DNA from: Planctomycetota bacterium | Lineage (GTDB): Bacteria > Planctomycetota > Phycisphaerae > WQYP01 | Assembly: GCA_021805985.1 (NCBI GenBank) | Contig: JAJZDN010000016.1 | Location: forward strand, 1-64,000 | Reading direction: 5' to 3' | DNA: 64,000 nucleotides | Shown: piece by piece, positions 1 to 64,000 of the stretch | Layout of the letters: every line of letters starts with the position of its first letter | Numbering within the stretch: position 1 is the stretch's first letter | The notes under the pieces: model-generated | What the model was told of the DNA's origin: nothing | The model's input: the letters and a program-made list of their open reading frames with translations, nothing else | The model's database searches: none | Position numbers and translations under genes: made by a program

Positions 1-354
1 TTTATCGGATTCGTATAAGTTTGAAGGTTTGCCTATTGGCAAAGCCTAATATCGGACAACTCCCGGATTTGCACCCGGCGTTCTTCCGACTCGCTTCAAA
101 TTATCCAACTGGCTAGAGCTGTATAACCGAAGCGATACTCAGGATTCTCAAAAGTGACTTGGCTTGCGTTACAGATGCAGGGAGTGCATCCGTAACGACT
201 TTTCAAATCGACTTGCACACGAGAATGCCTGAATGGCAAGCTCGTTGTTGCTTACCGTTTCATGACGCAGGCCGTTCCGCTAAAACTTCTCGCGAAGTTT
301 TGTGCATGCGGTTCCAGCCTGCCACATCCTCGTGGCGTCCTTAACCATGTTTAC

Positions 355-367
355 TTGTCAAAGAGCA
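355..367 (-). promoter_or_regulatory. boxA-like rRNA antitermination site
   Basis: Read on the minus strand this is TGCTCTTTGACAA, differing from the E. coli rrn boxA (TGCTCTTTAACAA) at one position. In rRNA operons boxA in the leader RNA binds NusB-NusE and prevents premature termination. It lies downstream of a TTGACA-type promoter and points toward the left edge. The sequence from 354 down to 1 contains no recognisable 16S or 23S 5' end, so the mature rRNA must begin outside the window. Identification as an rRNA leader is an inference from the motif and its position. Confidence 0.6.
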
Positions 368-521
368 AAGCAAATAAGCTTCCACAGCTCTTTCCAACCA
401 GCCTTCGGGACAAGAAATCCCGCGGCTGACTTTATGAGCCGTCTTCAACACGAAAAGCTTTTTTGGATCAAAGCCCGGTGTTGGTCCCTGCGGCAACTTT
501 CGTTCCCATCAGGGAGGAACT

Positions 522-549
522 ATGTTACCAAGGGTTTTGTTTATGTCAA
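522..549 (-). promoter_or_regulatory. Probable rRNA operon promoter
   Basis: On the minus strand a perfect TTGACA (reads as TGTCAA at 544-549 on the plus strand) is followed after 16 bases by TAACAT (522-527), a weaker -10 box. It lies about 155 bases upstream of a boxA-like sequence in the same direction. This order of promoter, then boxA, then a structure-rich leader matches a bacterial rRNA operon leader. The -35 is strong; the exact -10 hexamer is uncertain. Confidence 0.5.
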
Positions 550-1116
550 GCGTGCTGGAAAATTTTAGTTTTCCGCCGCCGCAACTTATGTTTCAGACAA
601 ACTCTTTTGTCTTACGCAAAAGCCGCATCAGAAGCACCCAATCACCGAAGCGATTGGATTAACAATCCGATGGACGAATAATAGCAGAACCTCAAAAAAA
701 CGCAACTGGATCGCAAGTATTTTTATCAATTATTCACACAAAACACCCCCGTGCGGACAGCCAATGACCCGAGGACTACCATGCACAGAACCCGGAACCT
801 CTAACACCACATCCAGTAGAGGCAACAGGAATTTGGAACTCGGGGTGGCGCATTCGATATTTAAGGATTAACCGAACCCCGAAGAACAGAAAATATGCCG
901 AAGATTCTGGTACTTCAGTTGTTCTGCGCTCCTGGACGTGTGGTTTCTGGCACGAACTTGGGCGTTGCGCAGAGATAGACGTCCGCTCGCCCTGCAAATT
1001 TTCCGCTGCCAGTGAGATAAAAAGCTCCTACCTCACGTTGTAGGAAGCCCATAGTTCCACAAAATGTCACTTTTTATCTAAATAAGCTACTGGCGGTCAC
1101 AAGATGGCAGACGCTT
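550..1116. other. Gene-free stretch
   Basis: No convincing coding region, RNA gene or repeat is visible between the rRNA-leader promoter and the stop codon of the CrtC-like gene. The short open frames here lack a ribosome binding site and resemble no family. The AT-rich part around 700-750 could serve as an UP element for the promoter at 522-549, but this cannot be shown by reading. Confidence 0.4.
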
Positions 1117-2370
1117 TTATTGTCGCCAGAGCGGATCATCGGCATCAACGTGAAGAATCGACTGGCTGGAGAGATCGCTGATTATCGGCCAAGTCAGTCC
1201 GCGTGTGCTAAGCGTCTCAATGATGCCCACGCCCAGATAGCGTTTGGCACCCCGGGAGCGCAGTTGCACAGAGCAACTGTTGCGCACCAGATAGGGGCTT
1301 GATTCGATAAGGTCCTGATGCTGAACAATGAGTTCCACATTATTCCCGCGCGAATCGCTGCCATGCAGCACCATGCGAACAGGGTATTGATTTCTCAAAT
1401 TATTGCACCGTGCATACGCGATTTCACTTTGCGGGTTCTGAATAATCACTGGCGCAGCGGATTGATCCAGAATAATCAGAGAATCGGTATCGCACGGGCG
1501 ACTGGTATGGGTATGATCCCACGCCATGGCCCAGTCCCGATTAACCGCATGGCCGCGCGATATGGCTCGCACATCACGCCCCATGCCAGAGCCTCCAAAA
1601 TATTGATCGTAGTAACCCAGACCGTCCAAGGGCATATTCAAAAGCATGGTGTCATCGGCCAGATTAATCTGTCCGATGCGCCCCGTTACAGCCGCCATCG
1701 GTACAGCCAGAACCCAACAGTGCTGCGCCCCATCGGGAGAATCTGGCCGCAGTGGCATAATTTGTGGACTGCCTGATTTGAGCGGCCTGATGGTTAAATC
1801 AACATGAATGGCCCGATTCGTGCGGTAGCGGGGGCCGGTAATGGTATGTTCCATGGGATAGCCGCGCGCCGTTAAGCCCAATGTTCCATCCTGGCGCAGG
1901 GTAACACGGTTAGGCCCTACCAGGCATTCCGGCGACCCCAGGCCTCCACGAAACGCACCGGGCGGAAAAACATTAACCGAACGCAAAATACATTTTCCGC
2001 CTTGAAATATTGAGATTGTAGCTGCGGGGTAAAAACTCGGAAGCACCTGTTCGCGCACGGAACTGATTTTCACGCGCGTGGATCGCCGATTGTACCGATT
2101 AAACTCCCGCACATATCTTGGATGAAAACAAAAGCCGTCATACAGGCTTACGGCGACACCGTTGCCTGCCGAATCCATGGCCTGGAAATTTCGGGATTCA
2201 TAAGCGCCCGGGGTTTTCAACTGCCGCCAGCCTGCCTGGTCCCATTCCCCGGTACATTGGCCGGGACTAAAGCCCGCGATACCGGCACGCGAACCGCTGG
2301 CAGTATCCATCGCGTCGGCGGCCACGCCCGTTAAACTGCTGTCAGTGAGTGCTAAAGATTGTCTGATCAT
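1117..2370 (-). CDS. CrtC-like (carotenoid hydratase / lipocalin-like) protein
   Basis: A 417-residue protein related in pattern to the hydroxyneurosporene synthase (CrtC) / AttH-like double-lipocalin superfamily. CrtC hydrates the terminal double bond of acyclic carotenoids, but other members act on unrelated substrates. The features seen are an N-terminal segment with FCFHPRYVREFNRYN, comparable to the 'gFaFsPdY' region of CrtC, and a C-terminal segment GLGYYDQYFGGSGMGRDV followed by DWAMAWDHTHT, comparable to the 'GHGYFDxNFG ... WGR' region. No signal peptide or membrane segment is evident. The ATG at 2370 has AGGCG 8 bases upstream; a TTG at 2415 would add 15 residues. No carotenoid genes are adjacent, so the substrate is unknown. 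The family call is moderate and the function is not assigned. Confidence 0.5.
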   Translation of the reverse strand: MIRQSLALTDSSLTGVAADAMDTASGSRAGIAGFSPGQCTGEWDQAGWRQLKTPGAYESRNFQAMDSAGNGVAVSLYDGFCFHPRYVREFNRYNRRSTRVKISSVREQVLPSFYPAATISIFQGGKCILRSVNVFPPGAFRGGLGSPECLVGPNRVTLRQDGTLGLTARGYPMEHTITGPRYRTNRAIHVDLTIRPLKSGSPQIMPLRPDSPDGAQHCWVLAVPMAAVTGRIGQINLADDTMLLNMPLDGLGYYDQYFGGSGMGRDVRAISRGHAVNRDWAMAWDHTHTSRPCDTDSLIILDQSAAPVIIQNPQSEIAYARCNNLRNQYPVRMVLHGSDSRGNNVELIVQHQDLIESSPYLVRNSCSVQLRSRGAKRYLGVGIIETLSTRGLTWPIISDLSSQSILHVDADDPLWRQ

Positions 2371-2678
2371 TACAAATACGCCTATGCGCAGGCCTGCACA
2401 AAGCACGCCGAACAACCCGTTGTCGTTCGAAACATTGCCAAGTTTTAATTGCGAGAGCCAACAAGCTCTTCACCCTTGCTTATCGGCACAAAGCTGTGCG
2501 ATAGTTCAACGAAGTTTCAGAAATCCCCGCCGGCTACATGCTAAAACCCCACCCATAAAAATTCGCAAACGGATGCCAATTCCCAGACATTGACATGTTC
2601 CGATAATCATGACCAACGCGTCGCGCTAAGGGTCCCAACCCACTGGAGTCGGCCAATGAAACGTCTCGGAGCCTGGGT

Positions 2679-3665
2679 TTAAAAGGCGGCGCGGGAACCT
2701 TGCAGAAGAGTTTTACGGCCCGTACGCACCAATCTTTCCATTTGTTTCAGCGGCTTCCACATGCGATTCCGGTGCTGATAATAGGCTAATAACTTTTGAT
2801 ATTGCGCCGCTCCAGCGGCCAAACAGCGATGAACATCGGCATAACGGCGCGTCAGTAAATTCCATCGCTGCGAAAATGCCGCCGGCGAGAGTTGATCATG
2901 CGCAGCGAGTTGCATAAATTCGTAGAGATCAAAAAATAAGCTTGGATCAGGAAAAGCCGCCCGCAATTGTTCCAGATTGTAGCTGCTGCCGCGCAGATTT
3001 TCAGATAGAAAGTTCTCGGCGAAGGCCGCAATGTTTTGCGATTGCTCCGGGGCAGCGGGCAACTTTAATGTATGGGCCAGGCGGAGCAATTCTTCGGAGG
3101 CGTGGCCGAAGAGTGCATCGTAATCGACAAATACCTTGGGACTATCCAGCGTTTCGTCCACCGCGCTGAACATATTTTCCAGCCATAAAACAAAACCGGA
3201 TTCTTTAGCCGCCAGGCCGCAGCGCTGCAGTGATTCGGCAATACTTAGCGGATTTCTTACCGCAATGACATAACTGGGTTCCACGCTTAGACGCTGAAAA
3301 ATAATTTTCCATAGGGGCAGCAGGCGTCCGATATGCGGATCTTTCAAACCCCACAACGGGTAATCACCGAATTGTTTAATGAGATATGCAGTGGTTTTAG
3401 TGATAAGCGATTCGCATTTAGGATGATCCAATATGCCCTGACAGTTCACGCCACCGGTCTGGTGCGAGGCGCCCACTAAATCAAGAAAGTTTTGATTCAG
3501 CCGCCATATCCGCTGGTCTTCCCAGTAGCCGCGCGGATTAAAAATATTGGCCGGCAGTAAATTGTTTCCCAGTGGCACGCCCAAGGCGTGAACCGCTCGG
3601 GCGATCGTGCTGGTGCCGCTGCGCTGCATTCCCAGAACCACAACAACACGTTTCATCCCTGGCAT
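2679..3665 (-). CDS. Sulfotransferase-family protein
   Basis: A 328-residue cytoplasmic protein of the PAPS-dependent sulfotransferase fold. Residues about 10-27 (VLGMQRSGTSTIARAVHALG) form the 5'-phosphosulfate loop, and RNPLSIAESL near residue 135 matches the 3'-phosphate-binding segment. WGLKDPHIGRLLPLW is typical of the group of bacterial sulfotransferases found near polysaccharide and glycoconjugate genes. The ATG at 3665 has an AGGAG site 9 bases upstream; the open frame continues upstream but without a ribosome binding site. The acceptor cannot be told from the sequence; a cell-envelope carbohydrate is a reasonable guess. It stands alone, with the next gene (CrtC-like) about 300 bases downstream in the same direction. 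Confidence 0.75.
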   Translation of the reverse strand: MPGMKRVVVVLGMQRSGTSTIARAVHALGVPLGNNLLPANIFNPRGYWEDQRIWRLNQNFLDLVGASHQTGGVNCQGILDHPKCESLITKTTAYLIKQFGDYPLWGLKDPHIGRLLPLWKIIFQRLSVEPSYVIAVRNPLSIAESLQRCGLAAKESGFVLWLENMFSAVDETLDSPKVFVDYDALFGHASEELLRLAHTLKLPAAPEQSQNIAAFAENFLSENLRGSSYNLEQLRAAFPDPSLFFDLYEFMQLAAHDQLSPAAFSQRWNLLTRRYADVHRCLAAGAAQYQKLLAYYQHRNRMWKPLKQMERLVRTGRKTLLQGSRAAF

Positions 3666-4202
3666 ACTTGTCTTCTCCTGGCAAACCCTGACCCACGCAA
3701 AGTCCAACCTCCACTGGCTCCTTTTACCATCAGCACCAACTGCATTTGCCGGGCCGATAAAATCCGATGGCAAGGCCGTTGGGCAGCTTCAGCCCTTCCA
3801 TCCGCCTCGTGGCGACCGGTGTCACGTCAGTTCCAGGCGGCAGGCGACAGCGTCCCAATCAGGCGCGGCAAATTATTAAACCCCTCAAGAGGCAGATAGT
3901 TGCAGCGCCGGCGAGATTATATCTCCATTTCGATCTGCGCACGACTGCGTATTATTACGGGCGGGCAGCAGGCCATCAGGGATATTTCATAAGGAGTTTT
4001 TCCCGGTGTTTATAGCAAAGAATTGTCACGCTCGCATAAAACAACGGTACCAGTAGCCTGTCCGACCCCCCGCCTTGCGAAGTTGAAACTGTGTCTCAAG
4101 TAGTGTAAATTTCAGCCTCCCGGTTTTCATAGGGGCTTACCGGGTTTGGATAAAGATGGTACGGTTTTCGGGCGATGGCATGGAACTTATAAATAAAGGT
4201 GT
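3666..4202. other. Gene-free divergent spacer
   Basis: This is the spacer between the sulfotransferase gene (leftward) and the NRAMP-type gene (rightward). No gene or riboswitch was recognised. At 4055-4065 it carries AGCCTGTCCGA, the end sequence of the palindromic repeat seen complete at 57414-57458, so a decayed half-copy may lie here. A TATAAA box at 4188-4193 ends 9 bases before the GTG start of the next gene. Confidence 0.4.
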
Positions 4203-5522
4203 GTGACATTGCCCGCACAATCAGACAAGTCCTCAGCGTTGCCTTCCGTTGGCACGCCGCAGCCACAGAACTCGGCGTTAAATCCACAGGCGTCGGTGCC
4301 GCGATTGGCTTTGTGGAAGATGCTGCTGCTGGTGGCCGGGCCGGGGCTGGTGGTCATGCTGGCGGACACGGACGCCGGAAGCGTGATTACCGCTGCCCAA
4401 AGCGGGGCACAATTCGGCTATAGTCTGTTGCTTTTGCAAGTTTTGCTCGTGCCGATTCTTTACATCGTGCAGGAGCTTACCGTCCGTCTGGGGTTGGCTA
4501 CCCAAAAAGGCCACGGAGAACTGATTTCTGCCACTTTTGGTAAAGCGTGGGCCTGGTTGTCGGTTTCCACTTTAATGGTTTCGTGTATTGGCGCGCTATT
4601 AACTGAATTTGCGGGCATTGAAGGCGTGGGGCAGCTTTTTGGGATTGCGCCATGGATCAGTGTCGGACTGACCATTGTTTTTCTGGTCGTGGTCGTCGGT
4701 ACCGGTGGGTACCGGCAGGTGGAAATGGTCGCACTGTTTATTGGACTTTTTGAGTTAGCGTTTATTGCAGTGGCGGTAGCGTCTCATCCGTCGCCTGCAG
4801 CCATGATAACCGCGATCGGCAGCCAGCCGATTCATGATCCCACCTATTTGTTTTTAATTGCCGGAAATGTCGGCGCGGTCATTATGCCTTGGATGGTTTT
4901 CTATCAGCAATCTGCCGTGATCGACAAAGGTCTGAATATTACCCACCTGAAAGCTGCACGCCTTGACACCGCAATTGGAGCGTTGATAACGCAGATCATC
5001 ATGGCGGCGGTTTTGATATTTACAGCCGCCAGCATCGGAAGCGCCCATGCGCATGTATCGCTTAATACCGTGCAACAAATTGCCACAGCGTTAACACCGA
5101 TTCTGGGAAGCGCGTGGGGCCGTTTAGTATTCTCGCTGGGGATGTTGGGAGCGGCACTGGTGGCCACCATCGTGGCATCCCTAACCGCCGCGTGGGGATT
5201 AGGTGAAGTGACCGGGTACAGGCGGTCCCTGGCGCACCATCCGTTTGAAGCGCCTTGGTTTTACGGGGTATATTTAACCTGCCTGCTGGTGGGTGCGGGC
5301 ATTGTGCTTTCGGGCGTGAATCTGGTGCGGCTGACCGTGGCGGTGGAAGTCATGAACGCCTTGCTGCTGCCGATTGTATTAGGCTTTCTTTTTCTGCTGG
5401 CAAGAAAAGCGTTACCGGAGCCTTGGCGACTCAAAGGGCCGTACGCCTGGGTGGTGGCATTTATTGTGATATTAACATCGGTCGTAGGAGTATATGCCGG
5501 AATTGCGGGCTTGTGGGGTTGA
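4203..5522 (+). CDS. NRAMP-family divalent metal transporter with altered metal site
   Basis: A 439-residue inner-membrane protein with about 11 hydrophobic segments. Residues 47-75 (AGPGLVVMLADTDAGS...) align with TM1 of NRAMP Mn2+/Fe2+ symporters, and the segment around 221-235 (GNVGAVIMPWMVF) with TM6. The canonical DPGN of TM1 reads DAGS at 57-60: the Asp is kept, Pro becomes Ala and the metal-ligand Asn becomes Ser. TM6 MPH reads MPW at 228-230: the Met is kept and the His lost. Metal transport is therefore likely, but substrate range and proton coupling may differ. Translation starts at GTG; an AAAGG lies close upstream, and a TATAAA box 9 bases before the GTG suggests a very short or absent leader. 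It appears monocistronic. Confidence 0.8.
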   Translation: MTLPAQSDKSSALPSVGTPQPQNSALNPQASVPRLALWKMLLLVAGPGLVVMLADTDAGSVITAAQSGAQFGYSLLLLQVLLVPILYIVQELTVRLGLATQKGHGELISATFGKAWAWLSVSTLMVSCIGALLTEFAGIEGVGQLFGIAPWISVGLTIVFLVVVVGTGGYRQVEMVALFIGLFELAFIAVAVASHPSPAAMITAIGSQPIHDPTYLFLIAGNVGAVIMPWMVFYQQSAVIDKGLNITHLKAARLDTAIGALITQIIMAAVLIFTAASIGSAHAHVSLNTVQQIATALTPILGSAWGRLVFSLGMLGAALVATIVASLTAAWGLGEVTGYRRSLAHHPFEAPWFYGVYLTCLLVGAGIVLSGVNLVRLTVAVEVMNALLLPIVLGFLFLLARKALPEPWRLKGPYAWVVAFIVILTSVVGVYAGIAGLWG

Positions 5523-5587
5523 TTACTGGTATAGAAAAGCAACGTTTTTTGGAAATTTTTGGAAAAGACTCGCCGTCGGCGGCAACG

Positions 5588-5618
5588 TATAATGGTGTAC
5601 GCCAATCTGAAATTGGCG
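5588..5618 (+). promoter_or_regulatory. Putative -10 box and inverted repeat before the TlpA-like gene
   Basis: TATAAT at 5588-5593 is followed by the inverted repeat CGCCAAT-CTGAA-ATTGGCG (5600-5618) at the expected transcription start. No good -35 box is visible 16-18 bases upstream. The repeat could be a repressor site or a 5' hairpin. Sequence only; weak. Confidence 0.35.
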
Positions 5619-5741
5619 ACCCTTAGAGGGGTTGGTGCGCCAAGGCGCGGCGATTGCGCTATGGGGTTTTTGTTGGTAGAGCTGTGAGGCTTTTGGGCGT
5701 TCCGGAAAGTTTCTTGCAGCGCAAAAAATGGAGTGTTCGTG

Positions 5742-6926
5742 GTGATTTCGACAAACAGAAAAATGTGGTTGACACGCGTGGCGGCGGTTGCCGTTGCCGG
5801 CGGATTGTTTCTAACATTAAGCAATTTGGCGCAGCTGCACCGCGCCACGGCGGCGCCGACCGGGCAGACGGCCCCGGCCGTGGCAAAAGGCCTTCAAAAA
5901 GCCATGCAGAAGCTTCAGGATGCGATGAATGCCCAAAGCATGAAAATGAAAGATATTCTGGGAACCCATGGCTTGGGCGACGTCATTGCCGACCCGGCGC
6001 TACGGGCTAAACTTGCACCGAAAATTCTCCCGCACATGCAGGTTATCATTGATCAGTTTGACGCGTTCATGAAGTCTTACCCGAAGGCTGCCGGGATGAT
6101 TCGGGACGTGAAGTATCATGAACTGGCGCTGATGGATTTGCTGGGTGACCAAAGCGCCAAAAAAGCCATCGTCGCGGGCCAAAAAAGCTCAGACGCCAGC
6201 GTGGCGTTTTCCGCAAAACTCGCGGACTTGGAAGTGCAGTGGCATGAAAGTGGCACGAGCACCGCAAAACAGACTGCACTTCTAGATCAAATTCAGAAAC
6301 TGGTTAAAGCTGATCCCACCAATGATGATCTGACAGCCGTGCTGTTGGGATTCATGCAATCCGGACCCATGTCCCCTGCCATCGGGGCACGCATCAAAAA
6401 AATCGTCACCACTGAATTAAAGGGGCCTTACGCCTTGGCATTGCAAAAGCAGCAACATGCACAAAATGCCATGCAAGGCAAGCTGACAAGCTTGAAAAAC
6501 AAGCCCATCGTCATCAACGGCACACAAGTGGATGGCAAGCCGTTTAACTCTGCGCAATGGAAAGGCAAAGTAGTTCTGGTGGATTTCTGGGCGACCTGGT
6601 GCGGGCCGTGCCGCGCCAGCTTGCCGCATGTGGAAAGCCTTTACAAAAAATTTCATGCCAAAGGCTTGGATATTGTAAGCGTCTCCAATGATAACAGCAT
6701 CAAGGCGTTGAAGGCGTTCCTCAAAGCCCATCCCAAAATGGCCTGGCCGCAATTGTTTGATGCACAACATCCGGGCTGGAGTCCAATGGCCGCCAACTTC
6801 GGCATCAGCGGTATCCCGACGCAATTTGTTATTGACCGGCACGGGGTCTTGCGGCATATTGTCGTAGGGTATTCGCCCGATCTGGCGGCCAAGCTAACTG
6901 CGGATATTGAGCCTTTGTTGAAATAA
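5742..6926 (+). CDS. Exported TlpA/ResA-like thioredoxin protein
   Basis: A 394-residue protein with a signal-anchor or signal peptide (basic start, then AAVAVAGGLFLTL, ending near ATAAP). Residues about 45-250 form a long Lys/Gln-rich helical region of no known family. A C-terminal thioredoxin-like domain (about 265-390) contains VLVDFWATWCGPCRASLP with the CGPC redox site and the GIPTQFVIDRHG segment around the conserved cis-Pro. TlpA/ResA proteins reduce disulfides outside the cytoplasmic membrane, for example during cytochrome c maturation. The start is a choice among three in-frame GTG codons; GGAG at 5730-5733 lies 8 bases before the GTG at 5742. No cytochrome maturation genes are adjacent, so its partner is unknown. 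Confidence 0.75.
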   Translation: MISTNRKMWLTRVAAVAVAGGLFLTLSNLAQLHRATAAPTGQTAPAVAKGLQKAMQKLQDAMNAQSMKMKDILGTHGLGDVIADPALRAKLAPKILPHMQVIIDQFDAFMKSYPKAAGMIRDVKYHELALMDLLGDQSAKKAIVAGQKSSDASVAFSAKLADLEVQWHESGTSTAKQTALLDQIQKLVKADPTNDDLTAVLLGFMQSGPMSPAIGARIKKIVTTELKGPYALALQKQQHAQNAMQGKLTSLKNKPIVINGTQVDGKPFNSAQWKGKVVLVDFWATWCGPCRASLPHVESLYKKFHAKGLDIVSVSNDNSIKALKAFLKAHPKMAWPQLFDAQHPGWSPMAANFGISGIPTQFVIDRHGVLRHIVVGYSPDLAAKLTADIEPLLK

Positions 6927-6984
6927 CGCTTACGGCAATACTTCGCGCCAAACCTACGGATCAGGCGGTGAACCGGCGGTTAGG

Positions 6985-7029
6985 AGCCTGTCCGAGTAAT
7001 GGCCGGGATTGCGATTACTCGGACTGGCT
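6985..7029. repeat. REP-like palindromic repeat, family 1
   Basis: The inverted repeat has left arm AGCCTGTCCGAGTAATGGC (6985-7003), loop CGGGATT, and a right arm at 7011-7029 with two mismatches to perfect complementarity. The same element with perfect arms occurs at 57414-57458 and a diverged copy at 28005-28055. It lies between the TlpA-like gene and galE and lacks a T-run, so it is a dispersed palindrome rather than a standard terminator. Confidence 0.8.
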
Positions 7030-7119
7030 CATAGACACAGTGGGGCAGCCGCGTTTTACATCGCCAGCATTTACTATTACGCTACTGTTAGGTTTTGGTT
7101 GTAACGAGGAAGGCTTCTT

Positions 7120-8103
7120 ATGAATATCGCGGTTATTGGTGGAGCGGGATATATCGGCTCCCATGCGGTGAAACTTTTAATCGAACGTGGCCACAGCGTC
7201 ATCGCTATTGATAATCTGACCATGGGCCACCGCGCCGCAGTTAATAGTAAAGCTCGGCTGGTGGTGATGGATTGTGCTCATACCGCGGCCTTAGCAGCGG
7301 TATTTCAGGCCCATAAAATTGACGCCGTCATGCACTTTGCGGCCAGCGCATATGTGGGCGAAAGTGTGCAGGATCCGCGAAAATATTACCGCAACAATGT
7401 TTCCAACACCATCAGCATGTTGGATGCTATGAACCTGGCCGGGGTTAAAAAGCTGGTGTTTTCCAGCACCTGCGCCACCTACGGCGAACCGCAGCGTGTC
7501 CCCATTACCGAAGATTTACCGCAAAACCCCATCAGCCCTTACGGCCAGAGCAAATTGATGGTGGAGCATATCCTCAAAGATACCGCGCATGCCGAGGGCC
7601 TGGCCTTCGCCGCTCCGCGCTATTTCAATGTAGCGGGATCGGCACTTGATGGCAGCATCGGAGAAGATCACCGCCCGGAAACGCATATCATTCCCATTGT
7701 GCTGCAAGTGGCTCTGGGGCAGCGCCCGGCGGTGGATATATTCGGCAATGATTACCCCACCGCCGACGGCACATGTATTCGTGACTATATTCATGTGTGG
7801 GATCTTGTGGATGCGCATCTGGTGCTGCTGGAGAATCTGCAGCCGGGCCGCGGCTTGTTTTATAACCTCGGTGTCGGGCGCGGATACAGCGTACGGGAAA
7901 TTATTGAAGCCTGCCGCAAAGTTACCGGCAAAACAATACCCACCCGTGAAACCGCCCGCCGCCCCGGCGACCCGCCAGCGCTTTTCGCCTCACCGGATCG
8001 CATGGCCAAAGATTTTTCCTGGAAAGCAAAAATCACCGATCTGAATCAAATTGTTGATTCCGCCTGGCGCTGGTTCCAAGCCAACCCCAACGGCTACAGA
8101 TAA
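7120..8103 (+). CDS. galE: UDP-glucose 4-epimerase
   Basis: A 327-residue extended short-chain dehydrogenase that interconverts UDP-glucose and UDP-galactose with bound NAD. Seen directly: the NAD-binding Rossmann motif GGAGYIGSH at residues 7-15, SSTCATYGEP with the catalytic Ser/Thr, YGQSKLMVE containing the YxxxK catalytic pair, the family signature APRYFNVAGS, and CIRDYIHVWDLVDAH. Length is normal. Start ATG with GAGGAAGG about 8 bases upstream. It supplies nucleotide sugars for envelope polysaccharides and stands alone, about 190 bases after the TlpA-like gene. Confidence 0.93.
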   Translation: MNIAVIGGAGYIGSHAVKLLIERGHSVIAIDNLTMGHRAAVNSKARLVVMDCAHTAALAAVFQAHKIDAVMHFAASAYVGESVQDPRKYYRNNVSNTISMLDAMNLAGVKKLVFSSTCATYGEPQRVPITEDLPQNPISPYGQSKLMVEHILKDTAHAEGLAFAAPRYFNVAGSALDGSIGEDHRPETHIIPIVLQVALGQRPAVDIFGNDYPTADGTCIRDYIHVWDLVDAHLVLLENLQPGRGLFYNLGVGRGYSVREIIEACRKVTGKTIPTRETARRPGDPPALFASPDRMAKDFSWKAKITDLNQIVDSAWRWFQANPNGYR

Positions 8104-8333
8104 GTAAGATCGCGGTTGTGCCATACACGCGGAAACCCACGATAACGGCAGGCATATTTCCACCGCCGCCGCTCGGCTCTACCGTATTCATGGGGCTTGG
8201 CTCATGCCTCCGGGATTTTGTTGATTTTGGAACTGGCTATTGTTACGAAACGGAACTATCCAAACTCTGGCCTGGCGTGCTGCATGCCAATTATGCTGCA
8301 GGTGCGGGAAATAATGCTGCGGGCGGCGGTCTA

Positions 8334-8744
8334 TTACATTCGCCGCTTGGGGCGGAATGAAAACGCGTTGCGGTGGTGGCGGATAACGGGTTTGCTGCCC
8401 TTGGGCCAGACAATAGCCACTACATCAAATCGCGGGTTCCAGCGGTTGAGTCTTTTGCGCTGCATGAACTGATACGCCGCGCGAGTCAGGAATTGTTTTT
8501 TTTGCTTGGTCACGGTGGCTTCGGGCGTGGTGAATTCCTCGCTGGAGCGCGTACGCACTTCTACGAACACCAGGTCATCGGCGTCCAAGGCAATAATATC
8601 AAGTTCGCCGCCGCGGCAATGCACGTTACGCGCTAGAATTTTCATATCCAGTTCGCGCCGCAAATGTTCTGCGGCCAGAGCTTCGCCCCGCGCACCCAGA
8701 TTGTGCGCCACACCCCACCGCGTTACCCAGTTCCACAATTTCAT
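8334..8744 (-). CDS. UPF0102 (YraN) family endonuclease-like protein
   Basis: A 136-residue protein of the YraN/UPF0102 family, which has a restriction-endonuclease-like (Holliday junction resolvase type) fold. Seen directly: LGARGEALAAEHLRR near the N-terminus, NVHCRGGELDIIALD with the GE-x-D core, and LVFVEVRTRSSEEF with the ExR/K part of the PD-(D/E)xK site. Length from the ATG at 8744 is normal for the family. A longer frame from GTG 8798 exists, but neither start has a clear ribosome binding site. In other bacteria yraN is often near rnhB or rsmI; here it is isolated, convergent with galE. Confidence 0.8.
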   Translation of the reverse strand: MKLWNWVTRWGVAHNLGARGEALAAEHLRRELDMKILARNVHCRGGELDIIALDADDLVFVEVRTRSSEEFTTPEATVTKQKKQFLTRAAYQFMQRKRLNRWNPRFDVVAIVWPKGSKPVIRHHRNAFSFRPKRRM

Positions 8745-8905
8745 AAATGTTGAGCATATCGCCGCCGTTACCTTCCTACCATCGGTTACATGCACCACCG
8801 AGAGCCGGAATTTGCGGCCATGCGCCCAACGCCCCCTTATTTCACGGCATTCGCCGCAGTTCCATATCCCGGCGACGCAGGATGACCCGGCCGGTTATCA
8901 GGCTT

Positions 8906-9937
8906 TCACTTCATCATGCCGTTGTACTGATGCCCGGGATGCTCTTTAAGCATTCGCACCATCCGCAGGCCCTGGAGCTTGCCGGTTTTGGCATTAAATA
9001 CGAAGGCATATAGCCCGGGGTGTAATCCCATCGCCATCGCAGCGCGTCCCGGCATGAACATCGGGTGTGGCATCATGCGGTGGCCGCGCCGCCATGTTTG
9101 CTTAGTTTGCTGAAGATTTCTGTGGTGCATCGGGTGTTTGCTGCCAGTGTTAGCATGCCCAAGTCGACGGTGCTCCATGCCCATGTTTCCCATCATTCCC
9201 GGCATGGGATGATGCAGCATCCCAGGTTGGTGGGGAGTCATGGCAGGCATCGCGGTTAGAGCGCGAAGCGCCTTGGCTTGTGCCACCTTGCCTTTTACGT
9301 TGACTGCCAGGAGTTGCCATCCGTTCGCCAGAATCAGAGAATTTGGACTGTAGCCTATGCCACCGTGAATATTGGCGACATAGGGATGACTGTAATCAGG
9401 CAGATAAATAATTTGTAGTTCGTAAATGCTCTGAGGCGGGCCATTGGGGCGCATTCGGCCGGCCATCATAGGCATCGGGGGCCTGCGGCCAGCCATACGC
9501 GGGCCTTGGTGCATGGTGCCTTGCTGGCCATGGCTGGCCATCGTCTCGTGCATAGGGTGCTGTGCATGATCCGCATGGCGCGACATGCCGTTTGACGGGT
9601 TCTGGTCTTTGGAGCCTGCGTTTCCGCCCATACCGCTCATCGGCATACCATGGTGCGATTTATTCCACCGTGCGCCCGGCGGCATCATCGGCCCCTGTCC
9701 GGGTTTCATCGGCTGGCCCATGCCCGGTCGCCCGGCCATGGGCATCGCCGAGGCAGGCGTTGAGGGCATTTGGGTTACCCATAAATAGGGTTGAGGCTGA
9801 AAAAAACGTATCCCTGCAATCGCCGGATCATTCACCTGTGCCACGGACACGGGCCGGACCTGCACGGAAGCACAGCCTCCTACTAAGCCGCCCATTGTCA
9901 GAAGCGAAAAAAAACCGATGAACCGTCGCGCGTTCAT
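8906..9937 (-). CDS. Met/His-rich lipoprotein, possible metal binder
   Basis: A 343-residue predicted lipoprotein. The N-terminus MNARRFIGFFSLLTMGGLVGGCASVQ has a charged start, hydrophobic core and lipobox LVGGC. The mature part has two low-complexity stretches (about residues 60-160 and 225-310) full of Met, His, Gly and Pro, for example HPMHETMASHGQQGTMHQ and HHPMPGMMGNMGMEH. Between them lies an ordered segment (YELQIIYLPDYSHPYVANIHG), and the end (GLYAFVFNAKTGKLQGLRMVR) looks like a folded beta unit. Met/His-rich tracts are typical of periplasmic copper or silver binding proteins, which is the inferred role. Start ATG has CGGAG 8 bases upstream. No family is recognised. An open frame continues upstream to 10027 but lacks a signal. 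Confidence 0.7.
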   Translation of the reverse strand: MNARRFIGFFSLLTMGGLVGGCASVQVRPVSVAQVNDPAIAGIRFFQPQPYLWVTQMPSTPASAMPMAGRPGMGQPMKPGQGPMMPPGARWNKSHHGMPMSGMGGNAGSKDQNPSNGMSRHADHAQHPMHETMASHGQQGTMHQGPRMAGRRPPMPMMAGRMRPNGPPQSIYELQIIYLPDYSHPYVANIHGGIGYSPNSLILANGWQLLAVNVKGKVAQAKALRALTAMPAMTPHQPGMLHHPMPGMMGNMGMEHRRLGHANTGSKHPMHHRNLQQTKQTWRRGHRMMPHPMFMPGRAAMAMGLHPGLYAFVFNAKTGKLQGLRMVRMLKEHPGHQYNGMMK

Positions 9938-10226
9938 AGACAATACTCCGAAAAAAATATAACCCACCCCGTTGGCTCCCCGAATTCTATGATAGGCACC
10001 TAAGCCCGGGAAATCCAATACATGCAAATTTCACATGGATTAATGTTTTCTGGCTATCTTTTCGTTCCGGAACATCGTGAAAATGAATATGATCCGAGAT
10101 TAGGAGAAAGCTAAAAGACCCCAGCCTCCCTGCACCCCAGTCGCTTTATACATTGGCGTTCCGGCGTTATAGTTCCACTTTCGGCCAATGGGTGCCGGTT
10201 GTTGCGTTGTTGCAGGAGCAATTGAA

Positions 10227-10853
10227 ATGTATCGTACACGTACAAAATCTAAAGTCATTGCGATTCTTATGTCGGCCATGGCGCTGTGCGCCGGCGGGTT
10301 AATGTCGCCGGCAGCGGCCAAGGGGGCATCGATTAAGCTGGCGGTGGTGGACTTGGGAAAACTTACGTCCCAACTTACAGAGCAATCTGCGGATCAGCAG
10401 ATCATGCAAAGCCGCTTAACGCAATTCAAACAGGAAGTTAATACGCGAAAAAAAGCGATTCAGAAACTGGAAGAACCACTGAACCCCCAAAGCGTCATCG
10501 CCTTGAAGCCCGGTACCCCAGAATTTAACGCTCAGAGAAATAAATTGCTCAAAGCCAGCCTGAAGTTACAAGTATTTGAAAAATTCACGCAAGATCGCTT
10601 GGAAATCAAACAGCGCATGCTCACGGCGGATATTTACCGCGATGTTAATGCAGCGGTGGCGCAATATGCCAAAGCCCATGGCATCGACATGGTGCTGGTA
10701 ACGCATAAATTTGATTACAACGTCACCAGCACGCGTGCTTTAATGCTGCAAATCGCCAATCGGGCGGTGCTGTATCATGATGGCGCAGTGGATATTACGC
10801 CAGCGCTAGTGCGAATTATGAACCAGGCGTATCAGAAGGCCAATCCGCAGTAA
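10227..10853 (+). CDS. OmpH/Skp-like periplasmic chaperone
   Basis: A 208-residue exported protein of the OmpH (Skp) family. A signal peptide (KVIAILMSAMALCAGGLMSPAAA) is followed by KLAVVDLGKLTSQLTE, the conserved first beta strand and helix, then a long charged and Gln-rich coiled coil (about residues 65-140), and MVLVTHKFDYNVTSTR as the closing core strand. Skp trimers hold unfolded outer-membrane proteins in the periplasm. The ATG at 10227 has AGGAG 8 bases upstream. It begins the lipid A cluster: lpxD starts 34 bases after its stop, the common ompH-lpxD order in Gram-negative bacteria. Confidence 0.85.
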   Translation: MYRTRTKSKVIAILMSAMALCAGGLMSPAAAKGASIKLAVVDLGKLTSQLTEQSADQQIMQSRLTQFKQEVNTRKKAIQKLEEPLNPQSVIALKPGTPEFNAQRNKLLKASLKLQVFEKFTQDRLEIKQRMLTADIYRDVNAAVAQYAKAHGIDMVLVTHKFDYNVTSTRALMLQIANRAVLYHDGAVDITPALVRIMNQAYQKANPQ

Positions 10854-10887
10854 GAACCGTCTTCCGCGGATAATTTCGGAGCTTCCC

Positions 10888-11940
10888 ATGCCCTTTTCAG
10901 CGCTACAGGCAGCCGAATGGTGCGGCGGGAAAATTGAAGGTATGCCCGGGCAATTATTCGATTCCATGGAATCCGTGGAATGGGCCCAGGCCAATCAGAT
11001 GACCTTCATTGGAACCGCAGCCTACGGCCGAAAGTTTGACCAATGCCCGGCGGGCGGAGCCGTATGCCGCGAAGGCCTGGCCGTTCCGCGCCGCGCGGAT
11101 CAAACGCTTATTATGGTACCTGATGCGGACTTGGCGGTAGCGGAAATTCTTGGAAAACTCGCCCCGCCGGCACCGTTTCCACCCCTTGGAGTTCATGCCA
11201 CAGCCATTATTGCAGATACCGTGACACTGGGAGCTGGTGTCCGCATCGGCCCCTATTGCGTGGTGCAGGCAGGAGCGAGCATCGGGGATCACACGGTGTT
11301 GATGGCCCAGAGTTTTGTGGGCCGCGAGGCACGGATCGGGCAGGAATGTGTCATCTGGCCGCAGGTGGTGGTGCGGGATGGGTGTCGAATTGGCAATCGG
11401 GTGATTCTGCATTCGGGCTGCGTGATTGGAGCGGATGGCTTCGGGTACCGTTTTGCGGAATCCCGGCATGTGAAGATTCCGCAAATCGGCGGTGTGATCA
11501 TCGAAGATGATTGCGAGCTAGGTGCCAATACCACCGTTGATCGTGCCAAATTTTCCAATACGATCATCGGGCAGGGAAGCAAACTGGATAATTTGGTGCA
11601 GGTGGGCCATAATGTGCGGCTTGGAAAGCACACGATTCTCGTGGCGCATGTCGGCATCGGAGGATCGGTTCAGGCCGGAGATTACCTGGCCGTAGGTGGC
11701 GGCTCAATAGTAGGCGATCACCTCCGTATCGGTGCTGGAGCGCAGGTGGCGGCATTTTCCGCTGCCGCATTCGATATGGCCGACGGCGATCGCGTGGTTG
11801 GAGCGCCCGCCCGTGCGGGAAAACAATATTTTTCGGAACTGCGCGCGTTGCACAAGCTGCCGGCGCTGGTGCAGAAGATTCAGCAGCTTGAGCAACGGAT
11901 AACAGAGCTTGAATCCTCCACAAAAAACAATAGTCAATGA
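10888..11940 (+). CDS. lpxD: UDP-3-O-acylglucosamine N-acyltransferase
   Basis: A 350-residue enzyme for the third step of lipid A synthesis, transferring a 3-hydroxyacyl chain from ACP to the 2-amino group of UDP-3-O-acylglucosamine. The N-terminal uridine-binding domain (about 1-105) is followed by a left-handed beta helix of hexapeptide repeats (about 105-290) with GADGFGYRF and VQVGHNVRLGKHT, which carries the catalytic His. The C-terminal part is a helix (VQKIQQLEQRITELE). Length is normal. Start ATG with CGGAG about 7 bases upstream. Its 3' end overlaps the start of lpxC-fabZ by 32 bases, indicating translational coupling. Confidence 0.93.
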   Translation: MPFSALQAAEWCGGKIEGMPGQLFDSMESVEWAQANQMTFIGTAAYGRKFDQCPAGGAVCREGLAVPRRADQTLIMVPDADLAVAEILGKLAPPAPFPPLGVHATAIIADTVTLGAGVRIGPYCVVQAGASIGDHTVLMAQSFVGREARIGQECVIWPQVVVRDGCRIGNRVILHSGCVIGADGFGYRFAESRHVKIPQIGGVIIEDDCELGANTTVDRAKFSNTIIGQGSKLDNLVQVGHNVRLGKHTILVAHVGIGGSVQAGDYLAVGGGSIVGDHLRIGAGAQVAAFSAAAFDMADGDRVVGAPARAGKQYFSELRALHKLPALVQKIQQLEQRITELESSTKNNSQ

Positions 11941-13219
11941 AACGGTGGTATCCGGCCGGGGGCTATTTACCGGTGAACCTGCAACGCTGACATTTAAGCC
12001 CGCGCCGGCGGGCCATGGCGTGGTGTTTGTACGCAGTGACCTGGATCGGCCGGTGCGAATTCCCGCGTTGGTTCAGCAGATTACCAAGCGAACCCGCCGC
12101 AGCACCATACGCAATGGTGCGGATTCGGTGGAAACCATTGAACATTGCATGTCCGCGATCCATGGCCTGGGCATTGATAATATTGAAGTCAACATTTCCG
12201 GCGGGGAAGTCCCCGGCGTGGACGGCTCCTGCCTGCCATTTGTCCAGGCCCTGCAAAGCGCCGGCATTGTTGAACAATCCGCGGAAAAACAATTTCTCCG
12301 TATCAGCGAGCCGGTGGAAGTCACCGATGGCACATCCACTCTGATAGCCTCGCCGGCGGCGGGTGATGAATTTCAGATGATTTTTGACCTGGACTATGGT
12401 GCCAATACCCCCATCGGCCATCAGTTGTTTTCCTACACACTGGGCGATGATTTCTCCGACGTAATCGCCCCGGCCCGCACGTTTGTGCTCAAACACGAGG
12501 CCGACATGCTGCGCCAGCGGGGACTGGGTTTGCACTTGCAGCCCGGGGATGTACTGGTCATTGATAACGACGGGCCGATCGCCACGAAGTATCGCTTTCC
12601 GGATGAATGCGTGCGGCACAAAATTCTCGATATGATCGGGGATTTGTATCTGCTGGGCTGCTCGATTCGCGGGAAAATTATCGCGTATAAATCCGGTCAT
12701 TCGCTGAATCATGCTCTGGTGCGGAAATTGGTGTCCATGCTTCAGGCGCAGCGTCATTCCGCGTTAAGTATCCGCGGGCCTGTGATGGATATCAAACAGA
12801 TTACCCGCATATTGCCGCACCGTTTTCCCATGCTGCTGGTGGACCGTGTGATCGAAATGGATTCCAATAATCACGCCGTGGGAATAAAAAATGTCAGCAT
12901 GAATGAGCCGTTTTTTCAGGGACATTATCCTGGCGCGCCGGTCATGCCGGGCGTACTGATTGTCGAGGCCATGGCGCAGCTTTCGGGATTGCTTCTGGCC
13001 CGGCAACTGGAGCACAGCGGAAAGCTGCCCATGCTGCTTTCCATGGATAAAGTTAAATTGCGACGCCCTGTGGTACCGGGAGACCAGTTAATTCTGGAAT
13101 CCGAAACCATTCGCGTAAAGGCCCGCACCGGGCATGTAAAATGCCGGGCGATGGTTGGTGATCAGTTGGCCGCTGAGGCCGTGCTGAAGTTCATGCTCGT
13201 TGATGAGTCGCAAACATAA
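11909..13219 (+). CDS. lpxC-fabZ: Bifunctional LpxC deacetylase / FabZ dehydratase
   Basis: A 436-residue fusion. Residues 1-285 are LpxC, the zinc deacetylase that commits UDP-3-O-acyl-GlcNAc to lipid A. The zinc ligands are visible as ETIEHCM (His79) and VRHKILDMIGDLYLLG (His237, Asp241), with the catalytic SGHSLNHAL (His264). Residues about 292-436 are FabZ, 3-hydroxyacyl-ACP dehydratase, with ILPHRFPMLLVDRV and GHYPGAPVMPGVLIVEAMAQ (His339, Glu353). Both use 3-hydroxyacyl-ACP chemistry. The frame opens at a TTG inside lpxD; the needed N-terminus (QKTIVNETVVSGRGLFTGEP) lies just after it, so the TTG is the only nearby start that keeps it. Such fusions are known from Bacteroidota and relatives and from some Planctomycetota. 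Confidence 0.93.
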   Translation: MNPPQKTIVNETVVSGRGLFTGEPATLTFKPAPAGHGVVFVRSDLDRPVRIPALVQQITKRTRRSTIRNGADSVETIEHCMSAIHGLGIDNIEVNISGGEVPGVDGSCLPFVQALQSAGIVEQSAEKQFLRISEPVEVTDGTSTLIASPAAGDEFQMIFDLDYGANTPIGHQLFSYTLGDDFSDVIAPARTFVLKHEADMLRQRGLGLHLQPGDVLVIDNDGPIATKYRFPDECVRHKILDMIGDLYLLGCSIRGKIIAYKSGHSLNHALVRKLVSMLQAQRHSALSIRGPVMDIKQITRILPHRFPMLLVDRVIEMDSNNHAVGIKNVSMNEPFFQGHYPGAPVMPGVLIVEAMAQLSGLLLARQLEHSGKLPMLLSMDKVKLRRPVVPGDQLILESETIRVKARTGHVKCRAMVGDQLAAEAVLKFMLVDESQT

Positions 13220-13344
13220 ATGCGGTAGGTGGCAACCGGGGAATGAGCCTTTGGGTGCAGCCCAGAGATGCAACCCGTTGCCCTGGAGACGCGAAAAAAT
13301 AATATTGGAAGCATTGAGTATTTTGAATCCTTGAGTTGGAATTT

Positions 13345-14166
13345 ATGCCGCAGATACACCCCATGGCTGTAGTTGAATCCGGAGCCCAACTGGCTACTGA
13401 CGTAACCGTCGGGCCGTTTGCGTATATTGGGTCGAATGTTGTGCTTGGCCCGGGCTGCGTGGTGCATCACCGGGCTTCGATTCATGGCCATACGATTGCC
13501 GGAAGGGATAATCACTTTTTCCCCGGTTGCGTGATCGGGGGAATTCCGCAGGACCTCAAATATCGCGGCGGCGATTGCCGGGTTTTAATCGGGGACAACA
13601 ACCGCTTCCGCGAACTGGTCACTGTGAATATGGGCACGGAAGATGGCGGCGGCGTAACGGAAATCGGCAATGGAAATCTGCTGATGGCCAATGTGCATAT
13701 CGCACATGATTGTTTCGTCCGCAATAAATGCATTTTTGCCAACAACGTGATGCTTGCCGGACATATTGAAGTCGAAGACGGGGCCGTGCTTTCCGGCGCT
13801 GTTGCCGTGACGCATTTTGTCAGTATCGGGCAATATTCCTTTATCGGCGGCGTGGCGGTGGTGGTGCATGATGTGCCGCCGTTTCTCACGGTCGACGGCC
13901 GTCCCGCGTCCATACGCGGCTTAAACCGCGTGGGGCTGAAGCGCCGGGGTTTTGATGAAAAACAAATTGAACCGATCAAGGAAGCTTATCGGCTGCTGTA
14001 TCGTAAAGAAACACCGCTGGCTGCCGGCGCCGCGGAGCTGGAAAAACTGTATCCCGGGAACGCGGAGATCAACACCATGCTTTCCTTTATCCGCCGGGCC
14101 GCCGAAGGAAAATTTGGCCGCTATCGGGAATCGCTGCGCGGGAAAACGCCATGGCGCGGCGACTGA
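13345..14166 (+). CDS. lpxA: Acyl-ACP--UDP-N-acetylglucosamine O-acyltransferase
   Basis: A 273-residue enzyme for the first step of lipid A synthesis, 3-O-acylation of UDP-GlcNAc. Left-handed beta-helix hexapeptide repeats run from IHPMAVVESGAQL to about residue 190. ANVHIAHDCFVRNKC contains the catalytic His, and IPQDLKYRGG and GLNRVGLKRRGF are family signatures. A C-terminal helical domain follows. Start ATG 13345 with TTGGA 6 bases upstream. It follows lpxC-fabZ after a 125-base gap, completing the lpxD-lpxC/fabZ-lpxA order. Confidence 0.93.
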   Translation: MPQIHPMAVVESGAQLATDVTVGPFAYIGSNVVLGPGCVVHHRASIHGHTIAGRDNHFFPGCVIGGIPQDLKYRGGDCRVLIGDNNRFRELVTVNMGTEDGGGVTEIGNGNLLMANVHIAHDCFVRNKCIFANNVMLAGHIEVEDGAVLSGAVAVTHFVSIGQYSFIGGVAVVVHDVPPFLTVDGRPASIRGLNRVGLKRRGFDEKQIEPIKEAYRLLYRKETPLAAGAAELEKLYPGNAEINTMLSFIRRAAEGKFGRYRESLRGKTPWRGD

Positions 14167-14309
14167 CCGGTGCTCCAACGCCTCGGCGTGCACGACAGCC
14201 AACTCGCGGAACAGATTGTTCTGGATGTTGCAGGCAACAGATACACTAGTCCGCCGGCCGTTTGGCCCAGCGCCCGCATAAGCCGCACAGCAGCAAAGGA
14301 GTCGTAAAG

Positions 14310-15371
14310 ATGGCCCAACCAATTTCTCATACACCCATACCTACCGCAGTGATTGGTGCCGGGCGTATGGGTGGCCACCACGCCCGCATTTATGCGTCCT
14401 TACCTGAAGCGCAACTGGTAGGCATTGTGGACAGCGATTTATCACGTGCTCAAGCTTTGGCTCAGCAATACAATTGCCCGGCCTATGGCTCCATTGAAGC
14501 GTTGCTGGCGGCGTGCCCCGACCTTCAAGCGGCCAGCATTTCCACTCCGACAATTTACCATCGGGCCTTGGCGGAAAAACTTTTGAGCCGCAACATTGAC
14601 ACGCTTATTGAAAAGCCGCTGGCTCCAAGCGTCGCTGATGCCCAGGCATTGGTGACCTTGGCCCGCAGCCGCCAATGCGTGTTACAGGTGGGGCATTCGG
14701 AACGTTTTAATCCGGTGGTTCGCGCCTTAAGCAAACACCGCCTTGACCCGCGGTTTATTGAAGTACATCGCATCAGCCCGATGCGGTTTCGCAGCGTAGA
14801 CATCGGCGTGGTGCTGGATTTGATGATCCATGATATTGATATTGTGCATCACTTTGTCCGTTCCCCGGTGGCCTCCATAGCCGCTGTCGGCGTGGCAGTC
14901 ATTGGGCGGCATGAAGATGTTGCTAACGCGCGCATCGTATTTGCCAATGGTTGCGTGGCCAACATTACCGCGTCACGCCTTGCGATGAAAACCGAACGCC
15001 GCATGAGACTCTTTAGTCCGGATGCGTATGTGAGTGTGGATTATCAGAAAAAAGCCGGTGTGGTCATTCATAAAACCGCCAATCAGGCCCAACTGGATAT
15101 TCTGCAGCAGCAACTTGCCGCCGAGGAAACGCCGGATTTATCAAATCTGGATTACACCGAATTGGTGCATGTGGATCAATTGGAAATTGATGATCAGGAA
15201 CCTTTGAAGCTGCAATTACAGTCGTTTTTGCACGCCGTGCGCACTGGCAGTGAACCCACGGTCACCGGTGAAGATGGTGCCTTCGCGGTAGATGTGGCCA
15301 CGCGCATTACCCAAGCCATCGCCCAGCATCAATGGAATAATCAGCCACCAGCCGCACCGGGCAACGTGTAA
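14310..15371 (+). CDS. Gfo/Idh/MocA-family oxidoreductase
   Basis: A 353-residue NAD(P)-dependent oxidoreductase. The N-terminal Rossmann motif is AVIGAGRMGGHHARIYAS. EKPLAPSVADAQALV contains the conserved EKP, and GHSERFNPVV starts the C-terminal alpha/beta domain, where LMIHDIDIVHHFV carries the catalytic-type His. AAGGAG 8 bases before ATG 14310 sets the start. It lies 140 bases after lpxA in the same direction, so a role in nucleotide-sugar or lipid A precursor metabolism is a fair inference; Gfo/Idh genes next to lpxA occur in other bacteria. The substrate is not determined. Confidence 0.85.
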   Translation: MAQPISHTPIPTAVIGAGRMGGHHARIYASLPEAQLVGIVDSDLSRAQALAQQYNCPAYGSIEALLAACPDLQAASISTPTIYHRALAEKLLSRNIDTLIEKPLAPSVADAQALVTLARSRQCVLQVGHSERFNPVVRALSKHRLDPRFIEVHRISPMRFRSVDIGVVLDLMIHDIDIVHHFVRSPVASIAAVGVAVIGRHEDVANARIVFANGCVANITASRLAMKTERRMRLFSPDAYVSVDYQKKAGVVIHKTANQAQLDILQQQLAAEETPDLSNLDYTELVHVDQLEIDDQEPLKLQLQSFLHAVRTGSEPTVTGEDGAFAVDVATRITQAIAQHQWNNQPPAAPGNV

Positions 15372-15568
15372 AAGCAGGTATAAAAGCAGGAGGGAAGCAG
15401 TGATGTCGTGCGGCAAAGGTGTTGGTTTGAGGGGGGCCGCACTCTAAAATATTGAATTGGCAGAGTGGCACTTAGCTACCCAAGGTGCCTGGGATTCTTT
15501 CGCACTGCCAGCATCTTTGGCATATGTGTTCCATCACCGAATGGGCTATCGCAATCCGAGCCGAGTTA

Positions 15569-15619
15569 TATAATGATGGTAATGGTGAAACCGGCGTAAT
15601 TCGCTAGGGTATTACGCCG
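15569..15619 (+). promoter_or_regulatory. Promoter -10 and inverted repeat before the MNT-HEPN pair
   Basis: TATAAT at 15569-15574 is followed 17 bases later by a perfect inverted repeat, CGGCGTAAT (15592-15600), 10-base loop, ATTACGCCG (15611-15619), lying between the promoter and the GTG at 15653. Toxin-antitoxin operons usually repress themselves through palindromic operators, so this is a candidate operator; a 5' hairpin in the mRNA is the alternative. No clear -35 box is seen. Confidence 0.45.
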
Positions 15620-15652
15620 CAACCTGACTACGGCGCTTTCGGGAGGCTTTCT

Positions 15653-15997
15653 GTGCGTACGCTCAATGATCTAGCATTGAAGGATAATGATTTATGCGCG
15701 GTCCGGGAAGCCTCAGCCATTTTACGATCTCTGTTCCCGGTGCAAAAAGTTATCCTGTTCGGGTCAAAGGCCAGGAGCTCTGATGACGACCAATCGGATA
15801 TAGATTTACTTGTCCTGACCAGCCGAGCAGTGGAACAGTCGGAAAAAGACAGTATGACCGATGCCTTATTTGACATCGAGCTTCAACGCGCGGTGGTACT
15901 TAACAAATTGGTTGTGCCCTTGGAACAATGGGAGCATGGGCTTTACCGGGTGCTTCCAATTCACACCGAAATTGAGAGAGACGGAGCGATGGCATGA
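15653..15997 (+). CDS. MNT-type nucleotidyltransferase (antitoxin of MNT-HEPN pair)
   Basis: A 114-residue minimal nucleotidyltransferase. Residues 37-55 (LFGSKARSSDDDQSDIDLLV) contain the GSxxR and SDIDLLV motifs that bind metal and nucleotide; a third acidic residue is plausible in ALFDIELQRA. MNT proteins paired with HEPN toxins neutralise them, in studied cases by adding AMP to the toxin. Start GTG with GGGAGG 6 bases upstream. The 3' end overlaps the HEPN gene by four bases (ATGA), so the two are co-translated. The antitoxin role is inferred from the pairing. Confidence 0.85.
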   Translation: MRTLNDLALKDNDLCAVREASAILRSLFPVQKVILFGSKARSSDDDQSDIDLLVLTSRAVEQSEKDSMTDALFDIELQRAVVLNKLVVPLEQWEHGLYRVLPIHTEIERDGAMA

Positions 15998-16398
15998 ACG
16001 ATCAGGAGGCTCGCAAAGCGGTAGCGGAGGGATGGATTCAAAAAGCCAACACGGCCCTCGTGGCTGCTAGCAGAGACTACGCTGCGGGGGATATGGCGTT
16101 GGCCATTAACAGAATTTACTACGCCTGCTTTTACTCCGCCAGTGCGGTTCTGCTGAATGAAAATCGTCAGTTCAGCAAACATGCCGGTGTGCGGGCGGCC
16201 GTGCATCAGCATCTGATAAACAGTAATCGCCTTGCGGTGCAATGGGGACAGTTTTACGATCAGGCGTTTGAAGACCGACAGGAAGCGGACTACCAGGCTT
16301 TGACAATTTTTGAACCGGATCGTGTACTGCATCGGATTCAACAGGCAGATGAATTCCTCGCGGAAATGCAGAAGCTTTTTCAGACCGGAGGAAGATAA
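15994..16398 (+). CDS. HEPN-domain protein (probable toxin of MNT-HEPN pair)
   Basis: A 134-residue all-helical HEPN protein of the UPF0332-like group. Seen: AINRIYYACFYSASAVLL (helix 2), NRQFSKHAGVRAAVHQHL and EDRQEADYQAL. The RX4-6H ribonuclease motif of HEPN toxins can be read in RQFSKH, but it is not at the RNxxxHxY position of HepT-type toxins, so nuclease activity is uncertain. It overlaps the MNT gene by four bases. The stop at 16398 is only 17 bases from the stop of the oppositely oriented RND gene. The alternative is a nucleotide-binding accessory protein without toxicity. Confidence 0.8.
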   Translation: MNDQEARKAVAEGWIQKANTALVAASRDYAAGDMALAINRIYYACFYSASAVLLNENRQFSKHAGVRAAVHQHLINSNRLAVQWGQFYDQAFEDRQEADYQALTIFEPDRVLHRIQQADEFLAEMQKLFQTGGR

Positions 16399-16415
16399 AC
16401 GGGGACGCAACTGCA

Positions 16416-19400
16416 TCATGATTCCCCTTCAGTCGGCACGCCGTGGCCTGGTTTATTTAAAAACAGAATGTAGTACGTCACGGGAATAACAAAGAGTGTA
16501 AAGACCGTCGATGCTAACAGCCCAAATATCAGCGCCCAGGCCAGCCCGGAAAAAATCGGATCGCTCAAAATTGGAATGGATGACAGCATCGCTGCGGCGG
16601 CGGTGAGCAGAATGGGCCGCATGCGCACCACCACGCTTTCGAGAATCGCATCGTAAAGCGATTGCCCGTTGGCCAGCGATCGATGAATAAAATCAATGAG
16701 AATAATGGCGTTGCGCGTCACAATTCCGGCCAGTGCGATCATGCCGATCATGGCGGTGGCGGTGAAGAACACCATATCGCGGTACCCGCCGACATTATGA
16801 CCTGTCAGTACATTCAATACCCAGAACCCCGGCATGACGCCGGGAATCGTCAGCGGTATGGCCAGCATGATCACCAGCGGCAACAGAAACGAACCCGTTT
16901 GTGCGATGAGCAGCACATAAATTCCGATCATCGCGGCACCAAACGCCAACCCCAGATCACGGAATACGTTGATGGTGATGCGCCATTCGCCTTCACCGGC
17001 GAAATTGACATGGATTCCCGGCGGCAACTGCCAGGCGATTCCCGATCCGTCCTGAAAGAAGGATCGACCGGAGAGCGGACGCGGTTTGACTTCGTGAATC
17101 CAGCCACTGCCCAGATGGGTCATACCCGCGATGGCCGGTGAAGAGCCATCGGGCAAACGATCCGCCTCGGTATCTAATATCGCGTTGACCGGGGGACGTC
17201 CGGCGGTGTCGGCATAGACGTATACAATTCGGCGTAAATTTTTATGGTAAATGGCTTGGCCGGCAAGTTCACGTTTCCAGTGCCCCAATTCCGCCAGCGG
17301 CACCAAAACACCGTGCGTCCCGCGTACAAATATTTGCGATAAGTCCGCATTGCTGGAACGGCGGGAAATCGGCAGGCGGAGAACAATATTCAGCGGCTGG
17401 CGCTGCCGTGGACTATGAATCATCCCGGCAATTTTTCCACCCAACGCCAGTGAAAGGGTTTGCGAAATTTCAGATGTAGTCACACCATTGAGGGCGGCTT
17501 TGCGTTTATCGGTGACAAACACCATCTGTTTCTGTGGGGCCTGCACGCTATCATCCACATCCACTACATCGGGCTCCAGCAGCAGGCGGTGGCGCAAGGT
17601 GCGGGCAGCCAACTGCATCTGATGGTAACTGGTGGTGGGCGATCCATGAATTTCCCCCACGATGGTATCGAGCACCGGTGGTCCGGGCGGAGCTTCAACA
17701 ATTTGAATGCGCACGCCATATCTTTGCGCAATGGCGGTGAGGCTGTTGCGAATACGCAGCGCAATTTCATGGGTCTGCATGGCGCGCTGTTGTTTGCCGG
17801 CCAGATCAATGGCAATCTGCGCATCATTGGGTTGATTGCGAATAAAATAGTGTCGCACCAGGCCGTTGAAATCCATGGGTTCCGGTACCGCCACATAACT
17901 TGTAATGTCCACGACTTCATGTAAGCGTTCAAGGCGATGCACCAGCGCCCGCGTGGCGGCCGCGGTATTCTGCACCGTGGTGCCGCGCGGTGCGTGGACA
18001 ACGATTAATAGATTGCTCTGGTCACTGAACGGCAGCATTTTCAGCGGCACCAGCCGCAGCGCAGGCAGAATCACCGCAAACACAGTCATGCCGGCGACGG
18101 CCAGCAAAAAACCCCACCGGGCCAGTCGATATTTGAGCATGGAACCCAGCAGGAGTGAAAATACCTGGTAGCGCCTGGTGCGCTTAATGGTGGGAAGAGC
18201 GTGAGGATTCCCTGATTCCTCCTGGGCCTCCAAGGGCGTTTCGCGATGCTTATGTTTTAGCATGTGGTAGGCCAGCCAGGGCGTAATGGTAAACGCTACG
18301 ACCATGGACATCAGCATGGCCACGGGCACATTAAACGCCATGGGGCGCATGTAGGGACCCATCATGCCAGTGATAAAGAACATGGGAATAAATGACAGGA
18401 TTACCGCCAGGGTTGCGACAATCAGCGGCGCGAGGACTTCGGAAATGGCCTTCAATGCGATCAGGCGTGTGGCCTTGCCTTCCAGGGCAAAATGGCGGCT
18501 GATGTTTTCCACATCTACAATGGGGTCATCCACCAGCAGCCCCAACGAGAGTATCAGGGCAAACATCGTCACGCGATTAATGGTGAAACCCAGCATCAGG
18601 TTACAAGCCAGGGTCAACCCGAACACCACTGGAATGGCCACCGCCACGACGATCGCTTCCCGCCATCCCAAGCCGATGGTCAGCAGCACCAGCACGATTA
18701 CCATGGCAACGAAAAGATCCTCCACGAGGCTGTTGACTTTGGCGTTGGCCGACAGGCCGCTATTGCGGGTAATGATCATATTGATATCCGAAGGAAGCAT
18801 CACTCCGGCCAGGACACGCGCGCGATGAATAATGTTGGCAGCTACCATTACAGCATTGCTGCCCGCCTTTTTTGCGATAGCCACTGTCACCGCAGGAGTT
18901 GCGGCGCGGACGCGGCGTGTGGGATCACCCGCGAGAACAGTACCGGGAAAATCATGAGCTTCATGCACACGGGCCGCCGGCCCCCAATTGTGCCAGACAT
19001 AAGAATCGACTTCCGCCGGACCATCAATAATTCTGGCGACATTATTTAAATACACCGGCTGCTGATGCCAAACGGACACAACCAGTCGGCCCAATTGTCG
19101 GGCATTGGCCAATGCGGTTCCGGCCAGCACATGAATTTCATTGTTGTTGCGTTGATAACTGCCCGCTGTCATCGTGACATCCGCCGCTTGAATCTCATGG
19201 TCAATTTCCATGGGCGTAATGTTGTAGGCGTGCATTTTTGATGGGCTTAGGTACGCATAGACCACACGCGGCCGCCCACCGATTACATACGCGCGTGATA
19301 CGTCCGGTACTGCGGCAAGGCGCGCGGCCAGTTCTTCTGCGGTTTGCCTTAGAGCTACAGCGGTGGCGGTTTTACTGGTCAGCGCAAGGGTAACAATCGG

Positions 19401-19850
19401 CACATCGTTAATGGTTTCAGGCTTGATGACCCAGCCGGTAACGCCGGCGGGCACGCGATTGAGGTGCTGCTTAATTTTGCGGAACACCTTCACCACGCTG
19501 CGTTCCACATCCTGCCCGACAAAAAACCGGGCGGTGACCATGGATTGATCGCGTTGACTGGTGGAATAGACATATTCAACACCATGAATCTGATACAGGA
19601 GTTTTTCCAACGGTGTTGTGACCAATTGTTCCACGCTTTTGGCGCTGTGCCCGGGAAAGGCTACATAAATATCAATCATGGGCACGATAATCTGCGGGTC
19701 TTTTTCACGCGGCGTAATCATCAGCGCGCCCGCGCCCAAAAGCACAGCTAAAAGTATCAGCACCAGCGAGAGCTTGGAATGCAGGAAAATTTTGACCACG
19801 CGCTCAATGAGGCTTAGTTCACCAGCGCGGGCGTCCGATGGGATGCTCAT
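16416..19850 (-). CDS. RND efflux transporter (HAE/AcrB type)
   Basis: A 1144-residue inner-membrane RND permease, somewhat longer than AcrB (about 1050). It has an N-terminal membrane helix, a large periplasmic loop (about 50-360) and a bundle of helices including LILSLGLLVDDPIVDVEN with the Asp-Asp proton relay pair of TM4, a second periplasmic loop (about 600-900), then a second helix bundle ending near LLASTVFTLFVIPVTYYIL. It drives drug or hydrophobe export by proton antiport, together with a membrane fusion protein and an outer-membrane channel. It overlaps the stop of the upstream adaptor gene by four bases. No TolC-like gene lies in the window. The VDD motif favours the HAE (organic) rather than the heavy-metal CzcA branch. 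Confidence 0.9.
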   Translation of the reverse strand: MSIPSDARAGELSLIERVVKIFLHSKLSLVLILLAVLLGAGALMITPREKDPQIIVPMIDIYVAFPGHSAKSVEQLVTTPLEKLLYQIHGVEYVYSTSQRDQSMVTARFFVGQDVERSVVKVFRKIKQHLNRVPAGVTGWVIKPETINDVPIVTLALTSKTATAVALRQTAEELAARLAAVPDVSRAYVIGGRPRVVYAYLSPSKMHAYNITPMEIDHEIQAADVTMTAGSYQRNNNEIHVLAGTALANARQLGRLVVSVWHQQPVYLNNVARIIDGPAEVDSYVWHNWGPAARVHEAHDFPGTVLAGDPTRRVRAATPAVTVAIAKKAGSNAVMVAANIIHRARVLAGVMLPSDINMIITRNSGLSANAKVNSLVEDLFVAMVIVLVLLTIGLGWREAIVVAVAIPVVFGLTLACNLMLGFTINRVTMFALILSLGLLVDDPIVDVENISRHFALEGKATRLIALKAISEVLAPLIVATLAVILSFIPMFFITGMMGPYMRPMAFNVPVAMLMSMVVAFTITPWLAYHMLKHKHRETPLEAQEESGNPHALPTIKRTRRYQVFSLLLGSMLKYRLARWGFLLAVAGMTVFAVILPALRLVPLKMLPFSDQSNLLIVVHAPRGTTVQNTAAATRALVHRLERLHEVVDITSYVAVPEPMDFNGLVRHYFIRNQPNDAQIAIDLAGKQQRAMQTHEIALRIRNSLTAIAQRYGVRIQIVEAPPGPPVLDTIVGEIHGSPTTSYHQMQLAARTLRHRLLLEPDVVDVDDSVQAPQKQMVFVTDKRKAALNGVTTSEISQTLSLALGGKIAGMIHSPRQRQPLNIVLRLPISRRSSNADLSQIFVRGTHGVLVPLAELGHWKRELAGQAIYHKNLRRIVYVYADTAGRPPVNAILDTEADRLPDGSSPAIAGMTHLGSGWIHEVKPRPLSGRSFFQDGSGIAWQLPPGIHVNFAGEGEWRITINVFRDLGLAFGAAMIGIYVLLIAQTGSFLLPLVIMLAIPLTIPGVMPGFWVLNVLTGHNVGGYRDMVFFTATAMIGMIALAGIVTRNAIILIDFIHRSLANGQSLYDAILESVVVRMRPILLTAAAAMLSSIPILSDPIFSGLAWALIFGLLASTVFTLFVIPVTYYILFLNKPGHGVPTEGES

Positions 19851-20998
19851 TGGCTAATCTCCCCGGCGGGATTAGTGGTCTTGGATTTGATATGGACTTT
19901 AAAGGCTTGAGTGGCCGCAACCACCACCCGCTGCTTGGCTACCACACCTGAGAGAATTTCACGCAAGGAACCCATATGCCGCCCCGGTTGCACCGTTTGT
20001 CGAACCCGGTGACCATGGACAATTAACGTCACAAGATCCAATTGACCAATATGCTCAATGGCGGCCTCGGGCACCACCAAAACCTTATGCGATCCAGTAG
20101 GAATAAGCAGATTGCCATACATTCCCGGCCACACGCCGGACGGAAATTTGGCGGCAGCTTTCACAATAAAACTGCGGCTTTGTGCATTGACACGGGGCGC
20201 AATCTGCCGGATGTGTGCTTGCACAGCGGCGTGGAACCCTTCTAATTGCACGGACAATTTTTGCCCCAAGTGCAGCGAAGAGGCCAGCGATTCTCGCACC
20301 ACTGCCTCCAACTGAAGTTTATGTGGATTATAAAGTTTGGCCAGCATCTGGCCGGGCATAACGGTATCGCCCACGCTGACATATTTTTGCATCACGATTC
20401 CATTGATAGTCGAGCGGATGGTCGTATATCCCAGGACGGCCTGTGCCGCCTGCATTTCCGCCAACGCATGGGCCAGATTCGCCTGATTTGAATCCACTGC
20501 GGTATTTGCAACATCCATGGTGGCAAGGGTGACATCGCCGGTGGCAAGCAGTGTTTTATCCCGCTTCTGATCAATAATCGCCTGACGCAATTGTGCCTTG
20601 GCCAACAACACCGCAGCCGCAGTCTGTGCCAATTGAGCCTTGAGCTGCGCCGCATCCAGGCGCACAAGCACTTGCCCTTTTTGCACCTTGCCACCGGCGA
20701 TTAAGCGGCTGAAAATAATTCGCCCGACGATTCGCGGCGTCAACACCACGGGGGCAATGGGTTCAATGGTGCCCACCGCGCGGAGATTCTCCGAAATGGA
20801 TTGCACTGCCACGAGTGCCGTGGCTCCCCTGAAGGGCTTGGCAGTTCGCACCGGTACAGAGCCGGGCGAGATTTTGGTCTTCAGAGCACCGGTGCTCCAG
20901 AAGATCAGCGCCCCCACCAGCAGAACGGCCAGAACAATACCGGCGATGCGTCCCAAAATACGGGCAATGTTTTTAAGTTGGTGCCGGCTTTTAGCCAT
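19847..20998 (-). CDS. RND efflux periplasmic adaptor (membrane fusion protein)
   Basis: A 383-residue adaptor anchored by one N-terminal membrane helix (GRIAGIVLAVLLVGALIFW). A biotinyl-lipoyl-like half (VLTPRIVGRIIFSRLIAGGKVQKGQVLVRLD), an alpha-helical hairpin (LKAQLAQTAAAVLLAKAQLR ... ALAEMQAAQAVLGY), the second lipoyl half (TTIRSTINGIVMQKYVSVGDTV) and a beta-barrel domain follow in the standard order. It links the RND pump to an outer-membrane channel. Start ATG 20998 has GGGAG 8 bases upstream. It is the first gene of a two-gene operon; the RND start overlaps its stop. Confidence 0.9.
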   Translation of the reverse strand: MAKSRHQLKNIARILGRIAGIVLAVLLVGALIFWSTGALKTKISPGSVPVRTAKPFRGATALVAVQSISENLRAVGTIEPIAPVVLTPRIVGRIIFSRLIAGGKVQKGQVLVRLDAAQLKAQLAQTAAAVLLAKAQLRQAIIDQKRDKTLLATGDVTLATMDVANTAVDSNQANLAHALAEMQAAQAVLGYTTIRSTINGIVMQKYVSVGDTVMPGQMLAKLYNPHKLQLEAVVRESLASSLHLGQKLSVQLEGFHAAVQAHIRQIAPRVNAQSRSFIVKAAAKFPSGVWPGMYGNLLIPTGSHKVLVVPEAAIEHIGQLDLVTLIVHGHRVRQTVQPGRHMGSLREILSGVVAKQRVVVAATQAFKVHIKSKTTNPAGEISQ

Positions 20999-21414
20999 GA
21001 ACCATACTCCCATTGAAGACTGTAAGTAGAATATCCAGCACCCATAAGCGTAGCCGCAGTCCTTAAAATCTGCAGTGAACAACCACAGTATAAGAAACCG
21101 ACCTCATCGTTGGAGAATCGTCAGCCCCCCCAGACGTCGCCAATATTGTATGCCGACAGGACGCCCCATGCGTCATCTGCCAAGCACATCGCCGCTATCA
21201 TTCTTATATTCCTATTTAACGATAAAGTCAAATAGGGATGTAATATGTCAAAAAAAAGTCCCGCAGGTTTTAGCCTGCGGGACGGGGTTGTTACTCTGCA
21301 TGATGAGGGTGTGAGCCGTGTAGAGGGTGATCGGGACTTTGGCGCTATGGCTCAGCGAATGGCTGCGGTAATGGGCCGCTGCGCCCCTCAGGCTCATACA
21401 GTTAAAGGGTAATA
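20999..21414. other. Spacer holding an operator-like repeat and a terminator
   Basis: This is the spacer upstream of the RND operon. It holds an inverted repeat CCTATTT (21211-21217) / AAATAGG (21230-21236) in an AT-rich context about 215 bases before the adaptor gene, possibly a regulator site, and the intrinsic terminator at 21251-21283 that ends the carboxypeptidase-regulatory-like gene. No gene was recognised. Confidence 0.4.
21251..21283 (-). terminator. Intrinsic terminator
   Basis: A perfect 10-bp stem GTCCCGCAGG / CCTGCGGGAC with a 6-base loop (21258-21283) is followed on the minus strand by seven T (21251-21257). It lies downstream of the minus-strand gene ending at 21415 and separates it from the RND operon. 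Confidence 0.9.
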
Positions 21415-21897
21415 TTATTTCGCTGGGCCACGGCGACGGCCACGCCCTGGCCAGCGCTTCTGCAAGGTAATGGTGCCAGCATCAGCGGTTGCTCCCGAAG
21501 CCACTGAAACAGGCTTCTGGACCCGGCCAAATCCAACGCCACGGTCGAATACGAAAATTCGATATTTTCCGGTCGGGGCGTTGTTGACGGTAAACGTGCC
21601 ATCGTCGGCGGTTTTTGTGATTCCACGAACCATGGATCGCTTAATCCAAACCGTCTGTCCCGGCTGCACCTGATTAGGTTTCATACGACCGCGCGGGCGC
21701 GGGCCATTTTTGGGGATCAGCATGACATTGACCATGGCTCCGCGGACGGGATTTCCATTAGCATCCACCACTTTTCCGGTTAAGGTTCCGGTTTGATCGG
21801 TACTCGCGACAACCTGTGCCCGCGCCGCCTGCGGGACAATCGGGGCAATGGCGCCAACCAATAAAACCGCCAGTAAAGCTACAACAAACTTACGCAT
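21415..21897 (-). CDS. Secreted carboxypeptidase-regulatory-like (beta-sandwich) protein
   Basis: A 160-residue exported protein: signal peptide MRKFVVALLAVLLVGAIA ending near ARA-QV, then one carboxypeptidase-regulatory-like / transthyretin-like beta sandwich. The motifs are LTGKVVDANGNPVRGAMVNV, TKTADDGTFTVNNAPTGKYRI and VSVASGATADAGTITLQ. A basic Gly/Arg tail (RWPGRGRRRGPAK) ends the protein and could bind acidic polymers. AAGGGG 7 bases before ATG 21897 sets the start, and an intrinsic terminator follows. Such single domains are common in planctomycetes and generally mediate binding; no specific role can be given. Confidence 0.75.
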   Translation of the reverse strand: MRKFVVALLAVLLVGAIAPIVPQAARAQVVASTDQTGTLTGKVVDANGNPVRGAMVNVMLIPKNGPRPRGRMKPNQVQPGQTVWIKRSMVRGITKTADDGTFTVNNAPTGKYRIFVFDRGVGFGRVQKPVSVASGATADAGTITLQKRWPGRGRRRGPAK

Positions 21898-22068
21898 AAA
21901 AAACCCCTTGGCTAACTGGAAAGCACCGCATGCGGACCATCGGACCATCCGATGTAATCCCGTAACGGTCACCTACATGCAAGCCAAACGCGCGTGGCTG
22001 GGGAAAGTTACAGTCGATATCAAAATTGTATCGTTGAGTATATCAAGGTTGAATTGACCCTACTGTTG

Positions 22069-23748
22069 CTAGCCCGGTTCCTGGGCCATGGCTGCGGGGT
22101 CGTAGCGTTGCGCTATGGGCATGCGACGCCCGTATCCAAAGGCGCGGGATGTTACTTTTAGCCCGGGTGGCATTTGCTTGCGCTTATATTCATTGATATC
22201 CACGAGCCGCGCCACGCGCAGCACCGTCGGTTTATCAAAGCCCGCTGCGATAATTTCCCAAACTGATTTTTCCTCTTCGACGTAAAGCCGCAAAATCTCG
22301 TCCAGCATGGGATAGGGTGGTAGACTGTCCTGATCGGTCTGATTGGGGCGCAATTCCGCACTTGGTGGCTTGGTGATGGATCCCTCCGGAATCGCTGCCG
22401 ACAGGCCCGAACGCACGCGCTGTTGATTAATTTCTCTGGCCAGTTCATACACCATCATTTTGGGGACATCACTGATGACCGCCAACCCGCCGCACATATC
22501 GCCGTAAAGGGTGCAATATCCGGTGGCGACTTCGCTTTTGTTACCGGTGGTTAACAGCAGGTGGCCGAATTTATTGGACAACGCCATGAGCAAATTGCCA
22601 CGGATACGCGCTTGTAAATTCTCTTCCGCCAGGCCGGCAGAGGTGTTATGGAAAAACTTCTCCAGCGTTTTTTCCATCGCCTGGTGTGCCGCTTCAATGG
22701 GAAGTTCGTGGAATTGGATGCCAATGGCCTCAGCGAGTTTCCTGGCATCGCTTAAACTATGCTCAGAACTATAACGTGAAGGTAACGCCACGGCCGTCAC
22801 ATTATCCTTACCCAGTGCCTCGGCCGCCAGTGCCGCGACCACTGCGGAATCAATACCGCCGGAAAGCCCCAGCACCGCCGTTTTAAAACCACATTTATGG
22901 GCATAGTCGCGCAAGCCCAGGACCAGCGCCGCGTGCATGGATGCAATTCCAGTTCGTGGCGGCGGACAATCTAGCGTGGCCGGCCCGGGCAAATCAAAAA
23001 CGATCAAATCTTCTTCAAAATCTTTACCTTGGGCCAACAGATTTCCCGCCGCGTCAAACGCCATGGAGCAGCCGTCAAAAATCAGCTCATCGTTGGCTCC
23101 CACCTGATTCACATACACAATAGGCATATTCCATCGACGGGCCTGATGACTGATAAGCTTTTGGCGAAAATCGTTTTTCCCCAGCGTAAAGGGCGAAGCG
23201 CTGATATTGACCAGAATATTCGCCCCGGCCTTGGCCAGTGCCTCGACCGGATTAAATGTATACATCTGCCGGCCAACTACCTGCTCATCATTCCATAAAT
23301 CTTCACAGATCGACAAGCCAATGCGCAGCGAACCGAGCATCACCGTTTCCGTTTTGGGGCCGGGTTCAAAATATCTGCTTTCATCGAAAACATCGTACGT
23401 TGGTAACAGACTTTTTATGCCCCGATGTATAACCTGCCCGTCTCGCAACACCGCCACCGCATTATAAAGCGTGCGCCCCGACGAACCGGGATTTTCCTGC
23501 GCGTAGCCGACCATGGTGGTAATTCCCTTGCTGTGCCGGGTAATATCAGCCAAAGCATTCCGCATCTGATGCAACACGCTGGGTTTTAACAGCAAGTCCC
23601 GCGGCGGATACCCAATGATGGACAATTCGGGCGTTACCAGTAATTCCGCGCCCTGCCCGATGGCATGATCTATTGCGCTGATAATGCGCCGCGTATTTCC
23701 TGCAATATCACCGACGGTGGGGTTAAGCTGGGCCATGGCAATGCGCAT
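22069..23748 (-). CDS. nadE: Glutamine-dependent NAD+ synthetase
   Basis: A 559-residue two-domain enzyme making NAD+ from deamido-NAD+, ATP and glutamine. The N-terminal nitrilase-type glutaminase domain (about 1-250) has the Glu-Lys-Cys triad in TPELSIIGYPPRD, GIKSLLPTYDVF and LSICEDLWND. The C-terminal synthetase domain starts near residue 275 with the PP-loop LGLSGGIDSAVVAALAAE and contains TTGNKSEVATGYCTLYGD. Start ATG 23748 has a GAGGA ribosome site 9 bases upstream, and residues from there (MRIAMAQLNPTVGDIAGN) match family N-termini. It is monocistronic and divergent from the GH3 gene. Confidence 0.95.
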   Translation of the reverse strand: MRIAMAQLNPTVGDIAGNTRRIISAIDHAIGQGAELLVTPELSIIGYPPRDLLLKPSVLHQMRNALADITRHSKGITTMVGYAQENPGSSGRTLYNAVAVLRDGQVIHRGIKSLLPTYDVFDESRYFEPGPKTETVMLGSLRIGLSICEDLWNDEQVVGRQMYTFNPVEALAKAGANILVNISASPFTLGKNDFRQKLISHQARRWNMPIVYVNQVGANDELIFDGCSMAFDAAGNLLAQGKDFEEDLIVFDLPGPATLDCPPPRTGIASMHAALVLGLRDYAHKCGFKTAVLGLSGGIDSAVVAALAAEALGKDNVTAVALPSRYSSEHSLSDARKLAEAIGIQFHELPIEAAHQAMEKTLEKFFHNTSAGLAEENLQARIRGNLLMALSNKFGHLLLTTGNKSEVATGYCTLYGDMCGGLAVISDVPKMMVYELAREINQQRVRSGLSAAIPEGSITKPPSAELRPNQTDQDSLPPYPMLDEILRLYVEEEKSVWEIIAAGFDKPTVLRVARLVDINEYKRKQMPPGLKVTSRAFGYGRRMPIAQRYDPAAMAQEPG

Positions 23749-23990
23749 GAATCGCGATCCTCTTCCTGACACTACTGCCGCTATTCTATAGCGCTTTAAG
23801 AATTGCGGCGTGACCTTGAAAAAAAATGTGATCCCCATTAAATCTCAACTCACTTCAAAAATTGCGGTTTGTGCGCCATCAGGCTACCATACGTCTCAAA
23901 CGCTCTGAGCAACGCGTAGCGAAATTCGCTCGGGTAATTGACTTATTACGGCACAAGAAGTTGATGGTATTGTCTGTTCAGGAGAACCGC

Positions 23991-26699
23991 ATGTCAGATT
24001 CACTGGTTGTCAAAAATAACATCAATCGCAGGGCTTTCCTTGCCGGGGCTACAGCTATTGGCGCAGCGTCCCTGGCAGGGTGCGCAGAGCAGTCGGAGGG
24101 ACACCATCATCTCAACGCGGCCGCACCTGAATCTCCACGCGTTGGTATATCGGGTGCGGCCTACCAAAAAGCCTGGCAACGAGCAGCGGCTATGGTTGCC
24201 AAAATGACGCTGGCGGAAAAAATCGCCCAAACCGGCAACCAGACCCCAGCCATCAAACGCATTGGTCTTCCGGCATATAATTACTATTCCGGTGAAGCGT
24301 TGCATGGCTTGGTACGCGGTGGTCCCGTGACCAGCTTCCCGCTACCGTTGGCTATGGCGTGCTCTTGGAATCCGGCCTTGGCGTTGGAGGTATACACCGC
24401 CGTGTCGGATGAGGCGCGGGCCTACAACAAAAAAGAAAATGTCGGATTAGCTTATTATTCTCCCCAAACATTGAACCTGCATCGTGACCCGCGGTGGGGA
24501 CGTTGTGAAGAAGCGCCCGGCGAAGATCCTTGCCTGGCGGGAACTTGGGCGGTAAATGTCATTAAGGGCATGCAGGGGGATGATCCCAGGTATCTGAAAA
24601 CCACCGCATGCGCCAAACATTTTATCTGCAACAATACCGATGATGATCGCACCAGTGTTTCCGCATCAGTAAGTCCGCGGAACTTCTGGGAATACTACAC
24701 GCGGGCCTATCGCACGTGTGCCTTGGATGCGGACGTTTTTACCTTTATGAGTGCCTATAGCGCTATTAACGGTGTCCCATGCTGCGCCGATCGCTTTCTC
24801 TTAACCAGTTTGCTGCGGGATCGTTGGGGTTTTCGCGGTTATGTCACCTCCGATTGTGACGCCATATACAACATTTTCAATCCCCACCATTACCTGCCTA
24901 CCCTGCATCAGGCCGCTGCCGCCGCCATGCAGGCGGGTTGCGATCTGAATTGCGGCAATACGCTGCCCAAGCATCTCGGGAAGGCCGTGGCGGATGAACT
25001 CGTCAGTGAAGCGGACATCAGCCGGGCCATTACACGGTTACTGACCGTGCGGGTGCTGTTTGGTGAATTTGATTCTGCGGAAAGCGTTCCCTATAACAGC
25101 ATCAGCTTTGATGTGGTTGATTCACCGGCCCATCGGGCACTGGCCCTGAAAGCCGCACGACAATCCATTGTTTTGTTGAAGAATGACAGCAACTTTTTGC
25201 CCTTGCAAAAATCAGATCTCAAAACCGTCGCGGTTATTGGTCCCACGGCAGGCCAGTGCCATCTTGGGGGCTACAGCGGTTCACCGTTTGTGCGCATTTC
25301 ACCGTATGAGGGCATTGCCAAGGCGTTGGGGGTGCCCGCTAATCTCCCGCATGAGCATGTTTGGCCTCAGGAACTCCAAGCGGTCAGCGCCGGCGTGCAA
25401 ACGCAACCCTCCAGCGAAGGTGGCATGAACATTGGCTGGATTGACGATGGGGCGTGGGTGCAATACAAGCCCCAGGATTTCACCGGAAAAACTCATCTTG
25501 CCGTTCGTGTTTCCAGCCCGGGCGGTGGGGCGCTTATTCATGTACATATCGACTCGCTGGATGGCAGGAAAATTGCGACTCTTACTGTACCGGCCACGGG
25601 CGGATGGCAACACTGGACGACCATTTCCTCCGCTATCATCGGCATGACCGGAAAACATAAAGTATTCTTCAAATTTGGCGGCCCCAAAGTCGGCCCGATA
25701 TGCAACCTTGAGTGGTTCCAGCTTCAGCCTGTTACCGCGCCTCACATACCGCAACCGCTGCCGGGCCAGCCCGCGGTGGTCTTCAAGCCGGGATGCACCG
25801 TCAATGGGCCAAAAGATGAGAAGATGTTTGCCGAGGCGGTAGACGCTGCAAAAAGCGCCGATGTGGTCATTATGGTCTGCGGCGTGAATCAAAGCATCGA
25901 TGCTGAATCGCATGACCGTAAAGATACCAAGCTCACCGGTGTGCAGCACGAATTAATTCAGGCCTGCTTCAAAGCCAATCCCCAAACCGTGCTGGTCATC
26001 TCCAGCAACAACACGGTAGCCGTTAATTGGGAGCAGGAAAATCTGCCGGCCATTGTATCGGCCGTGTTCGCCGGCCAAGCACAGGGAACCGCCATCGCCG
26101 ACGTTTTATTCGGAAATTATAACCCGGGCGGCAAAACCTGTTGCACGTGGTATAAGTCGGTGGATCAACTCCCGGCGTTCCATAACTACGACATTATGAA
26201 GGGTCGCACGTATATGTACTTTGAAGGCCAACCGCTGTATCCGTTTGGTTACGGATTAAGCTATACGAGCTTTAAGTACAGCGGCCTTAATATCTCGAAA
26301 GCCACACTGGGTGCCAGCGAGTCGCTGGTGGTTTCAGCGGTAATAACTAATACCGGATTGTACGCCGGCGCGGAGGTGGCGCAGTTGTATGTGCAGGTGC
26401 CCCCTTCTCCCGTCAAGCGGCCGATCAAGCAGCTCGTGGGATTCCAGCGTCTCGAACTCAAAGCCGGCGAAAGTCGACGGGTGGAATTCACAGTTCCTTA
26501 TACCGAGCAGGCGCTATGGTATTGGCAGGAAAAGCAGCGCAAATTTGTGCTTCAGCCGGGGAGGTTGAAAGTGTTGGTGGGGAGTTCCTCTGCGGATATC
26601 CACTTAAATAACGTCGTTACGTTGCAACCATGCACAGAGGCCAAGCTCGGAGGCCCCGAGACGCTTACGACTGCCGCAGTAAATGCTGTAGTGATGTAG
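23991..26699 (+). CDS. GH3 beta-glycosidase with inserted CBM6-like domain
   Basis: A 902-residue exported enzyme. A twin-arginine signal (NRRAFLAGATAIGAASLAGC) ends with a lipobox-like LAGC, suggesting a Tat-exported lipoprotein. The GH3 N-domain (about 60-370) has LNLHRDPRWGRCEEAPGEDP, KHFICNN and VTSDCDAIYN with the catalytic Asp in TSD. The C-domain is split by an inserted CBM6/35-like beta sandwich (about 465-580: IGWIDDGAWVQYKPQDF ... GGWQHWTTISS). A fibronectin-III-like domain ends the protein. The pattern is that of beta-xylosidases / beta-glucosidases from polysaccharide degraders; the exact sugar is not determined. AGGAG 7 bases before ATG 23991. A strong terminator follows. Confidence 0.9.
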   Translation: MSDSLVVKNNINRRAFLAGATAIGAASLAGCAEQSEGHHHLNAAAPESPRVGISGAAYQKAWQRAAAMVAKMTLAEKIAQTGNQTPAIKRIGLPAYNYYSGEALHGLVRGGPVTSFPLPLAMACSWNPALALEVYTAVSDEARAYNKKENVGLAYYSPQTLNLHRDPRWGRCEEAPGEDPCLAGTWAVNVIKGMQGDDPRYLKTTACAKHFICNNTDDDRTSVSASVSPRNFWEYYTRAYRTCALDADVFTFMSAYSAINGVPCCADRFLLTSLLRDRWGFRGYVTSDCDAIYNIFNPHHYLPTLHQAAAAAMQAGCDLNCGNTLPKHLGKAVADELVSEADISRAITRLLTVRVLFGEFDSAESVPYNSISFDVVDSPAHRALALKAARQSIVLLKNDSNFLPLQKSDLKTVAVIGPTAGQCHLGGYSGSPFVRISPYEGIAKALGVPANLPHEHVWPQELQAVSAGVQTQPSSEGGMNIGWIDDGAWVQYKPQDFTGKTHLAVRVSSPGGGALIHVHIDSLDGRKIATLTVPATGGWQHWTTISSAIIGMTGKHKVFFKFGGPKVGPICNLEWFQLQPVTAPHIPQPLPGQPAVVFKPGCTVNGPKDEKMFAEAVDAAKSADVVIMVCGVNQSIDAESHDRKDTKLTGVQHELIQACFKANPQTVLVISSNNTVAVNWEQENLPAIVSAVFAGQAQGTAIADVLFGNYNPGGKTCCTWYKSVDQLPAFHNYDIMKGRTYMYFEGQPLYPFGYGLSYTSFKYSGLNISKATLGASESLVVSAVITNTGLYAGAEVAQLYVQVPPSPVKRPIKQLVGFQRLELKAGESRRVEFTVPYTEQALWYWQEKQRKFVLQPGRLKVLVGSSSADIHLNNVVTLQPCTEAKLGGPETLTTAAVNAVVM

Positions 26700-26710
26700 A
26701 AGCAAAAAAA

Positions 26711-26741
26711 GGCCTCCGGGGGTTCGCCCCGGAGGCCTTTT
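26711..26741. terminator. Bidirectional intrinsic terminator
   Basis: An 11-bp stem GGCCTCCGGGG (26711-26721) / CCCCGGAGGCC (26727-26737) with a 5-base loop is flanked by A7 on the left and TTTT on the right. It sits between the convergent GH3 gene and the small gene ending at 26776, so it can end both transcripts. Confidence 0.9.
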
Positions 26742-26775
26742 AATTCTTGAAGCCAAACTTGGTTGGCTGGAAACA

Positions 26776-27180
26776 TCACATCCCGGGCATTCCGGCCATT
26801 CCGGTTTTGCCGACGATGGTTTTCCAGTGGCCGTGCACATCAACCTTAATCATGGATGGTACAAGCACATGATCCTTGGAATTGGCTTTGCCCATGACTT
26901 CGATCTTCATGCCCACATACGGTGCCAGGGGTTTGGAATTAGTCGCCAAGACCCACGCATGGCCATGCACCAGAATGCCGGCCGGGACGCCTTCGTTCAG
27001 GCACTTCATGCCGCAGGTTTTACCATGGGCGCGGCCGGTAGCACCCAATGACGAGTAGCACTTCATATCCAGCAGTTGGCCCTTGACCGTGACGGATTTG
27101 GTTGTCACAGCAAAAGCACTGACAGACATCGCGCTGACCGCCAACACACCTACGATACCGGAAACAATTTTGCGATTCAT
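26776..27180 (-). CDS. Small secreted Cys/His protein, unknown function
   Basis: A 134-residue exported protein with signal peptide MNRKIVSGIVGVLAVSAMSVSAFA. The mature part starts KSVTVKGQLLDMKCYSSLGA, followed by HGKTCGMKCLNEGVPAGILV. The Cys-x(n)-Cys-x3-Cys and His pattern and the OB-like strand 'vtVkGqllDmkCy' recur in small planctomycete and acidobacterial secreted proteins, as far as recalled. The Cys residues could form disulfides or bind metal. The tail is Gly/Met rich (GMAGMPGM), reminiscent of the Met-rich lipoprotein at 8906-9937. GGAG 7 bases before the ATG. No function is assigned. Confidence 0.65.
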   Translation of the reverse strand: MNRKIVSGIVGVLAVSAMSVSAFAVTTKSVTVKGQLLDMKCYSSLGATGRAHGKTCGMKCLNEGVPAGILVHGHAWVLATNSKPLAPYVGMKIEVMGKANSKDHVLVPSMIKVDVHGHWKTIVGKTGMAGMPGM

Positions 27181-27383
27181 AACGCAACTCCATAAAAAAA
27201 ACTAGTTTTGGCCTACCGATGAACACCATCAGTATCACCGCAACATTTTATCTCACTTAAGCCCGCACTAAGCTGGCTTGACTTTTTTACAGTGCACTCC
27301 ACCAAGTCACCCCATTATACGCGGCATCGGGCAGGGTAGATGAAAAATCGTTCAATTGGCCCCGAACGACGGTGGGAGATGGG

Positions 27384-27625
27384 TTGGGAGTTGCGCAAGC
27401 ATATAGGAGTTAGGAGTTAGAAGGTTTTGAAGCGCTGCGCTGCTATTTTGCGGGTTGGCGGACGGGTTTACCACAAGGAATGTTGCCCACTGATCCACAG
27501 ATCGATGGGTACGGAGGAGTTGGGAGTTGTACGAGCACATAGGAGTTAGATTGCGTCAGAATCGCTGCTATTTTGGTCGCCAGGTGCACCCGGCACCATT
27601 TTCCAACTTCTAACTCCTAACTCCT
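27384..27625. repeat. Direct and inverted AGGAGTTAG repeats
   Basis: A unit of about 32 bases, beginning GTTGGGAGTTG and ending ATAGGAGTTAG, occurs at about 27384-27415 and again at about 27519-27550 with few mismatches. AGGAGTTAGGAGTTAGAAG (27405-27423) occurs as an exact inverted copy at 27607-27625. The 7-base period GGAGTTA is locally tandem. These look like mobile or expanding intergenic repeats rather than coding DNA. Confidence 0.7.
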
Positions 27626-28004
27626 GCGTTCTGAATGCTTCGCCAACGGCTTTTATGGGCGGAGTTTTATCCGGGCGTTATGTTATTGGAACCATTGAAT
27701 TTGTTGATGAAAATTTATTATTTTTTTTGTGCTTTGCAGGCGTATCTGCCGATACAATAACGGTGCAGGTAACAAAGTTTCAGACACATTTCGACTGAAG
27801 CACTGCACAAGAGAAGAGGCGAAAATTGATCCGCGAGCTGACGCAATTCAAAATCAGCAATCCATAGGTCTCGCTATGAGCTTATGGTTCGCGGTATTCG
27901 CCCCTACGAGAAAAATATTTTGGCTTGATTTCCCCTGGAGGGAGCGAGAGGTTTGTCTGTCCGTCGTCGGACGTGTTTGGATGAGTTAGAGCGCCATGGC
28001 CGCC

Positions 28005-28055
28005 AGGAGCCTGTCCGAGTCATGACCCGGACTGCCATTGCCCGGGAACGCTCCT
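28005..28055. repeat. REP-like palindromic repeat, family 1, diverged copy
   Basis: It begins AGGAGCCTGTCCGAGT, identical to the copies at 6982 and 57411, continues with GCCATT in the expected place, and closes with GCTCCT complementary to the first six bases. The inner arms have drifted. Confidence 0.65.
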
Positions 28056-28148
28056 GGGTTGCGGCCAAAGATTCAAGTTCGTTAGCGCCTTTCGGCGCGC
28101 CTGGTAGAAGCACAATTCGCGGAGGGAGAAAGAGAAAGAAGCACCGGG

Positions 28149-28260
28149 GCTTTGCGCCTTTCGCACGGCGGAAGGCGCAAAGCTCACCCCCCGGGAGGGG
28201 GGAGAGACCTGTCCCGGCAATTCGGTGGCCTTTGGCTGCTGAATTGCCGGGCTTTTTTAT
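28149..28260 (+). ncRNA. Candidate structured RNA ending in an intrinsic terminator
   Basis: Three adjacent perfect stems are present: GCTTTGCGCCTT (28149-28160) / AAGGCGCAAAGC (28172-28183); CCCCCC-GGGA-GGGGGG (28187-28202); and CCCGGCAATTC (28213-28223) / GAATTGCCGGG (28241-28251), followed by CTTTTTTAT. The last is a classic intrinsic terminator. No protein gene lies upstream on this strand, so the terminated transcript is either a small RNA or an attenuated leader of the ABC importer beginning at 28403. It matches no RNA family recognised by eye (RNase P, SRP, tmRNA and 6S were considered). The terminator is well supported; the RNA gene is an inference. Confidence 0.45.
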
Positions 28261-28402
28261 AACCTGACAGTTCGGCTGCAGAGGTACGCGATTCCTGGGT
28301 GGCTTCAGTTCTGATTTTCGGCTTCTCAGGGCACGTCTTTACTGGCGAAAAGGGGTTTTTGCGCCTACTATAAAGATCCCTTAGGTTTTGTTGAGGTCGC
28401 AA

Positions 28403-29830
28403 ATGAAACGAATGCTGAAAAACATCGGCTTCGGGTTATTGCTGGTGCCCGCGCTGGCCATCTTGTTTTTTGGGCCTCGGCAAAAAGCCGGGGTTCCCAA
28501 AGGCCGCGTTGTTGTCACCTATTGGGAGAAATGGACCGGACCGGAAGAACAGGACATGAAGGTCATCGTCAATGACTTCAATGCGACGGTAGGCCGCAAG
28601 AAACATATTTTTGTGCAGTTTGTTTCCATGGCGGATATTGACAAAAAAACGCTCATTGCCACCGCCGCCGGCGTTCCTCCAGATATCGCGGGGCTTTGGG
28701 ATAATGATATTGCGCAGTTTGCTTCGCTGGGTGCCCTGACGCCGCTGGGGCAACTTGCCCGAGAGCACGGTATCACCCGTAAAACCTATAAAAAAGTTTA
28801 TTGGACCGCGTGCCATTATCATGGGCGGCTGTATGCACTTGTGAGTACTCCAGCAGACATTGCATTGTTTTATAACAAGTTGATTTTCAAGCGTGACGCC
28901 GGCAAATTACGAGCGGCCGGGTTAAACCCCAACCAGGCCCCACAAACCATTCATCAGCTCGACGCGTATGCCCGTGTGCTGACAAAATTTGGCCCACACG
29001 GACAGTTGCTGCGGGCCGGCTTTTTGCCCACCGAACCGGGCTGGTATTTCCCAGAAGTGTTTTTCTGGTTCGGCGGCCATATATGGAATGCCAAAACCGG
29101 TAAATTCACCCTCACCAGCCCCCAGGACGTTGCCGCGTATCGCTGGATTGCCAGTTATTCCAAGTGGCTGGGCCCCGAGGCCATTAATTCCTTCACGTCC
29201 GCCCAAGGCAATTTTGAATCATCGCAAAATCCGTTCATGCTTAGAACGCTGGCCATGGAGCAGCAGGGGCCTTGGATGGCCAACTACATCTATACTTATT
29301 CCAAGCATTTCTCCACGCTCCACTGGCCCTACGCCAAAGCTTTAACCATGCCGCTGGCGCAGAGACGGAAAAATTATGGTTGGGCGGCGGCTCCATTTCC
29401 CTCTGCGGTCCCGGGAATGAAAGATGTCTCCTATTGCGGTTTTGATGCCTTTGTTATTCCGCGCGGTGCCCGACATATTAAGCAAGCTTTCACGTTTATT
29501 GCATACGTTCAACGCCAACGGGTCATGGAGAGACTCTGCAGTATGATGAGCAAGAATTCACCGCTACGCAAAGTCAGCAAAAGCTTTATCGAACATAATC
29601 CCAATCCATACATTGATGTTTTTGAGAAACTCGCCAACAGTCCCAACGCACGCGGCTTGCCCAAAATTCCGATAATGCCTCAAGTGATTGATGAACTCAA
29701 TACCGAGGCCCAGGCCGTGGCGCTGCTGGAACGAACACCCACCCGCGCTCTTGAAAAAGCGCAACATCGCCTGCAGCGTGAATATGACAATTATGAACGC
29801 GTCCAGCGATTGCGAAGGGCTGAAAAATGA
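28403..29830 (+). CDS. Sugar ABC transporter substrate-binding protein
   Basis: A 475-residue extracellular solute-binding protein (family 1, MalE/UgpB-like). It has an N-terminal signal or anchor helix (IGFGLLLVPALAILFFG), then VVVTYWEKWTGPEEQDMKVIVNDFN, the standard first strand and helix, PPDIAGLWDNDIAQFASLGALTPL, and a C-terminal lobe with GWAAAPFPSAVPG and FVIPRGARHIKQAFTFI. No lipobox Cys is seen after the helix, so it may stay membrane-anchored. ATG 28403 has TTGAGG 6 bases upstream; an in-frame TTG at 28388 is less likely. It heads an operon with two permeases. No ATPase is encoded here, so a shared MsmK-type ATPase is implied. Confidence 0.88.
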   Translation: MKRMLKNIGFGLLLVPALAILFFGPRQKAGVPKGRVVVTYWEKWTGPEEQDMKVIVNDFNATVGRKKHIFVQFVSMADIDKKTLIATAAGVPPDIAGLWDNDIAQFASLGALTPLGQLAREHGITRKTYKKVYWTACHYHGRLYALVSTPADIALFYNKLIFKRDAGKLRAAGLNPNQAPQTIHQLDAYARVLTKFGPHGQLLRAGFLPTEPGWYFPEVFFWFGGHIWNAKTGKFTLTSPQDVAAYRWIASYSKWLGPEAINSFTSAQGNFESSQNPFMLRTLAMEQQGPWMANYIYTYSKHFSTLHWPYAKALTMPLAQRRKNYGWAAAPFPSAVPGMKDVSYCGFDAFVIPRGARHIKQAFTFIAYVQRQRVMERLCSMMSKNSPLRKVSKSFIEHNPNPYIDVFEKLANSPNARGLPKIPIMPQVIDELNTEAQAVALLERTPTRALEKAQHRLQREYDNYERVQRLRRAEK

Positions 29831-29888
29831 CAATCAAAATTATTGCGGCGACCGCACGACCACACGCGTCACTGGAGGAATCGGCTTA

Positions 29889-30779
29889 ATGATTCAGTGG
29901 AGAAATGAGATTAGGCAGACGGCTAAGGGCCTGGCGTTTCTTTCGCCCTGGCTTATTGGCTTCGCTGTTTTTATGGCGTTGCCTATCGGTCTGTCACTTT
30001 ATTTGAGTTTCTGCGATTATCCGTTGCTGCAACCGCCAGTCTTTGTGGGCCTGAGAAATTACCATGCCATGCTGCATGATTCGGTATTTTGGGAATCTTT
30101 GCGGAACACCGGTTATTACGCGTTGTTGACGCTGCCGGCCGGAATGATCATCGCCATCGGAGCAGCGCTATTGCTCAATAGCCGCGTAAGAGGAATTTCC
30201 ATTTATCGCGCCATTATTTTTTTGCCATCCCTGGTGCCGCTGGTGGCGTCGTCCATGGTGTGGCTGTGGCTGTTTAATACGCGGCTTGGGTTAATTAATA
30301 CCATTCTAAGATATCTGGGTATTGCCCATCCGCCGGGGTGGTTGACGACAACGCAGTGGGCGATGCCATCCTTGGCGATCATGAGTTTTTGGGGTTTAGG
30401 TAATACCATTGTCATTTACCTTGCCGGCTTGCAGGATGTCCCCAAAGAATTGTATGAAGCTGCGGAAATTGATGGTGCCACGCCCGCCCGGCAGTTGTGG
30501 CATGTGACACTTCCGGGTATTTCACCGGTCATATTTTTTAATCTGATCATGGCTATTATCGGTGTTGTTCAGAATTTCACTGTGCCGTATGTCATGACGC
30601 AGGGCGGACCGGACCGGGTTACCTATTTATTTACCATGTACCTTTATGACAACGCCTTCAGTTTTTTACACATGGGCTACGCCAGCGCCATGGCCTGGGT
30701 TGAATTATTGATTGTATTGATTCTTACCGGCATCGCGTTCTGGAGCAGTCGGCATTGGGTTCATTATCAGGGAAGATGA
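29889..30779 (+). CDS. Sugar ABC transporter permease (MalF/UgpA type)
   Basis: A 296-residue inner-membrane permease with six predicted helices. The EAA loop, which docks the ATPase, is ELYEAAEIDGATPARQLWHVTLPGI. AFLSPWLIGFAVFMALPIGLS near the start is typical of MalF/UgpA-like proteins. ATG 29889 is preceded by GGAGG 10 bases upstream. It lies 58 bases after the binding protein and 3 bases before the second permease, clearly one operon. It forms the heterodimeric channel with the next gene product. Confidence 0.9.
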   Translation: MIQWRNEIRQTAKGLAFLSPWLIGFAVFMALPIGLSLYLSFCDYPLLQPPVFVGLRNYHAMLHDSVFWESLRNTGYYALLTLPAGMIIAIGAALLLNSRVRGISIYRAIIFLPSLVPLVASSMVWLWLFNTRLGLINTILRYLGIAHPPGWLTTTQWAMPSLAIMSFWGLGNTIVIYLAGLQDVPKELYEAAEIDGATPARQLWHVTLPGISPVIFFNLIMAIIGVVQNFTVPYVMTQGGPDRVTYLFTMYLYDNAFSFLHMGYASAMAWVELLIVLILTGIAFWSSRHWVHYQGR

Positions 30780-30782
30780 TAC

Positions 30783-31751
30783 ATGGCTGAAAAACTTCCG
30801 GTCAATATGGTCTCCACGGATTTACTGCGTGGAAATTTCCCCGCCGCTACAGGACCTTCTCAAGATCCTGCTGCCGCGCCTGATTCCCCCCTGGGCCCTC
30901 CGCGTTATACACGCCGGCGTATTTTGTCTCACGCTCTACTGCTTATTGCATCACTTCTCGCGTTGGTGCCCTTTCTCTGGCTTTTGGATACGAGTTTCAA
31001 AACTGAATCCAGCGCCACGCAATATCCGCCAGCCCTGATTCCCGCTCCGTTCCGCTGGCAGAATTATGTCAACTTATTTTCAGAACGGCAGTACCACATG
31101 CTGCTTTGGGCGCGTAACAGCCTGACCATCGCCGTGCTGGTGGTATTGGGCACCACGATTTCCAGTGCTTTTGTGGCGTATGGATTTGCCAAAATTCGCT
31201 TCCGCGGTCGGGGCATATTATTTGCTCTCATGCTCTCCACCATGATGATTCCGTTCCCCGTTACCATGGTGTCGATGTTTGTTATCTTTAAATGGCTCGG
31301 TGATTATACCGGCATCGCATGGTTGGGAACTTTCCGTCCGCTTTGGGTCCCTTACTGGTTTGGTTCCGCATTCAGCATTTTCCTGCTGCGGCAATTTTTC
31401 ATTACGATCCCGGAAGAACTTTCTGAAGCGGCGCGCATTGACGGCTGCTCCGAACTGGGAATATTTTTTCGCATTATTCTGCCTCTGGCGCGCCCGGCAT
31501 TAAGTGTCGTAGCTCTGTTCGCTTTTCTCAGCGTATGGAATGATTTCCTTGGCCCGCTGGTCTACCTGCAACACTCTCATCAGTTTACCTTGGCCTTGGG
31601 TCTGGATGCTTTTCAATCCCAATTGGGGGGCAGCCAGTGGAACCTGCTGATGGCCGCCAGCGTGCTGGTTATTCTCCCTGTGGTCATCCTCTTTTTTATC
31701 GCGCAGCGCACCTTCATTGAAGGCATCGCCACCACCGGAATAAAAGGATGA
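30783..31751 (+). CDS. Sugar ABC transporter permease (MalG/UgpE type)
   Basis: A 322-residue inner-membrane permease. After a hydrophilic N-terminal tail of about 45 residues come six helices with the EAA loop EELSEAARIDGCSELGIFFRIILPLARPAL. PFLWLLDTSFKTESSA near residue 60 is typical of MalG-like partners. It completes the importer; the missing ATPase must be encoded elsewhere. The specificity (oligosaccharide or glycerol-phosphate type) cannot be read from the sequence. Confidence 0.9.
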   Translation: MAEKLPVNMVSTDLLRGNFPAATGPSQDPAAAPDSPLGPPRYTRRRILSHALLLIASLLALVPFLWLLDTSFKTESSATQYPPALIPAPFRWQNYVNLFSERQYHMLLWARNSLTIAVLVVLGTTISSAFVAYGFAKIRFRGRGILFALMLSTMMIPFPVTMVSMFVIFKWLGDYTGIAWLGTFRPLWVPYWFGSAFSIFLLRQFFITIPEELSEAARIDGCSELGIFFRIILPLARPALSVVALFAFLSVWNDFLGPLVYLQHSHQFTLALGLDAFQSQLGGSQWNLLMAASVLVILPVVILFFIAQRTFIEGIATTGIKG

Positions 31752-31807
31752 GAGCTGCAACCCAGATCGCCGGAGCGGGCGATGAGCTTGGGCCCATCGT
31801 ATCGTAG

Positions 31808-31882
31808 AGCGCCGTGGTGATAACCCTGTGGCCGGTTGGCCGCACGGGACCAGCCACCGGATTATCATCCGGTGCTCTCGGG
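31808..31882. repeat. Inverted intergenic repeat, family 2
   Basis: It contains GTGGTGATAACC, GCCGGTTGGCCG and CCACCGGATTATCATCCGGTG. Closely similar blocks occur at 61210-61275 and 61299-61362. It lies just beyond the 3' end of uvrC. The core CCACCGGAT-n-ATCCGGTG is self-complementary. Confidence 0.6.
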
Positions 31883-31896
31883 CGTGCTCCATTGAA

Positions 31897-33510
31897 TCAA
31901 CGTGATCCCTCGGCGGGTTGGTTGTCAGATTTCGCTGTCAGATCACGAATTTCCTGTTCGGATAGCACTTTGAAATCATCGGTTTCAGGGGCGGCACTAT
32001 CTCTGGAGGCCTCGGCATCAGGCGATTTGGATCGGGCTTTGCGTTGGGCCTTTACCTTCCCACTGCTGCCGCGCAGCGTATCTTGAAATTGGCGGCGGGC
32101 AATTAACAGGTGATGATAACTTTGGGCAAAACGGTGGGCTTCATCGCGGGCAAATTGCAGGAGTTTCAGCGCCGCGCTGGTGCGGGAAAGTTTGAACGGC
32201 ATGGCTCGGCCCTGCATATAAATTTCTTCCTCACGCTTGGCCAGGCTGATGACCATCGGCGGCTTGACATCCATCTGGGCAAACGACCCTTGCGCGGCAT
32301 GAAGCTGCCCCAGGCCGCCGTCAATGAGTATGACATCCGGAAACAATTCATTGCCATGGCCTGCTTCCCGGTACCGCCGGGACACCACTTCGGCGATGCA
32401 CCGGAAATCGTCAATGCCTGTCACCGTTTTTATGCGGAAGCGCTTATAGCCCCCCTTGAAGGGCCGGCCATCCATGAAGCTCACCAGTGAACCGACGGTC
32501 GCTTCACCCTGAAAATGGGCGATGTCGATGGCTTCAATGGACCGCACCGGTTCTTCCAGTTCCAGCACGTCCTGCAATTGCCGAACGCCGGCCTGATGAT
32601 CCTGAAAAAATAATTCCGGCTGCATTACCTTGGCCCCCCTGCCACGATGCGCCAAAGACCTTAAGGCCTTAATCTGATCCCGTAACTGCGCCGCTGTTTC
32701 AAATTCCAGCGCCGCGGAAGCTGCCTCCATGTCCGCGGTCATCTGCTTTAACGCATCGCCCCGGCTGGAATCCAGAAATTTCTTAAAGCGTTCAATATCC
32801 TCAAGATATTCCTGTCGGCTGATTCTGTCGGCGCAGGGGGCGGTGCATTGCTTGATGGCATAGAGCATGCACGGGCGAAAATGCCGCCGCCGGTTATCCT
32901 CCTCTAAAATGTCCAGATGGCACGAGCGGAACTTAAAAGCCCGCTGCATGTAAATAACCGCCTGCTTAAGCGCATAGCTGCTGATAAAAGGCCCGTACAG
33001 TTTCGTGCCGCTGGATTGCGGCTGACGTGTGACATAGACCCCGGGGAAATCGTCGCGTGTGGTAATTTCCAGGTACGGATAGCTTTTGCCATCAGAAAGT
33101 CGGGCGTTAAATCGCGGATGCAAATCTTTAATGAGCCGACTCTCAATGAGCAGGGCTTCCACTTCTGAATCACACGTCAGGATGTCAAAATCCACGACGT
33201 AATCCAGCAGGCGCTGTTTGACGGGGCCTAAATCTGTGGAGGCGATAAAATAGCTGCTGACGCGGTCGCGCAGGGATCGGGATTTACCTACATAAATCAC
33301 CACGTCCCGCGTATCTTTTAGCAGATAAACTCCGGGAATCTGCTCCAGACCCCGGGCCTTGGTGTGTAAGCGGGTCAAACGCGCGTCCGTTGGCTCCGTG
33401 GGCAATACAAGCGTTACTTCGCCTACCGGCACTTCCTCGACAATCTGTTCTTCAAAATCTCCATCCGGTGGTGGTAATTCCGGCTCATTTGTTTCGGAAA
33501 CTGGTAACAT
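31897..33510 (-). CDS. uvrC: Excinuclease ABC subunit C, lacking the HhH domain
   Basis: A 537-residue nucleotide-excision-repair endonuclease that cuts on both sides of a lesion after UvrB loading. The N-terminal GIY-YIG nuclease is at about 58-140 (PGVYLLKD, IYVGKSRSLRDRVSSYF). A Cys cluster follows (CHLD ... CMLYAIKQCTAPC), then the UVR motif (about 255-285, ALEFETAAQLRDQIKAL) and the RNase H-like nuclease with IDIAHFQGE, VILIDGGLGQLHAA and RDEAHRFA. After that domain only a charged, low-complexity tail follows; the C-terminal tandem helix-hairpin-helix of normal UvrC (about 600 residues) is absent. The N-terminus has an extra acidic stretch of about 45 residues. The start ATG lies 8 bases after a strong promoter, suggesting a leaderless mRNA. 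Confidence 0.92.
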   Translation of the reverse strand: MLPVSETNEPELPPPDGDFEEQIVEEVPVGEVTLVLPTEPTDARLTRLHTKARGLEQIPGVYLLKDTRDVVIYVGKSRSLRDRVSSYFIASTDLGPVKQRLLDYVVDFDILTCDSEVEALLIESRLIKDLHPRFNARLSDGKSYPYLEITTRDDFPGVYVTRQPQSSGTKLYGPFISSYALKQAVIYMQRAFKFRSCHLDILEEDNRRRHFRPCMLYAIKQCTAPCADRISRQEYLEDIERFKKFLDSSRGDALKQMTADMEAASAALEFETAAQLRDQIKALRSLAHRGRGAKVMQPELFFQDHQAGVRQLQDVLELEEPVRSIEAIDIAHFQGEATVGSLVSFMDGRPFKGGYKRFRIKTVTGIDDFRCIAEVVSRRYREAGHGNELFPDVILIDGGLGQLHAAQGSFAQMDVKPPMVISLAKREEEIYMQGRAMPFKLSRTSAALKLLQFARDEAHRFAQSYHHLLIARRQFQDTLRGSSGKVKAQRKARSKSPDAEASRDSAAPETDDFKVLSEQEIRDLTAKSDNQPAEGSR

Positions 33511-33518
33511 ACATTGCT

Positions 33519-33548
33519 ATTATAGGAGACCTCGAGCCGAAGTGTTAA
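33519..33548 (-). promoter_or_regulatory. uvrC promoter, probably giving a leaderless mRNA
   Basis: On the minus strand TTAACA (33543-33548), an 18-base spacer and TATAAT (33519-33524) match the sigma70 consensus at 11 of 12 positions. The -10 box ends 8 bases before the uvrC ATG, so transcription should begin at or within about two bases of the start codon. No ribosome binding site fits in that space. Confidence 0.7.
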
Positions 33549-33573
33549 ATTGGATCGCGAAAGGATCAAGAGC

Positions 33574-34119
33574 ATGAGTTCAACGCCATCAGCAGGATTT
33601 GATGACCAAATAGTCTTTAAAGGCACGCGCGTGGATATGGCTCTGCGCACCGTCACCACCGCGTCCGGCAAGCGCTTGGTGCGCGAAGTGGTGCTGCATC
33701 CTGGAGCTGTGATTATTCTGCCCGTGCTGCAGAACGGCGATATTATCATGATCCGCAACCTCCGGCATACCGTGGGCCAATGGCTCTGGGAATTAGCCGC
33801 CGGCACGCTTGAACCTCCTGAACCGCCGGAGCTTTGTGCCGCCAGAGAACTTATTGAAGAGACAGGTTACCAAGCCAGTGAAATTAAACCTTTCGGCTGG
33901 TTTTACACCTCACCGGGAATCCTCACTGAAAAAATGTACGCCTTTATGGCCACCGGCTTAACCCCCGGCTCGCAGGCGTTGGAAGAAAATGAAACCATCA
34001 CGGTTCAGGCTTTGGCACCGGATAAAATTCTCGCGATGATCGCCTCCAATGAGATTGTGGACGGAAAAACCATTGCCGTTCTGTTAAAATATCTGATAAG
34101 GAATCGTGCCGGCGTGTGA
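33574..34119 (+). CDS. NUDIX hydrolase, ADP-ribose pyrophosphatase-like
   Basis: A 181-residue NUDIX protein. The 23-residue Nudix box is complete: Gly of AAGTLEPPE, Glu, then the AARELIEETGY core (GX5EX7REUXEEXGU). The upstream strand VREVVLHPGAVIILPVL and the downstream FGWFYTSPGILTEKMYAFMA are typical of ADP-ribose / nucleoside-diphosphate-sugar pyrophosphatases. ATG 33574 is preceded by AAGGA 8 bases upstream. Its stop overlaps a possible GTG start of the next gene by one codon's width, so the two may be co-transcribed. It is divergent from uvrC. Confidence 0.85.
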   Translation: MSSTPSAGFDDQIVFKGTRVDMALRTVTTASGKRLVREVVLHPGAVIILPVLQNGDIIMIRNLRHTVGQWLWELAAGTLEPPEPPELCAARELIEETGYQASEIKPFGWFYTSPGILTEKMYAFMATGLTPGSQALEENETITVQALAPDKILAMIASNEIVDGKTIAVLLKYLIRNRAGV

Positions 34120-34160
34120 AGGCCGGTGCGAATAGTGCAAATGGAAAGTGTGCCGCAAAT

Positions 34161-35213
34161 ATGAGTTGGCGTGACCGGGATTATAATCGTGGGTTCGGCG
34201 GAGGCTGGGGAGGCGGCGGTGTTTTATCACTGCTCTCCTGGTCGTTACCTCTGGGAACATTTTTTGGCATTCGCATGCAGGCCAGCTTCTGGCTGCTGTT
34301 GCTGGTTGCGATGGATCTGCTTTACGCTCTGCATACCGGCTCGCTGGTGCTGGCGGTACTGGCCATCACCGGAGTTCTTGCGGCGCTATTGGTCCATGAA
34401 TTCGGCCACAGGCTTTCGGCACAACTTGTTGGCGGCCGGCATGATGATTTTCTGATGTGGCCCGCCGGAAATATGGTTCCGCCCATGCACCCGCCCGCGG
34501 CTTGGCCGATGTTTGCGGCGCAGGGAGGCGGTATTCTGGCTAATGCTCTGGTCGGCATGTTTGTTGGTACCATCATCAGTATCAATTGGCATGTTACACC
34601 CCTGGCACTTTCTGCGATCTTTGGTCAACTGCAACCTGATTCTACCGCGATGTCTTTAACGCCGAATTTTCTGGCCGCCGCACTGTATATGTTTTGCGCG
34701 GCCAATATTTTTCTGGTCGCCGTTAATCTGCTGCCGTTTTACTGGTTTGATGGGGCCTATCTGCTACAGGCGATTCTCTGGCCTATGACCGGGGCGTATA
34801 AATCCGTGGATTTCACCTGCCTGACGGGCATGGTGGTTGCCGTTCTATTGTTTCTGCTCTCAGCTTATGGCAGGAATTTTATAGGCATGCTGGTTTGCGC
34901 CATGCTGTTTTTTGATTCTTTACAGCGCCGTCGTGCTTTACAGGTGGATGGACCGGGCACCATTGACCAGCTTATTTCCTCCAGTGCCAATATCAGCGAT
35001 TTACCGGGTCCCAAACGCAAACGGCTTCTGCAACGCTGGTTGCACTGGATTGGCCGGCGCGATCATCGCGACCGTAAAGAGCAGCAGATGGTGGACAAAA
35101 TTCTCGAAAAAGTCAGCGAGAAAGGAATGCACAGTTTAACCCGTAGTGAAAAACGCGTTCTTCATCGCGCCACACAACGCCAACGTGAGGCGGATCTGAT
35201 TTCCCAACGGTAA
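34161..35213 (+). CDS. M50 (site-2 protease-like) membrane metalloprotease
   Basis: A 350-residue polytopic membrane protein. LLVHEFGHRLSAQLVGG carries the HExxH zinc motif, and LLPFYWFDGAYLLQAIL carries the third ligand (Asp, in the usual LDG position). Six or so hydrophobic segments fit site-2 / SpoIVFB-like proteases. The C-terminal cytoplasmic region ends with VDKILEKVSEKGMHSLTRSEKRVL, a short motif also seen at the tails of rhomboid-type proteins (DUF6576-like). A Gly-rich start (GFGGGWGGGG) precedes the first helix. ATG 34161 is chosen on protein grounds; a GTG at 34116 overlapping the NUDIX stop is the alternative, and neither has a good ribosome site. The substrate is unknown. Confidence 0.8.
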   Translation: MSWRDRDYNRGFGGGWGGGGVLSLLSWSLPLGTFFGIRMQASFWLLLLVAMDLLYALHTGSLVLAVLAITGVLAALLVHEFGHRLSAQLVGGRHDDFLMWPAGNMVPPMHPPAAWPMFAAQGGGILANALVGMFVGTIISINWHVTPLALSAIFGQLQPDSTAMSLTPNFLAAALYMFCAANIFLVAVNLLPFYWFDGAYLLQAILWPMTGAYKSVDFTCLTGMVVAVLLFLLSAYGRNFIGMLVCAMLFFDSLQRRRALQVDGPGTIDQLISSSANISDLPGPKRKRLLQRWLHWIGRRDHRDRKEQQMVDKILEKVSEKGMHSLTRSEKRVLHRATQRQREADLISQR

Positions 35214-35294
35214 GTTATGCGATGAATCCCGTTTCACGCTTTCATGTTTATGTACGCTAAACATTGAAAAAATGGCTCTTCGCAGGTTCAAAGG

Positions 35295-37229
35295 ATGGGT
35301 AACTTTTCAGACATGACGGATCACGCTTCATATTTTGATATTATCGTTGTTGGCGGCGGACACGCTGGGGCCGAAGCCGCCTGGGCCGCCTCACGTCTGC
35401 TCGGTGATCGCGGCACGGTTGCAATGATCACCATGGATCCCGCCGCCATTGGCCGCATGAGTTGTAATCCTGCCATCGGCGGATTAGCCAAGGGGCAGAT
35501 GGTGCGGGAAATTGACGCCCTTGGCGGCCTGATGGCCCATGCCATTGATGCTGCCGGCATTCAGTTTCGTTTGCTTAATCGCTCCAAAGGGCCGGCCGTG
35601 CAATCACCGCGCGCGCAGGCTGACAAATACCGCTACGCTCACGCGGTGCAGCGGCTTTTAACGGAAAATTGCCCCAACCTTTCGATTATCTCTGATATCG
35701 CGGAAGATATTCTAGCTGATCCATTGGGGGGCCACGAAACACTGCAATGGCGAACCACCGGCATTTCCTTGAAGTCCGGCAGAAAATTAAATTGCCGTTG
35801 CGCCATTCTTACCACCGGTACATTTTTACGGGGGCTGATGCACACCGGTGAAACAAAAACCGAAGGCGGCCGCGTGGGCGAACAGGCGGCGGTAGGTTTA
35901 TCCGGTGCGCTTGTGAAAATGGGCTTTGAATTGCAACGCCTGAAAACCGGCACGCCTCCGCGCGTGGCGCGCCAAAGCGTGGATTTTTCCGCCCTTGAAC
36001 CGCAGCACGGCGATATTCCGCCGATTCCATTCAGTGATTTATCCGGTTCTGCGGCCGCACCGTTAGGGCCGCAATTCCCCGGCCTGCCCCAGGTGCCCTG
36101 TTACATCACTTACACCAATCCAGCGGTGCATGACCTGATCCGCGTAAACCTGCATCGTGCACCAATGTACAGCGGGCAGATTCAAAGCCGCGGCCCGCGT
36201 TATTGCCCCAGCATTGAGGACAAAGTGGTCCGGTTTGCGGATAAAACCCAGCATCAGATTTTTCTGGAACCGGAAAGTCTGGATACCAATGAAATTTACT
36301 GCAACGGCATATCCACCTCTTTGCCTGTGGATGTACAGGAACAACTTGTTCACAGTATTGCCGGGCTGGAAAAAGCGGTAATTCTGCGCCATGGCTATGC
36401 GGTGGAATATGATTTTTCTCCCACACATCAGGTGGGGGCCACGCTGGAAACGCATCGCGCAGACGGCTTGTTTTTCGCCGGGCAACTCAATGGCACCAGC
36501 GGTTATGAGGAGGCTGGTGGACAGGGGCTGATTGCGGGCATTAACGCAGCGTTAAAAATTCGCGGGGATAAACCGTTTATTCTTCGCCGCGATCAGGCGT
36601 ACATCGGTGTAATGATTGATGATCTGATTACCAAAACTCCCACCGAGCCATACCGCATGTTCACCAGCCGCGCGGAATATCGCCTGACCTTGCGCAGCGA
36701 TAACACCGATCAACGCCTCACGCCCGCGGGGGCGCAGATCGGCTTGGCGGAGCCGGCGCGCATCCAGAGGTTGGAAACTAAATTGGCGTCCATGCACCGG
36801 CTCACGGATGAACTCAAAGCCTGCCGCGTGCCCGGCGGCGGCACCGCATTGGATCTGTTACGCCGGCCTGATTTGGAATTGGCGGCTCTACCCGCCCTGC
36901 TTGGCTCCGATGGACCGAAATTAGCCGCCCTGTTGGCCGATCCGTTCCAGCACATACTGCTGGACCAGATTCAAATAGAAACGCGCTACGCCGGGTATAT
37001 CTTGCGGGAGAAACATGCCGCTCAACGCATGGTGGAGCTGGAGGATAAACTCATTTCACCGAAATTAAATTTTCAGGGAATCGCTGAACTTCGCACCGAA
37101 GCCCGGCAGGCCCTGGAAAAATTCCGCCCCCGCACCGTCGGCCAAGCCTCCCGCCTTGAAGGCATCACCCCCGCTGATCTCATGGTGCTGTCCCTCTATC
37201 TCTCCGGCCGCTCTCGTACCCCCACATGA
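35295..37229 (+). CDS. mnmG: tRNA uridine-5-carboxymethylaminomethyl modification enzyme
   Basis: A 644-residue FAD enzyme that with MnmE forms cmnm5U34 in tRNA. The FAD-binding fold starts at DIIVVGGGHAGAEAAWA. The family signatures MSCNPAIGGLAKGQMVREIDALGG, GPAVQSPRAQADK and GLIAGINAAL are all present, and the C-terminal helical MnmE/tRNA-binding domain runs from about 480 to the end. Length is normal. ATG 35295 has AGG 8 bases upstream; an internal ATG at 35313 would also leave a full protein. MnmE is not in the window. Confidence 0.95.
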   Translation: MGNFSDMTDHASYFDIIVVGGGHAGAEAAWAASRLLGDRGTVAMITMDPAAIGRMSCNPAIGGLAKGQMVREIDALGGLMAHAIDAAGIQFRLLNRSKGPAVQSPRAQADKYRYAHAVQRLLTENCPNLSIISDIAEDILADPLGGHETLQWRTTGISLKSGRKLNCRCAILTTGTFLRGLMHTGETKTEGGRVGEQAAVGLSGALVKMGFELQRLKTGTPPRVARQSVDFSALEPQHGDIPPIPFSDLSGSAAAPLGPQFPGLPQVPCYITYTNPAVHDLIRVNLHRAPMYSGQIQSRGPRYCPSIEDKVVRFADKTQHQIFLEPESLDTNEIYCNGISTSLPVDVQEQLVHSIAGLEKAVILRHGYAVEYDFSPTHQVGATLETHRADGLFFAGQLNGTSGYEEAGGQGLIAGINAALKIRGDKPFILRRDQAYIGVMIDDLITKTPTEPYRMFTSRAEYRLTLRSDNTDQRLTPAGAQIGLAEPARIQRLETKLASMHRLTDELKACRVPGGGTALDLLRRPDLELAALPALLGSDGPKLAALLADPFQHILLDQIQIETRYAGYILREKHAAQRMVELEDKLISPKLNFQGIAELRTEARQALEKFRPRTVGQASRLEGITPADLMVLSLYLSGRSRTPT

Positions 37230-37377
37230 CGAAACCCAAACAAAGGCCCCAGACGCACGCATGGGACACACGCATGGCACCTGACAACACTTTAATTCCT
37301 GGCCCGCAACAAATGTAGAGCGTGTTCCAGAATTATACAACCCTGGCGTCCTGGCCGTTTCATTTCGCATGGGGCTG

Positions 37378-39189
37378 TTATCCGGTGCCACCGAATTTAT
37401 TTAATGTCTGTCGCATGGCCGAAGCGGGGGCATTGGCGTAAACCCTGCCACCGATATGATTGACGATGTGCGCGATCTGGCTACCCTTTTTCCCATTGAG
37501 CCAAATCGTCGTCATGTTGTGCAATTGAACCCCGTCTGCGGCAGGTGCCTCGACTGCGCTTTCACATTTAATGACGGCATCACGAAAATAGCAGTAAATT
37601 CCCAATCCCCAAGCTTCGTGCTTAGTGACCGTGTCCTTCACCTTATACGATGCGTAGCCATCGGTTTGGCCCGCCATCCACGATGCCTGGTTGGGCGGAT
37701 CGTAGGGCATTTCTGATTGATACATGTACACGCGTCCGCCGTTGCCATTCCAAAGCGTCTGGTATTGCTCGTGGTGTTCATTAAATAATCCATAACAGGT
37801 CACATCATCGCCGTTCACCACTAAGCCATGTTTTGTGGGATTTTGTTTCCAGCCCACGCTATTGCCATGATCCGCCCGCCAAAGCCAGATGTTATCCGTC
37901 ACAACGTGCCGACTATTAATGACAATACCCACATCGTTGCGACCTGCCGCCGGGCCGGCCGTTCGCACGGTTAAGTCATACAGGAAGCTTGGGTTAGCTG
38001 AATGATCAGCCGCGCTTCTAACCGGCCCCAATTCAAGCAGGCAGGGAGAGTTGACTGGACCCGCATCCACAATAAGCCCGGCAATGGTCACGCCATCCAC
38101 GTCAGCTACCGAAATGGCGGGCCGACCCGTCATGGCTTTGAGCGAGGGCACAGCCAATCCCAGAAGTATTGTGTTCGGCCGCGTGACGTGCAGCGTATCA
38201 TTTAATTCGTAAGTGCCGGGTGTAAAAATAACATGCTTGCCGGCGGCCAGTGCCTTATTCAAGCTGGAAGCCGAGTCTTTGGCGGGGTTCGCGATATAAA
38301 ACCGATTTATCGGAATTGATTCGCCCGCCGTAGAACCTGATGCCCACGATACACCAACTGCGTTGCGCCGCAGCGCTGGAACAAACACCGCAAACTCGCC
38401 GGATTTGTCCACCCATAAATAAGGCTTTTCACGAATCACCGGCGTCTGGTCAACTACCGTATACGCAGGATTGGGAAACGTGTTGCCCGGAGCATTTTGA
38501 CACCCTACAAAAACCATGTTCCACACGGCGTTATTCCAGCCCGACCACTTGCTATTGCGCGACAACCATTGCTGCTGTGACCCCGGTGCCACTTTGCCAT
38601 CCACCACGGAATCAGCCAGAAACCCGCCACTGGCCCAGCCCGCGCCGCAATTACATGACTTCCACACGTCGTAGAGATCCAGATTGCCCTTCACATGCAG
38701 CCGACGCATCGGCGAGGCTTGGGACACCGCAATTCGCGTGGTGCCTCCCGTGGCCGAGGGCAGCACCGCATAGTTACTTACAGTCCGCCAGAAGTTGACT
38801 AAGGCCGCTCCGCCACTCCATTGGGCGTTGATGTTTACACCGCCGTCAATAAGCACGTCGTCGGGATTTTTCCCCAACCCTGCGACTTCCGTGTAAAAGC
38901 CGACATTAAAATGCACCCGATATTTACCGGGTCTGAAAAGGAATGCATAGCCTTGCGATGCAAACTGATTCGACTCCATTTTTCTGAAAATACCTCGGGT
39001 GATTTGATTAATCCCCTCGGCGGGCATGTCCTCATCGAAAACGTACACATTTTCGCCAAAGACCGTCTTGTTGGCCCCAGAGGCAGCACCACCAGCGGCC
39101 GGCCCTGCCTCTGCATCCGTCCGCGTAGAAGCTAAGGACGCGACCGTGGCCGCGGACATAATTTTCATAAATTGTCGTCGATTTGGCAT
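37378..39189 (-). CDS. Tat-exported beta-helix protein, GH55 / pectate-lyase-3 like
   Basis: A 603-residue secreted protein. The N-terminus MPNRRQFMKIMSAATVASLAS is a twin-arginine signal (RRQFMK). The mature protein reads as two right-handed parallel beta-helix units: YAFLFRPGKYRVHFNVGFYTEVAGLG, APMRRLHVKGNLDLYD, then KHVIFTPGTYELNDTLHVTRP and LWNGNGGRVYMYQSEMPYDPP. This arrangement resembles bacterial proteins of the GH55 exo-beta-1,3-glucanase / pectate-lyase-3 superfamily, often labelled adenylyl cyclase or F5/8-domain protein. Polysaccharide hydrolysis is inferred; the catalytic acid was not identified by eye. AGGAG lies 11 bases before the ATG. It stands alone. Confidence 0.65.
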   Translation of the reverse strand: MPNRRQFMKIMSAATVASLASTRTDAEAGPAAGGAASGANKTVFGENVYVFDEDMPAEGINQITRGIFRKMESNQFASQGYAFLFRPGKYRVHFNVGFYTEVAGLGKNPDDVLIDGGVNINAQWSGGAALVNFWRTVSNYAVLPSATGGTTRIAVSQASPMRRLHVKGNLDLYDVWKSCNCGAGWASGGFLADSVVDGKVAPGSQQQWLSRNSKWSGWNNAVWNMVFVGCQNAPGNTFPNPAYTVVDQTPVIREKPYLWVDKSGEFAVFVPALRRNAVGVSWASGSTAGESIPINRFYIANPAKDSASSLNKALAAGKHVIFTPGTYELNDTLHVTRPNTILLGLAVPSLKAMTGRPAISVADVDGVTIAGLIVDAGPVNSPCLLELGPVRSAADHSANPSFLYDLTVRTAGPAAGRNDVGIVINSRHVVTDNIWLWRADHGNSVGWKQNPTKHGLVVNGDDVTCYGLFNEHHEQYQTLWNGNGGRVYMYQSEMPYDPPNQASWMAGQTDGYASYKVKDTVTKHEAWGLGIYCYFRDAVIKCESAVEAPAADGVQLHNMTTIWLNGKKGSQIAHIVNHIGGRVYANAPASAMRQTLNKFGGTG

Positions 39190-39260
39190 TTATTCTATCG
39201 CTCCTGGAGACATAAGTAGCCTTTCAACTGCGTGATTAGCGTAGCTTTCATCGCCTCGGC

Positions 39261-39308
39261 TGTCAATGCAACTGTCAATGCAACTGTCGCAACTGTAACA
39301 GTCGCAAC
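39261..39308. repeat. Short tandem repeat TGTCAATGCAAC and variants
   Basis: Two exact copies of TGTCAATGCAAC are followed by shortened copies TGTCGCAAC and TGTAACAGTCGCAAC. Imperfect tandem repetition with a 9-12 base period, adjacent to the promoter side of the beta-helix gene. Confidence 0.7.
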
Positions 39309-39329
39309 ACAGTAACGGCGGCAACATAT

Positions 39330-39385
39330 ACACTCCTGGCGTGTGTCGTCAAGAAATAGAAATGTCACATACACTCCTGGTGTGT
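39330..39385. repeat. Pair of ACACTCCTGGYGTGT palindromic elements
   Basis: ACACTCCTGGCGTGT (39330-39344) and ACACTCCTGGTGTGT (39371-39385) differ at one base and start 41 bases apart. Each has ACAC/GTGT complementary ends and CCTGG in the middle. Two same-oriented copies at about four helical turns suggest binding sites for a dimeric regulator upstream of the DUF3800 gene; this is an inference. Confidence 0.5.
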
Positions 39386-39571
39386 TTGCCCGGAGAGAAA
39401 GGCACGACTACACTGGCCGGTAGTGACAACAGGCCCGATCGACGAGGTTGGTTGGCGATGCTGGTAAAAAAGGAGCGGAACCTTCTCACGGTGCTGTAAG
39501 CCTTGGTGTATGGCACCTGAAGGTAACACCCCTGCTAAACGTTCGCTAAATTATGACATGGAGCACGCACC

Positions 39572-40451
39572 ATGAGTTGGCTACTATTTCTCGACGAGAG
39601 TGGACATGATCACATATAGTATGCCCTATGAGGTGCGCGGCGGAGTAGCTCTGCAAGATGCGAATCTCTGGCCTTTTGTTCAGGGAGTGCAGCGACTGGA
39701 GTTAGAATGTTTCGGCGTGGTGTTACACCAGTTCCGGATGGAACTCAAAGGCTGCAAATTGCTCGATAATGATCGCTTCAAATGGGCCTCCCAAGGCCCA
39801 CGCATGGACGATGACGAACGGCGTAAGCATTGCCGAGGATTTCTGACCAGGGGCCTCGAAAAAAAGCCCCCTAAATGCGACGAGTTCACGGCGTACGGAC
39901 AAGCCTGTTTGGAGATGGCACGCGGCATGTTCCAACTTCTACGTGACGGCAACGCGAAACTGTTTGCGGCAGCAATTCCGAAGGATGCCGCGAGACCGCC
40001 GCATTTTCAGTTGCAAGAGTACCTTCGAAAAGATCAGGTCTTTTTGCTTGAACGGTTCTTCGATTTTCTGGACAGCGAAAAGCAGCATGGCCTGCTGGTC
40101 ATGGATGAAGTGGAAAAAACAGAAGACCGTCGCTTTGTGCGCCGACTGCAGAACTATTTCCAGAAAACGAAAACCGGCCGCTACCGCTCTGCATGGATTG
40201 TGCCAACGCCCTTTTTTGTTTCCTCGGATATGACATATCCCGTCCAAGCCGCCGACTTGGCAATCTACTGCTTGAACTGGGGCTTTCGCCTGCCGACGCG
40301 CGGGATGGACGCAGCAACCCGCCCTGAGATCGCTAATGAGTTTGGGCCTTGGTTAAATCAACTGCAGTTTCGCGGAGACGCCTACCGAGACGGAACCGTA
40401 TACCAAGAATACGGGATCGTGTTTGTACCTGACCCCTATACGGCAAGATAG
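39572..40451 (+). pseudogene. DUF3800 protein gene interrupted by a frameshift
   Basis: The N-terminus MSWLLFLDESGHDH starts at ATG 39572, exactly the expected beginning of DUF3800 proteins (LDESG motif), but this frame stops at TAG 39617-39619. The rest (YSMPYEVRGGVALQD ... onward) continues in the +1 frame to 40451 with LLVMDEVEKTEDRRFVRRL and YPVQAADLAIYCLNWGF, the other family motifs. Joined, the product would be about 290 residues, normal for the family. DUF3800 proteins have an RNase H-like fold and are often linked to mobile or defence genes; their function is poorly known. The shift lies within about 39605-39617. A real mutation, programmed frameshifting or a base-call error are all possible. 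Confidence 0.75.
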
Positions 40452-40584
40452 GTAAAAAAAAAGGAGACAACGCCTTTCAAGTCACCCTAAAGCAACCCTG
40501 AGGCCGAGTCTCCAAGTAGTATTATCGCAAAAAATTCCATAAAAGCAAGAAGGGTATGATTGTGCCGTTATAAACTGCAGGTGG

Positions 40585-42192
40585 ATGATGGGTAGAATTG
40601 CTAAAAGGTTCGTGATATCGACGCTCTGCGCGCCGGTGGTGGTTGCGGGCGGTGCTGCCCTTATCTTTCTTGTGCCGCGCTATCATCAGCCGATTGTCAT
40701 CAGCCACAGGACAACTTTTATCACCAAGCCCCTGCACGCCGACGGCACGCCGAATTATGTGGCGGCGTTTAACGCCATCGCGGGAAGAGGCATCAAACCC
40801 GATGAAAATGCGGGGATACCATTGATTTTTATTCTCCGCCCGCATGAACCTGTGATGATGCCCTTTTGGCGCAGGGAAGTTAAGGCACTGGGCTTGAACA
40901 AATCTGTCAGCCGGCCGCCTGCAATCGGATCAATGATGGCCTTTTTCCGCCGGCGCTTTCCTTATCCGGCGGAGAAGCGGATGCCCTTCGGTGACACGAG
41001 CTCTGCATCCCAAAATCCACACAACAAGATGCAATATATACGGGTGAACGGCGATAAGGCGGGCAGAATCTTTGTAGAAGAGTTGCACTTGGCGGATCGA
41101 CAGCCCTGGGTTCCGCACGACGCATCGGTTCTCGCCGCCTACCTGGATGCCAACGCGGCCGCGCTGGGGCAAGTACGCCGTGCAACGGCGCTGGCCCGTT
41201 TTTTTGTGCCGTTGGTACCCGACAGGCGGCGGTCCGCCGCGATGGCCTTCGCGAATATTCCGTGGCTGGCGCAGTGTAAAACGCTTTCCCAACTGCTCTT
41301 AGCTCAAGCTGATCTGGACTTGGGCCGAGGCAGGATCAGCGCCTGTGAGGCCGATCTCATCGCAATTCATCGGCTTGGCCGGCTGCTGGAGCACGAGCCT
41401 CAGTTGATCGTTTACCTGGTGGGGCTGTCGATCGACGGCACGGCCGACAAAGGAGATAGGGTGCTTATGCAGGATCCGATTGTGCATGAAAAAGATGCGG
41501 CAGAATATCTGCATCAGTTATCAAGCCTGCCACCCACGCGCGCCATCAAGGCAGCACTCGATGTGGGCGACCGGATGACACAGCTTGATATCTGCGTCTC
41601 ACTTTATCGGGATACCTTCGATACCTCCGGGCGGTATCCCGACGCCCATATGAACGGGCGATTCTTTGACACCTTTATTAATTGGAACCCCACGTTGATG
41701 CAAATCAACAACGGCTTTAATTTGCTCGGGCGCCTTGCGTCGGTGCCGGTGTACAGTCGCCGGGCGGCGGACATGAGATCGGCGATGCAACAAATATTGG
41801 ACAAAATCAAGGCGCGGCGGTTCGGTCTTTTCAGGCAACTGCCAAATAACATTGAAATACAGGCTCTGGGCACGGATTTCCGGGAGGGCGTGCGGTCCTG
41901 CTATCTGGCGGCAAGGGAGACAGCCTGCACCCGACTTACCCGCGTCGGATTCGCCTTAAAAGTGTACCAATTGCACTTTGGAAAATACCCGCCGTTGTTG
42001 GCCACCCTGCGTCCGCGATATCTTCATAGGATTCCCCGCAACCCGTTGACGGGTAAGTCGCTTGTCTACAGTTGCACAGGCGGTGCTTGCGTGGTTTCCG
42101 CTGCGGACCCCATTGCTCGGGGTCGGCCTCGGTCAAAATTTGGTAGCGGGTTAATTATTCGGTTGTCGCGGCGTGCCCGGCTAAAACGGTAG
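40585..42192 (+). CDS. Membrane-anchored protein of unknown function
   Basis: A 535-residue protein with one N-terminal membrane helix (VISTLCAPVVVAGGAALIFLV) and a large, mostly helical extracytoplasmic part. No enzyme motif is recognised. The final 90 residues (TRLTRVGFALKVYQLHFGKYPP ... PRNPLTGKSLVYS) resemble the C-terminal 'DPYTGKPLVY' segment seen at the ends of many planctomycete membrane proteins and of type II secretion pseudopilins. The start could be either of two adjacent ATG codons (40585 or 40588). A TATAAA box at 40569-40574 lies 10 bases upstream. It stands alone between the DUF3800 remnant and the Trm112-like gene. Confidence 0.75.
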   Translation: MMGRIAKRFVISTLCAPVVVAGGAALIFLVPRYHQPIVISHRTTFITKPLHADGTPNYVAAFNAIAGRGIKPDENAGIPLIFILRPHEPVMMPFWRREVKALGLNKSVSRPPAIGSMMAFFRRRFPYPAEKRMPFGDTSSASQNPHNKMQYIRVNGDKAGRIFVEELHLADRQPWVPHDASVLAAYLDANAAALGQVRRATALARFFVPLVPDRRRSAAMAFANIPWLAQCKTLSQLLLAQADLDLGRGRISACEADLIAIHRLGRLLEHEPQLIVYLVGLSIDGTADKGDRVLMQDPIVHEKDAAEYLHQLSSLPPTRAIKAALDVGDRMTQLDICVSLYRDTFDTSGRYPDAHMNGRFFDTFINWNPTLMQINNGFNLLGRLASVPVYSRRAADMRSAMQQILDKIKARRFGLFRQLPNNIEIQALGTDFREGVRSCYLAARETACTRLTRVGFALKVYQLHFGKYPPLLATLRPRYLHRIPRNPLTGKSLVYSCTGGACVVSAADPIARGRPRSKFGSGLIIRLSRRARLKR

Positions 42193-42424
42193 ATGTGGGA
42201 CCAACCGCGACGGGCGGATGTGCAGCGTGATGTCACGCCATATTCCGCGTCTAACTCAACGCTGCCCCATTGAGCTAGCGGGCGTAATACGTGGTAATCC
42301 GTGAAATGGGTGGATCACCGTTCCTGCGGTTGCCCGCGTTTGTGCTGCGCAAACTCGTGCCGATCGGGACGGGCTGAAGCGCGTTGCGGCATCCGGTCCC
42401 GGTGCCACGCCGGAACGGCATGCC

Positions 42425-42640
42425 TTATGACGGGATGCGGTCGGCGTATTTGCGGCGGAATTCTTCTAGGGAGGTGATGCCTGCCGGTAGTTCGGCCTGA
42501 TCAATAAGCAAAACGGGTATGCCGTCGCGAATGGGATAGCGCAATCCGCCTGCCTCGGCCACCAGAAAGTCGCCTTCCAGATGAAGGCGACTTCTGGTCA
42601 ACGGACAGACCAGAATTTCCAGTAATTGCGGATCCAACAT
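42425..42640 (-). CDS. Trm112/YcaR-like small zinc-ribbon-type protein
   Basis: A 71-residue protein of the Trm112 / UPF0434 (YcaR) family: MLDPQLLEILVCPLTRSRL, then LVAEAGGLRYPIRDGIPVLLID. Family members are small beta-rich proteins; eukaryotic and archaeal Trm112 activates methyltransferases, whereas the bacterial role is unclear. Only one Cys of the zinc ribbon (VCP) remains here, common in bacterial members. AGGAG 5 bases before the ATG. Monocistronic, divergent from rarA. Confidence 0.88.
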   Translation of the reverse strand: MLDPQLLEILVCPLTRSRLHLEGDFLVAEAGGLRYPIRDGIPVLLIDQAELPAGITSLEEFRRKYADRIPS

Positions 42641-42864
42641 TTCGACTCCTACGATTCAGTTACGAGGCACAACTATACGGCCACTTATATGCTACCGGTA
42701 AAACTTACGGGGGTCTATTTCACGTTTTGCCGGTCAGCATGGCACGGTTGTTTTTTCATCCTTGGGCCGAATCTCTGCTATAATCTGTGGTAGTTCTTTA
42801 GGGGGATCAAAGCGAGGGCTGGCAGAACCGGTCTATCGCTACAACTACAACAGGGTCATGAAAC

Positions 42865-44244
42865 GTGCCGGATCTTTTTACATCTGCCCGGGAACAACGC
42901 ACGAAAGCGGCTCGGCCGCTGGCGGCGCGGATGCGGCCGGAAAACTTAGCGGAGTTTGTCGGCCAACAGCATATTCTTGGTCCGGGCAAACTTTTACGGC
43001 GGATCATTGAAGCGGATCGCCTTGTAAGCCTGATTTTTTTTGGCCCTCCCGGCACGGGCAAAACGTCGCTGGCGGAACTTATTGCCGGGGCCACGCGCCG
43101 GCATTTTGTGCGCCTTAATGCCGCCGCCGCGGGAGTGAAAGATGTACGCGATGTTTTGGCCCAGGCTAAAACTCACTTGGAAACCACCGGCGGACGCACC
43201 ATTCTTTTTCTGGATGAAATTCACCGCTTCAACCGCACGCAACAGGATATTCTGCTGCCGGATGTAGAAAACGGGATTATCACGCTCGTCGGCGCTACGA
43301 CGCAAAATCCCTATTTTTCCGTCAATGCCCCGCTGGTATCACGCAGCCAGATATTTCAGTTTGAACCCCTCACGCGTGAGGACCTGCGCGATCTCCTGAC
43401 CCGCGCCATTCATGATCCGGTGCGCGGCTTTGGCACCTGGAGCCTCACGGTGGAGGCCGATGCGATGGATCATTGGCTTGAAATATCCGATGGGGACGCC
43501 AGACGCGCCTTAACCGCCCTGGAAATAGCCGTGCTTTCACAAGGCACGCTTTCCACCGACGGCACTAAGCAACCCATTGCCATCACCCTGGCAATTGCCC
43601 GGGATTCGATCCAGGCCAAGGCCATGGTATATGATGATGACGGTCATTATGACTCGGCCAGTGCGCTAATTAAATCCATGCGTGGCAGCGATCCGGATGC
43701 CACGGTTTATTGGCTTGCCCGCATGCTGGCGGCCGGTGAGGATCCACGTTTTATTGCCCGGCGGATCGCCATTTGCGCTTCGGAAGATATTGGCAACGCG
43801 GACCCCACCGCCATTATGCTCGCGGCTGCAGCGGTGCAGATAACCGAATTTGTCGGCATGCCGGAATGTCGCCTTACGTTAGCGCAGGCAGCAATCTATT
43901 TAGCGTGCGCGCCGAAAAGCAATCGGGTGACGGCGGCGGTGGATCAGGCTATGGACGACGTTAAAAATAGCCGAACTATTCCTGTTCCCCGGCCGCTGCG
44001 GGATACGCATTATTCCGGGGCCGAAAATTTAGGACATCAGGGTTACCAATATTCCCATGATTTTCCCGAAGGATATGTCCCTCAAGTATACTTGGGCGTG
44101 GAAAAGCATTATTATCAGCCAACGGACCGGGGCCACGAGGCGGTAATAAGTCAATATCTTCAACGGCTGGCGGAGTTAGATCAGGCTTGGGCGCAAAGCC
44201 AACCCCGCGGAACGCAGCAAGCGAATGGTGGTACTGAAGGATGA
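42865..44244 (+). CDS. rarA: Replication-associated recombination protein A (MgsA/WRNIP1 family)
   Basis: A 459-residue AAA+ ATPase acting at stalled replication forks, associated with SSB and the replisome. Seen: RPENLAEFVGQQHILGPGKLLRR, Walker A FFGPPGTGKTSLAEL, Walker B ILFLDEIHRFNRTQQD, sensor 1 GATTQNPYFSVNAPLVSR, and the C-terminal tetramerisation domain with SALIKSMRGSDPDA and RRIAICASEDIGNADP. The length is typical. GTG start at 42865. The next gene (5-FTHF cyclo-ligase) begins 12 bases after its stop, so they form an operon. A TATAAT at 42779-42784 may be the promoter. Confidence 0.95.
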   Translation: MPDLFTSAREQRTKAARPLAARMRPENLAEFVGQQHILGPGKLLRRIIEADRLVSLIFFGPPGTGKTSLAELIAGATRRHFVRLNAAAAGVKDVRDVLAQAKTHLETTGGRTILFLDEIHRFNRTQQDILLPDVENGIITLVGATTQNPYFSVNAPLVSRSQIFQFEPLTREDLRDLLTRAIHDPVRGFGTWSLTVEADAMDHWLEISDGDARRALTALEIAVLSQGTLSTDGTKQPIAITLAIARDSIQAKAMVYDDDGHYDSASALIKSMRGSDPDATVYWLARMLAAGEDPRFIARRIAICASEDIGNADPTAIMLAAAAVQITEFVGMPECRLTLAQAAIYLACAPKSNRVTAAVDQAMDDVKNSRTIPVPRPLRDTHYSGAENLGHQGYQYSHDFPEGYVPQVYLGVEKHYYQPTDRGHEAVISQYLQRLAELDQAWAQSQPRGTQQANGGTEG

Positions 44245-44256
44245 GGAAACACGGCC

Positions 44257-44838
44257 ATGGAAAAAAGTGAATTGCGAAAGCAGATGCGTACGGTTCTCGG
44301 TGCCATCAGTCCCGAGGAGCGGCACACACGATCACTGGATGTGTGCCACCAACTGCGCGACACACCGGAATTCCGCCGGGCGGAAACCATCATGTTGTTC
44401 CTGTGCATGGAACAGGAAGTAGAAACATCAACATTGGTGCTTCAAGCATGGAAAGAAGGCAAGACCGTAGCGCTGCCCCGCGTGCGCTGGGCGCAGCGGG
44501 AAATTGAGCCTGTGGCCATTAAATCATTGGAAACCTCTCCGAATCCCGCGGTGCAGGGCCTGCGCGACCCGGTGGGTGGAACGCCAATTTCTCTGGCCCG
44601 TATTGATCTGGTAGCGGTGCCGGGCTTGGCCTTTGATCGCCGCGGCCACCGTTTAGGCCGGGGCAAGGGCTTTTATGATCGCTTTTTATCGCAGAAGGAT
44701 TTTCATGCTCTGCGCATTGCCCTGTGTTTTGAAGAGCAAGTTCTGCCGGACCTGCTTCCCGTGGAAAGCCATGATATGCCCATGAACATGATTGTTACGG
44801 ATCAGAAAATCCTCCGCTGCAACCATGCCCACCCATAA
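44257..44838 (+). CDS. 5-formyltetrahydrofolate cyclo-ligase
   Basis: A 193-residue enzyme converting 5-formyl-THF and ATP to 5,10-methenyl-THF. Seen: MEKSELRKQMRTVLGAIS at the N-terminus, DLVAVPGLAFDRRGHRLGRGKGFYDRFL with the ATP/folate-binding GRGxGFYDR motif, and LPVESHDMPMNMIVT at the end. GAGGA 9 bases before the ATG; the gene is 12 bases downstream of rarA. Length and motif order are normal. Confidence 0.92.
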   Translation: MEKSELRKQMRTVLGAISPEERHTRSLDVCHQLRDTPEFRRAETIMLFLCMEQEVETSTLVLQAWKEGKTVALPRVRWAQREIEPVAIKSLETSPNPAVQGLRDPVGGTPISLARIDLVAVPGLAFDRRGHRLGRGKGFYDRFLSQKDFHALRIALCFEEQVLPDLLPVESHDMPMNMIVTDQKILRCNHAHP

Positions 44839-44912
44839 GCCGCGATGCGATTTTCTCCAACACGCGGCCGGCAATCCCCGGCTCCTGACTTCTCATCTCC
44901 GGGACATCGCGA

Positions 44913-45632
44913 TTACAGCGGTTGATGTTTGCCATAGGTTTGTACACGTGAACCGGCCGCTGGGGCCGCCCAGCGCACAGCGTTGGCGATGATGTGCAGC
45001 ACTTCTTTCTGGTGATAGGCGGGATACATTTCATGGCCGGGGCGGAAATAAAAAATCTTTCCCGCGCCGCGCCGGTAGGTTACGCCGCTGCGGAATACTT
45101 CCCCACCGGAAAAAGAGCTGATCATCACCGTTTCATCGGGTTCGGGAATATCAAAGTGCTCGCCGTACATTTCCTCGCGCGGAATAATAATATGATCCGC
45201 CAGTCCCTGTACAATCGGGTGACCCGGTGCGGTAAACCAGATAATTTCCCGATTGTCCGCGTCACGCCATTTCAAGTCGCAGCTTGTGCCCATGAGCGTT
45301 TTGAAGATTTTAGAAAAATGCCCCGAATGCAGCACCAGCAGCCCCATGCCGGCCCATACCCGTTGTCGAACCCGCTCCACAATGTCGTCGCGCACTTCCT
45401 GATGCGCCATGTGGCCCCACCATGTCAGCACGTCCGTGTTATTCAGCACGTCCGCCGATAAACCATGCTCCGGCTCATCAAGCGTTGCCGTGCGCACCGT
45501 CATGCCGCCGGCATCGCGCAAGGCCGTCGCTATCGCGTTGTGCATTCCATCCGGGTAAATGGCTCTTACAGCCGCACTGGTTTTCTCATGCCGAAATTCA
45601 TGCCAGACGGTAACACGAATATTATCTGCCAT
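44913..45632 (-). CDS. ThuA-domain (trehalose utilisation-like) protein
   Basis: A 239-residue ThuA-family protein with a class I glutamine-amidotransferase-like fold. Seen: [66 protein letters not shown] and [18 protein letters not shown]. ThuA proteins take part in disaccharide or sugar-derivative metabolism and are very common in planctomycetes; the reaction is unclear. GAGGAT 8 bases before the ATG. Monocistronic and convergent with the folate gene. Confidence 0.88.
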
Positions 45633-45957
45633 ACGGATTTATCCTCGATGCTCGAATTTTCAGCCCTATCCGGTCGTTGTCCCACTGCGGGATATTTATA
45701 ATTACGTTCCCGCCTGGCAAACCGCACATTCCGCCTGCCGCGCGGGACCGTCAGCGCCGCGCGTATTATACGCTTCAACAGACGGATCGCTATGAGTAGC
45801 CGTGCGCTATACCGGGCATGTCATCATAAAATTCGCACCGGTGGCCTCAATGGCACAGCCACCGACAAGACCAACGATTTGGCACCCCGCACCTGCCATA
45901 CCGGCGGTTCTTGACCGGCTCTTCAAAAATTTCCAGTTCTCGCGTAAACTCTCCGCC
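45633..45957. other. Spacer between thuA-like gene and hisS
   Basis: No gene was recognised. A TATAAT at 45697-45702 without a good -35 could serve hisS. The open frame that runs into hisS from 45802 is judged non-coding because HisS proteins begin at the residue encoded by ATG 45958. Confidence 0.35.
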
Positions 45958-47313
45958 ATGACAGTGAATTTCCAGGCACCCAAAGGCACACGCGATTTTT
46001 ATCCCTCCGATATGGCGGTTCGGCGATATATTGAAGACATCTGGCGCAGAGTTTCCATTCGCCATGGCTTTCAGGAAGTGGACGGTCCCACATTTGAATC
46101 ACTGGATCTTTATAAAGTAAAAAGCGGTGACGAAATTGTCTCGCAGCTTTTTTCCTTCGTTGATCGCGGTGAACGGGACCTGGCATTGCGACCGGAATTC
46201 ACCCCCACACTGGCGCGCATGGTTGCGCAAAAAGCGGCCGGACTTCCCCGTCCCATCAAGTGGTTTTCCATTCCACGCTGCTACCGTGCTGAGCAGCCGC
46301 AAAAGGGGCGGCTGCGGGAATTTATTCAATGGAATGTGGATTTTATCGGCGACGCCTCCGAGCGGGCGGATCGCGAATGCCTTGCTGTATGCGTGGATGC
46401 CTTGCTGGAGTGCGGCCTGACGGCATCGGATTTTCGCATTGGCTGGAATCACCGCGAATTACTTACCAAAGCCCTGTGCAGCACCTTTGTAGCGCCGGAC
46501 CGCATCAGTGAGGCGTATTACATTCTGGATCGTCTGCAAAAATACGATTTACCGGCCCGGAATGCTCTTTATCAGCAACAGCAATGCACAGAGTCGGAAC
46601 GCGAAAATTTTGAAGCCATCGCGGCTGCGGAAAATTCCCCCCAGCTTCTGGCCGCCTGGATGAATTCCTGGCCCGCCGACGTGCGGGATTCCGTCAACTC
46701 TTTTGAGCAGCGCCTGGCGGACAACGGCTTGGCGGAAATTTGCCGCTTTGATTTAAGTGTTGTGCGCGGTTTGGCGTATTACACCGGTTTTGTTTTTGAA
46801 GTTATTGATGCACAGGGCCAGAATCGGGCCGTCGCCGGCGGCGGCCGCTATGACAAACTTATTGAAATGTTCGGCGGCCCGGCCATGCCCGCGGTGGGCT
46901 TTGGCATGGGTGATGTGGTGCTGGAAATTCTTCTACGCCAACGCAATAAACTGCCGGCCAATCTCATGCCTCCGGCGGATGTTTTTGTTATTAACGCCTT
47001 AGAAGATTCCGCCGCCGCTGATAAACTTATCGCCCAGTTGCGGCGTTCCCAATGGAATCCGGAGCACTCTGCAATTATCCGCCCAGGCCTTAATGTGCAA
47101 ACCAGCTACCGCAGCACGCGCAACATCGGCAAGCTGCTGCAGGAAGCCTCAGCCTGCGGCGCGCGGCTCGCGGTGATTCTGGGGGCGGAAGAAATGAATC
47201 GTGGAATTATGAAGCTTAAAAATCTCGTGGATCGCACGGAAACGGAAATTGCCGTTGCGGACGTATCCAATCGCATACATGCATTGCTGAACAATTCGCA
47301 GGCGATGGTTTAA
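45958..47313 (+). CDS. hisS: Histidyl-tRNA synthetase
   Basis: A 451-residue class II aminoacyl-tRNA synthetase. Seen: FQAPKGTRDFYPSD at the N-terminus, LRPEFTPTLARMV, motif 2 in FSIPRCYRAEQPQKGRLREF, the HisA signature LSVVRGLAYYTGFVFEV, motif 3 AVAGGGRYDKLIEMFGG with GFGMGDVVLE, and the C-terminal anticodon-binding domain (about 350-450). No ribosome binding site is visible before ATG 45958; the protein alignment by eye sets this start. The next gene begins 22 bases after the stop. Confidence 0.95.
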   Translation: MTVNFQAPKGTRDFYPSDMAVRRYIEDIWRRVSIRHGFQEVDGPTFESLDLYKVKSGDEIVSQLFSFVDRGERDLALRPEFTPTLARMVAQKAAGLPRPIKWFSIPRCYRAEQPQKGRLREFIQWNVDFIGDASERADRECLAVCVDALLECGLTASDFRIGWNHRELLTKALCSTFVAPDRISEAYYILDRLQKYDLPARNALYQQQQCTESERENFEAIAAAENSPQLLAAWMNSWPADVRDSVNSFEQRLADNGLAEICRFDLSVVRGLAYYTGFVFEVIDAQGQNRAVAGGGRYDKLIEMFGGPAMPAVGFGMGDVVLEILLRQRNKLPANLMPPADVFVINALEDSAAADKLIAQLRRSQWNPEHSAIIRPGLNVQTSYRSTRNIGKLLQEASACGARLAVILGAEEMNRGIMKLKNLVDRTETEIAVADVSNRIHALLNNSQAMV

Positions 47314-47335
47314 ATTGTTTTGAGGGATGCTGAAA

Positions 47336-47848
47336 ATGGGACCGCGCAGCAAACGCACCAGTCATTATGAAGCCGCCTTTGAAGATTATCTGCGGCGCAA
47401 GGGCCTGCCCTACATTGCCGTTGACGAAGCCAAGAAGGCGCTTTTTGCCGGAGCTAAGCTCAAGAGTTTTGATTTTGTCGTATACCATCCGCGGGGCAAC
47501 AACCTGCTGGTGGATGTAAAAGGTCGGGCATGTCGTCCGGAAAAGTCCAAAACTTCCCTGCCCAACTGGACCACCCGCCTGGATATTGACGACCTGCGCC
47601 AATGGCAGGAAATTTTCGGATCAGGTTTTACCGCCATGTTTGTATTCATGTACCACTGGCCTGCAGAACCCGAAAAATCTCCCTTTACCGATTTGTTTCA
47701 ATTCCAGGAACGCTGGTACGGCATGTTGGCCATCAGCATCGCCGACTACCGCGAACACATGCGATCGCGATCCGAAGCTTGGGGCACCGTCCACCTCCCC
47801 GCCGCCGCCTTCCGCAAAATCGCCAACCCCCTGGAAACATTTTTTTAG
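47336..47848 (+). CDS. HYExAFE-type protein, putative PD-(D/E)xK nuclease fold
   Basis: A 170-residue protein with SHYEAAFEDYLRRKGLPYIAVDEAK at the N-terminus, a pattern (HYExAFExYL) recalled from planctomycete proteins of unknown function. LKSFDFVVYHPRGNNLLVDVKGR has Asp of FDFVV, then D-V-K, the spacing of the Asp and (D/E)xK of PD-(D/E)xK nucleases; the first helix supplies a possible Glu. ATG 47336 has GAGGG 9 bases upstream. It follows hisS by 22 bases and is probably co-transcribed. Nuclease activity is an inference from the motif. Confidence 0.7.
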   Translation: MGPRSKRTSHYEAAFEDYLRRKGLPYIAVDEAKKALFAGAKLKSFDFVVYHPRGNNLLVDVKGRACRPEKSKTSLPNWTTRLDIDDLRQWQEIFGSGFTAMFVFMYHWPAEPEKSPFTDLFQFQERWYGMLAISIADYREHMRSRSEAWGTVHLPAAAFRKIANPLETFF

Positions 47849-47944
47849 CCGTATGACCCGGCAGTCGCGGCGCTGCCGCCGTGCGCTGGAAATATCAGGT
47901 CTGCGGTATTATCAGTCTTTGCGTTGCGTGACTGATCCGTGAAT

Positions 47945-47974
47945 TTGGCACTTCTGAGGCGGTTTTGATAGAAT
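47945..47974 (+). promoter_or_regulatory. Promoter of the PARIS-like operon, probably leaderless
   Basis: TTGGCA (47945-47950), an 18-base spacer and TAGAAT (47969-47974) match the sigma70 consensus at 10 of 12 positions. The -10 ends 8 bases before the ATG at 47983, the same geometry as at uvrC, implying transcription begins at or next to the start codon. No ribosome binding site precedes the ATG. Confidence 0.6.
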
Positions 47975-47982
47975 GTACGAGT

Positions 47983-49128
47983 ATGCATATTCGCCATTTA
48001 ACTATCTCTGGCTTCCGTGCGATCAAGAGCGGATCATTTGATTTCACAGACGGGTTGGGGAAAATCCGACCGGTTACGGTTCTGGCAGCGCAAAATGGAG
48101 CCGGCAAGACGTCCGTGCTCTACGCGATCGTCCAATCGCTGCGCGGAGCAATGGGCGCACGAATCCCGGACGTTCCCGAGCCAAGCGAGGATGATGTCCA
48201 CCGTTCGGATCCCACTGGCCGCCGCCCGGTGTCCGCGCAAGTTGATCTTGATATTACCTTTGGCCGCGATGAAATGGCCGCGATCAGTCGCGTTTTTAGA
48301 GACACCGCTGAACTTCGCTTACAGAACGGTAAGCAGCCAATCCAGCCGCCGGATTTGGTTGATAACTGTCTTGCCGCGCATTGGCAGTACCCGCCTCGTG
48401 TGCGGAAAGACGGTGTCTCTGAACCCTCTTGGTACTTAAGCGACGAGCCAAGCGGGGGCGCCTTTTGGCTAGCTGGTGCAAAATACGCGTGGCGAGGATT
48501 CAAAGCCCGATCCCTGAAAGACCCACGGGACGTTTACCGAGTGGGAATGTTGCGGTTCTTTGCACAAAACCGTGATAAACGATGGGGCCTTTCAAAAACC
48601 TCGGCTGGCACGACCGATGATCCAACCGGCATGAATGAATTTACCGTCATGGAATCACTTCGTCGGCTGGGCGAGTTTGCGCATGGCCAAGGTACCCAAC
48701 GCGACGATGGCCGTTCCACTTGGGAGGCAACTTTACAAGAGAGGTTTTCGCGTATATGCGCGCCTAAGGAATACAAAGGATATTGGCTTGATCATCCGCG
48801 GTACGGCGAAACGCCGCTGTTGGCTGAAAATGGAAGAGAATATCCCTTCCGAAGCGCTGCCAGTGGTGAACATGTTATTCTTGACTATCTTGTACAGTTT
48901 GCGTTTCCGCGCCCAGTCAACAACAGCCTGATATTGATTGATGAGCCGGAATTGCATCTGCATCCTTATTGGATTCGTCAGCTTTACGATGCACTCCCGC
49001 TGATGGGCGAAAATAATCAATTCATTCTAACCACGCATAGCCCGGAACTGCGTCAACTCGCAGCAGAGGATAATGCATTGCAGGACCTTGGCTCTCTGGA
49101 ATCGCAACCAGAGGGTGCGCATGCCTAA
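47983..49128 (+). CDS. AAA/ABC-type ATPase, AriA-like (PARIS-type defence)
   Basis: A 381-residue ATPase of the AAA_15/OLD/SMC-like group. Seen: HLTISGFRAIKSGSFDF, Walker A VLAAQNGAGKTSVLYAIV, signature-like region FRSAASGEHVILDYL, Walker B NSLILIDEPELHLHP, and the switch His in QFILTTHSPELRQLA. No fused Toprim domain is present. An 8-base overlap couples it to a DUF4435/Toprim-like gene, the arrangement of the PARIS system, where AriA forms an ATPase scaffold that holds and releases the AriB nuclease when a phage anti-restriction protein is sensed. Start ATG 47983 (MHIRHLTISGF); the TTG at 47965 is less likely. The alternative is a Gabija- or retron-type ATPase in another two-gene system. 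Confidence 0.75.
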   Translation: MHIRHLTISGFRAIKSGSFDFTDGLGKIRPVTVLAAQNGAGKTSVLYAIVQSLRGAMGARIPDVPEPSEDDVHRSDPTGRRPVSAQVDLDITFGRDEMAAISRVFRDTAELRLQNGKQPIQPPDLVDNCLAAHWQYPPRVRKDGVSEPSWYLSDEPSGGAFWLAGAKYAWRGFKARSLKDPRDVYRVGMLRFFAQNRDKRWGLSKTSAGTTDDPTGMNEFTVMESLRRLGEFAHGQGTQRDDGRSTWEATLQERFSRICAPKEYKGYWLDHPRYGETPLLAENGREYPFRSAASGEHVILDYLVQFAFPRPVNNSLILIDEPELHLHPYWIRQLYDALPLMGENNQFILTTHSPELRQLAAEDNALQDLGSLESQPEGAHA

Positions 49129-50188
49129 CGATCCCGTATACAAGAACAGCGGATTCTATCGCGGTTCAGCACCGGTGGCGCTGCTCTGCGAGGGCGATGT
49201 GATTGGCTACGAAGCGCAGCTTCTTGGCCGATGGTTTCGCAGCCAGGCCGCCGGCGCTCTGAAGATTGACGTGTGGGCTTGCGGCACTGGCCACGGGCTG
49301 CGAGCCATCGCCGATTCCTTCGGACGCGAGGTCAGGATTGTAGGAATTGAAGACCGGGACTTCCGCACCCAGGCGCAGGCCGACCAGGATAGCGCAGAGT
49401 GTTTTAACGACCTGGACAAGAGGCGCGGAGTTGCGGTTCGCGGGTGGTTTACCTGGGGGCGCAACGAGGTGGAAAATTATTTTCTGGATGATGAGATCCT
49501 GTTACCGGTTATGAGTGGATGGTTTGGATGCACGGAAGCTGATGTGAAAGAGGCCCTCCGGAAGGCTGTCGAATTGCTTGTGACATTTCAGGCGGTGCAG
49601 GCGGCGGTCTACGGCGTCCGCCGGTGGTGGGAGGATACTGACCCCGCCGTCGGCGTTACTGGCTCTGCGTCTCTCTATGTAGGAGGTCGGCCGAGTTGGG
49701 AAAATGGTAAGTTGGTCCCGAAAGATTCAGCGGCGATTAAGCAAAAGCTGGTGGAGGCTTTTGATAAATGGCGGGACCGCCGCGGCGGAGACCCGATGAA
49801 GAGTCACATTCCCGAGAAAGGGGATCTTGGGAAGACATTTGATCAGTGGACGGCGGGGACCCCTGACGAATTCTCTAAGACAGCCCATTGGCGCACAGCC
49901 TGGGCCGGCAAGGAGATTCTCAAGCTCGTTCGTCAACAATTAGCACACCGTTTCGGTACTAATTACGGGGGCAACCTTGGTAAGTTACTTAGCCAACAGG
50001 GCATTGAGGCAAAGCAAAGCATTCCGTGGGACAAGTTGAAGTCAGGTCCGCGCGAGAGCATCGACCGGGAACTTGAACACGAGATGCAATCCTACTTGGT
50101 TAAGCAATTGATTGAATTCGCCACGGACAACGCGAAGTCCGCCATCCGAGCCGATCTGGACAAGATCGGCGCTGCCTTGAAAGGCTAA
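49121..50188 (+). CDS. DUF4435/Toprim-like nuclease, AriB-like (PARIS-type defence)
   Basis: A 355-residue protein whose first third matches the DUF4435 Toprim-like pattern: VALLCEGDVIGYEAQLLGRW with the catalytic-type Glu, IVGIEDRDFR with the DxD pair, and WGRNEVENYFLDDEILLPV, comparable to the 'W.rrEiENYll' block. The remainder is helical and Lys/Trp rich with no recognised motif. In PARIS systems AriB is the effector nuclease, reported to attack tRNA. GAGGG 6 bases before ATG 49121; the ATG lies inside the 3' end of the ATPase gene (ATGCCTAA). It is somewhat longer than described AriB proteins, so a distinct subtype is possible. Confidence 0.7.
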   Translation: MPNDPVYKNSGFYRGSAPVALLCEGDVIGYEAQLLGRWFRSQAAGALKIDVWACGTGHGLRAIADSFGREVRIVGIEDRDFRTQAQADQDSAECFNDLDKRRGVAVRGWFTWGRNEVENYFLDDEILLPVMSGWFGCTEADVKEALRKAVELLVTFQAVQAAVYGVRRWWEDTDPAVGVTGSASLYVGGRPSWENGKLVPKDSAAIKQKLVEAFDKWRDRRGGDPMKSHIPEKGDLGKTFDQWTAGTPDEFSKTAHWRTAWAGKEILKLVRQQLAHRFGTNYGGNLGKLLSQQGIEAKQSIPWDKLKSGPRESIDRELEHEMQSYLVKQLIEFATDNAKSAIRADLDKIGAALKG

Positions 50189-50223
50189 CCGCAGCTTCAG
50201 GGGATTCGTAGCGGCAAGTGGCG

Positions 50224-50229
50224 TATAAT
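50224..50229 (+). promoter_or_regulatory. -10 box before the BFD-like gene, leaderless geometry
   Basis: A perfect TATAAT ends 6 bases before the ATG at 50236. Transcription from it would start at the ATG itself. The -35 region is poor, and no ribosome site is seen. Confidence 0.45.
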
Positions 50230-50235
50230 TGTTGC

Positions 50236-50586
50236 ATGGCTTTGCAACCCGATGATATGGTCTGTTTCTGCTTTCACGTTCGATTACGGAAAATCGAAGC
50301 GTTTTGTCGTATTGAAAAGCCGCGGCATGCTTCGCAGATTTCCGATTGCCTTTCGGCGGGCACCGGTTGCGGATGGTGTCGGCCCATGCTCAAAAACATT
50401 CATCTGCGCATCTGTGGAGCCTACACGCCCGAATGGCGAAAGGCTCAGGACAGCACATGCGGCGAATCCACGGAAAGGCCAGTAAATCTGGATACTACTA
50501 TGGATACTCTGGATGTGCATAACTGGGCGGCGGGCCGGCAACGCCACATTGCAGAGGGCCGGGGCAAACCGCCGCCGATTCAATAA
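50236..50586 (+). CDS. BFD-like [2Fe-2S] protein
   Basis: A 116-residue protein. Its first 60 residues have the Cys pattern of the BFD (bacterioferritin-associated ferredoxin / NirB-NifU middle) domain: MVCFCFHVRLRKIEAFC, then about 30 residues later LSAGTGCGWCRPML. Four Cys in CxC and CxxC bind a 2Fe-2S cluster in this family. The C-terminal half (about 60-116) is hydrophilic with no known motif. Possible roles are iron release from bacterioferritin or electron transfer to an unlinked partner. A TATAAT box just before the ATG suggests a leaderless mRNA. Confidence 0.75.
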   Translation: MALQPDDMVCFCFHVRLRKIEAFCRIEKPRHASQISDCLSAGTGCGWCRPMLKNIHLRICGAYTPEWRKAQDSTCGESTERPVNLDTTMDTLDVHNWAAGRQRHIAEGRGKPPPIQ

Positions 50587-50729
50587 ATCTCACCTTTTAG
50601 GCTTGGTGATTCTGGGGAATTGCAGGGTGTAAAAGCCTCTATAATTCATAATTTGGGATTCACCGTCTTTTTTTATGGGTAGAGAGGGTTTCTTTCCGAT
50701 AAGATGGGTGGAAGAGAGTGGGGTCGGCA

Positions 50730-52043
50730 ATGAATTCCGACCTGGAAGAAATTAATACGACAGGGCTTGCCATGGACGCGCCGTCTTCCCAGCCGCCAAT
50801 TTATATCCTCGAAGATTTTCGGTTGGAGGATCTTTATCCACTTACTTATACCCGGCCTGCTGCTCTTTTGCGGTGCGGGGCGGAGACATTGCTGGATCGC
50901 ATGTTGCGGCATTTGCCGCGACCGCCCAGCGGCATCATCGTACGCGATACCATTAAAGCAAAAATGCGTGAGACCCTGCGAATTCCGGTAAATCCGAAAA
51001 TTGATATGACCCGCAGCACGGTGTTTATCAACGCCCGTTGGCTTATGACTCACCCCTTTGAATATCCCCCGGTTGATACCGCCGGGATGACCGGTGAGGA
51101 TTTCACCTGGGTGCATTTATCGCCGGCGAAACTGGCGGAGCTGGATCTTAAGCGAATCGTCCGATCGCGTATTTTAGAAAAGCTTATCACCACGATCAGC
51201 GCGGGACTGGTCGATGCGGTGATGATTCGATATCCATGGAATCTTCTGGGAAACCAGCACGAAATTCTTCTCGATGACTTCCAACGTCGCGGCGCCGCTA
51301 AGCTTAGTGAACCAATGCCCGGTGCGCACCTGTTGAAGAGCGAAAATATGTACATCGGACAGGATGTGCAGATTATGCCCGGTGCAGTGCTTGATGCCCG
51401 TAACGGACCCATTATTGTCGAACGCGGCGTACAAATTCGTGCCAATAGTGTTATCACGGGTCCGGTTTACATCGGGCCGGAGTGCGTCATTCGCACCGGC
51501 GCCGATATCCGAGAAGATTGCGCCTTCGGGCCTGGATGCCGCGTGGGCGGTGAAATCATCGGCTCCATCTTTCAGGAGTATTCCAGCAAACAGCATGACG
51601 GCTTTCTCGGACAAACCTTTGTCGGTTCATGGGCGAATCTGGGAGCCGGAACCACCACCAGTAACCTGAAAAATACCTACGGTATCGTGCGCGTTCCCAT
51701 CGGCGGTAAAGAGCGCATCACAGGCTTGCAGTTCATGGGATCGGTCATTGGTGATCACGCGAAAATAGGTATTGGCACAATGTTAAGCACCGGGACGGTC
51801 GTGGGCTTTGCCAGTCATATACTCACCAGCCGCCCGGCAAAATTTATTCCCAGCTTCGCTTGGGTGACCGATGCGGGCATTGAACATCTGGATTATGAAA
51901 AGTCTCTGGAAATAGCCCGCACCGTCATGGAACGCCGCAAGCAGAAGCTCACCGTTGCCGATGAAGAAATATTTAACCGTATTTTCACGTCTTGGAGCCA
52001 GAGCGAAAGCTACCGCTGGCGCGAACCCGCCACCGCCCAGTAG
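50730..52043 (+). CDS. GlmU-like putative sugar-nucleotidyl / acyl transferase
   Basis: A 437-residue protein of the GlmU-related family found in Bacteroidota and Planctomycetota. The N-terminal nucleotidyltransferase-like domain (NTP_transf_4 type, about 20-210) begins IYILEDFRLEDLYPLTYTRP, lacking the usual GxGTRM signature. A left-handed beta helix of hexapeptide repeats (about 225-390: MYIGQDVQIMPGAVLD, GPVYIGPECVIRTGADI, VGSWANLGAGTTTSNLK) follows. The helix resembles the acetyltransferase domain of GlmU. The likely role is nucleotide-sugar (GlcNAc-1-P or related) metabolism for envelope glycans; the activity is uncertain. An in-frame GTG at 50718 is an alternative start. Confidence 0.82.
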   Translation: MNSDLEEINTTGLAMDAPSSQPPIYILEDFRLEDLYPLTYTRPAALLRCGAETLLDRMLRHLPRPPSGIIVRDTIKAKMRETLRIPVNPKIDMTRSTVFINARWLMTHPFEYPPVDTAGMTGEDFTWVHLSPAKLAELDLKRIVRSRILEKLITTISAGLVDAVMIRYPWNLLGNQHEILLDDFQRRGAAKLSEPMPGAHLLKSENMYIGQDVQIMPGAVLDARNGPIIVERGVQIRANSVITGPVYIGPECVIRTGADIREDCAFGPGCRVGGEIIGSIFQEYSSKQHDGFLGQTFVGSWANLGAGTTTSNLKNTYGIVRVPIGGKERITGLQFMGSVIGDHAKIGIGTMLSTGTVVGFASHILTSRPAKFIPSFAWVTDAGIEHLDYEKSLEIARTVMERRKQKLTVADEEIFNRIFTSWSQSESYRWREPATAQ

Positions 52044-52265
52044 GCAGCCCCCCCGTCGCGAAACAAAATTTATTCAATGCGGAAGCGTTAAGCTGTCCGC
52101 GCATTGAGAGTTTAGGAAAACGTTGCGGTTCCAACGTCACTATCGGCTCCAAGTCCCAAGCCTCACCCATACATCGATCCCACGCATTTGACGACCCGTC
52201 CAAAGCAGCGCAGAATAGAGCTTTCATGCGGAGAATTTGTCTTATCAACTGAAAGGGCTTTTGGC

Positions 52266-53195
52266 ATGCCCGGTTCCGATGAATCCATACTCTTTGAACT
52301 CTCGGGCGTCACCAAAACCTATGGTGCCATTACCGCGTTGAACGACCTTTCTCTGCGCGCTAAACCCGGAGCAATCGGTCTTCTGGGTCCTAATGGTTCC
52401 GGAAAAACCACCATGATTCGCACGCTTCTGGGCCTTATTGATACCGATGCCGGCACTGGGCGGGTACTGGGCATGGATGTACAGAAACATCAACTTGATA
52501 TTCGGCGAAAAATCGGATTTTCTCCGGAAGATGAATGCCTTTTTCCCGGGGTGGCGGGAATTGAATTCGTGGCGTACGCCGGTGAACTCGTGGGCATGAA
52601 AAATAAAGATGCCATGCAGCGCGCCCACGAAGTTCTCGATTATGTCGGTCTGGGCGAAGTGCGGTATCGCAAAGTGGAATCCTATTCCTCCGGCATGAAG
52701 CAGCGGCTGAAACTGGCGGCCGCCATCGTTCATGATCCCAAACTGCTGATTCTCGATGAACCCACCAATGGCATGGATCCGGCCGGCCGCGAGGATATGC
52801 TGCATCTGGCGCATGACCTGGCACATCATAAGAATATGAGCGTGCTGTTTTCCAGCCACCTGTTGCCGGATGTCGAAGCGGTGTGCGATTATATTATCGT
52901 TCTGGGTGCTGGAAGGTTGCTGGTCCAGGGAGATATTGCCACACTCAAGGCGGCACACAACCGTTGCTTTGAAGTACGGCTCAAAACGGATACGGAAATT
53001 TTCGCTCGGGAAATCACCAGTATGGGCTGTGTGGTGCGTCAGCAAGGGGAGATGCTTTTAGTGGAAATTCCCCCAAGCGGTTCTTTGGCCATGCTGTGGC
53101 AGGCCGCGGCCAGGCATCAGCAGCAGATTCGTCACTTACGGCCGCAGCGCAGCACACTCGAAGAGGTCTTTCTTAACGCTATGGAGCATGTCTAA
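52266..53195 (+). CDS. ABC transporter ATPase
   Basis: A 309-residue ABC ATPase of the drug/antibiotic exporter (ABC-2) type. Walker A is LLGPNGSGKTTMIRTLLG, the Q-loop region SPEDECLFPG has Glu where Gln is usual, the signature is SYSSGMKQRLKLAAAIVHDP, Walker B is LLILDEPTNGMDP, and the switch His is in LFSSHLLPDVE. A C-terminal extension (about 220-309) is typical for this group. AAAGGG 8 bases before ATG 52266. Its stop overlaps the following permease start (TAATG). It begins a four-gene operon with two ATPase-permease pairs. Confidence 0.92.
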   Translation: MPGSDESILFELSGVTKTYGAITALNDLSLRAKPGAIGLLGPNGSGKTTMIRTLLGLIDTDAGTGRVLGMDVQKHQLDIRRKIGFSPEDECLFPGVAGIEFVAYAGELVGMKNKDAMQRAHEVLDYVGLGEVRYRKVESYSSGMKQRLKLAAAIVHDPKLLILDEPTNGMDPAGREDMLHLAHDLAHHKNMSVLFSSHLLPDVEAVCDYIIVLGAGRLLVQGDIATLKAAHNRCFEVRLKTDTEIFAREITSMGCVVRQQGEMLLVEIPPSGSLAMLWQAAARHQQQIRHLRPQRSTLEEVFLNAMEHV

Positions 53196-54328
53196 TGCCC
53201 ATTATTGATCAAGGTTATCAGCATTGGTCCGGGGAGCTATCCGGGCACACCTGGCGGTGGCTGGCGGTGACTCGACAGGGCATTAAGATCACCCTGCGCA
53301 ATAGATTTCTGCGTTATGTGCTTTTTGCGGCGTGGGTACCGGCGGTGGCGCTGGTGACCATCCTTTCGGCGTGGGGGCTCCTGGAGCGCAAATCCAGCAT
53401 GGTTTCAACGTTTATACAATTTATGCGCTTTATGAATCCGGGCGTTGTCGCGGATCCCCGCTATTACCGCGTGGATATATGGCGATTATCTTACGGCTAC
53501 TTTCTACACTTTGAACTGTTTTTTTCGATGATTCTGATTCTCTTGGTCGGTCCCAGCCTGATCAGCCAGGATTTACGCGTCAATGCGTTACCGCTTTATT
53601 TTTCGCGGCCCTTGCGCCGCTTGGATTATTTTGTGGGAAAGCTGGGGATTATTGTGGCTTTTCTAGGCATGGTGCTGATCGTGCCGGCGGTGGTAGCGTA
53701 TATTTTTGGATTGCTTTTCAGCCTGGATATCCGTGTGATTCCCGATACGTTGGGCATACTGCTGGAGGTTGTGGCGTATGGGCTGATCATCACACTTTCG
53801 GCGGGGACGTTGATCCTGGCGTTGTCCGGGTTGTCCCGGAATTCCCGTTATGTGGCTCTGATGTGGCTGGGGCTGTGGTTTGTCAGCAGTGTGGTAAGTT
53901 CCGTGCTCGAAGGCGTTTATCACCAGCAGATGCGTTATGCGGCGTATGCCCAGACGCCACAAATTCAGGAAAGCCCCCTTGGCTCTGATCACAACGCCGC
54001 AAAGACGCGGCACGACTGGGTGGCTTGGCAGAAGTCTCAGGCGGCGTATCGTGCTGCGATGCTGCATGACCGGCAAACGGATTGGCGGCCGCTGATTTCG
54101 TACACCGGGGATCTCTCACGAATTGAAGACCATCTATTAGGATTAAATGACGCGTGGCGAAAACTGGCAAAACTTGAACCCAGTATCACAGCGCGCAACC
54201 GCCTGCTGGCGCAATACACCGGGCCGCAGTTTCCCTGGTATTGGTCCGGGGCAGTATTGGTGTTTCTGTTTGGACTTTCTTTATGCATACTGAATCTGTC
54301 CATAAGATCACTGGATCGGCTGAAGTAA
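53195..54328 (+). CDS. ABC-2 type permease
   Basis: A 377-residue membrane protein with about six to seven hydrophobic segments: VLFAAWVPAVALVTILSAWG, ELFFSMILILLVGPSLIS, FVGKLGIIVAFLGMVLIV and more. INALPLYFSRPLRRLDYF-type loop (VNALPLYFSRPLRRLDYF) matches ABC-2 permeases. A large soluble loop (about 235-345) separates the last helix. It works with the preceding ATPase, whose stop codon overlaps its ATG by one base. The next ATPase begins inside its 3' end (46-base overlap). Confidence 0.88.
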   Translation: MPIIDQGYQHWSGELSGHTWRWLAVTRQGIKITLRNRFLRYVLFAAWVPAVALVTILSAWGLLERKSSMVSTFIQFMRFMNPGVVADPRYYRVDIWRLSYGYFLHFELFFSMILILLVGPSLISQDLRVNALPLYFSRPLRRLDYFVGKLGIIVAFLGMVLIVPAVVAYIFGLLFSLDIRVIPDTLGILLEVVAYGLIITLSAGTLILALSGLSRNSRYVALMWLGLWFVSSVVSSVLEGVYHQQMRYAAYAQTPQIQESPLGSDHNAAKTRHDWVAWQKSQAAYRAAMLHDRQTDWRPLISYTGDLSRIEDHLLGLNDAWRKLAKLEPSITARNRLLAQYTGPQFPWYWSGAVLVFLFGLSLCILNLSIRSLDRLK

Positions 54329-55260
54329 GACCCATCATTGCCTTCCACGAGGTCAGCAAGTGGTACGGCAATGTCATTGGTCTTAACAAGCTTACGCTCC
54401 AGATTCCCGCCGGAATTACCGGCCTGCTGGGGCCTAACGGCGCGGGCAAATCAACGCTGCTGCAGTTGGCTACCGGGCAGCTTTTTCCCAGCAAGGGCCG
54501 GGTGGAGATATTGGGACAGCCGGCGTGGAACAACCCGGCGCTTAACCGGCGCATCGGATTGTGTCCGGAACAAGATGCGCTTTATGAATGGATGACTGGA
54601 GAGGATTTTGTCACCACCTGCGCCCGCCTGGCGGGTATGACCCGCACGCAGGCGCGGCAGGCGGCCAAGCGGTCTTTGGAAGCGGTGGGCATGACGCCGC
54701 ATAAGGCGCGTGTGATCCGTGGTTATTCCAAAGGCATGCGGCAGCGCACCAAACTGGCGCAGGCACTGGTGCATGATCCGGAAATTCTGTTTCTCGATGA
54801 ACCTATGACCGGTACAGACCCCGTGGCGCGGCGTGATCTGATGGATATTATTCACCGCCTGGCGGACGCCGGGAAAAGCGTGGTGGTTTCCAGCCATGTT
54901 CTGCACGAAGTAGAGACATTGACACCCACTATTATTCTTCTGAACCACGGCCGGCTTCTGGCCCAGGGCCACATCCGGCAGATTCGTGATTTGATGGATC
55001 AGCACCCGCATCGCATTGTGCTGGTCTGTGAAAATTGCCGGGCCTTGGCCGCCAGTTTGATGCAGTGGTCCGATGTGCACGCCATCCATGTTCATGCTGT
55101 GCCCAGCCAGCCCCAATCGCTGATGGTTGAAACCCGCGAGCCAGACACCTTTTACTCGCGTTTATCGCAACTTGCCGTCCAGGATGCCTGGCCTGTTGCG
55201 GAAGTGTATTCCGAGGATGACAACCTCGACGCTGTGTTCCGATATCTGGTGAACAAATGA
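54283..55260 (+). CDS. ABC transporter ATPase
   Basis: A 325-residue ABC ATPase: Walker A LLGPNGAGKSTLLQLATGQL, Q-loop GLCPEQDALYEW, signature GYSKGMRQRTKLAQALVHDP, Walker B ILFLDEPMTGTDP, His switch VSSHVLHEVE. It differs clearly from the first ATPase of the operon, so the two are not recent copies. ATG 54283 lies within the end of the preceding permease gene. The ATG of the next permease overlaps its stop (ATGA). Confidence 0.92.
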   Translation: MHTESVHKITGSAEVRPIIAFHEVSKWYGNVIGLNKLTLQIPAGITGLLGPNGAGKSTLLQLATGQLFPSKGRVEILGQPAWNNPALNRRIGLCPEQDALYEWMTGEDFVTTCARLAGMTRTQARQAAKRSLEAVGMTPHKARVIRGYSKGMRQRTKLAQALVHDPEILFLDEPMTGTDPVARRDLMDIIHRLADAGKSVVVSSHVLHEVETLTPTIILLNHGRLLAQGHIRQIRDLMDQHPHRIVLVCENCRALAASLMQWSDVHAIHVHAVPSQPQSLMVETREPDTFYSRLSQLAVQDAWPVAEVYSEDDNLDAVFRYLVNK

Positions 55261-56180
55261 ATCCTGACCTTGTACAACAAGAACAAACCGCCATGCCTCC
55301 AGCACCGGCGTTGCCCACAATTCCGCGGGCCGGACATGATAAGCTCTCGGGTATACGGTCAATCTGGACGCTTTATACTTTGACATTGCGACAGCAAAGG
55401 CATGGCAAACGTTGGATCGCTCTGGCATTTCTGCTTTTGCTGCCCCCGCTGCTGGCCATTCTTACCCGATGGACGGACCCCAATGTGCCTGCTAGAGTTT
55501 TGGAATTTAAGCTGGTCTTTATGTTTATTCCCCAGGGACTTCTGCCGCTGGTGGCGCTGCTGTTTGCCTCGGGCATGATCCAGGATGAACAAGAAGAGCA
55601 GACGATTACCTATCTGCTGATTCGGCCGATTGCCAAATGGGCGATTTATCTCGCCAAGCTGCTGGCCACGCTTACCGCAGCCGTGGTGGTGACGGTCGTG
55701 GTTACCTTCTTGACCTATGCAGCCATTTATATAGGAAATGCACATCCGGCGGACATCCTTATGCGCTGCCTGACCGCATGCAGCGTTCACGCCCTGGCGG
55801 TGGTGGCGTATTGTTGTCTGTTTGGCCTGTTGGGCCTGCTGACGCGGCGCGTGTTGATCGCCGGGATTATTTATATTGCTCTGGTGGAAGGCCTGCTGGC
55901 CAATCTGCCCTTTGCGATCCGATTGATCACGGTCATTTATTACACCCGCTTAATTACGTATCGTCTGCTGTCGTTTACGGTGCCGGTGGGTGCGGGGACA
56001 CAGAACTTGGCTGCGGACAGTTGGCAGTTGAACGTTACGCACGATCCCGCTTTGCAGCATTATCCGCATACCTGGGCCTGCCTGACAATATTGTTGATTG
56101 GCAGCGCGGTGTGCAGTTTCCTGGCAGCACTGCGGTGCGCAAATCGTGAATTTTACGTAAAAACGCCGGATAAAACGTAA
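55257..56180 (+). CDS. ABC-2 type permease
   Basis: A 307-residue membrane protein with six predicted helices (for example WIALAFLLLLPPLLAILT, GLLPLVALLFASGMI, LTAAVVVTVVVTFLTYAAIY). IQDEQEEQTITYLLIRPIAKW is the conserved loop of ABC-2 permeases. A 50-residue hydrophilic N-terminus precedes the first helix. It is the last gene of the operon and, with the others, probably forms one or two exporters. The substrate is unknown. Confidence 0.88.
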   Translation: MNPDLVQQEQTAMPPAPALPTIPRAGHDKLSGIRSIWTLYTLTLRQQRHGKRWIALAFLLLLPPLLAILTRWTDPNVPARVLEFKLVFMFIPQGLLPLVALLFASGMIQDEQEEQTITYLLIRPIAKWAIYLAKLLATLTAAVVVTVVVTFLTYAAIYIGNAHPADILMRCLTACSVHALAVVAYCCLFGLLGLLTRRVLIAGIIYIALVEGLLANLPFAIRLITVIYYTRLITYRLLSFTVPVGAGTQNLAADSWQLNVTHDPALQHYPHTWACLTILLIGSAVCSFLAALRCANREFYVKTPDKT

Positions 56181-56357
56181 ACAGGCCCGTAGAATTGGTC
56201 TGGAACGGTACTAACGCCGGCAACCGCCGATAGGGCCAGTTGCAATACCGTATGCTGTTCGCCTAATATGAATGCTGCAAAGGCCTGTGACATGCGGTGC
56301 ACGAGCCTTTTTGTTTGAGCGGAAAAGCGTTTTGAAGACAAGGCTGCCTGATAATTT

Positions 56358-57377
56358 ATGAGCACGCTTATCGAAGTTCCTTCCCCAGCCATTGCCTCGC
56401 AATCAGTCAGCCGTCCCGCCATACACGTTTCTTTTTTATCAGACCTTATGGAATTAGCTAAAATCCGCCTTACTGGCATGGTTGTTATTACGACCATGGT
56501 CGGGTTTTGGTTGGGCGGGGCCGCCGGGATAGGTTGGCTTAAATTACTGTGGGTTGCGGCCGGTACATGGATGCTTGCGGCCAGCGCCGCTACGCTGAAT
56601 CAGGTATTTGAAATATCGCGCGATGCGCTGATGCCGCGCACCGCCAAACGCCCTCTGCCCGCCGGCCGACTGCTGCCCTCCACGGCGATGATCTTTGCCA
56701 CGTTTACTGCGGGATTTGGAATGGCCGTACTCTGGCTGGGAACCAATGAACTTACGGCCCTGCTGGGATTGGCAAACCTAGTTATTTATGCATTCATCTA
56801 TACGCCTATGAAACGTCTTTCCACTCTTAATACGCTGGTGGGCGCGATTTGCGGCGGAATTCCGCCCGTTATGGGCTATACCGCTGCAACCGGACATGCG
56901 GCCCCGGCCGCGATTGCTTTGGGCGTTTTACTGTGCGCCTGGCAGATTCCGCATTTTCTTGCCCTGGCTTGGTTATACCGGGATCAATATGAACTTGCGG
57001 GATTCAAAATGCTCCCCGTGATCGACAAATCCGGCCGATTCACTTGCCGCATGATATTGCTTTACAGCGTGCTATTGATCCCGGCGGCGCTGGCGGAAAC
57101 TGTCGTGGGAGGATCTGGCATCTGGTACGCAGTATCTGCGGTCATCTTGGGCGCTGTGATGGTATTTCTGGCAACGGTATTATTGCGCGATCCCAGTCGC
57201 AGTGGGGCGCGTAAGGTTTTTCTGGCCAGCGTGATTTATTTGCCCTTGTTGCTCATGACCTTGGTGGCCGATACTCCACCCGGAGCGACGGCAAGAAGCC
57301 ACCCGGCCATCCATCTTTTGGGCGGCACCGGCACGACCTCCACCGGCGTTCCCAATGCCGCTGGTACCGCGCAGTAA
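56358..57377 (+). CDS. ctaB: Protoheme IX farnesyltransferase (heme O synthase)
   Basis: A 339-residue UbiA-family membrane enzyme that attaches farnesyl to heme B, forming heme O for terminal oxidases. About nine hydrophobic segments are present. The first Asp-rich motif region reads LNQVFEISRDALMPRTAKRPLPAG, the second YRDQYELAGFKMLPVID. FIYTPMKRLSTLNTLVGAICGGIPPVMGY is a strong CyoE/CtaB signature. It stands about 180 bases after the ABC operon; no oxidase genes lie in the window. Confidence 0.93.
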   Translation: MSTLIEVPSPAIASQSVSRPAIHVSFLSDLMELAKIRLTGMVVITTMVGFWLGGAAGIGWLKLLWVAAGTWMLAASAATLNQVFEISRDALMPRTAKRPLPAGRLLPSTAMIFATFTAGFGMAVLWLGTNELTALLGLANLVIYAFIYTPMKRLSTLNTLVGAICGGIPPVMGYTAATGHAAPAAIALGVLLCAWQIPHFLALAWLYRDQYELAGFKMLPVIDKSGRFTCRMILLYSVLLIPAALAETVVGGSGIWYAVSAVILGAVMVFLATVLLRDPSRSGARKVFLASVIYLPLLLMTLVADTPPGATARSHPAIHLLGGTGTTSTGVPNAAGTAQ

Positions 57378-57413
57378 AACAATCCTAATTTACAGGCGTA
57401 GCAGAGCACCAGG

Positions 57414-57458
57414 AGCCTGTCCGAGTAATGGCCGGGATTGCCATTACTCGGACAGGCT
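57414..57458. repeat. REP-like palindromic repeat, family 1, perfect copy
   Basis: Arms AGCCTGTCCGAGTAATGGC (57414-57432) and GCCATTACTCGGACAGGCT (57440-57458) are perfectly complementary over 19 bp around the loop CGGGATT. Copies lie at 6985-7029 and 28005-28055. No T-run follows. It sits between ctaB and a Gfo/Idh-like gene. Confidence 0.85.
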
Positions 57459-57567
57459 TCTAGACCATATAATCCTTTGCTGGAGGATTGGCGGGATTCG
57501 GACCGGACGTTCCGGGCCAAGCGCCGCGTGGGGACTGGGGTGAGGTTATTTAACAGGCGGGGTACGT

Positions 57568-58581
57568 GTGGCTGTTGCGTGCGCGATTGTCGGACTTGAT
57601 CCGATGCAAAAAGATTGGATTGAGGCATTAAGACAAGCCCATGGAACTGACTGGTTTAAAATTGTAGTCGTTGGTGAGCGCAATTTATCGCTAGCGCGCG
57701 AAGTGGGACAGATTTTTGATGTCCCTTTTTACGGCGATCTGCGAAGAATGCTGCTGGAAACTACGCCTCAGATGGTGCTTTTGGACCGCCCGGCCGATAT
57801 GTCGCTGGATTTTGTTGAAGCCTGCATACAGCAGAACATCGGCATATTAAGTATTGGGCCGCCCGTGCAAACGCTGGAGGAAGCGCACCGCCTGAGTATC
57901 CGTCTGGAACCCAAAACGCATTTATTATATACCGCCCCCCGATTTTCCGGATCATGGGGATTTAGCCAGGCGCAACAAACGGAAAATTTCTTTCGCGGGG
58001 TGCAATTTCTTTCTGGCGATTGGTCCGCCGCCAATCACGCTATTGCACGAGCGCGAAACATCCAGCATGGCGCGGTGCGGTCGTTGTCGATGCTGGCGTG
58101 GGATGCGTTTCGCACGACCATTGAAATTGTCGGCCTGCCAGCAGCGCTTTATGCGTCCATTGATGGCTCCAGCGGACAACAGGATAACTTTACGGATGTC
58201 ACAGGCAATGTCGGCGTGGTGATGAAGACGTTGGAAGGAGCCACGGCCGTTCTGCGGATTTCCGATCAGGAAGCATCGTTAAAACGGGAACTCGGTGCTG
58301 CGAATCGGGAGGGCCGCGTGAAACTTTCCGAATTCAGCTATCACTGGGCTTCGAGTCGGGACGAACTGATAGAAGAAGATTCTACCGCACCAACCACATA
58401 CGCTGCGCAGGCGCTGAAGGAACTCGAAAATTTCTGTCGGCAGTTTACCACCGCGTCATCCTCCCACCCGGGCTGGCCGCACCTGCTGCCGGAAACTGCC
58501 GCGATGATGACGGCGATGATCGTTTCGCACCGCACGGGAATGGCGGAATCTCCCCAGCACTTCCGCGGGCTGAACCGGTAA
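57568..58581 (+). CDS. Gfo/Idh/MocA-like protein
   Basis: A 337-residue protein whose overall layout (Rossmann-like N-domain about 1-120, alpha/beta C-domain) follows the Gfo/Idh/MocA family, but the motifs are weak. The nucleotide loop reads AIVGLDPMQKDWIEAL instead of GxGxxG, and the EKP motif is not found (SIGPPVQTLEEA in its place). Enzymatic activity may be lost or altered. GTG start with a GGCGGGG upstream. Planctomycetes carry many Gfo/Idh paralogues. It ends 9 bases from the convergent cobA-hemD stop. Confidence 0.65.
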   Translation: MAVACAIVGLDPMQKDWIEALRQAHGTDWFKIVVVGERNLSLAREVGQIFDVPFYGDLRRMLLETTPQMVLLDRPADMSLDFVEACIQQNIGILSIGPPVQTLEEAHRLSIRLEPKTHLLYTAPRFSGSWGFSQAQQTENFFRGVQFLSGDWSAANHAIARARNIQHGAVRSLSMLAWDAFRTTIEIVGLPAALYASIDGSSGQQDNFTDVTGNVGVVMKTLEGATAVLRISDQEASLKRELGAANREGRVKLSEFSYHWASSRDELIEEDSTAPTTYAAQALKELENFCRQFTTASSSHPGWPHLLPETAAMMTAMIVSHRTGMAESPQHFRGLNR

Positions 58582-58589
58582 TGACGGTG

Positions 58590-60257
58590 TTATGATGCAC
58601 GAGGGCCGACGCTGGGCGGTGTCTGGTCCACCATGGCAGCCACCATGCCGGGAATATCATGGTGCCGGGCTTCAAGTGTCGCGGGCCATCCAAGCTCGGC
58701 CAAGGCACGGGAGGTCGTCGGGCCAATAGACAAACGATTGCATTTTCCGACGGCTAATCGCAAATTTTCGGGCAACATGGTGAAAAGGTTTTTAGCGGTA
58801 GAGGCACTGGTAAAGGTTATCCAGTTGACGGCACCATTTTGCAGGGCTTCAATCGCATTTTCGGGCAAGCTCTCGGGAATGCGCGTCTGGTAAATGGGTA
58901 CATCATCCACCGTGGCACCGGCGTTACGCAACATTTCCACCAATGACGGACGGGCGATTTCGGCGCGCAAAAGCAGGAAGCGGTACCCGCTTAAATCCAG
59001 CGTTGCGGTTTCCGTTTCTTTGGCGTGGTCAGCACGACCGAAATAACTGATCAGCTCCACAGCGAGTTCTTCACTCACCGCATCGGGGGAAACAATTTCA
59101 GGGATAATGCCGATCGCCTCTAGTGCATTGGCTGTGGCCGGTCCGATGGCTGCCACACAGGCTGTAAAATCACGGGCATCCATGTCCAACGCGATCATGG
59201 CCTGGTGCGCGGAATCCACGCCATTGGCGCTGGTAAATACGACACAATCGTAGTCGCCCATGCTTTGAACGGCGGCCAGAGCCGCCTTGCGGTCCGTCGG
59301 CTTGGCTATTTCAATGGTCGGAGCTTCAATAACCTTGGCTCCAAGGTCGCGCAGTTGATCACCAAGTTGACTGGCCTGCTGCCGCGTGCGGGTTACGAGA
59401 ATGGTTTGACCAAAAAGCGGGCGCGTTTCAAACCAGTTTATCTGATCGCGAACGGACACTACCTTGCCGATGATGGTAATGGCGGGTGCCTTGATTCCGG
59501 CTTTTTGCGCCAGTTGCGCAATCGTTTTCACGGTGCCGGTGATGGTTTGCTGTTCAGGATATGTGGCCATGCGCACCACGGCCGCCGGGGTGTCGGCATT
59601 CAGGCCGTAGGCGATAAGGCGTTGGGTAATATCGGGCAGATTTTTCACGCCCATATAAAAAACCAGCGTGCCCCCGAGCTTGGCCAGGGCCGGATAGTTC
59701 ACGTTTGCCACTTCATCCCCGGCATCCGCCCCGGGTGATTTACCGGATGACTCGTCCTGCGGATGCCCGGTGATGAATGTGACGGTACTGGTAAAATCCC
59801 GGTGCGTGACCGGGATACCGGCATACGCCGGCCCGGCAATGCCTGCGGTGATACCGGGGATAATTTGAAATGGTATCTGCGCCTGGGCCAGGGCCTGGGC
59901 TTCTTCGCCGCCACGACCGAAAACAAATGGATCGCCCCCTTTTAACCGCACAACGCACCGGTTGGGGTAATCTGGCCGGAGCATACATTCCCGGCATTTT
60001 TTCACCAGCAACGCGTTAATTTCGGGTTGTGTAAGGGTGTGTTGACGGGCACGCTTACCGACATAAATCAGCTCTGCATCCGAAGAACAAAACGCCAGCA
60101 AATCGGGATTGGCCAGAGCGTCGTAAATAACCACCGCCGCGAAGGATAGTGCCCGCGAACCAGCGATAGTGAATAGCCCGAGATCACCAGGACCGGCACC
60201 GACCAGCACCGCAATCGGGATGGGGTGTTCGGGGTTTAAAGAGGGTGTCCTTACCAT
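58590..60257 (-). CDS. cobA-hemD: Uroporphyrinogen-III C-methyltransferase / synthase fusion
   Basis: A 555-residue bifunctional enzyme. Residues about 12-265 are SUMT (CobA), which methylates uroporphyrinogen III at C2 and C7 with SAM: VLVGAGPGDLGLFTIAGSRAL, VVRLKGGDPFVFGRGGEEA, PGITAGIAGPAYAGIPVTHR. Residues about 280-550 are uroporphyrinogen-III synthase (HemD): QTILVTRTRQQASQLGDQL, VVFTSANGVDSAHQAM, WITFTSASTAKNLFTML. Such CobA-HemD fusions are known in several phyla, planctomycetes included. It feeds siroheme/cobalamin and heme. The start ATG at 60257 has no strong ribosome site. Confidence 0.93.
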   Translation of the reverse strand: MVRTPSLNPEHPIPIAVLVGAGPGDLGLFTIAGSRALSFAAVVIYDALANPDLLAFCSSDAELIYVGKRARQHTLTQPEINALLVKKCRECMLRPDYPNRCVVRLKGGDPFVFGRGGEEAQALAQAQIPFQIIPGITAGIAGPAYAGIPVTHRDFTSTVTFITGHPQDESSGKSPGADAGDEVANVNYPALAKLGGTLVFYMGVKNLPDITQRLIAYGLNADTPAAVVRMATYPEQQTITGTVKTIAQLAQKAGIKAPAITIIGKVVSVRDQINWFETRPLFGQTILVTRTRQQASQLGDQLRDLGAKVIEAPTIEIAKPTDRKAALAAVQSMGDYDCVVFTSANGVDSAHQAMIALDMDARDFTACVAAIGPATANALEAIGIIPEIVSPDAVSEELAVELISYFGRADHAKETETATLDLSGYRFLLLRAEIARPSLVEMLRNAGATVDDVPIYQTRIPESLPENAIEALQNGAVNWITFTSASTAKNLFTMLPENLRLAVGKCNRLSIGPTTSRALAELGWPATLEARHHDIPGMVAAMVDQTPPSVGPRAS

Positions 60258-60406
60258 GCGTTACTCCAGCGGACCGAATCCGAAAGCCATGGGGATTATT
60301 ACCTAAGCCAGCCGTATTGGCGCGGAAAACTCAAAAATATTCAAGTAGGGGGCTGATCTTGCCGATGAGAAGGATGGTCGTAGTTATAATTTTCCTCCCA
60401 TAACCT

Positions 60407-60439
60407 GAGCCGCCTGCTGTGCGTTGCAGCAGGCGGCTC
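60407..60439. terminator. Strong hairpin, likely terminator
   Basis: A perfect 13-bp stem GAGCCGCCTGCTG / CAGCAGGCGGCTC with a 7-base loop lies just beyond the 3' end of the minus-strand UPF0173 gene. A TATTTATTT run follows on the plus strand but no T-run on the minus strand, so it is a weak fit as an intrinsic terminator for the gene it follows. Confidence 0.55.
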
Positions 60440-60454
60440 TATTTATTTACGCGC

Positions 60455-61138
60455 CTATACCAAGTTGAATTCCTGACCCGCGGTGAGAACCACCGGATTA
60501 ATTTGCTTTTCCCGTAAGCGTTGTCCGAAGGCTTTGGCATCCTGTTTGATCGGGGGGAAAGTGTTGTAATGAATCGGCATAATGTGCGGTGCTTTAAGCA
60601 TTTCGGCAGCTATCAGAGCATGATCCGGCCCCATGGTATAATGATCGCCGATGGGCAAAAAGGCTAAATCAATGTTCCATAGTTTTCCAAATAATGCCAT
60701 ATCGCCAAACAATGCCGTATCGCCGGCAAAATAGATCGTTTTCCCGCCGACCTGCAGGATCCATCCGCCCGGCGCACCGCCTGCGGCACCATCAGGAAAG
60801 GTGCTGGTATGAAAAGCCTGGACAAGAGTCGCCCGGCCAAAGGCAAATGCGCAGCCGCCACCAGTATTCATACCCACTGTTTTTACGCCGCGACTCTCGT
60901 AATAGCTCGCCATTTCAAAGTTAGCGACGATGATTGCCCCATTCCGCTTGGCCATGCGTTCGGCATCATCAACATGATCAAAATGGGCGTGACTTAAGAA
61001 GATAAATTGTGGATCAGGTCGATCCGATTTTACATCCGCCAGAGGATTGGAATCATAAAAGGGATCAATCTGAATTCTGTGTCCGTCGGCATGAAGTTCC
61101 ACATTGGAATGACCGTGATAGATGACCTTTACTGCCAT
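60455..61138 (-). CDS. UPF0173 metal-dependent hydrolase (metallo-beta-lactamase fold)
   Basis: A 227-residue protein of the UPF0173 family. VKVIYHGHSNVELHADGHRIQIDPF starts the fold. FLSHAHFDHVDDAERM carries the HxHxDH metal motif, YFAGDTALFGDMALFG the bridging Asp, and PIHYNTFPPIKQD the last His. The substrate of the family is undefined. AAAGGAG 6 bases before ATG 61138. Monocistronic; a hairpin follows the stop. Confidence 0.9.
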   Translation of the reverse strand: MAVKVIYHGHSNVELHADGHRIQIDPFYDSNPLADVKSDRPDPQFIFLSHAHFDHVDDAERMAKRNGAIIVANFEMASYYESRGVKTVGMNTGGGCAFAFGRATLVQAFHTSTFPDGAAGGAPGGWILQVGGKTIYFAGDTALFGDMALFGKLWNIDLAFLPIGDHYTMGPDHALIAAEMLKAPHIMPIHYNTFPPIKQDAKAFGQRLREKQINPVVLTAGQEFNLV

Positions 61139-61209
61139 GGTGTGCTCCTTTTGAAAGACGTAAATGTTACGCTCGTGTAACAAAGTGGATTATAGGCCCT
61201 GAATATAGC

Positions 61210-61275
61210 TCCGTGGTAATAAACCGGTGGTCCGTTTGCAATTTCGAATCAACCACCGGATTGCCATCCGGTGCT
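61210..61275. repeat. Inverted intergenic repeat, family 2
   Basis: It contains CCGTGGTAATAAACCGGTGG and CCACCGGATTGCCATCCGGTG, matching the copy at 31808-31882. A second copy follows directly at 61299-61362. Confidence 0.6.
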
Positions 61276-61298
61276 CGGCGGGCGCATTGCGTTATCGA

Positions 61299-61362
61299 GC
61301 ACAGTGGTGGTAACCCGGTGGTTGGTTGGCGGCCACTGGATCAGCCACCAGATTCATCATCC
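61299..61362. repeat. Inverted intergenic repeat, family 2, overlapping a gene end
   Basis: It contains GTGGTGGTAACCCGGTGG, GGTTGGCGG and CCACCAGATTCATCATCCG. It overlaps the last codons and stop of the NifU-like gene (stop at 61341-61343), so that protein's final residues are encoded by the repeat. Confidence 0.55.
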
Positions 61363-61622
61363 GATATAACCGCAGTTATCTCTGGGATGCGTTCGCGTAT
61401 ATTTTTTTCCAAGCCCAGACGCAGCGTGGCTTGTGAACTCGGGCAGCCCACACAGGCCCCGTGGAAACGCACAGAAACCACTCCCTTTTCACTTACAGCC
61501 AGCAGTTCTACATCCCCGCCGTCCCACTGAATCATGGGCCGCAGGCTGTCCAGCACCACTTGCACACGTTGATTCAACGTCGATTGTGGCGTTTGCGGGG
61601 CTTGGGAAAGGTTAATATCCAT
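61341..61622 (-). CDS. NifU C-terminal domain-like iron-sulfur carrier
   Basis: A 93-residue protein with the NifU C-terminal (Nfu) domain: LNQRVQVVLDSLRPMIQWDGGDVELL and VRFHGACVGCPSSQATLRLGLEKNI with the CxxC that holds a 4Fe-4S cluster. Nfu proteins deliver clusters to apoproteins. The start is one of two adjacent ATG codons (61625 or 61622). The last few residues (DDESGG) fall in an intergenic repeat. It is divergent from the ChrB-type operon; the 18-bp palindrome at 61747 lies between them. Confidence 0.88.
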   Translation of the reverse strand: MDINLSQAPQTPQSTLNQRVQVVLDSLRPMIQWDGGDVELLAVSEKGVVSVRFHGACVGCPSSQATLRLGLEKNIRERIPEITAVISDDESGG

Positions 61623-61746
61623 CATCCTACTCACGTAAAGAGTATAGGTTAGCGGGAGTTGCGCATCAACCATTGTAAGCCCAGCAAGTTGTAGGGCATG
61701 GCAGTTGGCAGATTGCTGGCTTGCTTTCTGGTGCCCAGTCCGTATG

Positions 61747-61764
61747 ATGTAACCGTGGTTACAT
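61747..61764. promoter_or_regulatory. 18-bp palindromic operator candidate
   Basis: ATGTAACC-GT-GGTTACAT has 8-bp arms with no mismatch. It sits in the spacer between the NifU-like gene and the ChrB-domain operon, 88 bases before the ChrB-N start. Size and symmetry fit a dimeric repressor site. Whether it controls one or both genes cannot be told. Confidence 0.6.
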
Positions 61765-61852
61765 TTATAGACAAGAGCAAAGGCGATTCTCAAAGTATTG
61801 GATGCGGTGTTTTCATAAGTACAAGTTACACGTTAGACAGGTGACGTTAAGC

Positions 61853-62296
61853 ATGGCTGCCGGGAGTCATAAATGGTTGATGCTCATTTACAGCGTGCCA
61901 CGGCATCCTTCGGCATCGCGTTTGTATGTGTGGCGCAAACTCAAGCGGCTGGGAGCTGTCATGCTACAGGATGCGGTCTGGGTACTGCCGCTGACGCAAC
62001 GCACGCGCGAGCAGCTTACGTGGCTGGCGGCCGAGATCAAGGAACTCAACGGAAGTGCCGCGCTTTGGGATTCATCGGTGGCGGATACCCGATACGAGGC
62101 TGAAATGATTCAAAAGTTTCAGGCAGCAGGGGAAAAGGAATATCAGGAGATTCTGGCAGGGCTTAACGCTACCGGCCGGGACCTGTCCGCTTTGTCACGA
62201 CGATTTCAGGAAGCACACTTACAGGATCATTTTCATTCCGTATTGGGTCGGCGGGTGCGCGCCGCGCTGCTTACGGCCAAGGAGAGGCCGTCATGA
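61853..62296 (+). CDS. ChrB N-terminal domain protein
   Basis: A 147-residue protein matching the N-terminal half of the chromate resistance regulator ChrB: WLMLIYSVPRHPSASRLYVWRKLKRLGAVMLQDAVWVLP, then ELNGSAALWDSSVADTRYE. In ChrB this half is a winged-helix-like, putative DNA or effector binding unit fused to a C-terminal domain; here it is a separate gene. AGGTGA 9 bases before ATG 61853. Its stop overlaps the next gene's ATG (ATGA). Confidence 0.85.
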   Translation: MAAGSHKWLMLIYSVPRHPSASRLYVWRKLKRLGAVMLQDAVWVLPLTQRTREQLTWLAAEIKELNGSAALWDSSVADTRYEAEMIQKFQAAGEKEYQEILAGLNATGRDLSALSRRFQEAHLQDHFHSVLGRRVRAALLTAKERPS

Positions 62297-62712
62297 AATG
62301 GGTCACCTGGCAAAATGTGGGCGTTGATCGGATGGCTTGCGCATGGCTGATTCGCCGATCCATCGATGCTAAAGCAAAATTTCAATTCATTGCCGAAGGC
62401 CAAACGGATCTGCCTGCCAACACCATCGGCTTTGACATACCGGGCGTGCGGCTTTCGCACCATCAGGGCCACTGTTCCTTTCATGCATTTCTCAAGGTAT
62501 ACGGACTCAAAGATCCGGTCCTGAAACGCATGGCGAGAATCATTGATGAAGCCGATACCGTACAGGAAGTCTCGGTTGAGCCGGCAGCAGCGGGCTTGGA
62601 CATGGTTTGCCGCGGAATAAGGCTTACCAGCCCCGACGATCTGACGGCCATTGAACGGGGAATATTGATTTACAACGCTCTTTACGCCCAGCTTGCGGCG
62701 GAAACAGCTTGA
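62293..62712 (+). CDS. ChrB C-terminal domain protein (first copy)
   Basis: A 139-residue ChrB C-terminal domain protein: MKWVTWQNVGVDRMACAWLIRRSID, GFDIPGVRLSHHQGHCSFHAFL, MARIIDEADTVQE, ILIYNALYAQLA. His and Cys residues in LSHHQGHCSF could bind metal. It overlaps the ChrB-N gene by four bases and is followed 21 bases later by a second copy. The pair diverged well before now, judging by many differences outside the core motifs. Confidence 0.88.
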   Translation: MKWVTWQNVGVDRMACAWLIRRSIDAKAKFQFIAEGQTDLPANTIGFDIPGVRLSHHQGHCSFHAFLKVYGLKDPVLKRMARIIDEADTVQEVSVEPAAAGLDMVCRGIRLTSPDDLTAIERGILIYNALYAQLAAETA

Positions 62713-62733
62713 TCTGAAAAGGAGATATGCACA

Positions 62734-63198
62734 ATGAAATGGATCACACGGGAAAAAGTGAAGGTGGATCGGGTCGCCTGTCCCTGGCTAATCAGGCGAT
62801 TTGTGGACCCCAACGCCGAATTCATTTTTGCGCCGGCAGATCAGGTCGCCGCGATTGCCCTGCGGGAAGGTGCAACATCCTTTGACTGCAAAGGTGACGA
62901 CCTGGGACATCACGGCAAGGAGTGCTCCTTCGAGGCGATCATCAAAAAATACCAACTGGTGGATGATCCGGCGCTGATGCTCCTGGCCCGGATCGTCAAC
63001 GGCGCCGATACCGACAATTCGCTGTGGAACCAGCCGGAGTCCGCGGGGCTTAATGCCATTGCCGAAGGATTTCGGCATCTTGGCTACCCCAATGACCTGG
63101 AACAAAATCGCGCCCAATGGATCGTTTATGAAGCACTTTACGCCTATTGTCAGGAGATGGTACGACAAGGGAAGCCATCGGGCGCTGGCCGGCATTAG
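62734..63198 (+). CDS. ChrB C-terminal domain protein (second copy)
   Basis: A 154-residue paralogue of the preceding protein, closer to typical ChrB C-domains: MKWITREKVKVDRVACPWLIRRFVDPNAEFIF, FDCKGDDLGHHGKECSFEAII, LARIVNGADTDNS, IVYEALYAYCQEM. Such proteins are annotated as chromate resistance factors or sensors; some stand-alone forms accompany MFS transporters. AAAGGAG precedes the ATG by about 9 bases. It is part of the operon. Confidence 0.88.
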   Translation: MKWITREKVKVDRVACPWLIRRFVDPNAEFIFAPADQVAAIALREGATSFDCKGDDLGHHGKECSFEAIIKKYQLVDDPALMLLARIVNGADTDNSLWNQPESAGLNAIAEGFRHLGYPNDLEQNRAQWIVYEALYAYCQEMVRQGKPSGAGRH

Positions 63199-63232
63199 TG
63201 CTCTGCATTCAAAACCATCAGGAGTTTGACGT

Positions 63233-63880
63233 ATGGATCAACGCGAGATATTTCGTGAAACACTGCGGAGCGTAGCGGGCCTATGCGCAGTGGCTGCCGT
63301 GACGGCACCCAAAAGCGGCGGCCAGTTATTCCTGAAGGGTGCCAAGCCGTTTATCGAAACTGTGATCATTGAGGAACCCGCGACGCTCAAAGCCCTTGCA
63401 AGTTGGCTGCGCGAGCGTGGAACTCGCCTGCGCGAACCGATATGGTTTCGGGATGCTGACACCGCGGAGAAGTTGGATTTAGTGCTGTTTATCGGATTGG
63501 CGCGTTGGTATCCGCCCCAGTACGACTGCGGCGCATGCGGTTTTTCAACGTGTAGTCAATTCACCCAGCATGCGCCTAAACATCGGCTGGAAGTGGCCGA
63601 CTCGGATGACTGGCAGTTCGCCGGACCTATTTGCCAGCTCCGCTGTATTGATTTGGGTATTGCCGTCGGCTCTGCCGCCAAAATCGCCAGCATTAACAAC
63701 ATTGATACCCGGTGCCAGACACGCATAGCGGCTGCGGCCCGACACTTGGGCGTGATTCAGGCCGATCTCGCGGTGGCGCTCTCGATGAGTGTTTCGCATA
63801 AAAATATTTTCTTTGACAAGAAAATGCCCGAAGTGAACTTTGACGCCGTTGCGGATGATACGCCGCCGGCGAACTCTTAA
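63233..63880 (+). CDS. DUF2148 ferredoxin-domain protein
   Basis: A 215-residue protein of the DUF2148 family: QYDCGACGFSTCSQFTQH with three Cys of a cluster motif, and FAGPICQLRCIDLGIAVGSAAKIAS with two more Cys, typical of this iron-sulfur family. The first 100 residues show no motif recognised here. AGGAG 8 bases before the ATG. It lies 34 bases after the second ChrB-C gene and 15 bases before the MFS gene, so it is co-transcribed. The function is unknown; reduction chemistry linked to chromate or oxyanion handling is a guess from the neighbours. Confidence 0.8.
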   Translation: MDQREIFRETLRSVAGLCAVAAVTAPKSGGQLFLKGAKPFIETVIIEEPATLKALASWLRERGTRLREPIWFRDADTAEKLDLVLFIGLARWYPPQYDCGACGFSTCSQFTQHAPKHRLEVADSDDWQFAGPICQLRCIDLGIAVGSAAKIASINNIDTRCQTRIAAAARHLGVIQADLAVALSMSVSHKNIFFDKKMPEVNFDAVADDTPPANS

Positions 63881-63895
63881 TAATGGGTAACAGTT

Positions 63896-64000
63896 ATGTC
63901 CGTCGGCTCTGACAATACGCATGTGCTTTCCCTGCTGGATCGCAATGGATGGATTATTTTTGCCACACGCATGCTGCGACTCTTTGGTTATGGCATGGTT
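63896..64000 (+). CDS. MFS transporter, 5' end only
   Basis: The first 35 codons of a gene cut by the window edge: MSVGSDNTHVLSLLDRNGWIIFATRMLRLFGYGMV. ATRMLRLFGYGMV is the first membrane segment of a group of major facilitator transporters commonly found next to ChrB-domain genes. It takes the place where a ChrA chromate exporter might be expected. The rest lies outside the window. Confidence 0.65.
   Translation, partial: MSVGSDNTHVLSLLDRNGWIIFATRMLRLFGYGMV

Follow-up and report, generated by a model that had tools for sequence, protein, structure and literature searches.

The window analysed here, a stretch of 64,000 nucleotides, carries on its minus strand an open reading frame (ORF) that spans positions 8906-9937 exactly, stop codon included, and encodes 343 aa from an ATG start. 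Its product is a Met/His-rich lipoprotein in which two low-complexity tracts lie within an ordered core. The features of the locus are:

8906..9937, minus strand: CDS of the 343-aa Met/His-rich lipoprotein P0001 (ORF call and orthologues)
10001..10026, minus strand: degenerate copy of a two-box upstream element, TGCATG-N16-CTTA (upstream comparison)
9946..9949, minus strand: GGAG ribosome-binding site, 9-12 bases before the ATG (sequence)
9872..9937, minus strand: signal peptide and lipobox, residues 1-22, LVGGC, Ala at +2 (sequence, orthologue alignment)
9767..9871, minus strand: N part of the ordered core, residues 23-57, PVSVAQ...RFFQPQPYLWVTQM (alignments)
9428..9766, minus strand: tract 1, 113 aa with 18 M, 8 H, 11 K+R, and 3 D+E; a variable loop of the scaffold
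9248..9427, minus strand: middle part of the ordered core, residues 171-230, LQIIYLPDYSHPYVA...NGWQLLAVN (alignments)
9053..9247, minus strand: tract 2, 65 aa with 12 M, 10 H, 8 K+R, and 1 D+E; a variable loop of the scaffold
8930..9052, minus strand: C part of the ordered core, residues 296-336, AMAMGLHPGLYAFVFNAKTGKLQGL (alignments)

The initial annotation had described a lipoprotein with a clear lipobox, and this was confirmed: the lipobox reads LVGGC with the Cys at residue 22, and G20, G21, and C22 are invariant in the alignment of the tract-bearing orthologues. A GGAG at most 15 bases upstream of the start was also present in the 11 orthologues inspected. Cys22 is the only Cys of the window protein, and Cys beyond the lipobox are absent or rare in the orthologues. 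With a pI of 11.3 the mature window protein is strongly basic, as are the mature orthologues (pI 11.0-11.8 in 12/12; K+R 31-50 vs. D+E 6-21).

No family had been recognised at first reading, and Pfam and NCBIfam scans of the window protein likewise gave 0 matches. DUF1737, DUF454, and further Pfam matches were all below the cut-off and were disregarded. AlphaFold2 predictions reached a mean pLDDT of 42.5 for the window protein and 47.9 for the shortest orthologue, too poor to show either a fold or disorder of the tracts. Sequence searches of the PDB returned nothing credible (best E 0.11), and in the open-licence literature no paper was recognised as describing this lipoprotein.

Composition of the tracts

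Together, 40 Met and 23 His make up 18.4% of the residues of the window protein. The M+H share is 23% in tract 1 and 34% in tract 2 vs. 5% in the N and middle parts of the core and 17% in its C part, which bears out the two Met/His-rich low-complexity tracts around an ordered core that had been proposed. The protein was ranked among 243 mechanically called ORFs of at least 150 aa, drawn from the window plus 23 stretches of its genome; an 8-kb overlap between two of these stretches means that a few ORFs were counted twice. Its best 60-residue segment holds 21 M+H, the runner-up ORF 12, and the median is 6. Only one short tandem repeat (10 bp x 1.9) was found in the DNA of the gene region.

The motifs of the HPM and MHxxM type that had been pointed out hold in part. 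Counts were pooled over 12 related, non-independent orthologues, with expectations taken from composition shuffles. HPM was raised in both tracts, and PM was raised too. For tract 2, HxxM was modestly high (38 vs. 26.4 expected, z 2.9), MxxH was near expectation (25 vs. 26.7), and MxM and HxH were both low. For tract 1, neither MxxH (24 vs. 17.6 expected) nor HxxM (15 vs. 17.6 expected) went beyond composition, and MxH was low (9 vs. 18.1 expected). Beyond composition, the named metal motifs are weakly marked.

A separate property of the tracts is that the dipeptide His-Met is strongly avoided, with 0 vs. 18 expected in tract 1 and 4 vs. 27 in tract 2. Over both tracts of the 12 orthologues (9053-9766 in the window), 4 were seen vs. 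about 45 expected from composition; Met-His is not avoided.

Orthologues and selection on the tracts

The search for orthologues that the initial annotation had called for was carried out on 61 genomes (the window's own and 60 relatives down to class) and was productive. Matches were found in 15 of the 61, all among the 28 genomes of the same taxonomic family, and in 0/33 of the others. A full or near-full gene is present in 13 genomes from four genera of that family, and two genomes (G006 and G007) hold fragments only. In the sister genome G006 (L014, 300-650), only the gene start and the last ~33 codons remain with the upstream element intact, which reflects either a deletion within the gene or an error of assembly. 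A single-protein search of genome contigs with the window protein gave no match, and no relative was found in the viral contigs searched.

The alignment of the 13 sequences displayed invariant core residues in PYL-VT, LQIIYLPD, NS-L-ANGW, and PGLY. Tract lengths vary widely (69-146 aa for tract 1 and 27-100 aa for tract 2), and the tract composition is maintained across the four genera despite differing sequences. In 12 within-genus pairs, dN/dS was 0.17-0.33 for the tracts and 0.05-0.11 for the core, figures that are rough since dS exceeded 1 in 5/6 pairs of genera g1 and g4.

Met was the best retained residue of the tracts in the three genera compared, both by protein alignment (0.94, 0.81, and 0.70) and by DNA alignment (0.93, 0.77, and 0.65), in a ranking limited to residues with at least 20 observations and with an aligner that may favour Met-Met pairs. 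Retention of His (0.76, 0.49, and 0.49) was no better than that of Pro (0.85, 0.64, and 0.61) or Gly (0.83, 0.52, and 0.61), and Arg and Lys were retained less than Met in all three genera. Since Met is the best retained residue and His is ordinary, the conserved feature is not a His/Met chelating motif.

A wider scaffold without tracts

Running a profile of the 13 orthologues added weaker matches in six genomes from other families of the class (21/298 genomes in total). Four of these are small lipoproteins with the same core and two (L040 and L041) are longer with other insertions; none of the six has the Met/His tracts. A profile built from the four small tract-less homologues matched 12/294 genomes of the phylum. 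One of the 12 is the window's own genome, where the profile recovered two segments of the window protein (E 3.9e-9 and 5.3e-6). The window protein has the lipobox and the core blocks in the same order, both in the profile match and in the alignment of scaffold members (A4). The scaffold reads GxRYYxPxPYLL...IYLPDxxxxY...LxNGWxL, and the core of the window protein is homologous to it.

Beyond the Planctomycetota, plasmid pColt5.8a of the alphaproteobacterium Rhizobium rhizogenes encodes a member, the 167-aa hypothetical protein WP_201010206.1, which hhalign matched to the combined profile with 99.1% probability (E 4e-19, 151 columns). Its gene (L071, 2791-3294) adjoins genes for a tyrosinase-family protein and two serine proteases.

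The best 60 residues hold 17-30 M+H in 12/12 family orthologues vs. 0-6 in 17/17 homologues from outside the family, and the alignment places short or unrelated linkers at the tract positions of the other scaffold members. With tracts in 12/12 orthologues of the family and 0/17 outside it, this lineage has added them to a lipoprotein scaffold of broader distribution. As judged from these alignments, the protein is no free-standing new type, and its core belongs to that broader scaffold, which has no name. The profile search suggested at first reading found homologues without Met/His tracts and recognised no structural family.

Homology of the LANGWxL segment of the core to NifT/FixU was set aside, not disproved. 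Sub-cut-off matches to NifT/FixU appeared in 2/18 scaffold members, in both Pfam and NCBIfam, and the NifT structure 2jn4 gave E 0.11; in an hhalign comparison with a single NifT sequence, no more than 8 columns were aligned, and these are not the LANGWxL segment. No cupredoxin Pfam domain was found in the 18 scaffold members scanned at E 1.

Upstream element

The CsoR operator has a consensus of the form TACCCC-GGGGTA. A perfect copy (TACCCC-N3-GGGGTA, 0 mismatches) precedes the csoR-copA operon of the window's own genome, which encodes a Trns_repr_metal protein and a P-type ATPase with YHS and HMBD domains. TACCCC-N0-8-GGGGTA was found within 2 mismatches in 0/13 lipoprotein upstreams (200 bases each), and a palindrome of this type at 3 mismatches in 4/13. 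Control of the lipoprotein by CsoR is unsupported, since no operator lies within 2 mismatches in the 13 upstreams.

Another element was found in 11/13 orthologue upstreams, 70-102 bases before the start: TG[ACT]AAC-N16-[CAG]GT, with CGT as the second box in 8/13. The two upstreams lacking the pattern are those of the window itself, which has the degenerate copy listed above, and of L055. In 1000 shuffles of the upstream set the element occurred 0.06 times on average and at most twice, a figure that overstates its significance because the pattern was chosen post hoc and the species are related; among 85 further ORFs called mechanically at these loci, it preceded 1. The SigW promoter is TGAAAC-N16,17-CGTA (PMC2375139), and the Brucella BcrS sites, which precede the gene of the Met-rich BcrX, begin with TGTAAC (PMC8315932). 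Going by this resemblance, the element conserved before the lipoprotein gene looks like one of the ECF type.

A looser form of the element had 14 sites in the window's own genome vs. 9 in the reversed control, so it does not serve as a general promoter in this genome. When five genomes were searched with the strict pattern, 21 sites were found vs. 9 in the reversed control; of the 21, 4 lie before the lipoprotein gene and 4 before marR. Two of the other 13 were inspected, and neither precedes a recognisable shared gene.

The four genomes with the strict pattern before marR belong to genus g2, and in them an HlyD-type gene follows marR. Genes for marR, macA, the macB ATPase, the macB permease, and an outer-membrane factor follow one another in G008 (genus g2, supported by Pfam) and G004 (genus g1). 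A search for marR-like genes gave 23 matches in 16/28 genomes, and upstreams were read for the best 11 of the 23. TGCAAC-N16-CGT was present upstream of 8 among these best 11; TGT replaces CGT at one locus (L139), the spacing is TGCAAC-N18-CGT at the locus of the window's own genome (L136), and one locus has no element (L140). The element appears common to the lipoprotein gene and to a marR-macAB-outer-membrane-factor operon, and its reader may be an ECF sigma factor or MarR.

In the window's own genome (L153, G000:C75, 2015-4363), marR is followed after a short gap by the outer-membrane factor, and macAB was not seen between them. This genome combines a marR operon in which macAB was not seen with a degenerate lipoprotein element; it is one genome, and perhaps a coincidence.

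Genomic neighbourhood

By eye, the gene surroundings differ between genera. Pfam recognised no copper or silver families in 9 ORFs near the window gene, nor in 19 neighbouring ORFs (a subset of the neighbours) at 12 orthologue loci. Neighbours in the window encode UPF0102 (YraN), an epimerase, a thioredoxin-like protein, an Nramp transporter (4203-5522), OmpH, LpxD, and an LpxC-FabZ-type fusion. Orthologues lie near genes for a glycosyltransferase, an oxidoreductase, a phosphoribosyltransferase, a CLC channel (L046), a desaturase, TauE (L047 and L048), an integrase, GcpE, a CoA-binding DNA-binding protein, and NADH dehydrogenase, among others.

Two further arrangements of the window were recorded. 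At 11909-13219, an LpxC domain is fused to a FabA/FabZ-like domain after OmpH and LpxD, in a lipid A cluster. At 15653-16398, a nucleotidyltransferase and a HEPN gene form a pair with the layout of an MNT-HEPN toxin-antitoxin system.

The window's own genome carries csoR-copA and a CusABC-like RND operon. CopA-type ATPases matched in 27/28 genomes and RND genes in 28/28, with or without the lipoprotein; as they are near-universal in the genomes searched, their presence gives no special support for a metal role.

Discussion

Lipoproteins of E. coli with Ala or Ser at position +2 go to the outer membrane, and Ala/Ser at +2 here predicts the same location. Met thioethers bind soft metals without deprotonation, while His and Cys are protonated in acid. 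We tentatively regard as the best explanation a lipid-anchored envelope protein whose Met-dominated tracts would trap soft metals and whose expression would be of the ECF type under stress. In the periplasm, the tracts may be disordered and offer many thioether sites that trap Cu(I) and Ag(I). Expression may come from a putative envelope-stress promoter of the ECF type common to the marR-macAB efflux operon, and the trap would operate next to the copA and cus-type exporters that the genome encodes separately. Such a Met trap would keep working in an acidic periplasm, and this would explain why Met is conserved over His and why Cys is absent or rare. The more specific proposal, a Met-thioether Cu(I)/Ag(I) buffer for an acidic periplasm, anchored in the outer membrane and built in one planctomycete family from the scaffold and Met-rich cationic loops, under ECF-type rather than copper-sensor control by a promoter common to the marR-macAB operon, is rather unlikely as a whole.

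In favour of a metal role stand the M+H outlier, the distribution of the tracts, the retention of Met, dN/dS, the HPM and HxxM counts, and the co-enrichment of His. Against it stand the pI of 11.0-11.8, which is unusual for a cation trap, the absence of a CsoR operator, the lack of recognised copper or silver neighbours, and a His that is not preferentially retained. Moreover, tract 1 shows no enrichment of MxxH or HxxM and a low count of MxH, and tract 2 has few MxM and HxH.

The upstream element also fits a second explanation, which counts against the metal role. Methionines in the envelope may serve as a sacrificial sink that is oxidised by reactive chlorine or oxygen species and induced by an ECF sigma factor, as is described for Azospira MrpX and has been proposed for Brucella BcrX. 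The Brucella gene bcrX encodes an ECF-controlled Met-rich peptide, found with MsrPQ (PMC8315932). Like MrpX and BcrX, the lipoprotein is Met-rich, basic, and exported, with an ECF-like upstream element (the two-box form in 11/13 upstreams, resembling the SigW and BcrS sites), and Met is retained above other residues while His is not. Unlike them, it is larger, lipidated, and also His-rich, an enrichment that a sink leaves unexplained, and MxKD is found in 0/12 orthologues. The usual repair partner MsrP also argues against a sink: it was over the cut-off in 2/28 genomes (G009 and G016, which are 53% and 81% complete), neither with a lipoprotein match, and in 0/7 lipoprotein carriers among the 28 genomes searched (7 of the 13 carriers were covered). 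In the window's genome, MsrP gave only a sub-cut-off match (78 of 207 bits). The 8 MsrB proteins inspected by eye had no evident signal peptide, and this limited MsrP and MsrB search found no exported Met-sulfoxide repair enzyme. We consider an oxidant sink unlikely and less probable than a metal trap; if it is right after all, the lipoprotein would be an MrpX-like sink that lacks the customary MsrP, an unusual case too.

The strong positive charge, present in 12/12 orthologues, could instead point to a cationic envelope layer, whose basic tracts would either attach to lipopolysaccharide, peptidoglycan, or polyphosphate or keep protons and cations away, with Met providing flexible hydrophobicity. 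However, a role of charge would not predict Met as the most retained residue of the tracts, and Arg and Lys fall below Met in all three genera; this explanation seems improbable. Least probable of all are non-adaptive loop insertions from replication slippage tolerated in free loops: the variable tract lengths, the variability of both loops throughout the scaffold family, and the sister genome left with two gene ends would suit them, but the tract dN/dS in the 12 pairs, the retention of Met, the composition maintained over four genera despite sequence divergence, and a window gene with almost no tandem repeat speak against them.

We return to a stress-expressed Met sink, for which we infer that soft metals (Cu(I)/Ag(I)) are somewhat likelier targets than oxidants. 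The initial annotation had proposed a copper/silver sponge as a new protein type; a soft-metal sponge stands as the single most likely reading, and the new protein type gives way to a wider scaffold. SilE and PcoE, periplasmic Met/His sponges for Ag+ and Cu (PMC5008109, PMC7558416), set a precedent. The lipoprotein resembles them in being Met/His-rich and exported, with HxxM somewhat enriched in tract 2. It differs in its lipid anchor, in two tracts within a scaffold and no evident SilE motif repeats, in the lack of a recognised metal operon of the sil/pco type, and in the conservation of Met rather than His. CopI, a cupredoxin-like protein, has an internal His/Met-rich stretch that binds copper (PMC13308877). 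Both proteins carry a His/Met-rich segment within a larger envelope protein, but the scaffold described here has no cupredoxin match, far longer tracts, and no recognised copA linkage.

The scaffold of a lipoprotein into which Met-rich, sponge-like sequence has been built is a variant of the known sponge theme. If the metal reading is true, it would represent another route to a periplasmic metal buffer, in which sponge-like loops were grafted onto an existing lipoprotein and Met works where acid would disable His and Cys. A single upstream element would also link this unnamed family of lipoproteins with a marR-macAB efflux operon.
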